NCBI GenBank assembly: GCA_028291985.1
Contig: JAQGNE010000069.1
Coordinates: 1 to 64,000, forward strand
Origin: Polaromonas sp.
GTDB taxonomy: Bacteria > Pseudomonadota > Gammaproteobacteria > Burkholderiales > Burkholderiaceae_C
Direction of reading: 5' to 3'
Length of the DNA: 64,000 nucleotides
Made by a program: the position numbers and the translations under genes. The notes below the pieces were generated by a model. The model saw nothing but the letters and a program-made list of their open reading frames with translations, had not been told where the DNA came from and did no database searches. Positions 1-64,000 of the stretch are shown piece after piece (within the stretch, counting starts at the first letter, position 1; every line of letters begins with the position of its first letter).

Positions 1-1950
1 GACGAATACATTCTGGCCCTGCGCCGTCAGCTGCTCGACACGGCCGGGCTCCCAGCGTTGCCAGCCGCTGGCCAGCTGTACCGGTGCTGCGGTGTTGTCT
101 TGAATTTTTATAACATTTGGGGCTATATCCCACGCGGTTACCGCGCCTGCCGCTACCGAAAGCGTAGCAATAACACGCCGCGTGCGTCCCTGTAGCGTCA
201 AGGCCCACAGGACCAGCGCCATCAGTACCAGCAAGCCCAATAGCGAGCCCGCGCCATCGATGCCGCTTTGCTGGCCCAGCACCCAGACCAGCCAGGCGAC
301 GGTGGCAAACATCGGAAAAGCCATCAGCTGCTTGAAGGTCACCATCCACGGCCCGGGCCGCGGCAAGGCTTTGGCCACAGCGGGAACGATGCTGACGACC
401 AGGTACGGCAAGGCCATGCCGATACCGATGGCCGCAAATATGGCAAGCGCCTCAAGCGGTGGCAGGCCAACTGCATAACCCAGCGAAGCGCCCATGAAGG
501 GGGCGGTGCAGGGTGATGCGATGGCCGTCGCGAGTACGCCTGACAGGAAGGAATCGACCGACGGATTTTTCGCCTGCAGGTTGGCAAGGCGAGCAGGCAG
601 GAAATTGCCAACTTCAAAAAGGCCTGCCAGGTTCAGCCCGATGAGCGTGAAAAGCGCCGCCAGGCCCGCCACCACTGCCGGGTTCTGCAGCTGAAAGCCC
701 CAGCCCAGTTCTTCTCCTGCCGCGCGCAAGCCCAGCAGCAGCGCACCCAGCGCCACGAAAGACAGCACGACGCCGGCGCTATAGGCCAGCCCGGCGGCCA
801 CGCGGCTGGCCTGGCTTTTGACGTTGACAAAGCCGGTGACCTTGATCGCCAGTACCGGAAACACGCAGGGCATCAGGTTCAATAGCAGGCCGCCCAGCAG
901 CGCGCCCAACAAAGCGGCCCACATGCCCATCGGCGCGGTGCTGCCCTGGGCAGACGCTGCTGGCACCGCGCCTGCTACCGCATTGGCCTTGAGGGCGGCC
1001 TCCAGCGCCGGGGGTACCGGCACCGCGGCAGCAACCTGCGGCCACTCACCGCTGACGGGCACTTCGACACGGAAGGCGTTGCCCGTGCCCGCATCTTTCG
1101 GGGCAGGTTCATCCAGGGCGACTACCAGCGGCATCAGGCGCGGGCTTTCGGTGCGCTGGCCGGAAAGCGGCAGCTGCGCGGTCCAGAGCGCGCCCTGCCA
1201 GGCCTGCTGCCAGGCGCCTGCCGGCTCGATCACGCTGCCGGTCTCGGGGAAAAGCGCCAGCGACCTGCCTTTCAGCGCGGCTGGCAGACCCGCCACCGAC
1301 ACCTTGATCGCGTTACCGGCAACTTCAATCTGGCTGCCTGATGCGGGCAGCGTGGTGGGCGTCGCCGCAAAGGCCCCCTGAAACGCCTGGCTGCTGGACG
1401 CGGTGGAGCTTCTGGCCGGCAGCTTGATGGCGAACTCGCCTTCCTGGGGTATGCATTCTTTTTTGCAGACCAGCCATGACGCCTTCAGCCGGATGTCGAG
1501 TTCGACGGCGTCAACGCCGGCATTGACGGCAAGCGGCACCGGCAGCAACACCGTGCCTTCATAGCCGTAGTTGGCCAGCGTGCCGATCGGGATTTTTTTG
1601 GGCGTGGGCCAGGCAATCTCGCCGGCGCTGATGCCGGCGGGCAGCTGCCAGTCAAGCTGGGTGGGCAGGCCGGAGTCGCCAGCGTTCTTCCAGTAGGTAT
1701 GCCATTCGGGTTGATGCGCCAGCTGCAGGCCCAGCCACACCTGCTTGCCCGGCCCTACGCCATCCGGTGCCCATGCCAGCAGTTCAGCCCGGACCTGCTC
1801 TGTGGTAACCACTGAACCCGCCGACGCACCGCTGGTTTTCCCAGCCAAATCTATAAAGCTATTTTGGCCGTTTGCCTCGGTATATATTGCGCCTGCAGCT
1901 ATGAATACTGTAGCAAAAATAGTCCGGAAAAGGAAGCGCTTGAGGGTCAT
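1..1950 (-). CDS. Protein-disulfide reductase, DsbD/ScsB family (3' end outside the window)
   Basis: Inner-membrane protein expected to carry electrons from cytoplasmic thioredoxin to periplasmic thiol-disulfide proteins. The reading frame is open for 650 codons from the ATG at 1950 and runs off the left edge; the ORF track missed it for that reason. Residues 1-28 look like a signal peptide. A long periplasmic N-terminal domain follows, with WHTYWKN and ASWLVCKKEC, typical of the ScsB-like branch. The membrane domain has the two redox-cysteine segments NLMPCVFPVL (about residue 360) and SPCTAPFMGAS (about 480). The visible end, ERVEQLT-like to QNVFV, is where the C-terminal thioredoxin domain should begin, so its CxxC lies outside. 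The signal peptide overlaps a dispersed palindromic element. The family is clear; the exact symbol is not. Confidence 0.88.
   Translation of the reverse strand, partial: MTLKRFLFRTIFATVFIAAGAIYTEANGQNSFIDLAGKTSGASAGSVVTTEQVRAELLAWAPDGVGPGKQVWLGLQLAHQPEWHTYWKNAGDSGLPTQLDWQLPAGISAGEIAWPTPKKIPIGTLANYGYEGTVLLPVPLAVNAGVDAVELDIRLKASWLVCKKECIPQEGEFAIKLPARSSTASSSQAFQGAFAATPTTLPASGSQIEVAGNAIKVSVAGLPAALKGRSLALFPETGSVIEPAGAWQQAWQGALWTAQLPLSGQRTESPRLMPLVVALDEPAPKDAGTGNAFRVEVPVSGEWPQVAAAVPVPPALEAALKANAVAGAVPAASAQGSTAPMGMWAALLGALLGGLLLNLMPCVFPVLAIKVTGFVNVKSQASRVAAGLAYSAGVVLSFVALGALLLGLRAAGEELGWGFQLQNPAVVAGLAALFTLIGLNLAGLFEVGNFLPARLANLQAKNPSVDSFLSGVLATAIASPCTAPFMGASLGYAVGLPPLEALAIFAAIGIGMALPYLVVSIVPAVAKALPRPGPWMVTFKQLMAFPMFATVAWLVWVLGQQSGIDGAGSLLGLLVLMALVLWALTLQGRTRRVIATLSVAAGAVTAWDIAPNVIKIQDNTAAPVQLASGWQRWEPGRVEQLTAQGQNVFV
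1858..1916 (-). repeat. Dispersed 60-bp palindromic element, copy in the dsbD signal peptide
   Basis: On the minus strand it starts TTGCTAC and forms the 17-nt core GCTACAGTATTCATAGC, followed 20-21 nt later by a degenerate GGGCT block (AGGCAAACGGCC) and an A-rich tail. Spacing matches the other seven copies in the window. It is the most diverged copy and encodes ATVFIAAGAIYTEANG of the DsbD leader. Confidence 0.6.
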
Positions 1951-2031
1951 GGTGGAGGTCTGAGCAGGCACCCCCTATATTAGTTCCGACCGGGGTTGGC
2001 GCCTGTGGCAGGGACACCAGTTACCGGACTC

Positions 2032-4743
2032 CTAGGGCTTGAACCCCATCACCTTCATCGCCGGGCCTAGCGGCCGGGCAGAACTGGCGTAGTCGTCCCA
2101 TGGCGTGTTGCCGACCGCCAGCCGGTCCGACACGGTAAGCACTGTCCAGTGCGCGCCGCTGGTCAGCTGCGGCAGTTCGTCCCAGCTCACCGGTACCGAC
2201 ACGCCCATGCCAGGCCGGGCCCTGGCTGTCCAGGCGCTGGCGGTGGTGGCGCCAAAACCGTTGCGCAGGTAGTCGGCAAAAATCTTGCCCACCCGGTTGC
2301 TCGGACCGCTTTTGGCGACGAAGAGTTGCGGCAGGGTATGGCCAAGATGGCGCACGATATGGTGTGAGAAATCCTTCACCGCGTCCCAGCCCAGCTGTTT
2401 TTTCAGCGGCACCACCACATGCAGGCCTTTGCCGCCGCTGGTCTTCAAAAATGCTGCCAGCCCGAGCTCGTCCAGCATGGTGCGCACCAGCAGGGCTGCC
2501 TCCTGCATGGTCGCCCAGGCCACGCCTTCGCCAGGGTCCAGATCGAACGTCATCCGGTCGGGTTTGCTGATGGAGGTGGCTACCGCGTTCCAGGTATGAA
2601 ACTCCACCGTGTTCATCTGCGCGGCTGACAGCAGCCCGGCTGCGCTTGATATTTCCAGCAGCGAGTCATGCTCGGGGTCCAGCGCCGGGTCCAGCAGGTT
2701 CACGCCCTGCAGTTCGCCTTCCTTTGCATGCTTTTGAAAGAAAAGCTCGCCCCCCACGCCGGATGGTGCACGCACCAGCGACACCGGCCGCTTTTTCAAA
2801 TGCGGCAGCAGCAAGGGCGCCACTGCGGCATAAAACTCGATCAACTGCAGCTTGGTGACGCCGCTTTGCGCGTCGATGACGCGCTCAGGGTGCGTGACAC
2901 GAAGGGAGGTCGGCAGGACAGATGACGCCACTTTTTTGCCACTGTGTGCCGGCTTTTCACGAAGGCCCGTCCTTTTGTCGTTCGGATCATCGCCCGCTTG
3001 TTCCGGTGACGACCGGCCGTGGGGTGCGCTGGATGACCTTGCGTCTGCCTGCTTTTTTGTGGTACGCACTGGCTTGTCGGCGGGCTTGTCGATGTCAGAT
3101 GCTTTCACGGCTTTCTCCCGGGTAATGCGCTCAGGCGGCTTGTCGGACCGCAAGCCGCGAAACACGGCATGGCGGACATGGTTGCCGTGGGTCCATTCGG
3201 CAAACGAGATTTCTGCCAGCAGCACCGGTCTGACCCAGTGCGGTTTTCCCGCCACCGGCGTCCCGGCCTCAAAAGGTGAGTCTGGCGTCTGCAGTCGGTC
3301 AAGCTGTTCGCGCAATTCATCGAGCACCTGATCGTTGAAACCGCTGCCAACATTGCCGGCATACGCCAGCCTGCCCTTCGCATCATGCAGGCCGAGCAGC
3401 AGGGCCCCCAGGCCGCTGCGTGATCCCTTGGGTTCGGTGAAGCCGCAAATCACGAATTCCTGGCGGCGGCCGCATTTCAGCTTAATCCAGTCTTTGGACC
3501 GCCCCGAGCGGTACACCGCATCGCTGCGCTTGCCGATCAGGCCCTCAAACCCGAGCTTGCAGGCCGACAGCACCAGGTCGCGGGACGGTGCATCAAAAGC
3601 ATCGCTGAAGCGCAGATGCCGGGACGGGTTGCCCTTGAGCAGTTGCTGCAGGGCCGCGCGCCGCTCCAGCAGCGGCAGGTTGCGCAGGTCACGGCCCTGA
3701 TGGAAGGGCATATCGAAGACGTAGTACACGATGCTTGCGTCCAGCGCTCCGGCTGAGGCCCCGTGATGCAGCGCCCGTTGGTTGCGCCCTTCAAAAGCGT
3801 TTTGCAGCAGCTGAAAATCCGGTATGCCCTCGGCATTGGGGACGATGATCTCGCCGTCCAGCCAGGTGGCGTCGAGGCCCAGGCTGGCAAGCGCTTTCGC
3901 CAGATGCGGCATCCTGGCCGTCCAGTCATGGCCATTGCGGGTAATGCATGCCACGTGCCCGCCGTCCAGCCGGCTCATCAGGCGGTAGCCGTCAAACTTC
4001 AGCTCATACAGCCAGTCGCCATGCTCAGGGGCGGTGTCCACCAGGGTGGCAAGTTGCGGCTCTATCGTTTCAGGAAGCGCAGTGCGTGCCGGTAACGCAG
4101 TGGCGCCAGCAGACTGGCCGGCTGAATGCGTCGCGGTTGTTGCTGATTTTTTGGCTGGTGCTTTGGACGCCGGCCGGGCAGCGGTTGTGCCTGCGTTGTG
4201 CAGCACGCTGTCCGGTAGCGCTTCGGTGATGTCGTAATCTGCTGCGGCGCGTGCTTCGCCATCGTGTTCCTTGATCAGCAGCCATGGCACCTGTTTTTCA
4301 TCATTGCCACGCATGCGAACCAGCGCCCACTTGCCGCGCAGCTTTTCGCCGTGCAGCTCAAACTTCAGCTTGCCGTCACGAAAACCCTTTGCGGCATCTT
4401 CCAGCGGCGTCCAGGTTCCGCGGTCCCACACGATGACCTCGCCAGCACCATACTGTTTGGGGGGAATGGTGCCTTCGAAATTGCCATAGGCCAGCGGGTG
4501 ATCCTCCACCTGCACAGCCATTCGCTTGATTTGCGGATCCAAGCTCGGGCCTTTGGGCACTGCCCAGCTTTTCAAGGTGCCTTCAAGCTCCAGTCTGAAG
4601 TCATAGTGAAGCCGGCTGGCCCAATGTTTCTGCACCACATAAGCGAGCACGCGAGCATTGGGCTTGCCGCCGGCTTTGGGCTCGGGCGTGACGGCAAAGT
4701 TGCGCTTGCTGCGGTAGTGCTCCAGCGGGTCTTTGTCAGCCAT
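2032..4743 (-). CDS. ligD: Multifunctional DNA ligase D (bacterial NHEJ)
   Basis: ATP-dependent ligase that processes and seals double-strand breaks together with Ku. The 903-aa protein has the three classical modules. The N-terminal 3'-phosphoesterase domain (about residues 10-170) has HWASRLHYDFRLELEG. The ligase domain has its nucleotidyl-transfer motif in ELKFDGYRL (about residue 248; the Lys is the adenylation site). The C-terminal archaeo-eukaryotic primase-like polymerase domain (about 620-890) has FDLDPGEG and the TSGGKGLHVVVPL segment. Low-complexity linkers rich in Ala, Lys and Ser separate them. The domain order PE-LIG-POL is that seen in many beta-proteobacteria. It lies 39 bp downstream of ku on the same strand, consistent with one transcript. 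Confidence 0.97.
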   Translation of the reverse strand: MADKDPLEHYRSKRNFAVTPEPKAGGKPNARVLAYVVQKHWASRLHYDFRLELEGTLKSWAVPKGPSLDPQIKRMAVQVEDHPLAYGNFEGTIPPKQYGAGEVIVWDRGTWTPLEDAAKGFRDGKLKFELHGEKLRGKWALVRMRGNDEKQVPWLLIKEHDGEARAAADYDITEALPDSVLHNAGTTAARPASKAPAKKSATTATHSAGQSAGATALPARTALPETIEPQLATLVDTAPEHGDWLYELKFDGYRLMSRLDGGHVACITRNGHDWTARMPHLAKALASLGLDATWLDGEIIVPNAEGIPDFQLLQNAFEGRNQRALHHGASAGALDASIVYYVFDMPFHQGRDLRNLPLLERRAALQQLLKGNPSRHLRFSDAFDAPSRDLVLSACKLGFEGLIGKRSDAVYRSGRSKDWIKLKCGRRQEFVICGFTEPKGSRSGLGALLLGLHDAKGRLAYAGNVGSGFNDQVLDELREQLDRLQTPDSPFEAGTPVAGKPHWVRPVLLAEISFAEWTHGNHVRHAVFRGLRSDKPPERITREKAVKASDIDKPADKPVRTTKKQADARSSSAPHGRSSPEQAGDDPNDKRTGLREKPAHSGKKVASSVLPTSLRVTHPERVIDAQSGVTKLQLIEFYAAVAPLLLPHLKKRPVSLVRAPSGVGGELFFQKHAKEGELQGVNLLDPALDPEHDSLLEISSAAGLLSAAQMNTVEFHTWNAVATSISKPDRMTFDLDPGEGVAWATMQEAALLVRTMLDELGLAAFLKTSGGKGLHVVVPLKKQLGWDAVKDFSHHIVRHLGHTLPQLFVAKSGPSNRVGKIFADYLRNGFGATTASAWTARARPGMGVSVPVSWDELPQLTSGAHWTVLTVSDRLAVGNTPWDDYASSARPLGPAMKVMGFKP

Positions 4744-4782
4744 CGCGCTGCCTGCGTTAGCTTTTTCTTGGCGTCGGCATGC

Positions 4783-5784
4783 TCAAGCGGCCCGCCGGCG
4801 TACTGCCGGCTTGCCCGCTGCAGCGCTGGTTCCGGCAGGCGTCTTTTTTGCCGCGGTTTTTTTGGCAGCAGGCAGGCGTGGAGTCGTGGCACGGGCGGTG
4901 TCGGCGGTGTCGGCTTCATCCTTGTCGTCATTGCCCGAACTTTTTGGCGCTGCGAGCTTCCCGCCGCCGCTACCAGGCTTCTTGAGGCTGCGCTTGAGCA
5001 ACTCCGTCAGGTCAATCACTTGCGCGCCGCCCTGGCTGATATCGCTGGCGTCTTCTAGCGGAGTGACGGTTTCAGTCTGTCCAGCCTTCACCCGCTGCTC
5101 GACCAGCCGCATGATCGCGTGCTTGAACTCATCCTTGAAGGCCACTGGATCCCAGGGCGCGCTCATGTCTTCCACCAGCTGCTGCGCCATCTTCATCTCG
5201 TTGTCGCGAATACCGGAAGCCTTGGTGCCGGCTGGCGGCAGATCAAGCCCTTCCGTTGGCCGGATATCGTCGCCCCAGCGCAGCAGGTTCAGCACCATGC
5301 CCTCACCGGAGGGAATCAGCGCGGCCAGGTGCTGCTTGGTCTGGATAACGACCCGCGCCACGCCAATCTTTTTCGTCTTGAGGAGGGTTTCGCGCAACAA
5401 GGCGTAGACCTTCGCGCCCTTGTTGATGGGTGCCACATAGTAGGGGCGCTCCAGGTACACAAAGGGTATCTCGCTGGCGCCGACAAAGGCTTCTATCTCA
5501 ATGGTTTGTGTGGTCTTCGGATAGGCCTGGGCTATCTCTTCGTCGCTCAAAACCACATACTGGCCTTCTTCATAGGCGATGCCCTTGACGATATCTTCCT
5601 TGGCTATTTCCTTGCCTGTTTTCTTGTTGATGCGCTTGTAGCCCACCCGGTCCATCGACCGCTTGTCGAGCCAGTCGAAATCAATGCCCTGCTCGGAAGT
5701 GGCCGAATGCAGGCCTACAGGTATGTGCACCAGCCCAAAAGTAATCGCCCCTTTCCAGAGAACGCGGGTGGATGCCTCTGCCAT
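4783..5784 (-). CDS. ku: Non-homologous end joining protein Ku
   Basis: Homodimeric DNA-end-binding ring protein that recruits LigD. The 333-aa protein opens with STRVLWKGAITFGLVHIPV, the standard start of bacterial Ku. The core continues through GYKRINKKTGKEI and the YVLSDEEI-like region. The C-terminus carries an Ala/Lys/Arg-rich tail (AAKKTAAKKTPAG...), the DNA-binding extension seen in many proteobacterial Ku proteins. It is first in a ku-ligD pair on the minus strand. No other repair gene sits next to it. Confidence 0.97.
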   Translation of the reverse strand: MAEASTRVLWKGAITFGLVHIPVGLHSATSEQGIDFDWLDKRSMDRVGYKRINKKTGKEIAKEDIVKGIAYEEGQYVVLSDEEIAQAYPKTTQTIEIEAFVGASEIPFVYLERPYYVAPINKGAKVYALLRETLLKTKKIGVARVVIQTKQHLAALIPSGEGMVLNLLRWGDDIRPTEGLDLPPAGTKASGIRDNEMKMAQQLVEDMSAPWDPVAFKDEFKHAIMRLVEQRVKAGQTETVTPLEDASDISQGGAQVIDLTELLKRSLKKPGSGGGKLAAPKSSGNDDKDEADTADTARATTPRLPAAKKTAAKKTPAGTSAAAGKPAVRRRAA

Positions 5785-6538
5785 GGTGCTGCCTCTCGGA
5801 ATGCCTGAAGTTGTTAAACCGATCAGGCGATCGCATGGCCCGACACGGAGGTGAGGAAAACTCTAGGAAGCATTCGCAGGCTGAGCCGTAGGACAAACCT
5901 AAACGCCACCGTCAGCAGGTAACGCCAGGCCCATGCTTCCGGGACCGAGCGCCCTTTAAAGCGCTGGATGGCCGCGGTGAGCCAGACAGGGCGGGAAACC
6001 AAGTGCGAAATCGTATGGATTTGGTTACACGAAACATGCCGGTAGCGCTTGCAAAGCCGCCGTTTCTAGGTGGCGCAACTGCCAATATTTGCGCATTCGG
6101 CTTGTCGACAGCCACTGCGCGTCACGGCACTACAGCGCCAATTGCTGCGCTGCAAAGACCTTGTACGGAGTTGCCGGCCCGTTTTCATGTCGTGGCTTGC
6201 AGGCGTCAACCGGCCTGCGTGAAGCCTGTTGGAAACCATTCGTTTGCTGCGGGTCTGCGGGCGGCGGTTTTGTAAATGATGACGATCGGACGCGCGGCGC
6301 ATCAGTGGCGAAACCGTCCCAGCAGGCTTGGTTCAGCTGCGCATGATCGGCCCATTTGGCGCGTGGCAAAGCGCGGCAGTAGGCGTGCTTGCAAGCGCCA
6401 GCGTAGGGTGGTTTACAAGGCTCTGCTGTAACTCATACGTACTAAGTAGATTTGGTCTGTTGCTTTTATAGGCAAAGTCCTACACCTGCAGACGCCCGAT
6501 TTTTATCAATATGTGCGATTCGTAAAAAAGATCACACC
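5785..6538. other. Gene-free interval upstream of ku and of the glycan island
   Basis: About 750 bp between the divergent ku and glycosyltransferase starts. The ORFs here (60-90 codons) overlap each other on both strands and none resembles a protein I recognise. I saw no tRNA, large inverted repeat or convincing promoter. Both genes' control regions must lie within it. Confidence 0.5.
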
Positions 6539-7567
6539 ATGAAACCGAAAATCCTGTTTGTTGTGATGTCTGCGGTCAGCAAGCCCTCGACCGTGGACCA
6601 GCTTGCCCGCTCGCTGGCGCCCCACCAGGTGCTGGTGCATCATGATTTTTCGCAGAGACCCGACTTTGCGCTGACGGCACCCAACGTGATTTTTGTGCCC
6701 AACCCCAAGCGAACAGGATGGGCGCATTTCGGCTTTGTTGACGGCATTTTTCACTCCATGCTGTACGCGCTGGAGAAGCTCGACTTCGACTACCTGCAGT
6801 TGCTCAGTCCTTCATGCCTTCCGATCAAACCGATGGAAGACTTTCAGCTTCATGTGTCGGGGCCGGCTGATGCGCACTTTGATTGCGTCGATCTGTTGGG
6901 CGACAGGGATGCGCTGATGTCGGTTGGCTACCGCGCGCTGACCCCTGAGAAATCGCTGCGCTTTCGCGCGGCGCGGCGCTTGTCCGACAGCTACTTTGGA
7001 CAGCTTGCCGGACGCCGTGACGAGGCCGGGATCTGGCTACGCAGCGGACATACCAAAAGCCTCCTCTCGCGGCTGGCGTTGCTGACGATCAAGACGCTGA
7101 GCCGGCCAGAGATAGGTCGGCACATCTTCGACGACCAGTTTCGCCCGTATTACGGCAGCGTTTGGTTTGGTGCCCGGCGTCATGTGGTGGCCGGGATGGT
7201 TCAGGGCTTTCGGACACCGGGCGTCAGGCAGTACTTCAGCCAGCTATGCATTGCCGAGGAATTTTTGATACCCACGCTGCTGATGTACCTCCGGCCCAAG
7301 AAGGGTTCGATGAACCACCACATCAAATCATTCACCCATGCCCACCCCGGCGTGTTTGACGAATCCGATCTTCCCCAGCTGGGCAGCTCTTGCGCTTTTT
7401 TTGCCAGGAAGTTTCCGGACGATTGTCGGGCACCGGTTCGCCTGCGCGTCATCAATGAACTGGTGGAAACCGACCCTTTCTTTTCCGAGTCAAAAACCAT
7501 TCGCAAGCAGCCCAGTGTGGAATCCGCACGCATGGGCACGCCTCTTTTCGTGAATGCGATGTCATGA
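6539..7567 (+). CDS. Core-2/I-branching-type glycosyltransferase
   Basis: Predicted sugar transferase of the Branch family (beta-1,6-N-acetylglucosaminyltransferase-like, GT14-type fold). From the ATG at 6539 the protein is 342 aa and starts KPKILFVVMSAVSKP. It shows family features VLVHHDFSQ, the FDYLQLLSPSCLPIKP segment (compare HYFHLLSGSDLPL in the family) and YYGSVWFGARR with FLIPTLL downstream. The longer ORF start at 6452 adds 29 residues (VCCFYRQSPT...) that look non-coding, so the internal ATG was chosen. It is the first gene of a run of glycan genes. The acceptor and donor cannot be read from sequence. Confidence 0.82.
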   Translation: MKPKILFVVMSAVSKPSTVDQLARSLAPHQVLVHHDFSQRPDFALTAPNVIFVPNPKRTGWAHFGFVDGIFHSMLYALEKLDFDYLQLLSPSCLPIKPMEDFQLHVSGPADAHFDCVDLLGDRDALMSVGYRALTPEKSLRFRAARRLSDSYFGQLAGRRDEAGIWLRSGHTKSLLSRLALLTIKTLSRPEIGRHIFDDQFRPYYGSVWFGARRHVVAGMVQGFRTPGVRQYFSQLCIAEEFLIPTLLMYLRPKKGSMNHHIKSFTHAHPGVFDESDLPQLGSSCAFFARKFPDDCRAPVRLRVINELVETDPFFSESKTIRKQPSVESARMGTPLFVNAMS

Positions 7568-7661
7568 GACAGGGCTTGAATGAGGGCACGCGGGGGCGCG
7601 GGAGACGGTTGGTGTGACCCCGTCTTTTGACCGCATTTCTGATTAACAACAAGGACTACAC

Positions 7662-8435
7662 ATGCAGGTAATGATTCTGGCCGGTGGATTTGGCACACGC
7701 ATCAGTGAGGAGAGCGCTGTGCGGCCGAAGCCGATGGTCGAGATCGGTGGGCGGCCGATCCTGTGGCACATCATGAAGATGTACATGGCGCACGGCTTGA
7801 GCGACTTTGTGATCTGCTGCGGCTACAAGGGCCACATGATCAAGCAGTACTTTCGTGACTATGCGCTCGATGGCGCCGATGTCGCCTATGACATGCGGGA
7901 TCACACCGCAAAGACGCTGCGAAGCTCTACCGAGCCCTGGAAGGTGACGCTGGTTGATACCGGTCTGGATGTCATGACCGGCGGGCGCATCAAACGCGCG
8001 GCGAAGTATCTGGACGACGGACCTTTTTGCTGCACCTATGGTGACGGCGTGAGCGATGTCGACATCACCAGCCTGCTGAAATTTCACAAGGAGCAGGGCG
8101 CGCTTGCCACCGTCACGGCCTCCCAGCCGCCCGGCCGCTTCGGCGCCTTCACCCTCCATGCCGATCAGACGCGCGTGCCCAGCTTCAAGGAAAAGCCGGG
8201 CGGCGACGGCGCCTGGATCAACGGCGGGTTTTTCGTCCTTGAGCGCAAGGTGGTTGACCTGATCGATGGCGACGACACGATCTGGGAGCGCGGCCCCATG
8301 GAGCATCTGGCAGAAACCGGTGAGCTTGCCGCCTTCCGCCACCACGGATTCTGGCAGCCGATGGACACGCTGCGCGACAAGCAGACGCTAGAAGCGATGT
8401 GGGAATCCGGTAAGGCCCCGTGGAAACAGTGGTGA
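7662..8435 (+). CDS. rfbF: Glucose-1-phosphate cytidylyltransferase
   Basis: Makes CDP-glucose from CTP and glucose 1-phosphate, the entry step to CDP-linked deoxy sugars of O-antigens and other surface glycans. The 257-aa protein starts [18 protein letters not shown], the nucleotide-binding GGxGTR loop. It continues with [17 protein letters not shown], the YGDGVSDVD metal/sugar site and [12 protein letters not shown] near the end, all typical of RfbF. It precedes an epimerase gene by 39 bp on the same strand. A CDP-glucose 4,6-dehydratase (rfbG), the usual next enzyme, is not recognisable in the cluster. Confidence 0.95.
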
Positions 8436-8474
8436 CTTGCCGAACAACAGATTTTTTAACGAGGCGGACGACAC

Positions 8475-9020
8475 ATGATTTTTACGAAAACCAAGCTTGC
8501 TGACGCGACCATCGTCGACGTCGAAAGGCGGGAAGATGCACGCGGCTACTTTGGTCGAACCTATTGCGAGCGCGAGTTCAAGGCCAACGGTTTGCCCACC
8601 GGCATGGTCCAAACCAACATGTCCCTGACACGAAAAGCCGGCACCTTGCGCGGCATGCACTACCAGCTGGCGCCCCATGCTGAAGACAAGCTGGTGCGCT
8701 GCATGCGCGGTGCGATCTGGGACGCCATAGTTGACCTGCGGCCCGACTCGGCCACCTATTGCCAGTGGATAGGTGTCGAGCTGAGCGAGGACAACGGTCG
8801 CATGCTGCTGGTACCCAAAGGCTTTGCGCACGGGTTCGTCACCCTGACGGACGACGCAGCCGTCAATTACCAGGTATCCGAGTTCTACACGCCGTCGGCT
8901 GAACGTGGCGCGCGCCACAACGACCCAGCCTTTGACATTGCCTGGCCGATACCGGTGATTGATCTGTCTGACAAGGACCGCAGCTGGCCCGCATTCGTTC
9001 CAGAAGGAGTATTGGCATGA
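8475..9020 (+). CDS. dTDP-4-dehydrorhamnose 3,5-epimerase-like protein (RfbC family)
   Basis: A cupin-fold sugar-nucleotide epimerase of 181 aa. Family features are GYFGRTYCEREF, the catalytic-His segment GTLRGMHYQ, AIWDAIVDLRP and the PKGFAHGFVTL strand. It lies between rfbF and an oxidoreductase gene whose ATG overlaps this stop codon (ATGA), so translation is probably coupled. Because the neighbour makes CDP-glucose rather than dTDP-glucose, the true substrate may be a CDP-4-keto sugar; that is inference. Confidence 0.9.
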   Translation: MIFTKTKLADATIVDVERREDARGYFGRTYCEREFKANGLPTGMVQTNMSLTRKAGTLRGMHYQLAPHAEDKLVRCMRGAIWDAIVDLRPDSATYCQWIGVELSEDNGRMLLVPKGFAHGFVTLTDDAAVNYQVSEFYTPSAERGARHNDPAFDIAWPIPVIDLSDKDRSWPAFVPEGVLA

Positions 9021-10348
9021 TCATCATTGATACCGCATTGCAGCGCCGCGCTGCAGAGGGCCGTCCGATCCGCGTCGGCCTGGTGGGTGCAGGCTTCATG
9101 GCGCGCGGCGTCGCGCTGCAAATAGAGCTTTCCGTGCCCGGCATGCGTGTGGCCGCCATCGCCAACCGAACCCTTGAAACCGCAAAGCGGGCATACCGCG
9201 AAGCCGGTGTCGCCACAATGCGCGAGGTTGGCAGCGTGGGCCAGCTTGAGCAGGCTATCGAGGCTGGCATTGCCGCCGTGACCGAAGACCCGATGCTGCT
9301 CTGCCGTGCGCAGGGCATTGATGTGATCGTGGAGGTGACAGGCACCATCGACCGTGCCGCCCGCGTGACGCTGGAGGCGATTGCCCACAAAAAACATGTG
9401 GTGCTGATGAATGCCGAGGTCGATGGAACGATCGGCCCCATCCTGAAAACCTATGCTGACCGTGCGGGCGTGGTCTTGACCAGCGCCGACGGTGACCAGC
9501 CCGGCGTGATGATGAATCTCTTCCGGTATGTCAAAGGGCTGGGCGTCAAGCCGGTGCTCTGCGGCAACATCAAGGGCCTGCATGACCCCTACCGCAACCC
9601 TACCACCCAGGAAGGCTTTGCGCGGCAATGGGGGCAAAACCCCGCCATGGTCACCTCGTTCGCCGACGGTACCAAGATATCGTTTGAAAACGCGATTGTT
9701 GCCAACGGCACGGGCATGCGCGTTGGCAAGCGCGGGATGTTCGGGCCCACCGTCAAGCCGGGCACACCGATACAGGAAGTCGGCAGCCTCTACCCGCTGG
9801 AAGCGCTGATCGAGGGCCCCGGTATCGTGGACTATGTGGTGGGCGCCATGCCTGGGCCAGGCGTCTACGTGTTGGGAACGCACGACCATCCCAAGCAGCA
9901 GCACTACCTGAATCTCTACAAGCTGGGCGAAGGCCCGCTATATTGCTTCTACACGCCCTACCACCTGTGTCACTTCGAGGTGCCCACTACTGTGGCCCGC
10001 GCAGTGCTGTTTGCCGATGCGGCGTTGACGCCGCTTGGTGCGCCACTGGTCGAGGTACTTGCCACTGCCAAGATCGACCTCAAGGCAGGGCAGACGATTG
10101 ACGGGCTGGGCGGTTACATGACCTACGGTCTGGCCGAGAACGCTGATGTCGCCCGCAAGGAGAACCTGCTGCCGATCGGTCTTGCCGAAGGTTGCACCCT
10201 GAGGCATGACGTCAGCAAGGACGCCTTGCTGACATTTGACGATATCGAGTTGCCGCCGGGCCGTGTTTGCGACGAGCTATGGCGTGAACAGATGCGCGTG
10301 TTTTTCCCTCAGTATTCCACCCAACCCCAAGAAAGCGAAACCGTATGA
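9017..10348 (+). CDS. Homoserine-dehydrogenase-like NAD(P)-binding oxidoreductase with SAF-type C-terminus
   Basis: A 443-aa protein with a Rossmann N-terminus (RVGLVGAGFMARGVALQIE, about residues 19-37) followed by a segment resembling homoserine dehydrogenase-type enzymes (VIVEVTGTIDRAARVTLEAI). The C-terminal part (GCTLRHDVSKDALLTFDDIEL) has the look of a SAF domain. I recall such proteins beside rfbF and sugar epimerases in surface-glycan loci, usually annotated only as NAD(P)-dependent or SAF-domain oxidoreductases. The gene overlaps both neighbours by 4 bp (ATGA). Its reaction is not known to me; acting on a CDP-sugar intermediate is inferred from position. Confidence 0.8.
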   Translation: MIIIDTALQRRAAEGRPIRVGLVGAGFMARGVALQIELSVPGMRVAAIANRTLETAKRAYREAGVATMREVGSVGQLEQAIEAGIAAVTEDPMLLCRAQGIDVIVEVTGTIDRAARVTLEAIAHKKHVVLMNAEVDGTIGPILKTYADRAGVVLTSADGDQPGVMMNLFRYVKGLGVKPVLCGNIKGLHDPYRNPTTQEGFARQWGQNPAMVTSFADGTKISFENAIVANGTGMRVGKRGMFGPTVKPGTPIQEVGSLYPLEALIEGPGIVDYVVGAMPGPGVYVLGTHDHPKQQHYLNLYKLGEGPLYCFYTPYHLCHFEVPTTVARAVLFADAALTPLGAPLVEVLATAKIDLKAGQTIDGLGGYMTYGLAENADVARKENLLPIGLAEGCTLRHDVSKDALLTFDDIELPPGRVCDELWREQMRVFFPQYSTQPQESETV

Positions 10349-11382
10349 AGCTCCTTTTAACTGGCGTCGAAGGCTATATCGGCTGCCTGCTTGCCCCTTA
10401 CCTGCAGGCGCGTGGCCATGAAGTCATCGGCCTGGATACGGGCTACTACCGCGATGGCTGGCTGTTCAGTGACAAATCCCTGGTGCCAGGCTTTCCACGC
10501 ATCATCAACCGCGATATCCGCGACATCACGGCAGAAGATGTCAGGGGAGTTGACGCAGTGGTTCACCTGGCCGAGTTGTCCAACGACCCGCTGGGCGAGA
10601 ACGTGCCCGAGCTGACCTTTCAGATCAACCATGAGGCTTCGCTGCGTCTGGCCGAACTGGCCAAGCAGGCAGGTGCCAAGCGATTTGTCTACACCTCGTC
10701 CTGCAGCGTATATGGCGTGGCCAACGGCGACGAGCCGATGACCGAGGAGTCACCGACCAATCCGCAGACCGCCTATGCCAAGTGTAAGACGCTGGTGGAG
10801 CGCGACGTGTCAAAACTGGCGTCGGATGATTTTTCACCGACCTATCTGCGCAATGCCACCGCTTATGGTGCGTCGCCACGCATGCGCTTTGACATCGTGC
10901 TGAACAACCTGTGTGGCATCGCGGCAACGACCGGCAAGATTGTCATGACCAGCGATGGCACACCGTGGCGCCCTCTGGTCCATGTGCTGGATATCTGCGA
11001 AGCCGTGGCTTGCGTGCTGGAAGCACCCAAAGAGGCCGTGCACAACCAGATTTTCAACGTGGGCCATGATGAAGACAACTACCAGGTGCGCGAGATTGCC
11101 CAGATCGTCGCTGATGTCTACCCGGGCTGCGAGCTGAGTTTTGGCCCGTCAGGCGCTGACAACCGCAGCTACAAGGTGAGCTTTGACAAGATTCACAGCC
11201 AGCTTCCGGGCTACAAATGCTCATGGAATGCACGCAAGGGCGCCAAGCAACTGCATGATGTTTATGAACGCATCGGCATCAACCAGGCCACCTTTGATGC
11301 CAGGCCATTTACCCGGCTAAAACAGCTCAAGTACCTGAGTGCTACAGGGCAGATCGACGACCGGTTCTTCTGGAACCAGTAA
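10345..11382 (+). CDS. NAD-dependent sugar epimerase/dehydratase (extended SDR)
   Basis: A 345-aa extended short-chain dehydrogenase. The cofactor loop GVEGYIG sits at residues 7-13. The active-site pair is visible as YTSSCSVYG and YAKCK (YxxxK). The C-terminal half has the substrate-binding WRPLVHVLDICEAV and FNVGHDEDNYQV segments of nucleotide-sugar epimerases. It lacks the GxTGFxG start typical of RfbG, so I do not call it a CDP-glucose 4,6-dehydratase, though it may perform an equivalent step. It overlaps the preceding gene by 4 bp and is the last gene before a hairpin terminator. Confidence 0.9.
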   Translation: MKLLLTGVEGYIGCLLAPYLQARGHEVIGLDTGYYRDGWLFSDKSLVPGFPRIINRDIRDITAEDVRGVDAVVHLAELSNDPLGENVPELTFQINHEASLRLAELAKQAGAKRFVYTSSCSVYGVANGDEPMTEESPTNPQTAYAKCKTLVERDVSKLASDDFSPTYLRNATAYGASPRMRFDIVLNNLCGIAATTGKIVMTSDGTPWRPLVHVLDICEAVACVLEAPKEAVHNQIFNVGHDEDNYQVREIAQIVADVYPGCELSFGPSGADNRSYKVSFDKIHSQLPGYKCSWNARKGAKQLHDVYERIGINQATFDARPFTRLKQLKYLSATGQIDDRFFWNQ

Positions 11383-11388
11383 TCCCCG

Positions 11389-11414
11389 GTGCCACCTGTT
11401 GATGCAGGTGGCAC
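11389..11414 (+). terminator. Probable terminator of the rfbF gene run
   Basis: Perfect 10-bp stem GTGCCACCTG / CAGGTGGCAC with a 6-nt loop, 7 nt past the SDR stop codon. It is followed by TGTTGT, a weak T-tract, so termination may be partial. It lies between convergent genes. Confidence 0.65.
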
Positions 11415-11473
11415 TGTTGTCAAACCTGGCTGGCGAAACTACGGCTTGGCATGTTCGTCTTTCCCGACAGGGG

Positions 11474-12439
11474 TCAAAGGGCCACGCCGCTTTCAGTGGG
11501 TGCGCCGGCGTCTTCTTGTTGAGTAAGCAGTGGCTTGTTCCGCTGCTGTTGGGCGATTTCAGTGTGCGCAGCAAGCACCCCCTTGAACCAGCCTACATTC
11601 CAGAACCATTCTGCAAGCATTTTCTGGCCGTGGGGTCTTCCGGTCATGCGTACCAGGCCTGCCGCCAAGCCCGAGGGCAATACCCTTCCCAACGTCAGGA
11701 CCTGCCGGGTACGTGCAAGACGGGGCGTAGGCAGGCCGTAATGGTGAAGCAGGCGGGTGAAATCGCGGCCCCAGTTCCGGCCCTGATAGAACCTGGCCCG
11801 GTAGTCTGATTTTTCGCGGTAGTGGATCAGGGCACGTGGCTCGAAGTGCAGGGCGTAACCCGCCAGCTGCGCCCGAAAGCAGTATTCGGCATCGTGAACA
11901 ATCGGAAAATCGACGCTCAGCGGCCCAAGTTTTTCGTACATGGAGCGTTGCAGACCAAATGCGCAGCCGGTTGCGGTCAGCAGGTGGGGAGGGCAGGTAA
12001 TCCTGAAGATGCCTTCCGATTGATAGCCCTCTCCGTCCACAGGGTGCAGCCAGGCCGGGTTCAGCTTGCGGTGATCCAGTCGCCCATTGACGAAAGGGTG
12101 TTCGGCCAACGCTTCGCCCATGGCTGACAGCCAGCCGGGTGCGACTTCATCATCCGCTTCACAAAAAACAAAGGCGTCACCACTGGCCGCCTTGATGCCC
12201 ATGTTGTAGGAGTGCGGCACGCCCAGTCGAGGCATGCCGGGCGTGAAGGCCTGAACAATCTTCAGACCCGGCAGACGGTCCCGGTATCGCTCGACGATGG
12301 CCATGGAGTTATCGGTGGAGCCGTTGTTGACAACGATCACCTCCCAGCCTCCAGGCCAGTGCTGGTGAATCAGCGCATCGAGCTGTACCGCAATCGTTTC
12401 TGCGCCATTGAAGCAGGGCAAGATCACACTTAAGCGCAT
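11474..12439 (-). CDS. Glycosyltransferase family 2
   Basis: A 321-aa GT-A glycosyltransferase. The N-terminus MRLSVILPCFNGAETIAVQL leads into the nucleotide-sugar fold. VVNNGSTDNSM is the usual (N/D)DGSTD-type motif, and FCEADDEVAPGWL contains the acidic metal-binding residues in the DxD position. No membrane segment is evident, so it should act at the cytoplasmic face of the inner membrane. It follows another glycosyltransferase gene on the same strand by about 50 bp and converges on the rfbF run. Donor and acceptor are unknown. Confidence 0.92.
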   Translation of the reverse strand: MRLSVILPCFNGAETIAVQLDALIHQHWPGGWEVIVVNNGSTDNSMAIVERYRDRLPGLKIVQAFTPGMPRLGVPHSYNMGIKAASGDAFVFCEADDEVAPGWLSAMGEALAEHPFVNGRLDHRKLNPAWLHPVDGEGYQSEGIFRITCPPHLLTATGCAFGLQRSMYEKLGPLSVDFPIVHDAEYCFRAQLAGYALHFEPRALIHYREKSDYRARFYQGRNWGRDFTRLLHHYGLPTPRLARTRQVLTLGRVLPSGLAAGLVRMTGRPHGQKMLAEWFWNVGWFKGVLAAHTEIAQQQRNKPLLTQQEDAGAPTESGVAL

Positions 12440-12491
12440 TCGGTGGTCCTTCGGCCGATGTGCTCAGCCTGGTTTTGAATTGATGGCGGGT

Positions 12492-13634
12492 TTAACGGTA
12501 TTTCTTGATCGACGCTTTGGCCATCGGTCCGATGGAGGCAGCTGTTGGGCCAGCCTCGCTGGACGCCGGTGCCGCACTGTCGGCTGGTATCTCCTCCACG
12601 CTGAGCAGTCGACGCATGGCGGCGCGCAGGAAATCACCGTTTCTGATCTTGGGTGCCAGCAACGACAGTTTTTTCAGCATCGCCTGGTAGTCACTTTCGC
12701 GGAGGGTTTCCCGCAGACCGTCGAGTTCGTGCAGGCTGCTGATGGTGACGCCTATGCCTTCCTCCAGAACAAATTGCGCCATCGCGGCTTTTTCCCAGAT
12801 GATGACCGGCAGCCCCAGGGATATGTAAAGCGACAATTTATGCGGGCTGTTGTAACAAAGGTACTCGCCCATCAAGCCTGCACATGTGTCCAGGCTGGTA
12901 CCTTCCCAGACCAGGCCGAAGTGATAGCGCTCGTTCAGAACAGGATTGTCCGGATCAAACATTCCCTGGTAACGAATCACCGAATTGGTCAGGCGATCGG
13001 GCTCAAAATACTGGCCGTAAGCTGACAGTGTGATGTTTTTGAACGCATCGAAGCCGCTGTCATACACATAGCTCGCCTTTTCAAATGCAAGATTGCCGGC
13101 ATAGAGCAGTTTGAGCGGTGCCTCCAGCTTGTCCGCATGGTACGAAGCAGAACTTCGATTGCAATAGTCAAAGGCGCCTAGCGTGACGAGTTTCTTCCGG
13201 AATCCCTGTTGACCGAGCCATTCGGCCATTGCCGGAGTATGGGCAATGATGCCGTCGAAGAGACGCAATATCGCAAAATCGCGCCTGACCGAAGTCTTGA
13301 AACGAAGCGCAGCTATGTCATGGATGACGGTGTAAATCCTGACGCCGGTCAGCACGCTGAACAGGTAAAGAACATAGGCCCGTTTTCGCTGGTCAAACGG
13401 ATATTCAACCAGAATATGACCGTCGGGCGACATGCTTTTTTTCAGGAACATCAAGAACGAAAGCGCTTGCGTGGCGGTCGACAGGGGCGGCAGGTGGAGT
13501 TTTTGGTAGCCGGTCCTCGCCAGGATCTGCGCCACATCCGAGCGCGCTTTGGAACCTGCCGTCTTTTCGTACGGTACCTCGGTCGTAAGGTGAACTTTAC
13601 GAATTTTTTGCAGCGTGTCGTGTGTTGGGGTCAT
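12492..13634 (-). CDS. GT-B-type glycosyltransferase (galactofuranosyltransferase-like)
   Basis: From the second Met (TPTHDTLQKIRKVHLTT...) the protein is 380 aa. The track start at 13682 would add an Arg/Ser-rich leader that looks untranslated. Features recall beta-1,6-galactofuranosyltransferase/WbbI-like proteins: KARSDVAQIL, ILVEYPFDQ, YTVIHDIAALR, DGIIAHTPAMAEWL and the C-terminal region NSPHKLSLYISLGLPVIIWEKAA with FVLEEGIGVTI, which is the donor-binding half. The family assignment rests on overall pattern, not a single decisive motif. It likely works with the downstream GT2 on the same glycan. Confidence 0.75.
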   Translation of the reverse strand: MTPTHDTLQKIRKVHLTTEVPYEKTAGSKARSDVAQILARTGYQKLHLPPLSTATQALSFLMFLKKSMSPDGHILVEYPFDQRKRAYVLYLFSVLTGVRIYTVIHDIAALRFKTSVRRDFAILRLFDGIIAHTPAMAEWLGQQGFRKKLVTLGAFDYCNRSSASYHADKLEAPLKLLYAGNLAFEKASYVYDSGFDAFKNITLSAYGQYFEPDRLTNSVIRYQGMFDPDNPVLNERYHFGLVWEGTSLDTCAGLMGEYLCYNSPHKLSLYISLGLPVIIWEKAAMAQFVLEEGIGVTISSLHELDGLRETLRESDYQAMLKKLSLLAPKIRNGDFLRAAMRRLLSVEEIPADSAAPASSEAGPTAASIGPMAKASIKKYR

Positions 13635-14007
13635 GCTTGGGAGTGATGGATAGAGCAATGAGCGGGTGCATCGGGGCCTCATACGCCATGTCCGGAAGCT
13701 TTACGCGGGCTGTTACCAAGCGCAAAGGTCGCGTTCGGAAAACGGCGTCGGGATCTGCGCATAAAGCAGAGGTGGCTGGCCTACACCCGGGTGTGTCGCT
13801 GGATGTCGACTGTTGCGTGGCGTACGCGGCTGGTTCCTAGGACGCTCAGGAAGGCTCCTGTAGGACGAAGCACCCCATTCACACCCTATCAGCATCCCAT
13901 CCGTTGCTTGCAACTGGCGGGGGCACATCAAAAAGTCTGTTGGCAGACAGAACGGCCGACCGTTTGATCGAACAGCTCATCCGGCCAGTGATGGCGCCCG
14001 TAGACAT
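13635..14007. other. Gene-free interval
   Basis: About 370 bp between the glycosyltransferase start and the terminator of the lipoprotein gene. Short ORFs on both strands overlap and are unlike known proteins. I see no clear promoter, repeat or RNA gene. Confidence 0.45.
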
Positions 14008-14040
14008 CAAAAAGCCGGAACGTTGGCACACGGTTCCGGC
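14008..14040 (-). terminator. Rho-independent terminator of the lipoprotein gene
   Basis: On the minus strand an 8-bp stem GCCGGAAC / GTTCCGGC with an 11-nt loop is followed directly by TTTTTG. It lies about 50 bp past the stop of the lipoprotein gene. Confidence 0.85.
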
Positions 14041-14087
14041 TCATGGAAGGGGGGGAAGCGCGAGCTCAGCAGCGCGCCGCCCGCGAT

Positions 14088-15374
14088 TTACTGTGACTCG
14101 TCAGCAAGCTCGTAAACGGGAATTACATCCAAAGGCCTGCCCAGCTGAATGATGATCGACCGGTTCGATTTCAACTCGATGTCCGCAGGATCACCCTGAT
14201 ATCGGCGCAGATTTCCGCCGTCCCTCACGTAGATCACCACAGGGGTATTGGTCACGCCCGCTACATTGCTGCGGGTTAGCGGCTGGCCCCAAATGTTGAA
14301 GTATTGGCCGAGGGTTACCGGAAGGCTGTTGGCCGGCTCAATATGAATCGTCCCAGTAAAGTCATGCCCGTGCAGCGGATAAAAGCAGGTGCTGCTCGGT
14401 ACGCTGTCGCTTCCGACGATACCGATTCGCTGCGGAACGGCAAGCCGCACACCTTCCCTGAAAATCGCCAAATGGGCATGCGCGTGGTAGAGGTGTTCAA
14501 AGCGGTTCTGATTCAGGGGGCCGGCGCATGGCAGGCCATCAACCAACCCACCCTGGCCGCCACGGCCATTGGTCAGGTTGTCTTCGAGTGCGCCAAGCTG
14601 GCCGATATTGGCCTCACCCACAGCAAAACGCCTGATCAGCAAGGGTGTTGTGGAAAGCGCTGGCAGGTTGTTCCATTGGTAGTTTGGAATTTGCGCAAGC
14701 GCAGAGCCGATCTGGAGCGTAATCTCGCGGTTTGGCACCAACGGCAATGCATCAAGGCTTCCGGTGTGTTCGGTCAGCGTCGTGCCATCCTTGATGAATG
14801 CCTTGACGCCTTTTCCGGCATAGCCGGCCACGTTTTCGGGCGAAAGCGGCTGGCCCCAGACAGCAAAAAACTGCCCCAGCGTGTATGCGCCAGCGGCGCT
14901 CGACGCAAAGCGGATCTTGCCGCTGCTGTCGGTCGTTATCAGTGGATAACTGCAGCCCACTTCGCGGGTTGCCGGGTCCGCGATGGTGGCGCTGCCCTGC
15001 TGCACCATGCCAATGCTTTCAGGAACCGATACCAGCTGTCCATCGACCACGATGTTCAGATGGGTGTAGCCAAAAGCGGTTGTTGCCTTTTCGGCCTTTG
15101 TGCAGACCAGACCCTGTACCGGCAAACCTTGACCGCCCGCCGCAGTTGCGCCTTTTGCGAACGTGGCGTCGCCAACGGTGGTGCCGTCATCCAGGGTGAT
15201 CGCTGCAGCCAGCGTGGGTGCTGCGGTGGTCACCGGAGCTGGCGGTTGGGCTTGCGGCTGGGCCGGCACTGCCGCTGCACTTCCACCCCCGCCGCCACCC
15301 CCGCAACCATATAAGAGAGATATGCAAACAGCTGCGACAGCGAGCTTGCAACTGGTGTCTTTGAAGTCGGTCAT
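14088..15374 (-). CDS. Tandem-domain lipoprotein with polyglycine stalk, function unknown
   Basis: From the Met at 15374 the protein is 428 aa. It opens TDFKDTSCKLAVAAVCISLL and has a lipobox-like LLYGC followed by seven Gly and an Ala/Pro/Gln-rich stalk, so it should be membrane-anchored in the periplasm or outer membrane. Two repeats of about 170 aa follow. Each has xxHLxI(V/F)xxG(Q/V), PxxIGxV, CxYPL and a LGQ(Y/F)F(N/A)(I/V)WGQPL segment ending in ITLQIG or IIIQLG. The second repeat is His-rich (YHAHAHLAIF and PLHGHDFTGTIHIE), while the first keeps only one of these His. I recall single-domain relatives with conserved HxHxH in other bacteria, unnamed. Metal binding is inference. Confidence 0.8.
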   Translation of the reverse strand: MTDFKDTSCKLAVAAVCISLLYGCGGGGGGGSAAAVPAQPQAQPPAPVTTAAPTLAAAITLDDGTTVGDATFAKGATAAGGQGLPVQGLVCTKAEKATTAFGYTHLNIVVDGQLVSVPESIGMVQQGSATIADPATREVGCSYPLITTDSSGKIRFASSAAGAYTLGQFFAVWGQPLSPENVAGYAGKGVKAFIKDGTTLTEHTGSLDALPLVPNREITLQIGSALAQIPNYQWNNLPALSTTPLLIRRFAVGEANIGQLGALEDNLTNGRGGQGGLVDGLPCAGPLNQNRFEHLYHAHAHLAIFREGVRLAVPQRIGIVGSDSVPSSTCFYPLHGHDFTGTIHIEPANSLPVTLGQYFNIWGQPLTRSNVAGVTNTPVVIYVRDGGNLRRYQGDPADIELKSNRSIIIQLGRPLDVIPVYELADESQ

Positions 15375-15594
15375 CAATTGATCTGTGGTTGGGACAAATT
15401 GTGAGTCTGCCGCCAATTTGAGGCGTGGCGATCAGCTCAGGACGGAGTCCTACAACACAAACCTGCTGCTTCCGAGGCAAGCGAAGCTGATGCGCGAACG
15501 ATACGCCTCAAGTCTCCAGAAACGGAAATTTGAAGGCATTTTGGGCTGTAGACCAAGTACAGAGCGCATGGTCTGCTATTGAAAAAGAAGCGGC

Positions 15595-15669
15595 TGGTAC
15601 CACCAACAGGAATCGAACCTGTATCTAGCGCTTAGGAGGCACTCGTTCTATCCATTGAACTATGGCGGC
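15595..15669 (-). tRNA. tRNA-Arg (anticodon CCU)
   Basis: The minus strand folds into a full cloverleaf: acceptor GCCGCCA / TGGTGGT (with G-U pairs), D-arm GTTC/GAAC, anticodon stem AGTGC / GCGCT with loop CTCCTAA, and T-arm ACAGG-TTCGATT-CCTGT. The 3' ACCA is encoded. The anticodon CCT reads AGG. It stands alone between the lipoprotein gene and tamB. Confidence 0.97.
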
Positions 15670-15741
15670 CGTGCATGCCTGGCGTGGTGCCAGGGAGTCG
15701 GAATTGTATGCGCTGTCCGCGCTGGCGAAGGCGGGTGCGGA

Positions 15742-18700
15742 TCAGTCGTACTGGAAGGTGAAGATCAGGTCAACCGCACTGCTTTGTCCGGCTTCTACCC
15801 GTACGGTGAAGCGCTGCGACAGGTCATAAAAAACGCGCAGGGTACCCACGGCACCTGACAGGCTGCGCTCATAGGCTGCGTAGAAATTGTTGGAAAACCG
15901 CTTGCCGAGTGTGACGGCGCTGCCACCGGCGCCTCCGCTGGCATCACCGTACGAGAGCTCGTCCAGACCGAACCTGCCGGCGAGACCACCGCCGGTTCCG
16001 CCCTTGCTGCCGAGCAGGGCAACGGCTGCCTGCTGCAGCAGGGCGGCATCGCCTCCGCCGCTGGCCGACGAGCGCCCCAACACCAGCCACGACAACTTTT
16101 CGGCATCCGGTAAATCTGGCTCAGCGTACAGACGCACACGCGGCAGCAGGGCGGTTCCCTGAATCTGCACGCCCACGCGCTGGATGAGGTTTGGGCGAAT
16201 CGCGAGGATGTCGAGCGTGGGGTTGTCCAGCTGGCCGGTGAAGCGGATGAAGCCCTGCTCGACATCAAGCCGCTGCCCGTAAGCGCGGTACTGACCGCCT
16301 ACCGTGCGTATCTCGCCAGTCAGGCGCGGGTTTGCCAGCGACTCCGCTGCCAGCATCAGCCTACCCCGCAGCTGTGTATCGATACCCTTGCCCTGCACGC
16401 GGAAGTCGCTGCCCATGTCGAGTTCTACCGCTACCTTGACGGCCCGATCACCTTGCGCCTGCGCTGATGCAGGCTTTGCTTTTGACGTGGCGCTAGCTTC
16501 TGCAGGACCAGACTTGCCCGCAGAGCCGGCACTGGAGCTGGCGCTGCGCACCACCACATCGCTACCCAACTGGGGCGTGCCTTCTTCAGGCAGCACAATG
16601 CGCGCCTGGTCAACCTTGAGTGCGCCCGTCACGCTCGCCTGCTTGCCTTGCAGGCTGGCTTGCAGGGCACCCGACAAGGTGATCTGCCGGTCGGTGCGGA
16701 TGCTGGCGCGCAACCGGTCCAACCTGATGTCCAGGCGGACGTCGGGCTTCTGGTTTAACCAGGCAGCTTGCCCCTGTGCAAACAACAGGCCGCCGCTTCC
16801 GGCGGGCCTGCCATCGGTGCCTTTCTGGGCTGCACCCTGCAGGCTGAATTCATCGATGCGCATACGGGTGCCATCCAGCGTGGCACGCAGCCGGCCGTTT
16901 CCGAATTCGATGCCGTCGGCCACTGAACGCAAGGCAAGGTCGCTGGCCTGAAGCGTGCCTGCCAGTTGCGGGCTGTCCCGATTGCCGCTGACCGCGATGT
17001 TGGTCGCGAGCGAGCCGCGTATGCGCCAGCCGGGCGGTGCCAGCACCGACCAGACGCCCAGTCGGGGCAGCTGCGCGCGCAACCGGCCATCGAGCGGCGC
17101 ATCGCTGGCCCAGGTCCAGCCGCCTCCGGCATCAGCTGTGGCGGGTAAGCGCGTCAGGCGGGTCTTGATCTCACCGTTGGCGCTGCCTGCGCGCTCGCTG
17201 TCCCAGACCAGGGCCAGGCTCAGCGCGTCGCCCTCATTGACCAATGAAATGCGCGCCTCCCGGATACCTGCAGCCACCCGCGCCGTCCTGCCCTCAGCGT
17301 TTTCGGCCTGCACCGTGATGTCGCCGCCGCGTCGAAGCAGGCCTGCCTTGACATCGATACGGTCGGTCAGGCGGGCGTCCCACGACCCGTCAAAAACAAG
17401 GTCGCCGGTCAGCAGCGAGCCCGCCAGTTGCGGTCCTGCAAACAGCTCGGCCCACGCCATGGGCAGCCCGGTCAACTTGCCAGCTGTCGTCAGCTGGTTG
17501 TTGGACCAGCGCACCGGCTCCCATGAGATGGTGGCGCTGGACGCCTGCGCGGTAGGTGCGCTGAGCACTGCTTCGCCCGCGCCGGCCTCAAAAGCGGCCG
17601 CCCCGTTGGCCGTTGGAGCCGGCGTCCAGCGCAGCGGCACCGGCTGGCGCAGGCCCAGCCCCCATGTGCCGGTGCTGATGGCAGGCTCCACCACACTCGC
17701 ATCCAGCCTTTTGACGACGACTCGCCAGGCCGAAGCTGCCAGCGTTTTTGCGGGCCCGGGCGTTTGCACCTGGCCGCCTTCTGCATCCAACTGAAGGCGT
17801 AGCCGGCGTTGATCGCTGTCAAACCTGCCGCGCAGCGAAAGCTGCGCCTGGCTCAGCCGCCCGGACACGTCGGCCTGCACATCGCGAAACACAAGACGTG
17901 TTGGCGTGGCGCCGGGGACCGCATCAGCTGCGCCTGCCGCTATGTCGGCGCTTGGCGTTGCCGCAACTTCATTGCTGGTGGATATCGTGCTCGTGGCGGT
18001 GCCGGCCGAAGCTGTCGCGGTTACCGGCATTGTTGACGTCGTCGTCGTAGGGGCGGCTGCAGTTTTGATGTTTGAGGTTGGCGGCGTCAGCGCCAGTGTG
18101 GGTACGGACAGGCGGGCCTTGACCGCAGGATCTTGCCAGCCTCCTTGCCACTGGGCTGCCACCTGGGCGCTGCCGCTGGCAGCACTTGACCGCAATTGCG
18201 CTTGCAGGTCTGCAGGAACTCCCGGCAACCTGCCGATCCATCCGATGGCTTCCGCAGCGTTACGCATGCGAAGGTCCAACTCTCCGCCGCCGGATTTTTC
18301 GCGCAGCTCGCCTTTGAGCTGCGCGTTCAGGCCCGGCGCGGTAAGCGTCAGGTTTGCCTTTCCCCCGGGCTGGGCGATCTGCGCCTCAAGCGTGCCGGCC
18401 AGCTCGCCGTCGTCCGTACGGACCTGCAAGGCCGACAGGGCCAAGGTGCCGCCCGCCACTTGGGGGCTCCAGGTGCCGCTGGCGCTGGCGCTTTGCAGGC
18501 GCAACTGTGCCAGCGGGCTGCTGCGCGCGGGGCGTTCTGTCGTACTTGCCTTCAGGTCTGCATCGAAGTTGATGGCGTCGAGCTGGCTGCTGGCTGTGGC
18601 TTGTCCAGCCAGCGGCAGCGAGGCCAGCTGTGTGTGCAGCCGAGCCGGATCGATGTTCTTGAGGATGGCCCGCAGCTTCCACACTTGCGGCGCCATGCGA

Positions 18701-20001
18701 TGCGCGGGCTGCGCGGGCGATGATGATGGCGCGGCTGCAGGCGGCGCCCATGTGCCAGTGGCTGACAACTCACCACCGGCGGTAAGCGCACGCATTGACT
18801 CCACCGCCACAACGCCGCCTTGCCATTGCGCACTGGCCCGCAGTTCGTCCAGCGGCAGGCGCTGTTTGTCGATAGGCCCGGCCATGCTGTTGGTCAGTTG
18901 GAGCTGTACAGACCAGCTGTCATGGGCAGGCTTGCCCCCGGCGCCAGGCACCGCTGGCGCCAGGGGACGCACGCTTGCGGTGCCGTTCAGCAGGGTCTGG
19001 GGTGCCTGCGGCCACAGGGCTCCCACGTTCAACTGGTTGAAGACCGCTTCCGCACGCGGAACAGGTTGCGCTGCCCACGGCGTGACTGTTGCCGTGAGGC
19101 TCACCTGCGGCTGCGTGGTGACGGGTATCGCAGGGCTTGCGGTGGGCGTGCCCGCAGGCAGTGCGTTTGTCGCTGTAGCGGCCAGCGGTGCGCTGGTCTG
19201 CGCAGATGCGTTGATGCTCAGCTCGGTCAATGCCCCTGTTGCCGTGGCCTGAAAGGTGACCGGAACCGTGGTGCTGTTGCCGCCGGGCACACTCAAAACC
19301 AGGCCGCCCGACACCGCCCCATCAAGCTGCAGTGGGCTGCTGTCCGTCAAGGCCGCTTTCCCGCTGTACCGACCTCCAAATCCCTGAAGGTTGGCGAGTA
19401 CCAGCCGATGCACGCGCTTGTCGTACCCATAGCTGCCCTTCACATCCGAGATTTCCATCGGATCAGGATTTGCGCGCTGCGTCAGCCGAAGGCTGCCCAG
19501 CGACAACTCGTCCAGCGTCAGCGCTACTGGCAGGCGAATGTTGTCGGGCGGACCCGCCGCCGGTGGCGTTGGCGGACGCTGGTCATCCACCGCAAGCCTC
19601 GCCACCGCAACCCGGTCCAGCTTGAGCGTGCCTGTCAAGATTGAAAGCGGTTGCCAGGCGAGGCTGACATCTGTAGCGTCTACCTTCAAACCTTCCTTTC
19701 GCCACTGCAGACGGTCGATATGCCCGCCTGCCCGAAGTGATCCGGTGACGCCGTCGGTGCTGAGTTGCTGCGGCGGGCTGATCAGGTGCTTTTGCGCCAG
19801 GCGGACAGCGGCGGCCAGCGAGCCGTCAGTACCCGTCCACCACCACGCCACGGCAGTTGCTATTAAAAAAATAGCTATAACCCCTGACAAGAAAAGGGCT
19901 AGGGGCCTAAAGCATTCAAATTTTCGTTTACGGCGGGCAAGCCCTGGCCGGTGCCGATCGTCACCGGAATTTTCCGGGCTTGGGTCGTCATTCACGCTCA
20001 A
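15742..20001 (-). CDS. tamB: Translocation and assembly module subunit TamB
   Basis: Very large (1419 aa) inner-membrane-anchored AsmA-like protein that spans the periplasm and works with TamA in outer-membrane protein insertion or phospholipid transport. A single N-terminal membrane anchor (about residues 30-52) precedes a long beta-rich body with an Ala/Thr/Pro-rich stretch near residues 660-700. The C-terminal DUF490-type region includes FRVQGKGIDTQLRGRL and ends FTFQYD. The start overlaps the tamA stop by 4 bp. The anchor is encoded by a dispersed palindromic element. The body is somewhat richer in low-complexity Ala than enteric TamB. Confidence 0.95.
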   Translation of the reverse strand: MSVNDDPSPENSGDDRHRPGLARRKRKFECFRPLALFLSGVIAIFLIATAVAWWWTGTDGSLAAAVRLAQKHLISPPQQLSTDGVTGSLRAGGHIDRLQWRKEGLKVDATDVSLAWQPLSILTGTLKLDRVAVARLAVDDQRPPTPPAAGPPDNIRLPVALTLDELSLGSLRLTQRANPDPMEISDVKGSYGYDKRVHRLVLANLQGFGGRYSGKAALTDSSPLQLDGAVSGGLVLSVPGGNSTTVPVTFQATATGALTELSINASAQTSAPLAATATNALPAGTPTASPAIPVTTQPQVSLTATVTPWAAQPVPRAEAVFNQLNVGALWPQAPQTLLNGTASVRPLAPAVPGAGGKPAHDSWSVQLQLTNSMAGPIDKQRLPLDELRASAQWQGGVVAVESMRALTAGGELSATGTWAPPAAAPSSSPAQPAHRMAPQVWKLRAILKNIDPARLHTQLASLPLAGQATASSQLDAINFDADLKASTTERPARSSPLAQLRLQSASASGTWSPQVAGGTLALSALQVRTDDGELAGTLEAQIAQPGGKANLTLTAPGLNAQLKGELREKSGGGELDLRMRNAAEAIGWIGRLPGVPADLQAQLRSSAASGSAQVAAQWQGGWQDPAVKARLSVPTLALTPPTSNIKTAAAPTTTTSTMPVTATASAGTATSTISTSNEVAATPSADIAAGAADAVPGATPTRLVFRDVQADVSGRLSQAQLSLRGRFDSDQRRLRLQLDAEGGQVQTPGPAKTLAASAWRVVVKRLDASVVEPAISTGTWGLGLRQPVPLRWTPAPTANGAAAFEAGAGEAVLSAPTAQASSATISWEPVRWSNNQLTTAGKLTGLPMAWAELFAGPQLAGSLLTGDLVFDGSWDARLTDRIDVKAGLLRRGGDITVQAENAEGRTARVAAGIREARISLVNEGDALSLALVWDSERAGSANGEIKTRLTRLPATADAGGGWTWASDAPLDGRLRAQLPRLGVWSVLAPPGWRIRGSLATNIAVSGNRDSPQLAGTLQASDLALRSVADGIEFGNGRLRATLDGTRMRIDEFSLQGAAQKGTDGRPAGSGGLLFAQGQAAWLNQKPDVRLDIRLDRLRASIRTDRQITLSGALQASLQGKQASVTGALKVDQARIVLPEEGTPQLGSDVVVRSASSSAGSAGKSGPAEASATSKAKPASAQAQGDRAVKVAVELDMGSDFRVQGKGIDTQLRGRLMLAAESLANPRLTGEIRTVGGQYRAYGQRLDVEQGFIRFTGQLDNPTLDILAIRPNLIQRVGVQIQGTALLPRVRLYAEPDLPDAEKLSWLVLGRSSASGGGDAALLQQAAVALLGSKGGTGGGLAGRFGLDELSYGDASGGAGGSAVTLGKRFSNNFYAAYERSLSGAVGTLRVFYDLSQRFTVRVEAGQSSAVDLIFTFQYD
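19857..19917 (+). repeat. Dispersed 60-bp palindromic element, copy in the tamB membrane anchor
   Basis: Core GCTATTAAAAAAATAGC, then 20 nt, then GGGCTAGGGGCC and an A-rich tail ending CATTC. CCCC after the core can pair with the GGGG after GGGCTA. On the tamB strand it reads through as FRPLALFLSGVIAIFLIAT, the whole hydrophobic anchor. Confidence 0.85.
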
Positions 20002-21977
20002 AAGACAAACCCTATGCTGGTATGCAACCGCACCTGTCTGGCCTTGACGCCATAGGCCACATCCAACTGCAGCGGACCAATCGGGCTTTTCCAGCGAATG
20101 CCGGTGCCGATGCCAACCGACGGCCGAAGGTCACCGGCCTTGTCGGCAACCGAGCCGGCGTCGATAAAAACCGTGTTTTCGAATTCCGTCAGCAGGCCAT
20201 TGCGACGAAGCGGGCGCTGGTATTCCACGCTGGCAACCGCCAGATAACGGCCCGGGCCCACCACGCCATTGGCCTGCCGTATACCGATATCGCGATAGCC
20301 GTAACCCCTGACGGTCGCGTCACCACCGGTTCGAAACAGCTCGGTGGACGGAAGCCGCGCGCTGTCCTTGGCCAGCACGGCTCCAGCCTCGGCGCGCAGC
20401 GCGATGCGGCCGGTTTGAAGCGGCCTGATGCCCAGCCAGCGTCCTGTCGTGCGCAGATAGGGCGAACGATCGCCGGTCAATGTATGGCCAGCGCCAACCT
20501 GCACGCTGAGGCCAAAACCCTTGTTGGGAAAAGGCAGGCTGTCGAAGTAGCGGCCGGTCCAGATGGCGTTGGCGCTGATGGCTGAGCCATCACCCGCATC
20601 GGCAGCGGCAAGCCCGCTGGTGCCCATGCCACTGACCCTGGCGCGGTCGTACTGCAGGTACAGGTTGCGGTCGATGCGTTCGCCGATCTGGTTGCGGCCG
20701 AACCGCAAGCGCTGCGAGTTCGTCACCAGGCCGTCATCGTCAATCCGCTCGATTCTGGCAAGGCCCGCCCAACGGCGGTTGGCCTCGTCCGGCAGGGATG
20801 TCCATTCGGTCTCCAGAAACGGATTTTTTCGCTCGATGGTGAGACGGTTGACCGAGCGCCAGTCGGTTCCGAAAGCCTTGTGATGCGTGTATTCAACAGA
20901 TGCGCGCGGACCAGAATCTGTGGTCAGCCCAATACCCAGCACCACCTTGGTCAACTGGGCTTCGCGCACCTGAACCTGAACCGGCGTTGCGGCGGGGTCC
21001 GTTGTGCTGTCTGCGTTGATGAACACGTTGGCAGAGTCGAAATAGCCGCTCGATGCCAGCCGCTGCTGGGCTTCCAGCAGCTCTTTCTGGTCATAGACAG
21101 CGCCTTCCTTCAGGCGCGCCAGCCGTGGCACCAGCACCGGGTTGTAGCGCTCCACACCGGTAACCTCCAGCCGGCCCAGACGGTAGGTCGGTCCTGAATC
21201 GAGCTTGAGGCCGAGAAACGCGCTGTTGCTCGCCGGGTCGATGTCCGCCAGGCTGTCGGCAATGCGTCCGGTCGGGTAACGGCGCGCCGTCAGGTCGCGC
21301 AACGCCTGTGTCTTGGCGCCGTCCCAACTGTCCTGGGTAAAGGTCTGGCCTGGCGGCAAGCGCCAGTTGCGCTGAATGGTCTGGCGCTGCTCGATCGCAT
21401 CCGGCTCGGCCGACTGTTCTATTTCACCGGCAAAGGCAATGTCAACGGCTTTGATCAGGGTAAGCGGCCCTGGCTCGACAGTAATCGCAACCGCGGGCGG
21501 CGCACCGGCATTGCCTTCACGCGTGATGGTGATGGCGGGGCTGAAGTACCCGAGCGTGCCCACCAGATTTCTCACATTGCGCTCAGCCAGCTCGACAAGG
21601 CGGGCCAGCTCTGCATCGTCCAAATCAGTGACCGCCCGGTAGCGCTGCAGTTCCAGATGCTTTTCGATCAGGCCGCGCACCGTGTCAGGCGCACGTACCG
21701 AAATATTGAATGCAGCTGCTTCAGGTCCGGCTGGGGTCGGGCTGACCTCGGTTTCGACAGGTGCAGACGATGGGAGTGGAGCGGGCGGAGGTGCAGGCGG
21801 CATCACGCTTGGGTCTGTCTGCGCAGATGACGGCGCGGGCGCGCCGCCTGGCCTTTCGCCAGCAGCTATCGGCAGCGTTTGCGCTTGCACCCGTCCAGCA
21901 AGAAGCAGCCAGCAGCCCAGAAGAACCGAGGCCGCTGTCAGCACTGGTGCGGCCTTGCGGTTGCTGAGAAAAATCAC
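19998..21977 (-). CDS. tamA: Translocation and assembly module subunit TamA (Omp85 family)
   Basis: A 659-aa Omp85-type outer-membrane protein. Residues 1-32 form a signal peptide ending VQA. An Ala/Pro-rich linker follows, then three POTRA-like domains (for example VEPGPLTLIKAVDI and YRLGRLEVTGVERYNP), and a C-terminal 16-strand barrel domain with the VRGYGYRDIG segment matching the VRGY motif in loop 6. The protein ends in Phe (IGFVF), the normal signal for barrel assembly. Its stop overlaps the tamB start (ATGA), so the two are translationally coupled. Confidence 0.96.
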   Translation of the reverse strand: MIFLSNRKAAPVLTAASVLLGCWLLLAGRVQAQTLPIAAGERPGGAPAPSSAQTDPSVMPPAPPPAPLPSSAPVETEVSPTPAGPEAAAFNISVRAPDTVRGLIEKHLELQRYRAVTDLDDAELARLVELAERNVRNLVGTLGYFSPAITITREGNAGAPPAVAITVEPGPLTLIKAVDIAFAGEIEQSAEPDAIEQRQTIQRNWRLPPGQTFTQDSWDGAKTQALRDLTARRYPTGRIADSLADIDPASNSAFLGLKLDSGPTYRLGRLEVTGVERYNPVLVPRLARLKEGAVYDQKELLEAQQRLASSGYFDSANVFINADSTTDPAATPVQVQVREAQLTKVVLGIGLTTDSGPRASVEYTHHKAFGTDWRSVNRLTIERKNPFLETEWTSLPDEANRRWAGLARIERIDDDGLVTNSQRLRFGRNQIGERIDRNLYLQYDRARVSGMGTSGLAAADAGDGSAISANAIWTGRYFDSLPFPNKGFGLSVQVGAGHTLTGDRSPYLRTTGRWLGIRPLQTGRIALRAEAGAVLAKDSARLPSTELFRTGGDATVRGYGYRDIGIRQANGVVGPGRYLAVASVEYQRPLRRNGLLTEFENTVFIDAGSVADKAGDLRPSVGIGTGIRWKSPIGPLQLDVAYGVKARQVRLHTSIGFVF

Positions 21978-22111
21978 AAGCTCAGTTTACTGGAGGCCTT
22001 TTTCGGTATTTGGCTTCCGGGCCGCAGTTGCCTTCTTTTCAGCCTGAGTGCATGTAGGTGCATTTCGCGTTGTCGTGCTGAACGTGTCTTCAAGCCATCA
22101 GCGCCTGCGTC

Positions 22112-23332
22112 TTATTTGGAAAGAAGCCGCATGGCCTCTTCCAGTCCCTTGATCGTCAATGGGTACATGCGCTGGCTGACGAGCTGCTGTATCACGCTAA
22201 TGCTCTGCCGGTACTGCCAAACGCCCTGCGGCTCCGGGTTGATCCATGCAAACTTCGGGAAGGCATGGGTCAGCCGCTGCAGCCATTCCGCGCCAGATTC
22301 TTCGTTGTTGTATTCGACACTGCCGCCCGGCTGCAAGATTTCGTAGGGGCTCATGGTCGCGTCGCCGACAAAGATCAGCTTGTAGTCCTTGTTGTACTTG
22401 CGAATGATGTCCCAGGTTGCAAACTTTTCACTGAAGCGCCTGCGGTTGTTCTTCCACATGAAGTCGTAGACACAGTTGTGGAAGTAGTAAAACTCGAGGT
22501 GCTTGAACTCCGCCTTCACAGCCGAGAACATCTCTTCAACCCGGCTGATGTGGTCATCCATCGTGCCGCCGACATCCATCAGCAGCAGCACCTTCACATT
22601 GTTGTGGCGCTCGGGAACCATCTTGATGTCGAGCCAGCCTGCGTTGGCTGCCGTGGACTTGATGGTGTCAGGCAGGTCCAGCTCTTCAACATGGCCCTCG
22701 CGCGCAAACTTGCGCAGGCGGCGCAGGGCGACCTTGATGTTGCGGGTGCCGAGCTCCTGCGTGTCGTCATAGTCCTTGTAGGCACGCTGGTCCCAGACCT
22801 TGACTGCGCTCTTGTTACGGCCTTTTTCCTGGCCAATCCGAATGCCCTGGGGGTTGAAACCATTGGCCCCGAATGGCGATGTACCGCCGGTGCCAATCCA
22901 TTTGCTGCCCCCTTCGTGGCGCTCCTTTTGCTCCTCAAAGCGCTTTTTCAGCGTCTCCATCAATTCGTCCCAGCCCATCTTTTCGATCTTGGCTTTGTCT
23001 TCGGGGCTGAGCTCCAGCTCCAGGTTTTTACGCAGCCATTCACGCGGTATGTCTTGCGTGAAGTCGGCCACCATCTCCACACCCTTGAAGTAGGACGCGA
23101 AGGCGCGGTCAAACTTGTCGTAGTGCTTTTCATCCTTCACCAGAATCGTGCGGCTGAGGTAGTAAAAATCTTCGATCTTGTAGGCGCCTTCACCGGCATC
23201 GCCTGCGGCATCGGGCCTGCTGCTGTTGGGACCCACGACGCCTGCCTCAAGCGCTTCCAGCAACATCAGGTATTCCTTGACGGAAACCGGGAGCTTGGCT
23301 GAGCGGAGTGTGTAGAAAAAATCGATGAGCAT
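22112..23332 (-). CDS. VWA-domain protein, CoxE-like
   Basis: A 406-aa cytoplasmic protein with no signal peptide or membrane span. The C-terminal von Willebrand A domain begins LLLMDVGGTMDDHI, a DxGGT variant of the MIDAS metal site, followed by FYYFHNCVYDFMW. The N-terminal half is charged (KRFEEQKERHEGG...), as in CoxE-like partners of MoxR ATPases. A MoxR ATPase gene lies upstream on the same strand, separated by two small genes, so the two probably form a chaperone-like pair. The client complex is not identifiable here. Confidence 0.9.
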   Translation of the reverse strand: MLIDFFYTLRSAKLPVSVKEYLMLLEALEAGVVGPNSSRPDAAGDAGEGAYKIEDFYYLSRTILVKDEKHYDKFDRAFASYFKGVEMVADFTQDIPREWLRKNLELELSPEDKAKIEKMGWDELMETLKKRFEEQKERHEGGSKWIGTGGTSPFGANGFNPQGIRIGQEKGRNKSAVKVWDQRAYKDYDDTQELGTRNIKVALRRLRKFAREGHVEELDLPDTIKSTAANAGWLDIKMVPERHNNVKVLLLMDVGGTMDDHISRVEEMFSAVKAEFKHLEFYYFHNCVYDFMWKNNRRRFSEKFATWDIIRKYNKDYKLIFVGDATMSPYEILQPGGSVEYNNEESGAEWLQRLTHAFPKFAWINPEPQGVWQYRQSISVIQQLVSQRMYPLTIKGLEEAMRLLSK

Positions 23333-23404
23333 AAAAAGCCTCTGGCTGGAAATGGCAATGGCCCCGGGGCGATCACCATCAGATGCGGATTCCGGCTTGC
23401 AGGT

Positions 23405-23989
23405 TCAACGCGGTTTGTCGAGCAGATAAAGAAGCTGTGCCTTGGCCTCTGGCCACTCACCGGACCGCATGCTGTACATCACGGTGTCACGTATGGTGCC
23501 GTCGCGCCGCAGGTCATGGCCGCGCAGCACACCGTCTTTCTGGGCGCCGAGTCGCTCGATGGCGCGCTGGCTGGCAAAGTTGAAATTGTCGGTACGCCAG
23601 CCCACCACATGGCATGCCAGGGTTTCGAACGCATGTGTCAGCAGCAGCAGCTTGGCTGTGGAATTGACATGCGTGCGCTGGCAACTGCGGGCGTACCAGG
23701 TGTAGCCAATTTCGACCCGTTTGACCGCGGGCACGATGTCGTGAAAGCTGGTGGAACCGAGCACTTTTCCGGTGGAGGCGTTGATCACGGCAAATGCAAA
23801 GCGATTGTCCGTTTGCACGGCAGTTTCGATGTAGCTTCGGGTTTCATCCGGCGCCGGCACCGAGGTGATGCGCAGCTGCCAGAGTTCGCCATCGCGGGCT
23901 GCAGTTCTCAGCCCGTCCTCGTGTTGCAGCCCCAACGGCACCAATTTGACGTTGCGCGCTTCCAGCGTGACAGCTTGCACAAAAGCCAC
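23405..23989 (-). CDS. GNAT family N-acetyltransferase
   Basis: A 194-aa protein of the RimJ/RimL-like GNAT branch. It shows RNVKLVPLGLQHEDGL at the N-terminus, INASTGKVLGSTSFHDI for the central strands, VEIGYTWYARSCQRTHVN for the acetyl-CoA-binding strand and loop, and NFASQRAIERLGAQKDGVLRG at the C-terminus. The substrate is unknown. It sits 2 bp downstream of a small membrane-protein gene within the MoxR-VWA block. Confidence 0.92.
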   Translation of the reverse strand: MAFVQAVTLEARNVKLVPLGLQHEDGLRTAARDGELWQLRITSVPAPDETRSYIETAVQTDNRFAFAVINASTGKVLGSTSFHDIVPAVKRVEIGYTWYARSCQRTHVNSTAKLLLLTHAFETLACHVVGWRTDNFNFASQRAIERLGAQKDGVLRGHDLRRDGTIRDTVMYSMRSGEWPEAKAQLLYLLDKPR

Positions 23990-23991
23990 GG

Positions 23992-24228
23992 CTAGGTCTT
24001 GTCGCTGATGTCTTTGGCCTTCCGGCGGGATCTCCAGCGCCGCGCCAGTTGCAGACCCAGGCCTCCGCCCAGTCCGACCAGCACAATGCCGAAAATGCTG
24101 CTGTTGCTATAGCCGGCGGCAAAAATATCCAGCCCCAGCAGGCGGCCCAACCAGTAGCCCAGCAAGGCGCCACCGACAAAACCGATCGCATCGGACAGCC
24201 CTTCAAGAAGCAATGAGGTGTTGTTCAT
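23992..24228 (-). CDS. Small membrane protein, unknown
   Basis: 78 aa with two hydrophobic, Gly-rich segments (about residues 9-33 and 43-61) and a basic C-terminus (RRWRSRRKAKDISDKT). I do not recognise the family. It starts 9 bp after the moxR-like gene ends and stops 2 bp before the acetyltransferase gene, so it is almost certainly co-transcribed with them. Confidence 0.75.
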   Translation of the reverse strand: MNNTSLLLEGLSDAIGFVGGALLGYWLGRLLGLDIFAAGYSNSSIFGIVLVGLGGGLGLQLARRWRSRRKAKDISDKT

Positions 24229-24237
24229 AGGGGTGTC

Positions 24238-25092
24238 CTAGCGATGATTGCGCTGCATGAACACCAGCTTTTCAAAAAGCGTCACATCCTGTTCGTTCTT
24301 CAGCAGGGCGCCGACCAGAGGTGGCACGGTAACTTTGTCATCCGCGCTCTGCAAGGCTTCCAGTGGAATGTCTTCAGCCACCAGCAATTTCAGCCAGTCC
24401 AGCAGTTCACTGGTGGACGGTTTTTTCTTCAGGCCCGGCAGGTTGCGCACGTCATAAAAGGTTTTCATGGCCGCCGCCAGAAGTTCTTTCTTCAGCCCCG
24501 GAAAGTGCACATCAACGATCTGGCGCATGGTATCGGCATCAGGAAACTTGATGTAGTGAAAAAAGCAGCGCCGCAGAAAAGCGTCAGGCAACTCCTTTTC
24601 GTTGTTCGAGGTGATGAACACCAGCGGACGGTGCTTTGCCTTGATCAGCTCACGCGTCTCATAAACATAGAACTCCATGCGGTCGATCTCGCGCAGCAGA
24701 TCGTTCGGAAACTCGATGTCTGCCTTGTCGATCTCGTCGATCAGAAGCGCTACCGGCTGCTCCGAGGTAAAGGCCTGCCATAGCACGCCCTTGACGATGT
24801 AATTGTGGATGTTTTTGACCTTCGCGCCGCCATCCACACTGCTTAGCTGCGAATCCCGCAGCCGCGACACCGCGTCATATTCATATAAGCCTTGCTGCGC
24901 CTTGGTGGTGGACTTGATATGCCACTGCAGCAGCGGCAAACCCAGCGCAGTCGCGACTTCTTCGGCCAACATGGTTTTGCCGGTTCCGGGCTCGCCCTTG
25001 ACGAGCAGCGGTTTTTTCAGCGTGGCAGATGCATTGACAGCCAGCATCAGGTCTTGCGTCGCAACGTATTTTTCAGAGCCTTGAAATTTCAT
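24238..25092 (-). CDS. MoxR family AAA ATPase
   Basis: A 284-aa AAA+ ATPase. The Walker A is GEPGTGKTMLAEEVA (about residues 35-49), the Walker B is ALLIDEIDKAD and sensor 1 is VFITSNNEKELPDAFLRRC with an arginine finger. The compact length and the start (KFQGSEKYVATQDLM) match MoxR ATPases that pair with CoxE-like VWA proteins, and such a gene lies downstream in the same run. MoxR proteins are thought to help assemble or activate partner complexes; the client here is unknown. Confidence 0.93.
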   Translation of the reverse strand: MKFQGSEKYVATQDLMLAVNASATLKKPLLVKGEPGTGKTMLAEEVATALGLPLLQWHIKSTTKAQQGLYEYDAVSRLRDSQLSSVDGGAKVKNIHNYIVKGVLWQAFTSEQPVALLIDEIDKADIEFPNDLLREIDRMEFYVYETRELIKAKHRPLVFITSNNEKELPDAFLRRCFFHYIKFPDADTMRQIVDVHFPGLKKELLAAAMKTFYDVRNLPGLKKKPSTSELLDWLKLLVAEDIPLEALQSADDKVTVPPLVGALLKNEQDVTLFEKLVFMQRNHR

Positions 25093-25310
25093 GAAAGTCC
25101 GGATGTGGAGGGCTAGGGTTTAAATCTGCGGACAGGCCAATCACGATTCTGGTGCATCCCATCGTTGCTGCTGGCCGGCACGGACATTTGCGCCTGTCTG
25201 TTTTAGCGGAACAACACCGACCAGGCAGGCGACCATGCCAGCGCAGATATAATCCGGGGCTGATCAAGAGACCACGTCCCACCCCGAATCCATTCGATTG
25301 TGCGCGCAAA

Positions 25311-25976
25311 ATGAACAAGCTTTTCTCCACCGTATTCGCTGCTGCTGTCGCCTGTGTGACCTTTTCGGTCCAGGCACAGGACGCTAAGGGCGACGTCAAG
25401 GCGGGCGAAGCCAAGATCGCCATGTGCATCGGTTGCCATGGCATCAAGGGCTATCAGGCAACGTTTCCTGAAGTCTACAAAGTGCCGATGATTTCCGGGC
25501 AAAACGCGGCTTACATCTCCTCAGCCCTGCAGGCTTACAAGAAGGGCGTGCGCAAGCACCCCAGCATGCGCGGCATTGCCGAAACCCTGACCGACCAGGA
25601 TATTGCCGACCTGTCTGCCTACTATGGCGCGAGCGGCGTGGTTGCCGGCGGCGAGTTGGCAGCCAAGCCTTCCAAAGAGCCCAGCGCACAGGTTCAGGCA
25701 CTGCTGGCCAAAGCCAACTGCGCGTCATGCCATGGCGCCAACTTTGCCAAGCCGATTGACCCGTCCTATCCCAAGATCGCAGGCCAGCACGCTGACTACC
25801 TGTTTGTCGCGCTCAAGGCGTACAAGGTCAGCAACAACGCCAAGGTGGGCCGTGACAACGCCATCATGGCCGGCATGTCCAAGCAGTACACCAATGCCGA
25901 ACTCAAGCTGATTGCCAATTACCTGTCGTCGATTGACGGCGACCTCAAGACGGTGTCGCAAAGCCGCTTTCGCTGA
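25311..25976 (+). CDS. Diheme cytochrome c4-type protein
   Basis: A 221-aa periplasmic electron carrier. A signal peptide (NKLFSTVFAAAVACVTFSVQA) is followed by two cytochrome c domains with heme sites CIGCH (about residue 44) and CASCH (about 140). Axial Met candidates lie in HPSMRGIA and IMAGMSKQY. The ATG at 25311 was chosen because it begins the signal peptide; the longer ORF start adds 53 Arg/Pro-rich residues. The protein probably feeds a terminal oxidase such as the one encoded later in this window. A TATAAT at 25248 may be the -10 box, but no good -35 is present. Confidence 0.93.
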   Translation: MNKLFSTVFAAAVACVTFSVQAQDAKGDVKAGEAKIAMCIGCHGIKGYQATFPEVYKVPMISGQNAAYISSALQAYKKGVRKHPSMRGIAETLTDQDIADLSAYYGASGVVAGGELAAKPSKEPSAQVQALLAKANCASCHGANFAKPIDPSYPKIAGQHADYLFVALKAYKVSNNAKVGRDNAIMAGMSKQYTNAELKLIANYLSSIDGDLKTVSQSRFR

Positions 25977-25990
25977 GGCGTGTTGATTTT

Positions 25991-26020
25991 AAAAAAAAGC
26001 CGCTCATCAGCGGCTTTTTT
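25991..26020. terminator. Bidirectional terminator after the cytochrome c4 gene
   Basis: Stem AGCCGCT / AGCGGCT with a 4-nt loop, flanked by eight A on the left and six T on the right. It can stop transcripts from both the cytochrome gene and the converging DUF1841 gene. Confidence 0.92.
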
Positions 26021-26065
26021 CACGTTCACCCGTTCCTGCCGGGAATGTGCCTGCTCGTGGATGCG

Positions 26066-26500
26066 TCAGTCACGCGTGGCTGCGCGTTGCACGCAAGCCA
26101 GGTAGGCAGCACCATCCGGCGGCTTGCCAGCGCGCTGGCTTTCCCAGACCATTTGCCCCAGGCAATCCATGGCGTCATGATGGGCGTCATGCAATGAGCC
26201 CCGACGGGCAGCCAGCAGCTCGACGGCCTGGCGTATGCCGCGTGGCTGGTCAATCGAGCATTGTTCGCTGATCGACAGATGCATGGACAGGTGCAAAAAA
26301 GGATTGGTCTTTCCTGCCTCCACGTCATACATTGCCAGAAGCGCGGCATCAGTGTCAGAAAAATCAGCGTGGTATTCCGGATGCTCCGCCACCCACTGGC
26401 TTGCTATGATTTCAAGAGCTTCAAGCGGTTCCCGCGCCCGGCCCTTGGCATGAACAGAGCAAAAAAAGCGGCGAACATCGGCTTGTGAGGGCGTAAACAT
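26066..26500 (-). CDS. DUF1841 family protein
   Basis: A 144-aa soluble protein starting FTPSQADVRRFFCSVHAK and containing WVAEHPEYHADF, FLHLSMHLSISEQ and HDAHHDAMDCLGQMVWESQR. These are the conserved parts of DUF1841, a family found mainly in beta- and gamma-proteobacteria. Several conserved His suggest a metal site, but no function is established to my knowledge. It converges on the cytochrome c4 gene. Confidence 0.88.
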   Translation of the reverse strand: MFTPSQADVRRFFCSVHAKGRAREPLEALEIIASQWVAEHPEYHADFSDTDAALLAMYDVEAGKTNPFLHLSMHLSISEQCSIDQPRGIRQAVELLAARRGSLHDAHHDAMDCLGQMVWESQRAGKPPDGAAYLACVQRAATRD

Positions 26501-26688
26501 GCGGGGAGGTTATCACGCACGCCTCGCCTCGTTCCGCACACGGTTTTTGCGCCCGTGCATTGATTTCAAGCGCGGCTTGCGTCCTACATACAAACGCTTT
26601 TGGTCTCTTTACAGTAGAGCTTGATGCGTGGGGCGCCGGGGCCCGACGATCGTTTCTTTTCCTATCAATCCCGGCAAGGGAGACGGAT

Positions 26689-26910
26689 ATGAATGCAGCA
26701 AAAATCGCCGGAATTGTTTTGGTGGTGCTGGGAATAGCCGGCTTTTTCACGGGCGGTTTCAGCTTCTCGAAGGACACTACTGCTGCAAAGCTTGGCCCGC
26801 TCGAACTGACGGTTACCGAAAAGCAGTCCATCAATGTTCCCCAGTGGCTCAGCCTGGGCGCGCTTGCGCTGGGCGCCGTGGTTCTGGTGATCGGTTTTCG
26901 CAAGCCCTGA
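26689..26910 (+). CDS. Small two-helix membrane protein, unknown
   Basis: From the ATG at 26689 (preceded by AAGGGAGAC, a good ribosome site) the protein is 73 aa. One hydrophobic helix (KIAGIVLVVLGIAGFFTGG), a polar middle with LGPLELTVTEKQ and a second helix (SLGALALGAVVLVIGF) make a hairpin membrane protein. Similar small proteins occur in many proteobacteria without an assigned role. The longer ORF start in the track lacks a ribosome site and is rejected. Confidence 0.8.
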   Translation: MNAAKIAGIVLVVLGIAGFFTGGFSFSKDTTAAKLGPLELTVTEKQSINVPQWLSLGALALGAVVLVIGFRKP

Positions 26911-26930
26911 TAGGCCATATCGCACGGGCG

Positions 26931-27734
26931 TCAGGCTCGCTGGGCAAGCAGCAGACCCGAAATGGTCTGGGCTGCCACCAGCAGCTGGGGCAGCATGGTG
27001 TGCTGCATCTGGGTGGCCTTGGTGCGCATGGCCTGACCGCTCACATTGAGTGCCGCTACCGTCCGGCCGTTGCGTCCGATGATGGGCGCTGCCATCGAAA
27101 TCAGGCCTTCTTCCAGCTCCTGATCGACAAGGCACCAGCCCTGACGCCGGGCCTGCGCGACGCGTCTGGTCAGAAGGGCCATGTCAGTCACGGTATGTCG
27201 CGTTCGCGGGGTCCTCTCCGATGCCAGCAGGCGTCGTTCAAGCTCATCCTCGGGCAATGCAGCCAGCAGCACTCGGCCCATCGACGTACAAAACGCGGGC
27301 AGCCGTGAACCGACACCCAGGCCGATGCTCATGATCTTGTGGGTCGATACCCTCAGCACATAAATGATGTCGCTTCCATCCAGCACAGCGGCTGAACAGG
27401 ACTCCCTGAGCTGCCCCGCCAGGGATTCCATGACCGGTTCGGCCAGGTTCCATATCGGCATTGACGACAGGTAGGCAAAGCCCAGGTCCAGGATGCGTGG
27501 GCTCAAGCTGAACAGCTTGCCGTCTGTGGTGACATAGCCCAGCGCCTGCAGCGTCAACAGGATGCGGCGTGCGCCGGCCCGGCTGAGGCCTGTGCGGGCG
27601 GCCACCTCGCTCAGGGTCTGCTGTGGCGCAGCAGCGCTGAAGGATCGGATCACTTCCAGCCCCCTTGCGAAAGACTGCACGTAGCCGTCGCCGGGCGACG
27701 GGTCACCGGCCCGTGTTGACGCTGCATTTGCCAT
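26931..27734 (-). CDS. IclR family regulator, PcaR/PcaU/PobR branch
   Basis: A 267-aa regulator. The winged helix lies at about residues 20-80 (FARGLEVIRSF, TLSEVAARTGLSRAGARRILLTL). The C-terminal effector domain has AFCTSMGRVLLAALP and AAPIIGRNGRTVAALN. QSFARGLEVI is typical of the PcaR/PcaU/PobR subfamily that controls aromatic catabolism in response to beta-ketoadipate-type inducers. It is divergent from pcaI-pcaJ-pcaF and most likely their regulator. Confidence 0.92.
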   Translation of the reverse strand: MANAASTRAGDPSPGDGYVQSFARGLEVIRSFSAAAPQQTLSEVAARTGLSRAGARRILLTLQALGYVTTDGKLFSLSPRILDLGFAYLSSMPIWNLAEPVMESLAGQLRESCSAAVLDGSDIIYVLRVSTHKIMSIGLGVGSRLPAFCTSMGRVLLAALPEDELERRLLASERTPRTRHTVTDMALLTRRVAQARRQGWCLVDQELEEGLISMAAPIIGRNGRTVAALNVSGQAMRTKATQMQHTMLPQLLVAAQTISGLLLAQRA

Positions 27735-27762
27735 ATGCCACTGATTCTCCTAGAATTCATTA

Positions 27763-27790
27763 TACGAACATAAGTTCAAATGACGAACAA
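27763..27790. promoter_or_regulatory. Candidate operator for the IclR regulator
   Basis: The intergenic region between the regulator and pcaI contains GAACATAAGTTC, an inverted repeat with GAAC/GTTC arms, followed 8 nt on by a third GAAC half-site in ACGAAC. Three half-sites resemble the arrangement described for PcaU/PobR-type regulators. The spacing relative to a promoter could not be fixed. Confidence 0.5.
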
Positions 27791-27880
27791 AAGCGCCATA
27801 GCTGTTTGTTCTTTGCAGCTACCTGCGCTTTCCGTATACCTTCCCTGCACTTCTGCCTGTTCATTTGCCGGAGCATCCAC

Positions 27881-28600
27881 TTGATCAACAAAATTGCCGC
27901 ATCGGTGGCCGACGCACTTGCAGGCGTCAAAAACGGCTCTACCGTTCTGATTGGTGGGTTTGGCACTGCCGGTATTCCCAATGAGCTGATTGACGGCCTG
28001 ATCGAGCAAGGCGCCAGAGACCTCACCATCGTCAACAACAACGCTGGCAATGGCGAGACCGGTCTGGCTGCGCTGCTCAACGCCGGTCGGGTTCGCAAGA
28101 TCATCTGCAGCTTTCCGCGCCAGGCCGACAGCCATGTTTTCGACGCGCTTTACCGCAGTGGCAAGCTTGAACTTGAACTGGTGCCACAAGGCAACCTGGC
28201 CGAGCGCATCCGCGCGGCCGGCGCGGGTGTTGGCGCATTTTTCTCGCCCACCGGTTTTGGTACCGATCTCGCCAAAAACGCTGACGGCAGCTTGAAAGAA
28301 ACCCGTTGCATCAACGGCAGAAACTACGTACTGGAGATGCCGATTCACGGCGATCTGGCTTTGGTGAAAGCCGAGAAAGGCGACCGGTGGGGCAATCTGG
28401 TTTACCGCAAGGCAGCCCGCAACTTCGGGCCTGTGATGGCGACGGCGGCCCGCGTCACGGTGGCCACCGTCCATGAGGTGGTTGAACTGGGTGCGCTGGA
28501 TCCCGAGCAGGTTGTGACGCCGGGCATCTTTGTTCGCCATGTCGTCCAGATTGCCCGTACAGCGACGCAAGCTGGCGGGTTCGACAAGAAAGCGGCCTGA
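27881..28600 (+). CDS. pcaI: 3-oxoadipate CoA-transferase subunit A
   Basis: Alpha subunit of the heterodimer that moves CoA from succinyl-CoA to 3-oxoadipate in the beta-ketoadipate pathway. From a TTG start at 27881 it is 239 aa. It has NKIAASVADALAGVKNGSTV and the GGFGTAGIPNELI CoA-binding segment. The TTG is chosen because GGAG lies 8 nt upstream and it matches the family N-terminus; there is no ATG at this point and the track's upstream start adds unrelated residues. The subunit B gene follows 90 bp later. Confidence 0.92.
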   Translation: MINKIAASVADALAGVKNGSTVLIGGFGTAGIPNELIDGLIEQGARDLTIVNNNAGNGETGLAALLNAGRVRKIICSFPRQADSHVFDALYRSGKLELELVPQGNLAERIRAAGAGVGAFFSPTGFGTDLAKNADGSLKETRCINGRNYVLEMPIHGDLALVKAEKGDRWGNLVYRKAARNFGPVMATAARVTVATVHEVVELGALDPEQVVTPGIFVRHVVQIARTATQAGGFDKKAA

Positions 28601-28690
28601 CATGCTGACACTTCATTCATCGTGCCCCCTTGGGCGCCGTGCGCCCCAGGGCCTGCCAGGGGCCGTGCTGCCCTTTTTAAAGTGACTGCC

Positions 28691-29332
28691 ATGGCCTACC
28701 AAAAACGCAGCAAAGACCAACTGGCCGCCCGCGTCGCCCAGGACATCCATGAAGGCGCTTTCGTCAACCTGGGTATCGGCATGCCGACGCTGGTGGCCAA
28801 CCATATTCCCGCCGGGCTTGAAGTCATTCTGCACAGCGAAAACGGCATACTGGGCATGGGGCCGGCGCCGCCGGAAGGCCAGGAGGATTACGACCTGATC
28901 AACGCTGGCAAGCAGCCGGTGACCTTGCTCCCGGGCGGGGCGTACTTTCACCATGCAGACAGCTTTGCCATGATGCGTGGCGGTCACCTTGACATTTGCG
29001 TGTTGGGCGCCTTTCAGGTGTCGGCCACCGGTGACCTGGCAAATTGGCATACCGGTGAGACTGGCGCCATTCCAGCGGTGGGCGGCGCCATGGACCTGGC
29101 CATCGGCGCCAGGCAGACCTGGGTCATGATGGACCTGCTAAGCAAAAAAGGCGAGAGCAAGGTGGTTGCGCAATGCACCTATCCGCTCACCGGCATCGGC
29201 TGCGTGAAACGCATCTACTCCGACCTGGCGACGCTGGAATGCACGCCGCAGGGCTTAAAGCTGATCGACTGCGTCCAGGGGCTAGGGCATGAAGAGCTTG
29301 AGCGCCTGGTGGGGCTGCCGATTGCGACCTGA
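28691..29332 (+). CDS. pcaJ: 3-oxoadipate CoA-transferase subunit B
   Basis: Beta subunit of the same enzyme, 213 aa from the ATG at 28691 (AYQKRSKDQLAARVAQDI). The catalytic glutamate lies in LHSENGILGMGP, as in other family I CoA-transferases, and NLGIGMPTLVANHI is the conserved N-terminal loop. It sits between pcaI and pcaF. The track start at 28622 adds a Pro/Gly/Arg-rich leader and is not used. Confidence 0.94.
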   Translation: MAYQKRSKDQLAARVAQDIHEGAFVNLGIGMPTLVANHIPAGLEVILHSENGILGMGPAPPEGQEDYDLINAGKQPVTLLPGGAYFHHADSFAMMRGGHLDICVLGAFQVSATGDLANWHTGETGAIPAVGGAMDLAIGARQTWVMMDLLSKKGESKVVAQCTYPLTGIGCVKRIYSDLATLECTPQGLKLIDCVQGLGHEELERLVGLPIAT

Positions 29333-29451
29333 CACCCGGATGAACCTTTTCAGCAAGCGCGCCGTCCGCTGTTTGCCGCCTGCTCGCGGCCTTGCGCAAA
29401 CCGCACATGGTGTGCACCGGCATCAACAACTTTCACTCCAACCCACACATC

Positions 29452-30657
29452 ATGACTACCCAAGCCTTTATCTGTGATGCCATTCGCACCCCCTTTGGCC
29501 GTTACGGTGGCGCCCTCAGCAGTGTGCGCACCGACGACCTGGGAGCCATTCCGATTCAGGCACTGATGCAGCGCAACCCGCGCGTCGACTGGCAGGCCGT
29601 GACCGATGTCATCTACGGCTGCGCGAACCAGGCGGGCGAAGACAACCGCAACGTTGCCCATATGTCGGCGCTTCTGGCCGGACTGCCGATAGACGTGCCT
29701 GGCGCGACCATCAACCGCCTCTGCGGCTCGGGGCTGGACGCCGTGGGCACGGCCGCGCGAGCCATCAAGGCGGGCGAGGCCACGCTGATGATTGCCGGCG
29801 GCGTTGAAAGCATGAGCCGCGCGCCGTTTGTCATGCCCAAGGCTGAAAGTGCCTTCAGCCGCAGCAATACGGTGTATGACACCACTATCGGCTGGCGCTT
29901 TGTCAACCGGTTGATGAAAGAAAAGTACGGCGTAGACGCCATGCCCGAAACCGCGGAAAACGTGGCCATCGACTACGGTATCAGCCGCGCTGACCAGGAC
30001 AAGATGGCGCTGGCGAGCCAGACCAGGGCCGTCGCGGCGCAGAAAGCCGGCCACCTGGCGCGCGAGATCACGCCCGTGTCGATCCTGCAGAAAAAGGGTG
30101 ACCCGGTACTGGTCAGTCAGGATGAGCATCCGCGCGAGACTTCATTGGAGTCGCTGGCGCGGCTCAAGGGCGTGGTGCGGCCGGACGGCAGCGTCACCGC
30201 AGGTAACGCCAGCGGCGTGAATGACGGCGCCTGTGCGCTGCTCCTTGCCGACGAGGCAAGCGCCGGCAGGCAAGGCCTCACGCCTCGCGCCCGCGTGGTG
30301 GGCATGGCTACCGCTGGTGTTGCGCCCCGCATCATGGGCATTGGCCCGGCGCCCGCCACCCAAAAAGTGCTGGCCCTGACGGGGTTGACCATGGCGCAGA
30401 TGGATGTGATCGAGCTGAACGAAGCATTTGCGGCGCAAGGCCTGGCGGTGCTGCGTTTGCTGGGTCTTGCGGATGACGATGAACGCGTGAATGCCTGGGG
30501 CGGCGCGATAGCGCTGGGTCATCCGCTAGGCGCCAGCGGCGCGCGCCTGGCAACCACGGCTGTCAACCGGCTTCACGCCGGCGGCGGCCGCTACGCGTTA
30601 TGCACCATGTGCATCGGGGTGGGGCAGGGTATTGCGCTGATTCTTGAGCGCGTCTGA
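29452..30657 (+). CDS. pcaF: 3-oxoadipyl-CoA thiolase
   Basis: Last enzyme of the beta-ketoadipate pathway, cleaving 3-oxoadipyl-CoA to succinyl-CoA and acetyl-CoA. From the ATG at 29452 it is 401 aa, the normal length. It starts TTQAFICDAIRTPFGRYGG. The nucleophilic Cys lies in INRLCGSGLDAV, the His in GHPLGASGAR and the second active Cys in CTMCIGVGQG. The order regulator / pcaI-pcaJ-pcaF gives the complete lower pathway. Paired short palindromes follow the stop. Confidence 0.95.
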   Translation: MTTQAFICDAIRTPFGRYGGALSSVRTDDLGAIPIQALMQRNPRVDWQAVTDVIYGCANQAGEDNRNVAHMSALLAGLPIDVPGATINRLCGSGLDAVGTAARAIKAGEATLMIAGGVESMSRAPFVMPKAESAFSRSNTVYDTTIGWRFVNRLMKEKYGVDAMPETAENVAIDYGISRADQDKMALASQTRAVAAQKAGHLAREITPVSILQKKGDPVLVSQDEHPRETSLESLARLKGVVRPDGSVTAGNASGVNDGACALLLADEASAGRQGLTPRARVVGMATAGVAPRIMGIGPAPATQKVLALTGLTMAQMDVIELNEAFAAQGLAVLRLLGLADDDERVNAWGGAIALGHPLGASGARLATTAVNRLHAGGGRYALCTMCIGVGQGIALILERV

Positions 30658-30673
30658 CGGTCTTGCTGTTGTT

Positions 30674-30728
30674 ATGTCGGTCGGGCCAAAGCCCGGTCGG
30701 TCATGTCGGTCGGGCCAAGGCCCGGTCG
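30674..30728 (+). repeat. Two tandem 29-bp units, each with a small palindrome
   Basis: ATGTCGGTCGGGCCAA... occurs twice with a period of 29 bp and few differences. Each unit contains CGGGC-CAAA-GCCCG or CGGGCC-AA-GGCCCG, which can form a short GC-rich hairpin. It sits 17 bp past pcaF and may reduce read-through into the Bug gene. Confidence 0.8.
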
Positions 30729-30799
30729 TTTGCCTGTTTGGCGTAGCGGTTGCGTTCGATGCGCCGGCGCATTTTTTTTACCCACAAGGAGTCCCACTG

Positions 30800-31780
30800 A
30801 TGACCGTTTTTTCCGTACCGCGACGCACCATTGTGCTGGCCGCGCTTTCCCTGATGAGCACGGCGACGTATGCCCAGGGCAGCAGGCCGGTCAGGATCGT
30901 GGTGCCGTTTGCGCCCGGCGGTGGCAATGATGTTTTTGCACGCCAGATGGCCAAGGGCCTGGGCGACCTGCGCCCGCAAGGTGTGGTTGTCGAGAACAAG
31001 CCCGGCGCGGGCGGCAACCTGGGTACCGAACATGTGGTGCGCAGCGCACCGGACGGCCTGACGCTGCTGCTGGGCCATTCGGGCACCGTGTCGATCAATG
31101 CCGCGCTGTACAAGCAGCTGAAGTACGACGCCAGCAAGGACCTGATGCCGGTGGCGATGTTCGCCTCGTCCGCGCTGGTGCTGGTGGTTCCGGCTGCCTC
31201 CAGCGTCAAGACGGTGGCCGACCTGATAGCACTGGCCAAGGCCCAGCCCGGCGCGCTGACCTACGCGTCCAGCGGCAGTGGAACCGGCGCTCACCTGACG
31301 GGCGAAATGTTCGAGCAGAAAATTGGTGTCAAGCTCAATCACATCCCCTACAAAGGCACCGCGCCGGCCATGACGGATGTAGCAGGGGGCCAGGTCGCCA
31401 TGATGTTTGGCGTCATTCCTCCGGCGCTGACGCTGGTCAAAAGCGGACGCTTGCGCGCGCTGGCGGTCACCGGCAGCAAGCGCAATCCCTCCATGCCGGA
31501 TGTGCCTACTCTTGCAGAATCCGGTGTGGCGGCGCTGGCTGGTTTTGAGAGCACCCTGACGTACGGCCTGCTGGCCCCTCGCAACACACCCGAGGCGCTG
31601 GTCAGGGAACTCGCAGCCCAGATTCTTGCGGTTGCTGCGACCCCTGAATTCCAGTCGCGCCTGGGTGTCGAGGGTGCGGTGCCGTTGCTGGGCGGCCCGG
31701 CCGACTATGCCGCGCTGATCAGCCGGGAAAGCGCGAAGTGGGCGGATATCGTGAAGGTTTCCGGCGCCACTGCCGAATAG
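30800..31780 (+). CDS. Tripartite tricarboxylate transporter-type solute-binding protein (Bug/TctC family)
   Basis: A 326-aa periplasmic binding protein. A signal peptide (TVFSVPRRTIVLAALSLMSTATYAQ) precedes RIVVPFAPGGGNDVFARQMA, the usual Bug start. GAGGNLGTEHVVRSAPDG and LNHIPYKGTAPAMTDVAGGQV are further family segments. The start at 30800 has AAGGAG upstream. Family members bind carboxylates and related acids; proximity to pca genes suggests an aromatic or dicarboxylic acid, which is inference. No TctA/TctB membrane genes are nearby, as is common for this family in Burkholderiales. Confidence 0.93.
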   Translation: MTVFSVPRRTIVLAALSLMSTATYAQGSRPVRIVVPFAPGGGNDVFARQMAKGLGDLRPQGVVVENKPGAGGNLGTEHVVRSAPDGLTLLLGHSGTVSINAALYKQLKYDASKDLMPVAMFASSALVLVVPAASSVKTVADLIALAKAQPGALTYASSGSGTGAHLTGEMFEQKIGVKLNHIPYKGTAPAMTDVAGGQVAMMFGVIPPALTLVKSGRLRALAVTGSKRNPSMPDVPTLAESGVAALAGFESTLTYGLLAPRNTPEALVRELAAQILAVAATPEFQSRLGVEGAVPLLGGPADYAALISRESAKWADIVKVSGATAE

Positions 31781-31875
31781 GACTTCGGTCAGTGCGGGAG
31801 TGGCGGCACGGTATCGGTTTCCGGAGGCGGTGCCCAGACCGCACGGCTGTCTGCGACTTGCCCCCTCCCTGATGT

Positions 31876-31936
31876 TTGCTATTGTTTATGTAGCTTAAAC
31901 CCATGGATGGATAAGGGCTAGAGTCACTTTTTGTTC
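31876..31936 (+). repeat. Dispersed 60-bp palindromic element, intergenic copy before the TauE gene
   Basis: Core GCTATTGTTTATGTAGC, exactly 20 nt, then GGGCTAGAGTCAC and a T-rich tail ending TTC. It ends 5 bp before the permease start codon, so it would be transcribed in the 5' leader. Confidence 0.85.
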
Positions 31937-31941
31937 AAATA

Positions 31942-32697
31942 ATGGCATTTTCATTGATCACCGACCCGTTTTTCTATGCGGTGGCCATTCCGGCGGTGCT
32001 GCTGCTGGGCATCAGCAAAAGCGGGTTCGGTGCGGGATTCGGCTCGCTGGCGGTTCCCATCATGGCGCTGGCGGTGACGGTGCCACAGGCTGCCGCCATC
32101 CTAATGCCGGTGCTGTTGCTGATGGACATTCTGGGCATGGCAGCCTTTCGCAAGGACTTCGACATGAAGTTGGTGAAGTTTCTGGTGCCATGCGGGCTGG
32201 TGGGCACAGTCATCGGTGCCTTGCTGTTCCGCGCGCTGGATGCGCGCACCGTGGCCGGCATTGTGGGCATCTTCACCCTGCTTTTTTTGGCGCAGCGGTT
32301 GGTGTTTCCGCCCCGGCCTGACAGCCCGCCGCCGCCCCGCTGGCTCGGCGGGATGCTGGCCGTGACCTCGGGTTTTACCAGTTTCGTCGCACATGCCGGC
32401 GGGCCACCGCTCAATGCCTATGTGATTCCCCTGCGGCTCCGCCCGGTGCTCTTCACCGCCACGATGGCTTTTTTCTTTTTCGTGATCAACCTGTCCAAGT
32501 GGATTCCCTATGCCTGGCTGGGCTTGTTGGATGTCCGCAACATGGCGACCTCGCTGGTGCTGCTGCCGCTGGCACCGGTTGGCGTGCTCGTCGGCGTGCG
32601 GCTGGCACGGACCATCAGTCAGGTGCTTTTTTACCGCCTGCTCTACAGCGGTATGTTGCTGACGGGCTGCAAGCTGGTGTGGGATGGCTTTCACTGA
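31942..32697 (+). CDS. TSUP family permease (TauE/SafE-like)
   Basis: A 251-aa integral membrane protein with about seven to eight hydrophobic helices. GISKSGFGAGFGSLAVPIMAL and the second-repeat FTSFVAHAGGPPLNAYVIPL are the two duplicated signature segments of the TauE/SafE family, which export or import sulfite, sulfonates and other organic anions. It is a single gene; the substrate is not predictable. A palindromic element occupies its leader and it has no clear ribosome site. Confidence 0.9.
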   Translation: MAFSLITDPFFYAVAIPAVLLLGISKSGFGAGFGSLAVPIMALAVTVPQAAAILMPVLLLMDILGMAAFRKDFDMKLVKFLVPCGLVGTVIGALLFRALDARTVAGIVGIFTLLFLAQRLVFPPRPDSPPPPRWLGGMLAVTSGFTSFVAHAGGPPLNAYVIPLRLRPVLFTATMAFFFFVINLSKWIPYAWLGLLDVRNMATSLVLLPLAPVGVLVGVRLARTISQVLFYRLLYSGMLLTGCKLVWDGFH

Positions 32698-32883
32698 GGA
32701 CGACCGGCCTGGTCAGAGCAACGCCCTCGAATAGAGCGCAGTGCAAAATATCCCCGAAATTGCCGGCAAATTTGAAAGCAAATGAAACCGCAAGACTAGA
32801 ATGTTTCGACGTCCGCTGTCCAGCTTGCTGCCCTTGCAAGCCGGCGTTCACTTCCTGGCGTCAAGCGCCGCGCATCTGTGCCC

Positions 32884-34986
<2,103 letters not shown>

Positions 34987-35120
34987 ACGCCACAGGCCCG
35001 TGGCATTTGGCGTGTGGCGATGGCGCCTCACGCTGACCGGTCTGCAACAGCGCGAGATGCGCGCTGACAGCGCCTCACCTCAACGTATCAATGACCCAAT
35101 CGCAAGCCTTGGTAGTTGTG

Positions 35121-35179
35121 TTGCTATATAAATAATAGCTAACACCTGTTGATTCTAAAGGGCTGGTGTCACTTTTCAT
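35121..35179 (+). repeat. Dispersed 60-bp palindromic element, copy at the kefC 3' end
   Basis: Core GCTATATAAATAATAGC, 20 nt, then GGGCTGGTGTCAC. ACACC after the core pairs with GGTGT after GGGCT. It lies between the converging kinase and antiporter genes and overlaps the last codons of the antiporter gene. Confidence 0.85.
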
Positions 35180-37013
35180 CGTTATTTTCAGGCTGCCAGC
35201 CCGCGGGCCTTCGCTGCGCCATCAATCGGCGCTCCTCGGCCATCTGCTCTTCCAGCTGCAGCCGGCCCTGGCGCGCCATCGCGATCAGCTTGCTACGGTC
35301 CTTTCGGTGCGGGTACATCTGCTCGAACAGCGCTATGTTGTGGCTGCGAAAGCGCATTGCACTCTGGCGCGCCTCGTGAGCCGGATGGCCCAGCAGCTCA
35401 AGCACGCTGCGGGCGCTGCGCAGGCTGGACTCGAACAGCTCACGCTCGACCATCACCACGCCGCGGTCACGCAGCTGGTTCCAGTGCGTGACATCACGCG
35501 CTCTGGCCACGATGCGCAGCTGCGGAAAATGCTGCTGCGCGAGGTCGACAATCCGGAGCGATTGCTCGACATCGTCCACCGCCACCACCAGCACGCTGGC
35601 GGTGCCCGCGCCCGCGGTGCGTAGCAAATCGAGCCGCGTGGCATCGCCATAGAAAACCCGCAAGCCAAAGGCGCGCAGGGTTTCAATCACTTCAGCGTCG
35701 TGGTCGAGCACCGTGGTAGGAACGCCCTGCGCCAGCAGCATGCGTCCGACGATCTGGCCGTAGCGGCCGAAGCCGGCGATCAGCACCGGGGCGTGCTGCA
35801 ATTCGGAGATCTCGTCCATGTTCTGCGCGTCGCGTCTGGCATAGCGCGGCAGCAAAAGCTTGTCGATGGCGACCAGCAAAAGCGGCGCTATCAGCATCGA
35901 CAGCGCCACGGCGCCGATCAGCAGCGACGCTGTGTCGGGCGAAAATACACGCGCACCGGCGGCGGCCTGAAACACCACAAACGCGAATTCACCGCCCTGG
36001 GCGAGCAGCACCGTAAACACCGCCCGCTCCTGGTAAGGAATCTTCATGGCGCGTGCCAGGCCGTAGATCACCAGGAGCTTGAGACCGAAAAAACCGAACA
36101 GCACCGCAGCTATCAAGGCCGGCGACTGCATCAGCACGCCGAAATCGATGCTCATGCCCACCGCGATGAAAAACAGGCCGAGCAACAGGCCCTTGAAGGG
36201 TTCGATATCGGTTTCGAGCTCGCGCCGGTACTCGCTGTCGGCCAGCAGCACGCCGGCAAGGAATGCGCCGAGCGCCATGCTCAGGCCCACCATCTGCATC
36301 AAGCCTGCGATGCCCACCACCAGCAGCAGCGATGCGGCAGTGAATATTTCGGGCGTGCCGCTGTTGGCTATCCAGCGCAGCAGGGGCCGCAGCAACAGCC
36401 TGCCACCCAGAATGATGCCGCCAATAACTGCTATTATTTTAATAGCCTCGACCCAGCGACTCGCTTGGGCCAGGCCCGCATTTTCCATGGAAACAGCGCC
36501 CAGCAGCGGCAGCAGCGCCAGGATGGGAATGGCTGCAACGTCCTGAAACAGCAGGATGGAAAACCCGGCCTGCCCGCTGGATGTCGGCATCAGGTTGCGC
36601 TCGCCGATCACCTGCAGCGCAATGGCGGTGGACGAGAGCGCCAGGCCGAGCGACGCGACCAGCGCCGTCTTCCAGCCGATGCCGAACAGCAGCGCAATGC
36701 CGGTAAGGACCGCAGCGCAGGCCAGTACCTGAGCGGTTCCCCAGCCAAATATCGGCTGGCGCAGGTTCCACAGGCGCTGCGGCTCCAGCTCCAGCCCGAC
36801 CAGAAACAGCATCAGCACCACGCCGAATTCGGCAAAGTGAAGAATGTCCTGGACGTTGGTGACCAGCCCAAGCCCCCACGGGCCGATGGCGATGCCAGCA
36901 ACCAGGTAGCCGATGATGGCGCCTACCCCCAGCTTCTTGGCCAGTGGCACGGCAATCACCGCGGCAGCGAGGTAGATGAAGCTGTTGAAGAGCCATGCGG
37001 GTGCGTGTTCCAT
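35169..37013 (-). CDS. Monovalent cation:proton antiporter, KefB/KefC-like (CPA2)
   Basis: A 614-aa K+/H+ antiporter. From the ATG at 37013 (EHAPAWLFNSFIYLAAAVIAVPLA) there are about twelve membrane helices, including GYLVAGIAIGPWGLGLV and FLVGLELEPQRLW, the conserved CPA2 regions. A C-terminal RCK/TrkA-N domain (LIAGFGRYGQIVGRMLLAQG...VFYGDATRLDLL) binds nucleotide or glutathione-type ligands in KefC. The start shares one base with the stop of the upstream flavoprotein gene (TGATG), so the two are coupled. The internal segment AIKIIA comes from a palindromic element. Confidence 0.93.
   Translation of the reverse strand: MEHAPAWLFNSFIYLAAAVIAVPLAKKLGVGAIIGYLVAGIAIGPWGLGLVTNVQDILHFAEFGVVLMLFLVGLELEPQRLWNLRQPIFGWGTAQVLACAAVLTGIALLFGIGWKTALVASLGLALSSTAIALQVIGERNLMPTSSGQAGFSILLFQDVAAIPILALLPLLGAVSMENAGLAQASRWVEAIKIIAVIGGIILGGRLLLRPLLRWIANSGTPEIFTAASLLLVVGIAGLMQMVGLSMALGAFLAGVLLADSEYRRELETDIEPFKGLLLGLFFIAVGMSIDFGVLMQSPALIAAVLFGFFGLKLLVIYGLARAMKIPYQERAVFTVLLAQGGEFAFVVFQAAAGARVFSPDTASLLIGAVALSMLIAPLLLVAIDKLLLPRYARRDAQNMDEISELQHAPVLIAGFGRYGQIVGRMLLAQGVPTTVLDHDAEVIETLRAFGLRVFYGDATRLDLLRTAGAGTASVLVVAVDDVEQSLRIVDLAQQHFPQLRIVARARDVTHWNQLRDRGVVMVERELFESSLRSARSVLELLGHPAHEARQSAMRFRSHNIALFEQMYPHRKDRSKLIAMARQGRLQLEEQMAEERRLMAQRRPAGWQPENNDEK
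36428..36486 (+). repeat. Dispersed 60-bp palindromic element, copy inside kefC
   Basis: Core GCTATTATTTTAATAGC, 20 nt, GGGCCAGGCCC and a T-rich tail. On the antiporter strand it encodes the AIKIIAV part between two membrane segments. The spacing matches the other copies exactly, but the second half is GC-richer than usual. Confidence 0.7.
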
Positions 37014-37702
37014 CAGGCGTCCTTGGCCAGAGAAGGGCGGTCGTGCATCGGCACCACGCAGGACGGGCATTGCTCCAGATCATCCATCTCCGGCCAGGCG
37101 GGATAGGTTTGCAGACGCTCTGCAAAGGTGCTGACATGCAGGGCCAGTGCATCGCTGCTCTGCCCATGGGCGCCGTGCAGCACCAGGGGCGGCAGAAAGC
37201 GCATACCGCACAAGGAGGCGGTCTGCTCATAGGGCGGCAGGAATGCGTCAAAAAAATAGCGGTTGTAGCCCTGCGGGTGGTAGGACGCCTCCGGGCCGCC
37301 CGTGCTGGCGACGAGCCATAAATCCTTGCCCCGGAGCGCCCGCCCCGCGCGCTGATGCGCGGAAGTCTCGGTTGTGGGGTCTGCAGATCCATAGGCCCAG
37401 CCATAGGCGAGTACATCGTCGAGCCACAGCTTTTGCAGGGCCGGCATCGAGTACCACTGGATCGGGTGCAGCAGCACGACCAGGCTCGCTTTTTCAAGCG
37501 CCACCTGCTCGGCAGCGATGTCGATGGCGTAGTCAGGGTAGCTGGAGTACAGGTCACGGACCTGTACCCTTGGCTGCTCGAGCGCAGCTAGCATCAAGGG
37601 ACGCGTCACGCGTGATTGCGTCCAAGAAGGATGAGCGGCCAGCATGTAGATATCGGTTTCGGCACCACTGGCGGCCTGGGCGTGTTGTGGTGTTGCGGTC
37701 AT
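37013..37702 (-). CDS. NAD(P)H-dependent flavin oxidoreductase, KefF/KefG-like ancillary protein
   Basis: A 229-aa flavodoxin-fold quinone reductase-type protein. It has IYMLAAHPSWTQSRVTRPL at the N-terminus, SLVVLLHPIQWYSMPALQKLWLDDVLAYGWAYG (the flavin/quinone-binding region of KefF/KefG) and LWLVASTGGPEASYHPQGYN. Such proteins activate the Kef antiporters, and here the gene is translationally coupled to the antiporter, which supports that role. Confidence 0.92.
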   Translation of the reverse strand: MTATPQHAQAASGAETDIYMLAAHPSWTQSRVTRPLMLAALEQPRVQVRDLYSSYPDYAIDIAAEQVALEKASLVVLLHPIQWYSMPALQKLWLDDVLAYGWAYGSADPTTETSAHQRAGRALRGKDLWLVASTGGPEASYHPQGYNRYFFDAFLPPYEQTASLCGMRFLPPLVLHGAHGQSSDALALHVSTFAERLQTYPAWPEMDDLEQCPSCVVPMHDRPSLAKDA

Positions 37703-37768
37703 GAGGTGCGTGCATTCATGCCGTTACGATAGCGCAACGCGCAGCCGCTCGACAGACAGGAGATCCGT

Positions 37769-38386
37769 ATGCCGATGGTCGTTATTGCCAATCCAAAGGG
37801 CGGCGTCGGCAAGTCGACGCTGGCCACGCAGGTGGCCGGATATTTTGCAAGCCAGGGGCATGCGGTGATGCTGGGTGACGCCGACCGGCAGCAGTCGTCT
37901 CGCCTGTGGCTGGGGCTGCGCCCCGAGGCGGCGCGGCCGATCGCCACCTGGGAGGTCAATGCCGATCTGATCGTGAGGCCGCCGCGCGGCACCACCCATG
38001 TGGTGCTGGACACCCCTGGTGGCCTGCACGGCTGGCGCTTCAACGATGTCATCAAGATGGCCGACAAGATCATTGTGCCACTGCAGGCCAGTGTGTTCGA
38101 TATGTTCGCCACGCGGGCGTTTCTGGACCAACTGGCCGAGAACCGCCATGCCGGCAAGGTGCAGGTGGGCATCGTGGGCATGCGGGTTGATGCGCGCACG
38201 ATCTCGTCCGACAAGTTGCGCGAATTCGTTGAAAGCCTGGACCTGCCGGTACTGGGGTATTTGCGTGACACGCAAAACTATGTGCACTTGGCCGCGCGCG
38301 GCTTGACGGTGTTTGACATTTCGCCAGGGCGTGTCGCTAAAGACCTGGAGCAGTGGCGCGGCATCTGCGACTGGCTGGATCAATAG
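37769..38386 (+). CDS. ParA/MinD-type ATPase
   Basis: A 205-aa P-loop ATPase with the deviant Walker A KGGVGKST at residues 9-16, GDADRQQSSRLWL and VVLDTPGGL (Walker B region). AGGAG lies 8 nt upstream of the ATG. No parB, cheW or fli gene is adjacent, so this is an orphan, unlike the chromosomal partition ParA next to gidB. Orphan members place large complexes or plasmids; the cargo here is unknown. Confidence 0.9.
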   Translation: MPMVVIANPKGGVGKSTLATQVAGYFASQGHAVMLGDADRQQSSRLWLGLRPEAARPIATWEVNADLIVRPPRGTTHVVLDTPGGLHGWRFNDVIKMADKIIVPLQASVFDMFATRAFLDQLAENRHAGKVQVGIVGMRVDARTISSDKLREFVESLDLPVLGYLRDTQNYVHLAARGLTVFDISPGRVAKDLEQWRGICDWLDQ

Positions 38387-38481
38387 CCCTCAGTGCGTCA
38401 GCATGTCATTCCCGCAGGTGCGGGTTCCGGCAGTCGCTGAACAGACAGCCAGGCGCATGGTGCAAACGCTAAAGTCGGGCC

Positions 38482-38937
38482 ATGAAAACCTTTCAAACCC
38501 TTGCAGAGCTGGCAGCTTGCGTCAACCAGGAAGTTGCAGTCAGCGACTGGATCACCATCACCCAGGAACAGGTCAACCTGTTCGCTGAAGCCACCGGTGA
38601 CCACCAATGGATTCACGTCGACCCCGAGCGTGCAGCAGCCGGTCCTTTCAAGGGGCCGATTGCGCACGGTTTTCTGACGCTGTCGCTGATTCCGCGGTTT
38701 TTCGAGACATCCTTTGCCATCACGGCATCCCGCATGGGCGTGAACTATGGGCTCAACCGGGTGCGCTTCACGTCGCCAGTGCCGGTGGGCAGTCGCTTGC
38801 GGGCGCGCATGAAACTGCTGGCCAGCCAGGCGATTGACAACGATGGCATGCAGATGACCTGGGAAGTCACGGTGGAGCGCGAAGGCTCCGACAGGCCGGT
38901 CTGCGTCGCCGAATCGCTGGTGCGGCGCTATCCCTGA
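38482..38937 (+). CDS. MaoC-like (R)-specific enoyl-CoA hydratase
   Basis: A 151-aa single hot-dog domain protein. The hydratase motif is visible as FAEATGDHQWIHVDPERAAAGPFKGPIAHGFLTLS, containing the catalytic Asp and His of (R)-hydratases. Members hydrate trans-2-enoyl-CoA to (R)-3-hydroxyacyl-CoA in fatty-acid or polyhydroxyalkanoate metabolism. It stands about 95 bp after the ParA gene with no obvious partner. Confidence 0.92.
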   Translation: MKTFQTLAELAACVNQEVAVSDWITITQEQVNLFAEATGDHQWIHVDPERAAAGPFKGPIAHGFLTLSLIPRFFETSFAITASRMGVNYGLNRVRFTSPVPVGSRLRARMKLLASQAIDNDGMQMTWEVTVEREGSDRPVCVAESLVRRYP

Positions 38938-38965
38938 TCATGATCACCCATGCCCCATGCCGGAC

Positions 38966-39280
38966 CTAGATGGGTAGCAGTTGCAAGCTAGGAATAGAAC
39001 CCCGAAACGATGGGATGAGGGCATTGATGCGCTCGACAGCGACCTGCTGTGAATGCAGCTGTGCAATGCACTGGTGCAGGTCGCTGCGCAGCAACCACAA
39101 GTCTGACGGCGTCTGCGCCAGGTCAATCCGGTAGTTCAGACGGTCGACCCGGACATCGGTGCAGTCCTCAAGCGTCGCGCGCAGACACTGACGCAGATGC
39201 TCCAGGCGGGCACGGCTCCTGAATTTTTTTGGGCGAAAACGCCTCGCGATCACGCGGCTGAAGAGCTGCTGGAGGTTCAT
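38966..39280 (-). CDS. Conserved-looking small basic protein, unknown
   Basis: 104 aa from the ATG at 39280 (a GTG 9 nt earlier is possible). Soluble, Arg-rich at the N-terminus (FSRVIARRFRPKKFRSRARLEHL) and helical in appearance, with DLWLLRSDLHQCIAQLHSQQVAVERINALI near the end. Codons favour G/C in third position like the neighbours, which argues for a real gene. I recall similar short hypothetical proteins in Comamonadaceae but no function. Confidence 0.65.
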   Translation of the reverse strand: MNLQQLFSRVIARRFRPKKFRSRARLEHLRQCLRATLEDCTDVRVDRLNYRIDLAQTPSDLWLLRSDLHQCIAQLHSQQVAVERINALIPSFRGSIPSLQLLPI

Positions 39281-39338
39281 AGTTGACACAAGTTTGACAC
39301 TGCTTCAATACCGTTGTCACGGTTACGCCAGCGAAAAA

Positions 39339-39869
39339 TCATTGATCCAAGTGTGCTGGCGCTGGCGCTGCGGGCTCGCCTGAGGGGGCAGCTTGCAAGG
39401 CCGCAGCGCTGGCAAATCCATTCTGCCGCCAGGCCTCATACACGGTTACCGCCACCGAATTGGACAGATTCAGGCTGCGCTGCGTTGCCAGCATCGGTAC
39501 CTTGAGCCTGCGGTTTTCTGCGAAAGACATGCGCAGGTCCGGCGACAGTCCGCGGGTTTCGGAGCCAAACACCAGCCAGTCCCCAGGGCGAAATTCCGCC
39601 TGGTAGACGCTGCGGGTTCCGTGGGTGGTCATGGCAAACAGACGATCGGCAGGCGGATATTCGGTGTCAAGTAGGGCCTGCCAGCTGGCATGGCGGAGCA
39701 GCTGTGCGTACTCGTGGTAGTCAAGCCCGGCTCGGCGCATGTGCTTGTCATCCATCGAAAACCCCAACGGGTCGACTAGGTGCAGGCGGCAGCCCGTGTT
39801 GGCCGCCAGGCGGATGACGTTACCGGTATTGGGCGGAATTTCTGGTTCGACCAGAACAATGTTGAACAT
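39339..39869 (-). CDS. trmL: tRNA (cytidine(34)-2'-O)-methyltransferase
   Basis: A 176-aa SPOUT-class methyltransferase that modifies the wobble base of tRNA-Leu. It starts [36 protein letters not shown], the classical TrmL N-terminus. The knot region is [14 protein letters not shown] and [21 protein letters not shown] short Ala/Pro-rich tail is added. It is separated from the flanking genes by about 60-90 bp. Confidence 0.95.
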
Positions 39870-39961
39870 GAATTAGCGTACTTCACTAGGTAAACGACAG
39901 CCCATGATTCTAGAAGTGAGACCGGCAGCGGTAGCAGCCATCGTGCGCTCTCTGCTTAGTG

Positions 39962-40744
39962 TCAAGGTAAAGGCGTTCGCGCAAGCACCACCGCGGTGAT
40001 GTGGGCAACACCCGCTGACCGGAGCGCCTGTGCCGCGGTGTAAATGGATGCGCCGCTGGTCATCACATCGTCAACCAGAACCAGTCGCCGCCCGTCAAGC
40101 GCCGACGCCCTGAGCGGTTCGACCTGAAACGCGCCCTTGAGGTTTTCAATGCGCTCGTGGCGCTGCAGCTCGGTCTGCGCTCGGGTATGCCTTATGCGCA
40201 GCAGCAGTCGAGCGTCGGCGCTTGCCCTCGTACCTGATTGGCGCGCAAGTGCGCGGGCCAGCTCCCACGACTGGTTGAAACCGCGCATTTGAAGGCGCTC
40301 GGCAGAAAGCGGAATCGGAACGACAAGGTCATCCGGTCCCAGCGCGTCGAAAGCCTGCTGCATGCCTGCGCAGGCCAGCATGCGTGCCGCAAAAAACGAT
40401 GCCCAGCCAGGCTGATCGCCAAACTTGAACCGTGTGATGAGCCGGGACCACGGATAGACGTAATCAAAGCAGGCCAGGGCCAAGTCCACGGGCGGTGGCT
40501 GGCGGATGCAACTGGCGCATCGTGTCGCCCCGCTGCTTGCGGCGAGAGGGAAGAGACCGATTGGCACATGTGATGCGCACAGTGGGCAGCGGGGCATGCC
40601 CGATGAAAACCGGGAGGCACACGGGTCGCAAACCTGTGTGGCGGGCCAGCTGCGGCAGACCGCGCATTGACTCAACAGTGACCAGCGCCGCAGGCCACGG
40701 CTTGGGGACCGGCCGAAAAGTTCTGACAAGCGGGGGTTGAGCAC
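39962..40744 (-). CDS. ComF family phosphoribosyltransferase-like protein
   Basis: Double-zinc-finger N-terminus (CAVCRSWPATQVCDPC and CPLCASHVPIG ... CASCI) followed by a phosphoribosyltransferase domain with the PRPP loop VLVDDVMTSGASI near the end. ComF proteins are linked to DNA uptake in naturally competent bacteria. The track ORF runs 432 aa, but its first 160 residues are antisense to the methyltransferase gene and unlike ComF. A GTG at 40744 (or 40747) gives 260 aa, near the family length; an ATG at 40783 overlaps the divergent gene by 2 bp and is also possible. Confidence 0.85.
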   Translation of the reverse strand: MLNPRLSELFGRSPSRGLRRWSLLSQCAVCRSWPATQVCDPCASRFSSGMPRCPLCASHVPIGLFPLAASSGATRCASCIRQPPPVDLALACFDYVYPWSRLITRFKFGDQPGWASFFAARMLACAGMQQAFDALGPDDLVVPIPLSAERLQMRGFNQSWELARALARQSGTRASADARLLLRIRHTRAQTELQRHERIENLKGAFQVEPLRASALDGRRLVLVDDVMTSGASIYTAAQALRSAGVAHITAVVLARTPLP

Positions 40745-40781
40745 CACTTCAATATACTCGGTTACCCTTTTATTCAGCCGC

Positions 40782-41696
40782 ATGACAAGTACGCAACGCC
40801 CGCCCACCCTCGATCCCGTGGCTGTGGCGCGATGGGAGCAAACAGCACCGCTGGCCGCGCCGTGGCTGCATGAAGAAGTGGCCAGCCGCATGCTGGATCG
40901 CCTGCAATGGATCAAGCTTGAGCCAGCGGCCTGGGCGAACTGGGGGGCCTTGCGTGGCGGCCTGAGCGCACATGAGCAGCTCGTCAGGCGGTACCCGGAT
41001 TCCACGTGCTTCGTAGCTGAAACCGTCACCAGAAGGGCACAAGCCGCTGTCAAATCCATAGAAACGAAGGCTTGGTGGAAGCCCGCGGCCTGGACACGCA
41101 AGCCGGTACGTTTCGAGCTTCCCGCTCCCGCAAGCGTTGACATGTTGTGGGCCAACATGAGCTTGCATGAATCGGCAGACCCGCAAAGCCTGCTGCTGCA
41201 ATGGCACAAGGCCCTGCGTACCCATGGCTTCCTGATGTTTTCCTGCTTTGGCCCGGACACTGTCAGGGAGTTGCGCGATATCTACACCCACCTCGGGTGG
41301 CCGGTGGCAGGCCATGACCTGACCGATATGCATGACTGGGGGGACATGCTGGTGAACACTGGCTTTGCCGAGCCGGTGATGGACATGGAGCGCATCACCC
41401 TGACCTATGAAAACCCTGCGCGCCTCCTGCAAGACCTGAGAGAGTTGGGACGCAACTTTCATCCCGCCCGTTTTCCCGCATTGCGCGGGCGGTCTTGGAA
41501 GTCTAGGTTTCAACAACTGCTGATGGAGCACTTGCCTAAAGGTGCTGACGGGCGCTTGTCCTTAACTTTTGAGGTGATCTACGGACATGCGATGAAGGCT
41601 GCGCCACGGATGAGCGTCAGTGAACACAGCTCGGTTTCGATCGAAGATATGAGGAGCATGCTGAAGGGATCCTCCGGCTCATTGCCTCACCAGTGA
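40782..41696 (+). CDS. SAM-dependent methyltransferase, BioC-like
   Basis: 304 aa from the ATG at 40782. It resembles the BioC/malonyl-ACP methyltransferase branch: RRPP-like start with AVARWEQTAPLAAPWLHEEVASRMLDRLQ, the VDMLWANMSLHESADPQSLLLQWHKAL segment (compare LVFSNLALQW in BioC) and LRTHGFLMFSCFGPDTVREL. The N-terminal glycine-rich SAM loop is poor or absent (the region reads WANWGALRGGLS), so enzymatic activity is not assured. No other biotin gene is nearby. Confidence 0.78.
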   Translation: MTSTQRPPTLDPVAVARWEQTAPLAAPWLHEEVASRMLDRLQWIKLEPAAWANWGALRGGLSAHEQLVRRYPDSTCFVAETVTRRAQAAVKSIETKAWWKPAAWTRKPVRFELPAPASVDMLWANMSLHESADPQSLLLQWHKALRTHGFLMFSCFGPDTVRELRDIYTHLGWPVAGHDLTDMHDWGDMLVNTGFAEPVMDMERITLTYENPARLLQDLRELGRNFHPARFPALRGRSWKSRFQQLLMEHLPKGADGRLSLTFEVIYGHAMKAAPRMSVSEHSSVSIEDMRSMLKGSSGSLPHQ

Positions 41697-41783
41697 CAGC
41701 TCAGCCGTGCAGGCCTGGGTTTTCACATTTACCCGCAGCGTATTCGGGAGTGGCCCAGCTATAATTTGAGCCTCATTTTGGGC

Positions 41784-42359
41784 ATGTTCCCACGCCACGA
41801 GCGGCTGTCGCAGATTGCCGCTTTTTTGAAGTGTCGTCCCTTGTCACACCCAGACATCGATCGAATTGCACGGCTTCGTTTTGCAAGTGTGTCCGCCGAC
41901 GGTGGCGCAACGCATGACACCGTCGGCGTGCAGTGGCTTCTCAAGCGCAACTGCTCCGTGACGCCCGCCCAGCTTGCAGGCCTTTACCTGTCGCTTTGCG
42001 TCGTGTCACTGGGCATCGCTACTTTTTTCTGGCTGCAAGGGGCGCGATTGGTGATGCCTTTCGCCTGGCTGGAGCTGATCGTCGTTGGCTCGGCATTCCT
42101 GGTGTACGCACGGCATGCTGGTGATGCCGAAAAAATCCATTTGAAGGGCGGTCAACTGGTGGTTGAGCTGGAGTCTGCTGGCCGTACAGAGCGTGCCGAG
42201 TTCAACCGGGAATGGGTCCGTGTCGAGCCGAGCAGCGGCGACGGTTCGTTGATCGAGGTATCGGGTCAGGGGCGATCAGTCAGTGTCGGGCGGCATTTGA
42301 GGCCGGAGCTGCGACCCGCTCTGGCGCGCGAGATCCGTTACGTCCTGCGCGGTTGCTGA
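41784..42359 (+). CDS. DUF2244 family membrane protein
   Basis: 191 aa from the ATG at 41784. The start is uncertain: the ORF opens at a TTG (41766), and a GTG near 41889 would fit the family better, beginning SADGGATHD. The core has LKRNCSVTPAQLAGLYLSL, two membrane helices (GLYLSLCVVSLGIATFFW and MPFAWLELIVVGSAFLVYA), and a C-terminal domain ending GRHLRPELRPALAREIRYVL, as in DUF2244. The family often neighbours cytochrome c oxidase genes, and the ctaC gene follows here. TATAAT lies at 41760. Confidence 0.82.
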   Translation: MFPRHERLSQIAAFLKCRPLSHPDIDRIARLRFASVSADGGATHDTVGVQWLLKRNCSVTPAQLAGLYLSLCVVSLGIATFFWLQGARLVMPFAWLELIVVGSAFLVYARHAGDAEKIHLKGGQLVVELESAGRTERAEFNREWVRVEPSSGDGSLIEVSGQGRSVSVGRHLRPELRPALAREIRYVLRGC

Positions 42360-42423
42360 GTTCTTTTAGAACCAAACTAGCGGCTTCCGGAGTTACGTGT
42401 CATGAAGAAAGGTGAACCGGACG

Positions 42424-42452
42424 TTTCCGGTGTGCCTCGCTAACTTTATAAT
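42424..42452 (+). promoter_or_regulatory. Candidate sigma-70-type promoter of the cytochrome oxidase genes
   Basis: A TATAAT box at 42447-42452 with TTTCCG 17 nt upstream as a weak -35. It lies about 150 bp before ctaC, leaving a long leader in which I see no riboswitch. Confidence 0.4.
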
Positions 42453-42604
42453 CAGCGGGTTAATCCTTTGCCGGATCCGGATATCTGGAACTGACTTGAC
42501 GCCTTGGCGTAACGGCAAATCGCATGCTCCCCTGGGTTGGACAGAGGTTAGGCCTTGATTGACGCAAGAGTGAATGCAACAGCGAAGCAATAAGAGTGAT
42601 CACG

Positions 42605-43807
42605 ATGAATGTAAGCAAAACGATGAGCAACATGACCCGGGCGGGCGTTCGATGTGCAGGCGCGCTTGCCGGATTTGCGCTTGCCTGTGCAGGGACAGCC
42701 GCTCATGCTGTAAATGATCTGCCCGGCGGTCCCGCTGTCAACCAGCTGAATCTTCACCCGGCTGTCACGCGAATTGCTCATGAGCAGCAGTGGCTTCACT
42801 GGTTCATGATGGCGATCTGCGTTTTGATCTTTGTTGCCGTGTTTGGAGTCATGTTTTACTCCATCTGGAAGCACCGTAAATCGGTCGGGCACAAGGCTGC
42901 GAATTTCCACGAGTCGACTGCGGTTGAGATTGCATGGACTGTGGTTCCATTTGTGATTGTTATCGCCATGGCTTTGCCGGCGACCAAAGTGCTGGTGGCC
43001 CAGAAAGACACCACCAGCGCCGACCTAACCATCAAGACCACTGGCATGCAGTGGAAGTGGGGTTATGACTACGTCACTGGAGAGGGCGAAGGCATTGCGT
43101 TTGTTTCGACACTTGACAGTGCGCAACGTGAAATGTCCAACCGCGGCGGCCCTGTTGGCGCCGAATCGCCTGATGACTATCTGCTCAAGGTTGACAACCC
43201 CATGGTGGTGCCGGTCAACAAGAAGATCCGCATCATCACAACCGCAAATGATGTGATTCATGCCTTTGCGGTGCCGGCTTTTGGCATCAAGCAGGATGCA
43301 ATTCCCGGCTTTGTGCGCGACACCTGGTTCCGTGCCGAAAAGACCGGCGACTACCACGGCCAGTGTCAGGAGCTGTGCGGCAAGGAACACGCTTACATGC
43401 CTATCCATGTCAAGGTGGTGTCTGCCGAAGACTACTCTGCCTGGGTTGCAACCAAAATGAAGGAGGCCGCAGCTAAAGCCGACGATCCTTCCAAGGTATG
43501 GACGCTTGCTGATCTGAAGGCAAGGGGCGAAAAGGTTTATGCCTCCAACTGTGCAGCCTGTCATCAGGCCAACGGCAAGGGCGCCGGGCCGATCAAGCCG
43601 CTGGATGGCTCAGCCATTGTGGTTGACGCTGATCACAACAAACAGATCCAGATACTGCTCAACGGGGCTGCTGGGGGCGCCATGCCTTCGTGGAAAGCAC
43701 TGAGCGACACGGATCTGGCAGCGGTCTCGACGTATACCAAAAACAACTGGTCCAACCAAACCGGTCAGCTGATTCAACCTGCGGAATTTCAGGCCGCTCG
43801 CAAATAG
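42605..43807 (+). CDS. ctaC: Cytochrome c oxidase subunit II with fused cytochrome c domain
   Basis: Electron-entry subunit of the aa3-type oxidase. 400 aa from the ATG at 42605: signal peptide ending AHA, two membrane helices (WLHWFMMAICVLIFVAVFGVMFY and AVEIAWTVVPFVIVIAMAL), and a cupredoxin domain with the CuA motif CQELCGKEHAYM. A C-terminal monoheme cytochrome c domain has CAACH (about residue 317) and a Met in GGAMPSW. The fusion removes the need for a separate soluble donor to CuA. Downstream ctaD follows after about 100 bp. Confidence 0.97.
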   Translation: MNVSKTMSNMTRAGVRCAGALAGFALACAGTAAHAVNDLPGGPAVNQLNLHPAVTRIAHEQQWLHWFMMAICVLIFVAVFGVMFYSIWKHRKSVGHKAANFHESTAVEIAWTVVPFVIVIAMALPATKVLVAQKDTTSADLTIKTTGMQWKWGYDYVTGEGEGIAFVSTLDSAQREMSNRGGPVGAESPDDYLLKVDNPMVVPVNKKIRIITTANDVIHAFAVPAFGIKQDAIPGFVRDTWFRAEKTGDYHGQCQELCGKEHAYMPIHVKVVSAEDYSAWVATKMKEAAAKADDPSKVWTLADLKARGEKVYASNCAACHQANGKGAGPIKPLDGSAIVVDADHNKQIQILLNGAAGGAMPSWKALSDTDLAAVSTYTKNNWSNQTGQLIQPAEFQAARK

Positions 43808-43910
43808 CAGCGTGTCTTGCTGAGCAGGTTACCGTCACCTAAATATCGCCAGACCATTTCGTCGGCCAAAGCAATCAAAGAATCAGGCTAAAGCCACCAA
43901 AGGAAGCAAG

Positions 43911-45557
43911 ATGAGTGCAGTTCTAGACCATCACGACCACGCCCATGGGGGCCACGGCCACGATGAGGCCCATGCCCATCCGCACGGCTGGCGCCGCTGG
44001 GTTTATGCCACCAACCACAAAGACATCGGAACGCTGTATTTGCTGTTCAGCTTCGCGATGCTGATGTTTGGAGGTGTACTGGCCCTGGGTATACGTGCTG
44101 AACTCTTTCAGCCCGGTCTTCAGCTCGTCAACCCGGAGCTTTTCAATCAGCTCACGACGATGCACGGCCTCATCATGGTGTTTGGTGCGATCATGCCGGC
44201 CTTTGTGGGCTTTGCAAACTGGATGATTCCGCTGCAGATTGGCGCCGCGGACATGGCATTCGCCCGTATGAACAACTTTAGTTTCTGGTTGTTGATTCCG
44301 GCGGGACTCATGCTGGCCGCGTCGTTTTTCATGCCTGGCGGTGCACCCGCGGCGGGATGGACGCTGTATGCGCCGTTGACCTTGCAGATGGGCCCGTCCA
44401 TGGATGCCGGTATCTTCGCGATGCACATCCTGGGTGCCTCATCGATCATGGGCTCGATCAACATCATCGTCACGATCCTGAACATGCGCGCTCCTGGCAT
44501 GACCTTGATGAAGATGCCCATGTTCTGCTGGACGTGGCTGATCACTGCCTACTTGCTGATCGCTGTCATGCCCGTGCTGGCTGGCGCCATCACCATGACC
44601 CTGACAGACCGACATTTCGGTACCAGTTTCTTTAACCCGGCTGGCGGCGGTGACCCGGTCATGTACCAGCATATTTTCTGGTTCTTTGGTCATCCCGAGG
44701 TGTACATCATGATCTTGCCGGCGTTCGGCATCATCAGCCAGATCATTCCAGCGTTTTCTCGCAAACGCCTGTTCGGCTATGCATCAATGGTGTATGCCAC
44801 CGGCTCCATCGCTATTTTGAGTTTTGTGGTTTGGGCGCACCATATGTTCACCACCGGCATGCCGGTTACCGGGCAGCTTTTCTTCATGTACTCAACGATG
44901 TTGATTGCGGTGCCGACCGGCGTGAAGGTGTTCAACTGGATTGCCACCATGTGGAAGGGGTCCATGACGTTTGAAACCCCGATGCTTTTTGCCGTGGGCT
45001 TCATCTTCGTGTTCACCATTGGCGGTCTGACAGGGGTTATCCTTTCCGTCGCGCCAATCGATACCCAGCTGCAGGACACCTACTACGTGGTTGCGCACTT
45101 CCACTATGTGCTGGTGGCGGGGTCGTTGTACGCCCTTTTTGCGGGCTATTACTACTGGTCGCCAAAGTGGACGGGCGTGATGTACAGCGAAACACGCGGA
45201 AAAATTCATTTCTGGTGGTCGTTGATTTCCTTTAACGTCACTTTCTTCCCGATGCACTTCCTGGGGCTTGCAGGCATGCCACGTCGTTATGCAGACTACC
45301 CTATGCAGTTTGCCGATTTCAACGCCATTGCCAGCGTCGGCGCCTTCTTCTTTGGTTTTGCACAGGTTTACTTCTTCCTGTTTGTGGTTATCCCCGGCAT
45401 GCGTGGCAAGGGAGTAGCCGCGAAGCAGAACCCATGGTGCGACGAAGGCGACAAAGGTGCTGAAGGTCTGGAGTGGGAAGTGCCTTCGCCAGCACCTTTC
45501 CATACCTTTGAGACGCCACCGCGGCTTGATGTGACCGCTACGCGCGTGCTCGGCTGA
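43911..45557 (+). CDS. ctaD: Cytochrome c oxidase subunit I
   Basis: Catalytic subunit with heme a and the heme a3-CuB centre, 548 aa with twelve membrane helices. A His-rich N-terminus (DHHDHAHGGHGHDEAHAHPHG) precedes WVYATNHKDIGTLYL. FWFFGHPEVYIMILPAFG carries the CuB His and the crosslinked Tyr, the K- and D-channel regions are in place and TYYVVAHFHYVL holds the heme ligand His. The N-terminal His cluster may bind copper, as inference. Confidence 0.98.
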   Translation: MSAVLDHHDHAHGGHGHDEAHAHPHGWRRWVYATNHKDIGTLYLLFSFAMLMFGGVLALGIRAELFQPGLQLVNPELFNQLTTMHGLIMVFGAIMPAFVGFANWMIPLQIGAADMAFARMNNFSFWLLIPAGLMLAASFFMPGGAPAAGWTLYAPLTLQMGPSMDAGIFAMHILGASSIMGSINIIVTILNMRAPGMTLMKMPMFCWTWLITAYLLIAVMPVLAGAITMTLTDRHFGTSFFNPAGGGDPVMYQHIFWFFGHPEVYIMILPAFGIISQIIPAFSRKRLFGYASMVYATGSIAILSFVVWAHHMFTTGMPVTGQLFFMYSTMLIAVPTGVKVFNWIATMWKGSMTFETPMLFAVGFIFVFTIGGLTGVILSVAPIDTQLQDTYYVVAHFHYVLVAGSLYALFAGYYYWSPKWTGVMYSETRGKIHFWWSLISFNVTFFPMHFLGLAGMPRRYADYPMQFADFNAIASVGAFFFGFAQVYFFLFVVIPGMRGKGVAAKQNPWCDEGDKGAEGLEWEVPSPAPFHTFETPPRLDVTATRVLG

Positions 45558-45584
45558 CCCTTTCCTTTACATTTGACTGACAGC

Positions 45585-45695
45585 ATGGCCACCCCTGAGC
45601 AAAAGAAAAGCAATTTTCGTCTGGCGCTGATTTTGGCGTCTGTCGCGGTTGCATTTTTTGTCGGATTTTTGGTCAACATGGCGTTGGTCAGATGA
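45585..45695 (+). CDS. Small cytochrome oxidase assembly protein (36 aa)
   Basis: Too short for the ORF track. Reads ATPEQKKSNFRLALILASVA... with one membrane helix and ends VNMALVR. Burkholderiales genomes have such 35-40 aa proteins between ctaD and ctaG, annotated as cytochrome oxidase small assembly protein. It sits 27 bp after ctaD and 27 bp before ctaG, in the same direction. Confidence 0.85.
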   Translation: MATPEQKKSNFRLALILASVAVAFFVGFLVNMALVR

Positions 45696-45722
45696 TCGCT
45701 ACCTTATTGAACTGACTGTCAG

Positions 45723-46349
45723 ATGCAAATTAAACGTGAAAACGTCAAGATGGTGGGCAAGCTGGGCGTTATCGTCCTCGGCATGTTCGCCTTCGGCTAT
45801 GCATTAGTGCCTATCTACAAGGCGATTTGTGAGATGACCGGCATCAATGTGCTGGCGTTATCAGACCGCAGAATCCCGGGTGCAACATCGACACTGCCAG
45901 CAAATACACAGGTGGATCGAACCCGCACCATCAAAGTCGAGTTCGATGCCAACTCGCGTGGTCCGTGGCACTTCAAGCCTGCCCAGAGTTCGCTCACGGT
46001 GCATCCGGGTGAGCTGGCGACCATGGTGTACGAGTTTCAGAACGTGCAGGACCGCACCATGTCAGCACAGGCCATTCCCAGCTATGCACCCTCGCAGGCG
46101 GGAGCGCATTTCAACAAACTTGAATGTTTCTGTTTTACCCAGTACACCTTGCAGCCGGGCGAGAAAAAACAGTGGCCGGTGGCATTTGTCATTGATCCCA
46201 AGTTATCGAGAGACGTGACCACGATCACGCTGTCGTACACGTTTTTTGAAGTTGGCGGTAAAACGCCGGCCGCACCGCAGGCTGCCGTACCGAAAGCCGT
46301 GAATCTTGTATCAGCACATGGCGTGATATCGCCCAGGCCTGGCATATGA
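45723..46349 (+). CDS. ctaG: Cytochrome c oxidase assembly protein CtaG/Cox11
   Basis: Copper chaperone that delivers Cu to the CuB site of subunit I. The 208-aa protein has an N-terminal membrane anchor (LGVIVLGMFAFGYALVPIYKAI) and a periplasmic Ig-like domain with the Cu-binding Cys in LECFCFTQYTLQPGE. The family-typical VDRTRTIKVEFDAN and VITLSYTFFEVG-like ending are present. The last bases overlap the next gene by 4 bp (ATGA). Confidence 0.96.
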   Translation: MQIKRENVKMVGKLGVIVLGMFAFGYALVPIYKAICEMTGINVLALSDRRIPGATSTLPANTQVDRTRTIKVEFDANSRGPWHFKPAQSSLTVHPGELATMVYEFQNVQDRTMSAQAIPSYAPSQAGAHFNKLECFCFTQYTLQPGEKKQWPVAFVIDPKLSRDVTTITLSYTFFEVGGKTPAAPQAAVPKAVNLVSAHGVISPRPGI

Positions 46350-46570
46350 ATTCGCAGAAACCCTCGGATGCCGCTCAAAAGGGCAAAGGTTCGATCTGGC
46401 GTACAGCGAAGGCTGTGATGTGGTCCTTTGTGGGGCTGCGTGGCAAAAGCGATTACGAAAAAGATGTGGAGCAATTGAACCCCGTCCATATTCTGGTGAT
46501 AGGTTTGATCGGCGTCGTGGTTTTCGTGGCAGTCTTGATGCTGATAGCCACTTTGGTTGTGGGCCGGTAG
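46346..46570 (+). CDS. DUF2970 family small membrane protein
   Basis: 74 aa: a basic N-terminal part (KGSIWRTAKAVMWSFVGLRGKSDYEKDV) and one membrane helix (HILVIGLIGVVVFVAVLMLIATLVV). This is the DUF2970 pattern, a family found in beta-proteobacterial cytochrome oxidase operons. The start overlaps the ctaG stop by 4 bp. A role in oxidase assembly is inferred from position only. Confidence 0.9.
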   Translation: MNSQKPSDAAQKGKGSIWRTAKAVMWSFVGLRGKSDYEKDVEQLNPVHILVIGLIGVVVFVAVLMLIATLVVGR

Positions 46571-46631
46571 GTCGCGTTGGGTTAGCGCGCAACGGTAGGT
46601 ACAGATTTTGAATAGCGAAAGAGGAGTCGGA

Positions 46632-47525
46632 ATGTCGTCAATAGTGTCCCCGCCAGCGGCAGCAGCTGCGCCACATTACTTTGTCCCTGCGCCATCGCGC
46701 CACCCGGTCATGGCGTCGATAGGGCTCTTTTTTGTGATTCTGGGCGCAGGGCAGTGGATCAATGGTTCCTCCTGGGGTGCTTACTCTCTAGCTTTCGGCA
46801 TGGTGTGGTGGCTGGTGACTTTGTTCCAGTGGTTTGCAGAAGCGGTACGCGAGAGCCAGCAGGGGCTTTATGGCTACAAGATCGACCTGTCTTTTCGCTG
46901 GAGCATGAGCTGGTTCATTTTTTCGGAAGTAATGTTTTTCGGCGCATTCTTTACGGCGCTGTGGTGGGCCCGTTCACATTCGGTACCTGCTCTCGGAAGC
47001 CTGGAGAATGCCCTGCTGTGGCCAGACTTCAAGGCGGTTTGGCCCAGCATGGCTGCAGGCGTGACGGGCTCCCCGGCTGATATCGTTGAGCCTTTTCAAA
47101 CCGTCGGACCGTTCTGGCTCCCGACCATTAACACCGCACTACTGCTGACCTCTGGCGTGACGATGACCATTGCGCATCACGCATTGCGTGAGGGACACCG
47201 CGCGCGAACCATCGGCTTCATGTGGGCTACTGTCCTGCTAGGCGTCATTTTCCTATTTGTGCAGGGCTACGAATACCAGCATGCGTACTCTGACTTGAAC
47301 CTCAAACTTAACTCTGGTGTTTACGGTTCAACCTTCTACATGCTGACTGGTTTCCACGGGTTTCACGTGTTTGTCGGCATGTTGATGCTTTTGTTTATTA
47401 CCTTACGCCTGCAAAAGGGGCATTTCACCGCCGACCGGCATTTTGGATTCGAAGGTGCAGCCTGGTACTGGCACTTTGTGGACGTCGTCTGGCTCGGTCT
47501 TTATATTTTGGTTTACTGGTTATAG
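46632..47525 (+). CDS. ctaE: Cytochrome c oxidase subunit III
   Basis: 297-aa integral membrane subunit with seven helices, from the ATG at 46632 preceded by GAGGAG. Family segments are YFVPAPSRHPVMASIGLFF, FSEVMFFGAFFTALWW and GFHGFHVFVGMLMLLF, ending with the FVDVVWLGLYILVYWL helix. It closes the first oxidase transcript before a long hairpin. The upstream TTG at 46608 was rejected. Confidence 0.97.
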   Translation: MSSIVSPPAAAAAPHYFVPAPSRHPVMASIGLFFVILGAGQWINGSSWGAYSLAFGMVWWLVTLFQWFAEAVRESQQGLYGYKIDLSFRWSMSWFIFSEVMFFGAFFTALWWARSHSVPALGSLENALLWPDFKAVWPSMAAGVTGSPADIVEPFQTVGPFWLPTINTALLLTSGVTMTIAHHALREGHRARTIGFMWATVLLGVIFLFVQGYEYQHAYSDLNLKLNSGVYGSTFYMLTGFHGFHVFVGMLMLLFITLRLQKGHFTADRHFGFEGAAWYWHFVDVVWLGLYILVYWL

Positions 47526-47564
47526 CGTTTGACGGTAGTTGTTGGTGCTGTCGACCTGGTCGTC

Positions 47565-47619
47565 GGGCATCCTCAATAACAAAGGCCGCTAGAAGCGGCC
47601 TTTGTTATTGAGGATGCCC
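47565..47619. terminator. Very long perfect hairpin between converging ctaE and DUF2909 genes
   Basis: Two arms of 26 bp are perfectly complementary around a 3-nt loop (AGA). The inner part, AAAGGCCGCT / AGCGGCCTTT, looks like an ordinary bidirectional terminator, and the outer part extends the match to GGGCATCC / GGATGCCC. It starts 40 bp past the ctaE stop and ends 16 bp before the stop of the opposite gene. Confidence 0.9.
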
Positions 47620-47635
47620 CGAAACAATCCTGGTT

Positions 47636-47857
47636 TTACTTTCCCGCTGGAATACCGGTCGGATATATATAGCCCAGCTTCCAGGCAATCAGGATGCAGG
47701 CAAACAGCAAAACCGAAAACCCTATGCGAAACGCCAGCGCTCGCGCCATGTTGCTGGTTTTCGGCTTGCCCTCCTGACCGTCTTTCATCATGAAAAAAAG
47801 TGCCGAAGCCAAGCTGCCCAATATTGCGAGAAATGCAAGTGCCACCAGATAAGTCAT
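47636..47857 (-). CDS. DUF2909/twin-helix small membrane protein
   Basis: 73 aa from the ATG at 47857: TYLVALAFLAILGSLASALFFMM, a short polar loop (KDGQEGKPKTSN) and a second helix (IGFSVLLFACILIAWKLGYIYP). This is the twin-transmembrane pattern of DUF2909. It is the only gene on the minus strand inside the oxidase locus and is divergent from the SURF1 gene by 18 bp. The longer track ORF reads antisense to SURF1 and is rejected. Confidence 0.87.
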   Translation of the reverse strand: MTYLVALAFLAILGSLASALFFMMKDGQEGKPKTSNMARALAFRIGFSVLLFACILIAWKLGYIYPTGIPAGK

Positions 47858-47875
47858 GAGGAGGATTATCAACCG

Positions 47876-48619
47876 ATGACATCCGTTCTGCTTGCTCCAC
47901 GATTTTGGGTTCTGACAACTGCTGCTGTTGTGGTAGGTGCGACCACTTTCTCCCTGGGTCAGTGGCAGTTGCGCCGCGCGGCTGAAAAGGAAAACGTTCA
48001 GACCTTGATTGACGCAAAGAAAATCCTCCCAGCCTTGGATAATAGTGGGCTTGTTGCTATCAAAAATGGAGCGGACCTGATATATCGGCAAGCCCGACTG
48101 CAAGGCAGTTGGCTGCAGGACCACACGGTCTATCTTGACAACCGGCCCATGAACGGAAAGAGCGGTTTCATAGCAGTAACGCCATTCAAACTGGAAGGGC
48201 AGACCAGTTCTATTCTCGTGCAGCGAGGGTGGGTGCCACGCAACTTTCAAAATCGGGCTGCCGTGCCCCAAATAACCTCACCTGCAGGACTGGTGACCAT
48301 TCAGGGCCGGATTTCCCAGGCGCCGTCCAAGCTCTATGCGTTTGACGGCGCCGAGTCAGGTCGCATCCGGCAAAATCTGGATTTGCCGATTTTTGCGGCC
48401 GAAACCGGGCTCCCGCTGCTGTCCGTGACGCTTGTGCAAACCGGTCCTTCTAGTGAAGGTCTGCTGCGCGACTGGGCGGCGGCCAGACTGGGCGTCGAAA
48501 AAAATTATGGCTACGCTTTTCAGTGGTTCGGCCTGTGTGCCTTGACCGTATTCCTCTATGTCTGGTTCCAGGTCGTTCAGCCCTGGCGACTTCAGAAACA
48601 ATCTCTACCGACGCCGTGA
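47876..48619 (+). CDS. SURF1 family oxidase assembly protein
   Basis: 247-aa inner-membrane protein needed for heme a insertion into subunit I. AGGAGG lies 10 nt upstream of the ATG. The N-terminal helix (LTTAAVVVVGATTFSLGQWQLRRA) and LDNRPMNGKSGFIAVTPFKL, VQRGWVPRNF and the C-terminal helix (YAFQWFGLCALTVFLYVWF) are the SURF1 signatures. Its stop overlaps the GTG start of the next gene. Confidence 0.95.
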   Translation: MTSVLLAPRFWVLTTAAVVVGATTFSLGQWQLRRAAEKENVQTLIDAKKILPALDNSGLVAIKNGADLIYRQARLQGSWLQDHTVYLDNRPMNGKSGFIAVTPFKLEGQTSSILVQRGWVPRNFQNRAAVPQITSPAGLVTIQGRISQAPSKLYAFDGAESGRIRQNLDLPIFAAETGLPLLSVTLVQTGPSSEGLLRDWAAARLGVEKNYGYAFQWFGLCALTVFLYVWFQVVQPWRLQKQSLPTP

Positions 48620-49326
48620 TCTCCAGCAAGCCAGACTTTCCTTCGCAACCGTCACCCGTAAGCCATGACGAGCCGCTGACATTGACCGTGCACGCGATGC
48701 CGGTACCCGGGTCGGACCTGCAACAAGCCACCACAGCGTCTGGTCGCTGGAAGCTGATCGCCGTGTTGTTGGTGTGTGCCGCACCGGTGCTCGCGTCGTA
48801 TTTCATGTATTACGTGGTCAGGCCGGAAGGTCGTCGCAATTTTGGTGAGCTGATCGATCCGCAAAAACCTTTGCCGGGGCTCAAGACGCTGTCGTTAACA
48901 GGTGAGCAGAGCCAGTTGACAGCCTTGAAAAACCAATGGCTTCTGATCAGTGTTGCAGGCGCCACATGCGACCAGGCTTGTCAGCAGCGTCTCTATCTAC
49001 AGCGCCAGTTGCGCGAGTCACTTGGCAAGGAAAAAGATCGGCTGGACCGGGTCTGGCTCATCGTCGACAACGCAGCCGTCGACGAAAAGCTCAAGCCTGC
49101 CCTGGCCGGCTCCAGCGTCCTGCGCGTGCAGGCTGGCGAGCTCGCGAACTGGCTTGCGCCTGCACCGGGGCAGCGTCTGGAGGATCATCTCTACGTCGTC
49201 GATGCCCTCGGCAACTGGATGATGCGGTTTCCCGCCAACTTGGACGCCGCCAGCGCATCCAAGGCCAAGCGCGATCTCGACCGCCTGATGCGTGCGTCTT
49301 CCAGTTGGGACAAGGAGGGGCGTTGA
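48616..49326 (+). CDS. Membrane-anchored SCO-like thioredoxin-fold protein
   Basis: 236 aa from a GTG at 48616 that overlaps the SURF1 stop (GTGA). A membrane anchor (KLIAVLLVCAAPVLASYFMYYVV) is followed by a thioredoxin-like domain: WLLISVAGATCDQACQQRLYLQRQL carries a CxxxC pair placed like the copper-binding CPDVC of SCO, and DHLYVVDALGNWMMRFP has a His in the position of the SCO copper ligand. Burkholderiales oxidase loci carry such a gene, usually annotated vaguely. A copper or redox role in CuA assembly is inferred. Confidence 0.82.
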   Translation: MISSKPDFPSQPSPVSHDEPLTLTVHAMPVPGSDLQQATTASGRWKLIAVLLVCAAPVLASYFMYYVVRPEGRRNFGELIDPQKPLPGLKTLSLTGEQSQLTALKNQWLLISVAGATCDQACQQRLYLQRQLRESLGKEKDRLDRVWLIVDNAAVDEKLKPALAGSSVLRVQAGELANWLAPAPGQRLEDHLYVVDALGNWMMRFPANLDAASASKAKRDLDRLMRASSSWDKEGR

Positions 49327-49414
49327 CACTTTCCACCATCGCAGCCGTGTATGAAGCCGTGGTTCTCGCACAGCTTGCATCACTTGCGGTTGCTACCGGG
49401 TCCAACGAATTTTT

Positions 49415-50572
49415 ATGAGTTCCACCGCTACCGCCCTTTACGATTTGAGCCCGGTCGTGCGTCTGATGCTGATGGGTGTCGTGATTGCAATCGGACCACT
49501 GGCTTGGGTAGGGTTGCGCAGCCGGCATATGCCAAGCGCCCGGCGATTGCGCCTTTTGACCTTGCTCACGCTTTTTTTGACGTTCGATCTGGTGGTATTC
49601 GGTGCGTTCACCCGGCTGACCGACTCCGGTCTGGGTTGCCCCGACTGGCCGGGTTGCTACGGCCACGCCAGTCCCATCGGTGCGCAGTCGCACATTGACC
49701 AGGCTCAGCAGGCCTTGCCCAGCGGCCCGGTTACCCACTCCAAGGCATGGATAGAAATGATCCATCGTTACCTGGCGACGGCTGTCGGCGTTTTGATCCT
49801 GACCCTGGCGGTCAGCACCTGGCTGGAGCGGCGGCGAACGCAATTGTCACCCTGGTGGCCTGCTGCGACGCTGGCCTGGGTTTGTCTGCAAGGCGCTTTT
49901 GGCGCATTGACCGTGACGATGAAGCTTTTTCCGGCCATAGTCACCCTGCATTTGCTGGGCGGCATGGCTCTGCTGGCCCTGCTCAAGATCCAGGCGCTGC
50001 GCTATGCGCAAGCGCCTGGCGAGCAGGCCCAGGCTGCGCTGCCTCGAAGTATCCGGCTTTTGGTTTTGCTGACTTTCGCCGTGCTCTGGTTGCAGATTGC
50101 GCTAGGAGGCTGGGTTAGTACCAATTATGCGGTCCTTGCATGCACAAGCTTTCCGTCCTGCCAGAACTCATGGTGGCCGGCGATGGACTTCAGCCAGGGC
50201 TTCACGATCTGGCGCGAACTGGGTTCAGCCGGTGACGGAACCAACATCAGCTTCGAGGCACTGACCGCAATCCATTACCTGCACCGTCTGGTGGCCTATG
50301 TGCTGTTTGCGGCGGCACTGTGTCTGGTTATTTGCTTGCGGCCACACTGCACGCTGCGTACCCAGGCGCATTGGCTGGGCGGATTGATCCTGTTGCAGGC
50401 GGCCACAGGTCTGGGGAACGTGCTGCTGGGCTGGCCGCTTGCGGCTGCCGTGTTGCATACCGGAGGTGCGGCGGCATTGGTGATTGTGCTGACGGCTATT
50501 GTTTTCACGACGCGCAGTTCGTGGCAGCCGGCCCATGCGTCAAAATTAGGCGCGTCCAGGATGCCTGCATGA
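49415..50572 (+). CDS. ctaA: Heme A synthase (CtaA/COX15)
   Basis: 385-aa membrane enzyme that oxidises heme O to heme A. Eight helices with paired heme-ligand His regions: [22 protein letters not shown] near the N-terminus, [46 protein letters not shown] and [11 protein letters not shown]. The CPDWPGCYG segment is typical of the COX15 branch. It starts about 90 bp after the SCO-like gene and overlaps ctaB by 4 bp (ATGA). Confidence 0.96.
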
Positions 50573-51495
50573 ACCAGACCCCCACATCTGCATCCGCTGT
50601 GCAGGTTCCACCCGTGTTGCCGGTGCCTTCCAGGTTCAACCAGTTTTACGCGCTCACCAAGCCGCGCGTCGTTCAGCTGATTGTGTTTTGCGCGCTCATT
50701 GGGATGGTGCTGGCGGTGCCAGGCGTCCCGGGCTGGCCTGAAGTGAGGCAAGCTGCGGTTGCATGTGCAGGCATCTGGCTGGTTGCCGCGGCTGCTGCCG
50801 CGTTTAACTGTCTTGTGGAGCAGGGTATTGATGCCCGTATGAAGCGGACGTCATGGCGGGCAACGGCGCAAGGGCAGATCAGCAATCGGCTGGCACTGGG
50901 CTTTTCTGCCGCCTTGTGTACTGCAGGTTCTGCGATTCTTTACCTTGCGGTCAACCCGTTGACGATGTGGCTGACGTTTGCTACTTTTGTCGGCTATGCG
51001 GTGATCTATACGGTGGTACTCAAGCCGATGACGCCACAGAACATCGTGATCGGTGGCGCATCCGGTGCCATGCCGCCGGTGCTGGGCTGGGCCGCGATGA
51101 CCGGCTCTGTCGGGCCTGAAGCGCTGATTCTCTTCCTCATTATTTTTCTGTGGACGCCACCGCATTTCTGGGCGCTGGCGCTTTACAGAGTCGAGGACTA
51201 CCGCAAATCGGGGTTGCCCATGCTGCCGGTGACACACGGCAACGCCTTTACTCGGCTGCAGATCTTTCTATACACCCTGGTACTCTTTGCCGCCTGCCTG
51301 ATGCCCTTCATTTACCAGATGAGCGGTTGGCTCTATCTGGTTGCCGCCGTAGCCCTGAGCATAGGGTTTAGCTGGTACGGCTGGAGATTGCTACGTAACT
51401 ACTCCGACAAACTCGCGCGCGAAACATTTCGCTTTTCCTTAATTCACCTGTCGGTCCTGTTTGCAGCGCTTTTGCTGGACCACTACCTCATCTAG
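50569..51495 (+). CDS. ctaB: Protoheme IX farnesyltransferase (heme O synthase)
   Basis: 308-aa UbiA-family prenyltransferase making heme O, the substrate for CtaA. The start is the ATG overlapping the ctaA stop; the longer track ORF begins inside cta[22 protein letters not shown] begins the enzyme. The first Asp motif is [15 protein letters not shown] and the second [19 protein letters not shown]. About eight membrane helices are visible. Confidence 0.97.
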
Positions 51496-51501
51496 GCCAC
51501 C

Positions 51502-52155
51502 ATGCTGTTTTCTCTTCACGATCCGGTCGGCACGCGTTTCCAGTCCAGTCGAAGATTTGCTATTAAAAGAATAGCTACTTATGCCTGTCTGCCGGGGGCT
51601 GCCGGCCTGTTTTCTGCTTGTTCCCGCAATGAGGTTCTGCCGTTTCAAAGCATCGACCTGACAGGTGCCGACTATGCAAAAGACTTTGCACTTGCAGACC
51701 AGAATGGGACGGTGCGAAGCATCAAGGACTTTCGTGGAAAGATAGTTGTGGTCTTCTTTGGATTTACCCAGTGCCCCGACGTATGCCCCGGCTCCATGGC
51801 CGAGTTGGTACAAATCAAAAGCTCTCTCGGGAAAGATGCGGATAAATTACAGGCTGTGTTCATCACGGTAGACCCCGAGCGAGACACCCCACCCGTCCTC
51901 AAAGCGTATGTAGAACAGTTTGACCCGGGGTTTATCGCATTACGACCGACCATGGAGCAACTTCCCGCCATCGCCAAGGATTACAAACTGTTCTATAAAA
52001 AGGTCGATGGCAAGACCGCAGCCAGCTACAGCATGGATCATTCAGCTGGCAGCTATGTATATGACGCGCAGGGGCGCCTTCGCTTGTACAGCCGATATGG
52101 CACTGGCCCGACCGGACTGGCCTCGGATATTCGCGTGTTACTGCAAAGCGCTTAA
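51502..52155 (+). CDS. SCO1/SenC family copper-handling protein
   Basis: 217-aa periplasmic protein for CuA assembly. The copper/redox motif is GFTQCPDVCPGSM and the third ligand His is in SMDHSAGSYVYDAQG; FITVDPERDTPPVLKAYVEQF is also conserved. The N-terminal leader ends GLFSACSRNE, a lipobox-like site. The leader overlaps a palindromic element. It is the last gene of the second oxidase transcript and lies 6 bp after ctaB. Confidence 0.95.
   Translation: MLFSLHDPVGTRFQSSRRFAIKRIATYACLPGAAGLFSACSRNEVLPFQSIDLTGADYAKDFALADQNGTVRSIKDFRGKIVVVFFGFTQCPDVCPGSMAELVQIKSSLGKDADKLQAVFITVDPERDTPPVLKAYVEQFDPGFIALRPTMEQLPAIAKDYKLFYKKVDGKTAASYSMDHSAGSYVYDAQGRLRLYSRYGTGPTGLASDIRVLLQSA
51557..51615 (+). repeat. 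Dispersed 60-bp palindromic element, copy in the SCO leader
   Basis: Core GCTATTAAAAGAATAGC, 20 nt, GGGCTGCCGGCC and a T-rich tail. In the gene frame it encodes AIKRIATYACLPGAAGLFSA, the hydrophobic part of the leader up to the lipobox. Confidence 0.85.
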
Positions 52156-52173
52156 AGCGTCCGGCTGAAAAGG

Positions 52174-52208
52174 AAAAGCCTGCCGCTTTTGCATGGCGGC
52201 AGGCTTTT
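52174..52208. terminator. Bidirectional terminator between SCO and rpoH
   Basis: 13-bp perfect stem (AAAAGCCTGCCGC / GCGGCAGGCTTTT) with a 9-nt loop, giving T-runs on both strands. It serves the converging SCO and rpoH genes. Confidence 0.92.
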
Positions 52209-52246
52209 GGTTGCGGCCTGTCCTGTTGTCAGCAACGGGTTGACGC

Positions 52247-53215
52247 TCAAGCGTAGTCGGCCAAGACTTTTTTCATCTTTTTCATGGCCGCCACTTCGAT
52301 TTGGCGAATCCGCTCAGCGCTTACCCGGTACTCAGCCGCAAGGTCATGCAGGGTCATTCCGCCCGAGCCATCGTCATTCACCTTCAACCAGCGCTCCTCG
52401 ACAATGCGGCGGGAACGTGCATCTAGGTCGTCAAGCGCGGCCGTAATGCCGTCGCTGGCCAGGTTGTCACGCTGACGTGATTCCATCAAAGCAGTCGGCT
52501 CCTGGGTGGCGTCTGCAAGATAGGCAATCGGGCCAAATGCTTCTTCACCATCGTCGCCGGGTGTCGGGTCCAGCATCACGTCGCCACCTGACATCCGCTG
52601 CTCCATCTCGATAACTTCTTCGCGCTTCACATTCAGCGTTCGGGCCATCGAGTCAATTTGACCTTCTGTAAGGCTATCGCGATGGGTTGCCACTTCAGCA
52701 TCATCCTTGAAGCCCTGCTTCATGGACCGGAGATTGAAAAACAGCTTGCGCTGCGCCTTGGTAGTAGCAACCTTGACCATACGCCAGTTTTTCAGGATGT
52801 ACTCATGCATCTCTGCCTTGATCCAGTGCAGGGCGTAGCTGACCAGCCTGACACCCTGATCAGGGTCAAACCGCCTGACTGCTTTCATCAAACCAATATT
52901 GCCTTCCTGAATCAAGTCGCCATGCGGCAATCCGTAGCCCAGGTATTTGCGCGAGGTCGAGACCACCAACCGGAGATGGGACAGCACCAGCTTTTCGGCG
53001 GCTGCCAGATCATTGTTTTCCTTGAGTTTGCGAGAAAACTCCTGCTCTTCCTGAAGAGTCAGCATCGGTAGCCTGTTAACGGCTGAGATGTACGCGTCCA
53101 GATTTCCCAAAGGTGGCAGAAGCGACCACGGGTTGATCGCAGCCACAGCGTTTCCGTTATCGTCCACAGCCCGTATGGCGGTGGTCGAATTCGGACGTGT
53201 AAGAGCATAAGACAT
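52247..53215 (-). CDS. rpoH: RNA polymerase sigma-32 (heat-shock sigma factor)
   Basis: 322 aa from the ATG at 53215 with AAGGAG 7 nt upstream; the track start at 53284 is in the operator region and is rejected. Region 2 is GDLIQEGNIGLMKAVRRFDP and VSYALHWIKAEMHEYIL. The RpoH box AQRKLFFNLR identifies sigma-32 specifically, and region 4 ends LHDLAAEYRVSAERIRQIEV. It drives chaperone and protease genes. A perfect CIRCE operator lies 30 bp upstream of the start, so HrcA control is predicted. Confidence 0.97.
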   Translation of the reverse strand: MSYALTRPNSTTAIRAVDDNGNAVAAINPWSLLPPLGNLDAYISAVNRLPMLTLQEEQEFSRKLKENNDLAAAEKLVLSHLRLVVSTSRKYLGYGLPHGDLIQEGNIGLMKAVRRFDPDQGVRLVSYALHWIKAEMHEYILKNWRMVKVATTKAQRKLFFNLRSMKQGFKDDAEVATHRDSLTEGQIDSMARTLNVKREEVIEMEQRMSGGDVMLDPTPGDDGEEAFGPIAYLADATQEPTALMESRQRDNLASDGITAALDDLDARSRRIVEERWLKVNDDGSGGMTLHDLAAEYRVSAERIRQIEVAAMKKMKKVLADYA

Positions 53216-53244
53216 ACATAAACTCCTTGGTTCGAGGTCAAATG

Positions 53245-53271
53245 TTAGCACTCCCTTTGATAGAGTGCTAA
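53245..53271. promoter_or_regulatory. CIRCE operator (HrcA-binding site) upstream of rpoH
   Basis: Exact TTAGCACTC-N9-GAGTGCTAA, the textbook CIRCE. It covers the proposed -10 box of the rpoH promoter. Confidence 0.95.
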
Positions 53272-53284
53272 ACAAAAGGTTCAA
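53257..53284 (-). promoter_or_regulatory. Candidate promoter of rpoH overlapping CIRCE
   Basis: On the minus strand TTGAAC (53284-53279) and TATCAA (53262-53257) are 16 nt apart. The -10 hexamer lies inside the CIRCE spacer, so bound HrcA would block polymerase. Confidence 0.5.
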
Positions 53285-53462
53285 TGGGGAAGATAGTCGT
53301 GGACTAGCTACTGCCCGTATGTCGGCCGCTCAATTGCAGAGGCAAGCCGTCCTTTTATGATCAATTGATCATTAACCCGTTCGGTAATTGACAGGTAAAG
53401 AAAGAGCGAAAATCCGCGTAGGAATCGCCTGTGAATGGCTTAGGGAACGTCTGTCTCGCAAA

Positions 53463-53521
53463 TTGCTATTGAAGTTATAGCTAAACAAGCATAGTTTTGA
53501 GGGCTGTAGCCATTTTGGGCC
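53463..53521 (+). repeat. Dispersed 60-bp palindromic element, intergenic copy between rpoH and pth
   Basis: Core GCTATTGAAGTTATAGC, 19 nt, GGGCTGTAGCC and a T-rich tail. It lies about 40 bp past the pth stop codon, in the 290-bp gap to the rpoH control region. Confidence 0.85.
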
Positions 53522-53562
53522 AATGTTGAGTTTGACTGGGAAACATCTGGGAATAGGGTGCC

Positions 53563-54177
53563 TTACTGCGGTTCAGATTTGCGAGCGGGTTTGGGGCGCG
53601 GTACAGCTGCAGTGTGTATCTGCAGGGTAGCTTTTTCGAACTGTCCGGACGTCAAAGCAGGCAGGGCCAATGACGCACGGTTAATACAGTCATCTATGGC
53701 GAGCCGATGCTCAAGAGATGGTTTTTTGAGTACCCAGTTGCTCACTTCTGTCTTGATGCCGGGATGTCCAATGCCAAGCCGCAGGCGCCAGTAGTCTCCG
53801 GTGCCCAGCTGTGCATGAATGTCGCGCAGGCCATTGTGTCCGGCGTGTCCCCCGCCAAACTTCAGTTTGACCTGTCCGGGCAGCAGGTCCAGTTCGTCAT
53901 GGGCGACGAGAATTTCCTCGGGTTTCAATTTGAAGAAACGGGCGAGGGCGGCAACCGACTTGCCAGACAAATTCATGAACGTCATCGGTTTGAGCAACCA
54001 GACGGTCTTTGTGGCATCCAACGCGCTGCGGGCGGTCAGTCCGTGGTAGTTTTTATCCACAACCATCGTCACTTTCAGGTCGCTAGAAACCGTGTCCATG
54101 AACCAGAACCCAGCGTTGTGGCGCGTGGCTTCATACTCAGGTCCAGGGTTGCCTAAGCCTACGAAAAGTTTGATCAT
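53563..54177 (-). CDS. pth: Peptidyl-tRNA hydrolase
   Basis: 204 aa. Frees tRNA from prematurely released peptidyl-tRNA. The N-terminus [23 protein letters not shown] contains the catalytic His; [48 protein letters not shown] and the [10 protein letters not shown] segment are all conserved. A basic tail ([12 protein letters not shown]) extends the usual length by about 10 residues. It follows rplY on the minus strand. Confidence 0.97.
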
Positions 54178-54285
54178 CTGGTGAATACCTTAAGCCGGTG
54201 GCAGCGTGTTTGCCTGGGGAAGTCGTGGCCGTAACGGTTGTTCGTGTGCGGACGGACAGCAAATATGGAGGGAATCGCGCCCCAC

Positions 54286-54325
54286 AAAAAAAACGGCCCA
54301 CACCCTCCTGCGAGGATATGGGCCG
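54286..54325 (-). terminator. Rho-independent terminator after rplY
   Basis: On the minus strand the stem CGGCCCA / TGGGCCG, with an inner small stem (TCCTCGCAGGA), is followed by eight T. It lies 22 bp past the rplY stop, so pth further on may have its own promoter. Confidence 0.9.
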
Positions 54326-54346
54326 CTGATGTGCCAGATAGTGAAA

Positions 54347-55021
54347 TTACTTCTTGGCGGCGGTCTTGGCCGCAGGCTTCGCGCCGGCTTTTCCGCCTTT
54401 ACCTGCAGGGGCGGCTGCTGCAGCGGCAGCCGCTGCAGCCTCAGCGATCGGATCAACTTCCTCAACGATAGGCGACACCGACACCAGAACCGGATTATCC
54501 TGCCCCTTGGCGACAAACTTCACGCCTTTTGGCAGCGCGATGTCTTTCACGTGAAGTGAAGTGCCCTTTTTCAGGCCGCTCAGGTCGACTGCGATAAATT
54601 CTGGAATGTCGGCCGGGAAGCACGATACCGTCAACTCGGTCAGCACATGGTTTGCCAGGCATGCCTCGGTCTTCACAGCAGGTGACTCTTCTTCACCACT
54701 GTAATGCAGAGGTACCTTTACGGTCATCCGGGTACGGGCCTCCACACGCTGAAAGTCGATATGCAGAATCTGCTGCTTGAAAGGGTGCATCTGCAGATCA
54801 CGCAGCAGCACCTTGTGCTCCTTGCCGCCCAGTTCCATTTGCAAAATGGAAGAATGGAAGGCTTCTTTTTTGATGGCGTGAAACAACGCGTTGTGATCGA
54901 TTTCGATCAGCGTAGCTTCAGCTGTACCACCGTAAACAATACCCGGCGTGCGGCCGGTGATGCGGAGACGGCGGCTCGCACCCGTACCCTGCTTGGCGCG
55001 CTCAAAAGCGACGAATTTCAT
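54347..55021 (-). CDS. rplY: 50S ribosomal protein L25, long (Ctc/TL5) form
   Basis: 224 aa from the ATG at 55021 (GGAGA upstream). It binds 5S rRNA. The N-terminal L25 domain is [30 protein letters not shown] and the C-terminal TL5 domain includes [15 protein letters not shown] and [13 protein letters not shown]. The tail is Ala/Lys-rich ([25 protein letters not shown]), as in related beta-proteobacteria. It lies 100 bp after prs in the same direction. Confidence 0.96.
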
Positions 55022-55120
55022 AAATTTCTCCAATAAGAGGCGGACCGCGACCAGTCTCACCTCGGTATAAAAGACTGCTTGTGCTGGCGAGCAGGTCGCA
55101 AGCCGCAGCCACCTTTTGCA

Positions 55121-56125
55121 TCAGATCAGGGCCGGTTGGTCCTGATCCGAAAACAAGCTCATGACAGACTCACCCTTGGAAATCCGCAGGATCGTCTCGG
55201 CGATCAGCGGAGCCACGGAGAGCTGGCGAATTTTCTTACAGAGTTTGGCGTTGTCACTCAAAGCGATCGTGTTGGTGATCACCACCTCATCAAGCGCCTC
55301 GCCGCGGGCGATGCGCTCAATTGCCGGACCCGAAAAAATGGGGTGCGTGCAATAGGCGTAGACTTTTTTCGCGCCACGCTCTTTCAAGACCTCGGCAGCC
55401 TTGACCAGGGTGCCGGCGGTATCGATCATGTCATCCATGATCACGCAGTTGCGGCCTTCGATGTCACCGATCACATGCATGACTTCAGACACATTGGCCT
55501 TGGGGCGACGCTTGTCAATGATTGCCATGTCGCAACCCAGTTGTTTGGCAAGCGCCCGCGCGCGTACAACCCCGCCCACATCGGGCGACACGACCATCAG
55601 GTCTGCATAGTTTTGCTGGCGCAGGTCACCCAGAAGAACCGGAGATGCATAAATATTGTCCACCGGGATGTCAAAAAATCCCTGTATCTGGTCCGCATGC
55701 AAGTCCATGGTCAGCACACGCGAGACACCGACCGCCTGCAGCATGTTGGCAACAACTTTGGCGGTGATGGGAACCCGGGCAGACCGGGGTCGACGGTCTT
55801 GTCTTGCATAGCCGAAGTAAGGGATAACCGCCGCGATACGCTCCGCCGAAGCCCTTTTCAACGCATCAACCATGATGAGCAGTTCCATCAGATTTTCGTT
55901 GGTCGGCGCACACGTGGACTGAACCACGAAAACGTCACGCGCCCGCACGTTCTGCTGAATCTCGACGGTGACCTCGCCGTCCGAAAAGCGGCCAACATGT
56001 GCTGCGCCCATCGAAATGCCCAGGTGTTGAGCAATCTCTGCCGCCATGCTCGGATTTGCGTTACCCGTAAAAAGCAGGAAATCAGGGTTGTGCGGCTGCA
56101 TGTAAGGCCCAGCTTGAATCGACAT
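55121..56125 (-). CDS. prs: Ribose-phosphate pyrophosphokinase
   Basis: Makes PRPP for nucleotide, His and Trp synthesis. 334 aa from the ATG at 56125 ([15 protein letters not shown]); the ATG at 56101 (QPHNPDF, 326 aa) is equally possible and neither has a strong ribosome site. [35 protein letters not shown], the PRPP loop [12 protein letters not shown] and [19 protein letters not shown] are diagnostic. The track ORF start upstream runs through the tRNA and is rejected. Confidence 0.96.
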
Positions 56126-56187
56126 TGAAGATGACTTGAATTGAACGATAGGTGGTGCAACTGGCAGCGCACGCGCGAAGGGTGCGT

Positions 56188-56223
56188 CAAAAACAAACAG
56201 ACCCGCCATATGCGGGCCTGTTT
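56188..56223 (-). terminator. Terminator-like hairpin between tRNA-Gln and prs
   Basis: On the minus strand AAACAGGCCCGC / GCGGGTCTGTTT (one mismatch) is followed by GTTTTT. It sits 40 bp past the tRNA and could end the tRNA transcript while prs has its own start. Confidence 0.75.
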
Positions 56224-56262
56224 CCTGACCAGTCCACGCATCGTGGCGGACCGTCATATATT

Positions 56263-56339
56263 TGGCAGGGGTGGAAGGAGTCGAACCTGCGAATGCCGGA
56301 ATCAAAATCCGGTGCCTTAACCAACTTGGCGACACCCCT
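56263..56339 (-). tRNA. tRNA-Gln (anticodon UUG)
   Basis: Cloverleaf on the minus strand: acceptor AGGGGTG / CACCCCT, D-arm GCC/GGC, anticodon stem CCGGA / TCCGG with loop TTTTGAT (anticodon TTG), and a T-arm with TTCGACT; CCA is encoded. The T-stem GCAGG / CCTTC has one C-U mismatch. It lies between ispE and prs, its usual place in beta-proteobacteria. Confidence 0.95.
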
Positions 56340-56440
56340 ACACGGGACTGCAATCAACGAGTAGCCGACTGCCGACCGATAAATCAAAAAATCAAAAACC
56401 TCACCGACTCATAAACAACTGCCGAGCATCGGCCGGTATT

Positions 56441-57361
56441 CTACCAACCCAACAGCGGATGCTGATCGAGATTGCTGCATTGTCTAACAGCCCATCCAGC
56501 ACCTGGCGACGTGTCGGAAGCTTCCAGCCACTTTCCACTTGGCAAGTGCGCAAACACAGCGCTTCCTGATCCTGTCATTCGGCCATCGAGGCCGAGGCTG
56601 GAGAGCCAACTCAACGACTGTCCGATTTGCGGATTCAAATCCTGCGCAACCGGCTGCAGATCGTTTTTTCCGAAGCTGTAAGCCCCGTTTTGACTATCTG
56701 CAGCAAAGCCTAAGATTGTAGCAGTACCAGAGTCGCGTTTAAGGTAAGGAGACGCGAAAATCTCTGGTGTCGACAAACCTGTCGGCGGCTTTACCACCAG
56801 GAATCGGGCCGACGGCAACTCGATGGGTGTTAGACGCTCTCCGATACCTTCTACCCAGGCGTGCCCTCCGCCAAGGAAAAAAGGCACATCTGCACCCAGT
56901 CCGAGGGCAATATCGTGAAGCTGGCCAGGGCGAAGTGCGGTTTTCCAAAGCCGCTGCAATGCCAGTAAGGAAGTGGCGGCGTCAGAAGATCCTCCGCCCA
57001 TGCCGGCCTGCGCGGGAATTCGTTTTTCAAGGGTGATGTGCACACCCAGCGATGTGCCCGAAGCCTGTTGCAAGGCCCTTGCCGCCCGCACCGACAAGTC
57101 TTCGGCAGGTAGGACGTTTGCTACCGATCCGCAGGCTCCCTTTGCGCTACCGCTAACAGCATCGCTTCGGCTGATTTTGCCGTCTGTCCGCAGTTCAAAG
57201 TGAAGGACGTCGCACCAGTCGATGAGCATGAACACGGACTGCATCAAGTGATAACCGTCAGCCCTGCGTCCCGTGATATGCAAAAACAGATTCAGTTTCG
57301 CTGGCGCTGGCACGTCGTAAATGGCTTTCAGGCCTTGCGAAGAGGGGACAGTCAATGGCAT
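56441..57361 (-). CDS. ispE: 4-diphosphocytidyl-2-C-methyl-D-erythritol kinase
   Basis: 306-aa GHMP kinase of the MEP isoprenoid pathway. It starts YDVPAPAKLNLFLHITGRRADGYH, has the ATP loop PAQAGMGGGSSDAATSL and the C-terminal GRMTGSGSAVFAHL (written DGRMTGSG here). One residue run (GSAKGACGS) is an insertion in the N-terminal domain. It follows lolB by 80 bp on the same strand. Confidence 0.96.
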   Translation of the reverse strand: MPLTVPSSQGLKAIYDVPAPAKLNLFLHITGRRADGYHLMQSVFMLIDWCDVLHFELRTDGKISRSDAVSGSAKGACGSVANVLPAEDLSVRAARALQQASGTSLGVHITLEKRIPAQAGMGGGSSDAATSLLALQRLWKTALRPGQLHDIALGLGADVPFFLGGGHAWVEGIGERLTPIELPSARFLVVKPPTGLSTPEIFASPYLKRDSGTATILGFAADSQNGAYSFGKNDLQPVAQDLNPQIGQSLSWLSSLGLDGRMTGSGSAVFAHLPSGKWLEASDTSPGAGWAVRQCSNLDQHPLLGW

Positions 57362-57441
57362 GAAGATCCAAAGAGACGGCTAAAGCGGGTTGCCTTGTCA
57401 GGCAAGAGTTGCCGCGGCATGCAAACTGTAGCAGCCGTTTG

Positions 57442-58029
57442 TTAAGGCCCCTGATTCAGAACCAGTCGAAGTGTGGTGCGCGGCGCCGGATCCGTTCTAA
57501 CTGCATTGATCCGGCCCTCGCCATAGCGCGACAGGTCTGCCGACCACCCCCGTTGCACGGTGCTGATACCACTCAACCAGTCGAACAGGGCGCCTAGCGG
57601 AAGTGCTGCTCCTGTTGACTTTTCAAGCAGCGCGTCGACAGATTCAAACCGCTGAACACCGCTTCCGATCTCGAGCAGGGCCTCCTGAGGTGACCAGCGC
57701 ATCACACCCACTACATTGCCCAGTGGACTTGTGAGCCGCAGCTCGCCACGCTGGGCATTTCCCTTCAGCTCGAAAGCGGCAAAAAAGGCTTGGGGCGGCT
57801 CGCTTTCTGCCTGCAGGCTGAGGCGGCCACTCCAGACTTCATTTTTTGAATCATTTATGCCTGTAGCCCTTGTATCGTAAGCGCATCCTGCTATAGAAAA
57901 GATAGCGATTGCAAAAAACAGAGTCAGCGCTTTACGGCATCGGTCTGAAAGGGTGCGCGAAGCGGGGAGGGCGCCGTCCTGAACGGTGCGGCCCATGGCG
58001 GCTAGCGATGACAAACTCAGGCTCATCAA
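57442..58029 (-). CDS. lolB: Outer-membrane lipoprotein LolB
   Basis: 195 aa. Receives lipoproteins from LolA and inserts them in the outer membrane. The leader contains LTLFFAIAIFSIAGC with the acylated Cys; the mature part has WSGRLSLQAESEPPQAFFAAFELKG and ALPLGALFDWLSG, as in LolB. The leader's hydrophobic core and lipobox are encoded by a palindromic element. It lies 7 bp after the TPR gene and before ispE, the normal beta-proteobacterial order. The exact start (Met 1 or a later Met) is uncertain. Confidence 0.93.
   Translation of the reverse strand: MMSLSLSSLAAMGRTVQDGALPASRTLSDRCRKALTLFFAIAIFSIAGCAYDTRATGINDSKNEVWSGRLSLQAESEPPQAFFAAFELKGNAQRGELRLTSPLGNVVGVMRWSPQEALLEIGSGVQRFESVDALLEKSTGAALPLGALFDWLSGISTVQRGWSADLSRYGEGRINAVRTDPAPRTTLRLVLNQGP
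57848..57908 (-). repeat. Dispersed 60-bp palindromic element, copy in the lolB lipobox
   Basis: On the minus strand: core GCTATCTTTTCTATAGC, 20 nt, GGGCTACAGGCAT and an A-rich tail. ATGC after the core pairs with GCAT near the end. It encodes AIFSIAGCAYDTRATGIND, including the lipidated Cys. Confidence 0.85.
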
Positions 58030-58036
58030 AGTCTCG

Positions 58037-59821
58037 CTAGAGTTTTACCTGAAGGCGTTTGAGGGTGTCGACCAGCGTCTGGTTGTCTGGACCGAGCAGC
58101 TGACCTTCGCGCCAGATCGCCACAGCTCTTTCACGTTGGCCCATGCTCCACAAAACCTCTCCGAAGTGTGCGGCAATTTCCGCGTCAGGCCTGGCCTTGA
58201 AAGCTTCCTCAAAAATCTTGACCGCTTCTGCCTTGTTACCCATACGAAACTCTACCCATCCCAGGCTGTCGCGGATGAAAGGATCCGACGGCGCAAATTG
58301 CAGCGCTTTACGGATAAGTTCCCTGGCTTCCGGCAGGCGCATGTTCCGATCGGCGAAGGAATAACCCAGTGCGTTGTAGGCGCTGTGGTATTCGGGTTTA
58401 GTCTTGATGACTCGTCTGAGCAAGGCTTCCATCTCGCTCAACTTGCCGAGTTTTTCAGCCATCATGGCCTGGTCGTACACCAGATCAACCTCTTCGGGAA
58501 ACTTGACCACGGTTTGGGCTAGCAGGTCGTAAGCCATCTGGTACTGCTTCAGCTCCCGCAAGAGCCCTACCTCGGCAAGAATTTTTTGCCGTGCATCGCC
58601 AGCATTGCGCTGTGGAAGGTCACGAATGAGCTGCCTGCCCTGCGCCAGCTTGCCCTGACTTGCCAGGATGGACGCACGGCGGGTCTGGGCCTGAATCATC
58701 TGCTCGGGGTTGTCGATTCTGGCGATCCAAGCTTCCGCGCCTGCGAAATCCTTACGCTTTTCTGCGATCTGGGCAAGTGACAAATAGGCTTGCGCCAACC
58801 CGCGCGTTGTTTCGTCTTCGCCGGGCTGTTTTTGAACAAGCGCAATGTATTCCTCAAGCGAAGTCTGTGCCTGCGGCAACTGGTTATCCTGCAGCTGCAA
58901 CGATCCCAGAATAAGTCGTGCGGGTGCAAAGTCAGGCTTCTCTCGAATGGTGGTTTGCAACTGGGTAGCAGCTTCGGCATAACGCTGTGCGTCCAGCAGC
59001 GCTCGTGCATAAGCCATTCTGATTTCGGGCAATACCTGCCTGTTGCCTTCCAGATGCGCCTTGACCAGTGCTTCAGCCGCAGGCAGCTTCGCATCCATCA
59101 GTTCCAGCGCGACCAGAATTGCGCCTTCCGAGCGCGGGTCGGCCGCCTGCGACTTTTGGGCCGCTTCCAGTGCGCCGGCCGCATTGCCCGCTGCCAGGCG
59201 CATTCTGCCGACGGTGGCCCATGCTGAACTGGCAACAGCCGTCTTGTTGTCGTTGAGATATCGGGCAACGGCTTGCTCGACCGATGCAGTGGCCAGTTTT
59301 TTATCCGCCACACGTGCAAAAGCGCGCGGAATGGCAGCAACAGCCAAGGGACGCTCTGCTGCCGTTGCAAGCTCCAGATCGGTTTTGATCGGCTCTACCG
59401 TGTCGCTGATCCGGTTCAGCGCGATCAGTATCTGCAATACATAGCGGTTGGCTTCGCGCGACTGTGGCTGCGCGTCCTTCCATGCCCTGGCGGCTTGAAG
59501 TGCGGCATCGCCAGAGCGTGATTGCAAGGCAATATCCGTGGCACGCTGGTAAAGCTGCGCGTCGTTGGATTTTCTTGCGGCATCCAAAATCAGGGCATAT
59601 CCAGCGGCCGGCTGACCATCTTGCGTCGTTATTTCGCCGACCACCAGCTGATAGAAAAGCTCACCCGTCAAGGGAGAAGGTGTGGCGCTGTCAAGCGCCG
59701 CTTGCGCTTCCTGTGCTGCAGGCGCAGATGCCGCTGGGAGCGCTTCAGGGGTTTGCGCGCAGAGCAGTAGTGGTGCAACCAGCGACATCCCACCGAGTAC
59801 GCTCATCAGGGTTTTCTTCAT
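58037..59821 (-). CDS. Periplasmic TPR-repeat protein
   Basis: 594 aa from the ATG at 59821 ([22 protein letters not shown], a signal peptide). The rest is helical with many TPR-like units, for example [22 protein letters not shown] at the start and the well-formed [26 protein letters not shown] and [24 protein letters not shown] near the end. This large TPR protein regularly precedes lolB in beta-proteobacteria; its role is unknown, possibly in outer-membrane assembly. It is divergent from mutM. Confidence 0.9.
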
Positions 59822-59968
59822 CGAACCATGATAATTGAAGCACTTGACCGCGCTAAAAGACCGACTAAAAGCCCTGTAAAGCCTCAATTCAAGTCTCCAA
59901 TCCAGCGGACAGGGCATTTTGAATATTGGCGGCGCTGTTTGAGCTCGCTTCTTCCGGATCACATACTT

Positions 59969-60784
59969 ATGCCAGAACTACCCGAGGTTGAGGTCACCCG
60001 GCTCAGCGTCGCCAGCCGGATTGTTTCCGCCCGGATCCTGCAAACCCTGGTCGGCAAGCCCTTGCGATGGCCTCTAGGCTGCGAGCCTTCGACCTTGCAT
60101 GGCCAGCAGATACTTGATGTCAGACGTCGTGGGAAATATTTGCTGATTGACCTGACGTCCGGTCTTTTGCTCGTGCATCTTGGCATGTCAGGCAGTATCA
60201 GCTTTGGAAGTGCGTTGCCGCCAGCCGGAAAGCATGATCACTTTGAACTGGTGACCACGCTGGGGACATTACGCTTGCATGATCCCAGGCGATTCGGAGC
60301 CGTGGTCTTTGCACTGGAACAAAGCCATGGTTCAGCTGTCAAATTGCTCGGACGCCTGGGCGTCGAGCCGCTAACGGATGAATTCGAAGCCCATGCTTTT
60401 TACCTGGCGTTGAAGCAGAAGAAATCCTCTATCAAACAGGTTTTGCTGGCAGGGGAGGTTGTGGTCGGGGTCGGCAATATCTATGCATCCGAGGCACTTT
60501 TCATCGCTGGCATACGTCCGACCACGCGCGCAGACAAGCTGAGCAAGCCACGTGCAACCCGGCTGCATGCGGCCATTCGACAGGTTTTAGCGCAAGCCTT
60601 GGCGAAAGGCGGCAGTACGCTGCGTGATTTTTCAAACGCAAGCGGTGAGGTGGGTCATTTTCAGCTGGAAGCCATGGTTTACGACCGTGCCGGTCTGCCC
60701 TGCAGAATCTGCAACAACCCGGTCAAAAGCCTGAGGCTGGGTCAGCGTTCAACGTTTTTTTGTGGCTATTGTCAAAAGCACTGA
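59969..60784 (+). CDS. mutM: Formamidopyrimidine-DNA glycosylase
   Basis: 271 aa from the ATG at 59969. Removes oxidised purines such as 8-oxoguanine. The processed N-terminus PELPEVEV supplies the catalytic Pro and Glu; GKYLLIDL has the conserved Lys, and [11 protein letters not shown] is the helix-two-turn-helix. The zinc finger is [24 protein letters not shown]. The track start 141 bp upstream is antisense to the TPR leader and rejected. mutY, which acts in the same GO repair system, lies two genes on. Confidence 0.97.
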
Positions 60785-60864
60785 TGTGTTTGCGTTGCTG
60801 GCTGTTTTAATGCACGAATGCTCATCTTTATGGACTGCAATGCTATATTGATTGACGGAAGTAG

Positions 60865-62856
60865 ATGACCAGTATGTCCTTTAACGAACAATTTGACCAG
60901 CACGGCGCTTGGCGGCGCGAATTTGCCTTGCGGCTCAAGTTGCTGGCCGAATGGATGAAGGACCATGATCTGCTGAACGCGGCAGTAGAGGAGCGACTGC
61001 ACAGACTTGAATCGCAGGTACGTTCCGACAAAGTGATGGTTGCCTTTGTCGCAGAGTTTTCGCGTGGCAAGTCAGAACTGATCAATGCGATCTTTTTTGC
61101 GGGTTACGGACGCCGGATCATGCCCGCTAGCGCGGGCCGGACCACGATGTGCCCAACAGAGCTCGGTTACGACCCCGACGTTCCAGCGTGCCTGCGCTTG
61201 TTGCCTATCAGAACCCGCCTTCAAAGCCAGCCCTTGCTGGAATGGCGTGCGGTTCCGGAAAAATGGTCACGCATTGACCTTGACGTTAACGATCCCGGCC
61301 AGCTGGCTCAAGCGCTAGAAAAAGTAGCGGAAGTGCTGCATGTCAGCAAACAGGAAGCTGTCGCTTTGGGCTTCTGGAACGACGAACACCCGGACGACAA
61401 CCCCATGATGGGGGCTGACGGTCTTGTTGAAGTACCAAAGTGGCGACACGCGCTTATCAATATTGCCCACCCGCTGTTAAAGCAAGGCCTGGTGATTCTG
61501 GATACGCCAGGGCTCAATGCCATAGGCGCTGAACCTGAGTTAACGGTGAGCCTTATCCCACAGGCTCACGCAGTCGTGTTTATTTTGGCTGCGGACACTG
61601 GCGTGACCAAGTCTGATCTGGCGATCTGGCGAGAACACCTGATCACCGGCGGCGATGAACATATTTCCCGACTGGTCGTGCTCAACAAGATCGACACCTT
61701 GTGGGATAGCCTGAGCTCTGCGCCGCAGATACAAGCGCAGATCGATCGTCAATGCGCGACATCTGCTGACATACTGGGATTGCCGCAATCGCAGGTCATC
61801 GCGGTGTCCGCGCAAAAGGGACTTGTTGCCAAAGTCAATGGTGATGCGGCGTTGCTGCAAGCAAGTTGTCTTCCGGTGCTGGAAGCAGCTCTGGCCGATG
61901 GGGTGATGGGGCAGCGACAGAAAATTTTGCGTTCAGCGGTGGCTGCGGGAATTGTCGAATTGCGTGCCGAGGCGGGGCGCGCTTTGCATATTCGACGCCG
62001 TGACCTTGCCGAGCAAGCAGATGAGCTGAGGGGCTTGCGCGGCAAAAATACTTCGGTCATCAAGCACATGCGTGCGCGCATCGAGCAGGAACAAACAGAG
62101 TTCAATAACAGTGGCGCCAGAATCCACGCGGTTCGCTCCATTCATTTGAAATTGCTGCGAGACATCTTCAGCTTGCTCAGCACGCCAACGCTGAAAATGG
62201 AACTGGCAGAGCTTACGCATCTGCTCAAGCAGTCCGGCATCAAGATGGGCGTCGGCAAGGCCTATGGTCAAACGTTCTCAAGGCTTCGTGAAAGTCTGCA
62301 GAAGGCTCGGGTCACGAGCGCCGAAATCCAGGACATGTTGATGGCGTCATTCAGACAGTTGAACAGCGAGTTCGGATTTTCGTTGCAGGCACCTGAAGTT
62401 CCTGACCTTGCTCGTTTTATCGACGACCTGAACCTTATAGAGCGCAGTCATCTGCAGTATTTGGGTGTGCGGAATATTTTGAAACTTTCCCAGCCAGATT
62501 TCTCCGAACGACTCGTGCGAGCTTTAGGTACACGGCTGCGCGTCATCTATGAAACTGCCTTGGGCGAAGTTGAGTTGTGGAATAAATCAGCCGCCGCGCA
62601 GCTGGATTCGCAACTACGTGAGCGACGCCGTTATTTCGCACGTCGCCTGGAGGCGATCGAACGTATACAGAGCGCCGCTACGGGCTTGGACGAACGTATT
62701 GGCGAGTTGGTTTCGCAAGAGACGATCGTGGACGACCTTGATGACAAGCTGACCGAATTGACATCACATCTCGCACAGATTGCGCCAGCGTTCGCGGATA
62801 AAAACAAGGCTGCTGTCGATGTGACTGTACCGCTCGGTGAGGCTGTCCAGGTTTGA
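60865..62856 (+). CDS. Dynamin-like GTPase family protein
   Basis: A 663-aa large GTPase. The P-loop is VAFVAEFSRGKSELINAIF (about residues 58-75), in which the first Gly of GxxxxGKS is Ala. G2 is PASAGRTTMCPTEL, G3 is ILDTPGLNA and G4 is VVLNKIDTLWD. The C-terminal half is long and helical (REAGR-like, LAEQADELRGLRGKNTSV, coiled-coil character), as in bacterial dynamin-like proteins; no membrane helix is evident. It sits between mutM and mutY in the same direction. Its cellular role is unknown. Confidence 0.9.
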   Translation: MTSMSFNEQFDQHGAWRREFALRLKLLAEWMKDHDLLNAAVEERLHRLESQVRSDKVMVAFVAEFSRGKSELINAIFFAGYGRRIMPASAGRTTMCPTELGYDPDVPACLRLLPIRTRLQSQPLLEWRAVPEKWSRIDLDVNDPGQLAQALEKVAEVLHVSKQEAVALGFWNDEHPDDNPMMGADGLVEVPKWRHALINIAHPLLKQGLVILDTPGLNAIGAEPELTVSLIPQAHAVVFILAADTGVTKSDLAIWREHLITGGDEHISRLVVLNKIDTLWDSLSSAPQIQAQIDRQCATSADILGLPQSQVIAVSAQKGLVAKVNGDAALLQASCLPVLEAALADGVMGQRQKILRSAVAAGIVELRAEAGRALHIRRRDLAEQADELRGLRGKNTSVIKHMRARIEQEQTEFNNSGARIHAVRSIHLKLLRDIFSLLSTPTLKMELAELTHLLKQSGIKMGVGKAYGQTFSRLRESLQKARVTSAEIQDMLMASFRQLNSEFGFSLQAPEVPDLARFIDDLNLIERSHLQYLGVRNILKLSQPDFSERLVRALGTRLRVIYETALGEVELWNKSAAAQLDSQLRERRRYFARRLEAIERIQSAATGLDERIGELVSQETIVDDLDDKLTELTSHLAQIAPAFADKNKAAVDVTVPLGEAVQV

Positions 62857-62933
62857 TGGCATATGCGTCGTAGCGGCGTATTGAAGTCCTGTTTTGCAAC
62901 CGCACTCACCCAGACCATTGAGGTCGCTTTGCT

Positions 62934-64000
62934 GTGACTGAATCCATAAACACGTTTTCTGCTGCGGTGCTTGCGCGCGTTGAACCATTTTTTGCCAACG
63001 CTATTGTGAGCTGGCAAGCCGTTCATGGTCGACATGGCCTTCCTTGGCAAGACACGCGCGACCCCTACCGGGTCTGGCTTTCGGAAGTCATGTTGCAGCA
63101 GACGCAAGTAGCCACCGTGGTTGGATACTACGCTCGATTTCTGGAGTGCTTTCCGACGGCTGACGCACTGGCTGATGCTGAACTGGACACTGTGCTGGGC
63201 CTGTGGAGTGGTCTCGGTTATTACAGTCGCGCTCGCAACCTTCATCGATGTGCAATAGATGTTGCTACGCTTTACGGGGGACGTTTTCCATCGACATCTG
63301 AAAAACTCCAGACCTTGCCTGGCATCGGACCCTCCACGGCTGCAGCAATTGCATCGTTTTGCTTTGGCGAACGTGTCGCTATCCTTGATGGCAACGTAAA
63401 GCGCGTACTCACCAGGGTATTGGGATTCTCCGGAGATATGACGGAAAATCGCCACGTGGCAGCGCTGTGGAAAACAGCCAACCGGCTTCTTCCCACCAAG
63501 CACCTGGACGAGTCGATGCCGCGGTACACACAGGGTTTGATGGACGTTGGCGCCACTGTATGTACCCGACGGAAACCCCGATGTGATCTTTGTCCCGTCA
63601 AAGCCTTATGTCAGGGGTTTGCAGAAGGATCACCGGAAAAGTATCCCGTCAAAACGAAAAAACTGCGTCGTGGTTCGGAGCGTCTGAGCCTGTTGTGGGC
63701 GAAGCGGCCTGATGGTTCGGTCTGGCTGGAGCGAAGGCACCCGACGGGAATCTGGGGTGGGCTCTACTGTCTGCCGGTCTTTGAAAGCACCCAAGCATTA
63801 AAGCGATCAGTGCCCGAACATCTGGTAGAGGGCGCAGAAGCGATGTTGCCTTTTGTACATACGCTGACCCACAAGGATTTGCGATTGGAACCCGTGATCG
63901 TTAGGTTTGGACAGACGGACGAAATATCTCCGCCATCCAACGCGATGATCTCGCATTCAGGCGGTTGGTTTGCTCTCGATGCATGGTCGGCGCTGGGGCT
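62934..64000 (+). CDS. mutY: A/G-specific adenine glycosylase (3' end outside the window)
   Basis: 355 codons from a GTG at 62934 to the window edge, missed by the ORF track because it has no stop. Removes A mispaired with 8-oxoguanine. SEVMLQQTQVATVVGYY holds the catalytic Glu, LPGIGPSTAAAIASFCFGERVAILDGNVKRV the helix-hairpin-helix and catalytic Asp, and CTRRKPRCDLCPVKALC the 4Fe-4S cluster (C-x6-C-x2-C-x5-C). The C-terminal NUDIX-like domain (SVWLERRHPTGIWGGLYCLP) begins and runs off. Start by similarity; ATG alternatives lie only far downstream. Confidence 0.96.
   Translation, partial: MTESINTFSAAVLARVEPFFANAIVSWQAVHGRHGLPWQDTRDPYRVWLSEVMLQQTQVATVVGYYARFLECFPTADALADAELDTVLGLWSGLGYYSRARNLHRCAIDVATLYGGRFPSTSEKLQTLPGIGPSTAAAIASFCFGERVAILDGNVKRVLTRVLGFSGDMTENRHVAALWKTANRLLPTKHLDESMPRYTQGLMDVGATVCTRRKPRCDLCPVKALCQGFAEGSPEKYPVKTKKLRRGSERLSLLWAKRPDGSVWLERRHPTGIWGGLYCLPVFESTQALKRSVPEHLVEGAEAMLPFVHTLTHKDLRLEPVIVRFGQTDEISPPSNAMISHSGGWFALDAWSALG

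Follow-up and report, generated by a model that had tools for sequence, protein, structure and literature searches.

A perfect copy of the CIRCE element precedes rpoH, the minus-strand gene for the heat-shock sigma factor sigma-32, in the Polaromonas sp. DNA analyzed here, a 64-kb stretch referred to below as the window. The motif scan of the window returned an exact match to TTAGCACTC-N9-GAGTGCTAA with no mismatches at 53245-53271, the full sequence being TTAGCACTC-CCTTTGATA-GAGTGCTAA, and no further CIRCE at up to three mismatches. The downstream gene was identified as rpoH by the TIGR02392 rpoH_proteo equivalog model (384 bits against a cut-off of 323), which agrees with the preliminary description of this locus, where a perfect CIRCE at rpoH had been reported. 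That description had extended the feature to position 53284; the CIRCE part of its span stands, but the last 13 bp do not belong to CIRCE and hold the likely -35 sequence TGAACCT. The start codon of rpoH is the ATG at 53215, separated from CIRCE by 29 bp. A longer open reading frame with a TTG start at 53284 was rejected as the rpoH start because this ATG has a good Shine-Dalgarno sequence. The probability that the repeat is a chance palindrome close to rpoH is negligible, given that no CIRCE occurred in 100 dinucleotide-preserving shuffles of the window and that the rpoH CIRCE was kept in all 36 genomes examined.

Table 1. Features of the rpoH upstream region in the window, with putative promoter elements
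Feature	Position	Strand	Basis
rpoH, heat-shock sigma factor sigma-32	52250-53215	-	TIGR02392 equivalog above cut-off
Shine-Dalgarno AAGGAG of rpoH	53223-53228	-	direct sequence reading
Putative extended -10-like TGC-TAACAT (CIRCE right arm plus conserved CAT)	53242-53250	-	NAT conservation; presumed function
CIRCE operator TTAGCACTC-TATCAAAGG-GAGTGCTAA, read in the rpoH direction	53245-53271	-	exact consensus; one of two sites in the genome
Putative sigma-E-like -10 TCAAA within the CIRCE loop; spacer to TGAACCT 16 bp	53256-53260	-	register of relatives
Putative weak -35-like TTAGCA, formed by the CIRCE left arm; spacer to TAACAT 18 bp	53266-53271	-	direct reading
Putative sigma-E-like -35, decayed, TGAACCT; GGAACTT in the register of relatives	53277-53283	-	Comamonadaceae-like rpoH promoter alignment

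Only two CIRCE elements were found in the 3.58-Mb Polaromonas assembly (97% complete) at up to three mismatches, one at rpoH and the other at groES-groEL. The preliminary description had called for a genome search for hrcA and other CIRCE sites, and had named a genome lacking hrcA as one case in which its reading would fail; an intact hrcA is present, and the one further CIRCE is that at groESL. The hrcA gene encodes 339 aa and lies on the same contig just past the window (contig positions 67,535-68,554), about 14 kb from rpoH and, as judged by eye, divergent from an apparent NAD kinase gene. Its product matches the TIGR00331 equivalog model (295 bits against a cut-off of 197) and is related to Thermotoga HrcA 1STZ (E = 1.5e-20). 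The same genome scan at up to three mismatches detected no CIRCE at hrcA itself or at grpE, and the grpE promoter region contains a sigma-32 box, CTTGAAA-N13-CCCCAG. The two CIRCE sites and the grpE gene without one therefore give a predicted direct HrcA regulon of groESL and rpoH, with grpE-dnaK predicted to be under RpoH and outside this regulon.

The same two-site regulon recurs throughout Burkholderiales, an order that in the GTDB sense includes nearly all betaproteobacteria and was sampled with 300 genomes. CIRCE at up to two mismatches was found in 264 of them, with exactly two sites in most (about 220), and hrcA was likewise present in 264. Both were found in 258 genomes and neither in 30, while six had hrcA only and six CIRCE only (Fisher p = 1.9e-29 for co-occurrence); completeness is below 90% in eight of the 12 discordant genomes. 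Thus, hrcA and CIRCE are lost jointly across the order. When the sites of 36 Burkholderiales genomes were assigned to genes, all 75 fell into two classes without exception, 36 at rpoH and 39 at groESL. Sixteen Burkholderiales genomes have only one CIRCE at up to two mismatches, which belongs to groESL in nine of them and to rpoH in six; the remaining genome lacks hrcA, and its CIRCE resembles a chance match.

At the class level, 126 further families of GTDB Gammaproteobacteria, a class that includes the beta lineage, were each represented by one genome with a clear rpoH. An rpoH CIRCE at up to two mismatches was found in 86 families, perfect in 48, and its presence followed that of hrcA (78 of 90 families with hrcA vs 8 of 36 without, p = 7e-12). 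The carriers include Variovorax, Pandoraea, Nitrosomonas, Polynucleobacter, Woeseiaceae and Dyella, among others; the element is absent from the sampled records of Pseudomonas, Acinetobacter, Haemophilus, Halomonas and Enterobacterales. E. coli, which served as a control in the hrcA search, lacks hrcA. At up to three mismatches, exceptions occur in both directions: nine genomes, several of them incomplete, have an rpoH CIRCE and no hrcA, and seven with hrcA have no rpoH CIRCE (G411, G331, G371, G325, G419, G336 and G312). In the latter seven, hrcA may have been retained after rpoH dropped out of HrcA control.

CIRCE elements were also observed near other genes. One perfect copy (L246:1501-1527, G228:C7:12120-12146), the third site in its genome, lies about 200 bp from a gene with a KilA-N domain, which is common in phages, and neither rpoH nor groES is close to it on that contig. 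A copy with one mismatch (L247:1501-1527, G082:C38:2852-2878), with neither rpoH nor groES nearby, is located about 25 bp before an unassigned 388-aa open reading frame without a Pfam match.

The promoter elements around CIRCE differ between the two targets. In gene-oriented alignments, the groESL sites are preceded by a sigma-32-type box, CTTGAAA-N14-CCCTAT, which ends at the CIRCE edge, and the operator therefore covers the likely start site. This box is absent at rpoH, and a sigma-32 promoter there, implying autoregulation, was rejected. Immediately after CIRCE, 105 of 121 rpoH sites have the triplet NAT, vs none of 39 groESL sites (p = 1e-24), although the rpoH loci share ancestry and neither this count nor those of the other promoter motifs below represent independent events. 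Outside Burkholderiales the NAT is weaker (51 of 86 families). An extension of the HrcA palindrome by NAT was considered and rejected, because the mirror-image ATN occurs on the left flank in 0 of 121 sites and the groESL sites lack NAT. Rather than by HrcA symmetry, the conserved NAT can be explained by an extended -10 element, TGC-TAANAT, with TTAGCA 18 bp upstream. The Polaromonas elements of this kind match the extended -10 consensus of sigma-70 (TGn-TATAAT, with a -35 at about 17 bp) at 8 of 12 positions, and no promoter was called between 53180 and 53600 by a plain sigma-70 consensus scan with a threshold of 9/12.

Upstream of the rpoH CIRCE, the sigma-E -35 motif GGAACTT occurs within 60 bp at 37 of the 121 loci, where 0.7 were expected from shuffles, and upstream of the groESL CIRCE it was found at none. 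Its registers are mostly fixed at -25, -29/-30 and -44/-45 from the CIRCE centre; with a 16-bp spacer, the TCNAA -10 falls in the CIRCE loop, draws on the terminal TC of the left arm or stops immediately upstream of CIRCE. In three loci of one family (L016, L019 and L050, family f18), the -35 is a variant that reads GGCACTT instead of GGAACTT and is followed by TCTAA at a distance of 15 bp. The pattern is clear in many relatives of Polaromonas, whose own TGAACCT has two mismatches to GGAACTT in this arrangement (16 bp, TCNAA), and a decayed sigma-E-type promoter is plausible there. The genome encodes rpoE (TIGR02939, 257 bits against a cut-off of 236). The rpoH promoter assignment and start site are thus ones that we infer from sequence patterns; on either reading, CIRCE overlaps the likely -10, as had been suggested initially, with the sigma-E-like -10 in the loop and the extended -10 in the right arm.

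The arrangement is less unusual than initially assumed, as it occurs in most betaproteobacterial relatives and many gammaproteobacteria, and a perfect CIRCE 51 bp before rpoH of Geobacter sulfurreducens was listed as a prediction in 2004 (Rodionov et al. 2004, PMC545781, Table 8). HrcA control of rpoH is therefore not a new idea. The G. sulfurreducens system resembles that of Polaromonas in the exact operator consensus before rpoH and in groESL as a constant regulon member; however, G. sulfurreducens is a deltaproteobacterium and its hrcA-grpE-dnaKJ carries CIRCE, unlike the Polaromonas set. For beta-, gamma- and epsilon-proteobacteria, a passage of the same paper cites Permina & Gelfand 2003. 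In the open-access literature searched, a CIRCE before rpoH was stated only in PMC545781, and HrcA is not treated in PMC5343134. The rpoH NAT and the overlap of sigma-E elements with CIRCE were not found described in that literature. Going by its title, the 2003 study by Permina and Gelfand covers these lineages and CIRCE, and it may already list rpoH. In RegPrecise, rpoH is reportedly included in betaproteobacterial HrcA regulons.

The Bacillus subtilis HrcA/CIRCE regulon (dnaK and groE operons) shares the operator and the TIGR00331 repressor family with Polaromonas, but B. subtilis has no sigma-32, whereas in Polaromonas the operator is placed at the gene for a sigma factor, no CIRCE was found at hrcA, and grpE-dnaK would depend on sigma-32. 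The E. coli rpoH promoter region includes a sigma-E-dependent promoter, and a putative sigma-E-type promoter is likewise seen at rpoH in many relatives of Polaromonas; E. coli lacks hrcA, whereas in beta- and many gammaproteobacteria the sigma-E-like -10 overlaps CIRCE.

We consider it very probable that 53245-53271 is a genuine HrcA operator, with HrcA presumed to bind it, over the rpoH promoter in a GroE-HrcA-RpoH circuit. The earlier proposal that HrcA represses rpoH gains good support from comparison, namely from the two-site regulon, the conservation at order and class level and the tracking of hrcA presence. Selection on the rpoH site is indicated because it is conserved near-perfectly across the order and lost with hrcA. 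This pattern also weighs against a relic, to which HrcA still binds while other promoters and post-transcriptional control set the main rpoH output. Such a reading, which we regard as unlikely, draws on the lack of a strong sigma-70 promoter by consensus and on the single-site genomes where a good CIRCE is kept solely at groESL (9 of 16), but in 6 of 16 the best site is the one at rpoH. Still less likely is that the inverted repeat works chiefly at the RNA level, as a leader hairpin of rpoH that acts in mRNA stability or as a thermosensor, instead of as an HrcA operator. The CIRCE stem does fold at -16.8 kcal/mol (z = -2.4); however, the exact sequence is kept beyond pairing, with arm positions 92-100% constant, CIRCE vanishes along with hrcA, the ribosome site is outside the hairpin, and CIRCE would lie outside the transcript altogether if the extended -10 reading holds.

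With CIRCE as an HrcA operator, GroEL/ES in unstressed cells would fold HrcA and maintain its activity, and HrcA would occupy CIRCE at rpoH and groESL and block polymerase; at rpoH, both promoter readings place the -10 and the spacer under the bound repressor. Misfolded proteins occupying GroE, or heat inactivation of HrcA, would then derepress rpoH and groESL together. The added sigma-32 would drive transcription of groESL from the sigma-32 promoter adjoining CIRCE and of grpE-dnaKJ from a sigma-32 promoter without CIRCE, and the replenished GroE would reactivate HrcA and close the loop. The circuit is likely to combine coherent feed-forward with GroE-dependent negative feedback. The activity of B. 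subtilis HrcA depends on GroE, and from this analogy we infer the GroE sensing step. The effect of derepression on the sigma-32 level could be small because translation, stability and binding by chaperones contribute to the control of this sigma factor in other bacteria.

Overall, the rpoH CIRCE is a true, well-supported and widespread element that is at least partly described already, and the remaining interest lies in the merged promoter-operator. In beta- and many gammaproteobacterial rpoH genes CIRCE might be built into the promoter, so that HrcA would gate both sigma-E and housekeeping transcription at a 27-bp element, a tentative reading that we hold to be possible. The left CIRCE arm would provide the TC of the sigma-E -10 and the right arm the TG-TA of the extended -10. 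If this is true, envelope stress and the GroE status of the cytosol would be combined by AND-NOT logic in the input to sigma-32. Textbooks tend to treat HrcA/CIRCE and sigma-32 as alternative heat-shock strategies; in Polaromonas and most sampled families of the class, the two appear to be connected in series, with the repressor acting on the sigma-factor gene and both acting on groESL. Control of sigma-32 is known mostly from E. coli, which is not representative in this respect because it lacks hrcA. The fused promoter-operator would offer a concrete site for studying how envelope and cytosolic folding stress are integrated.
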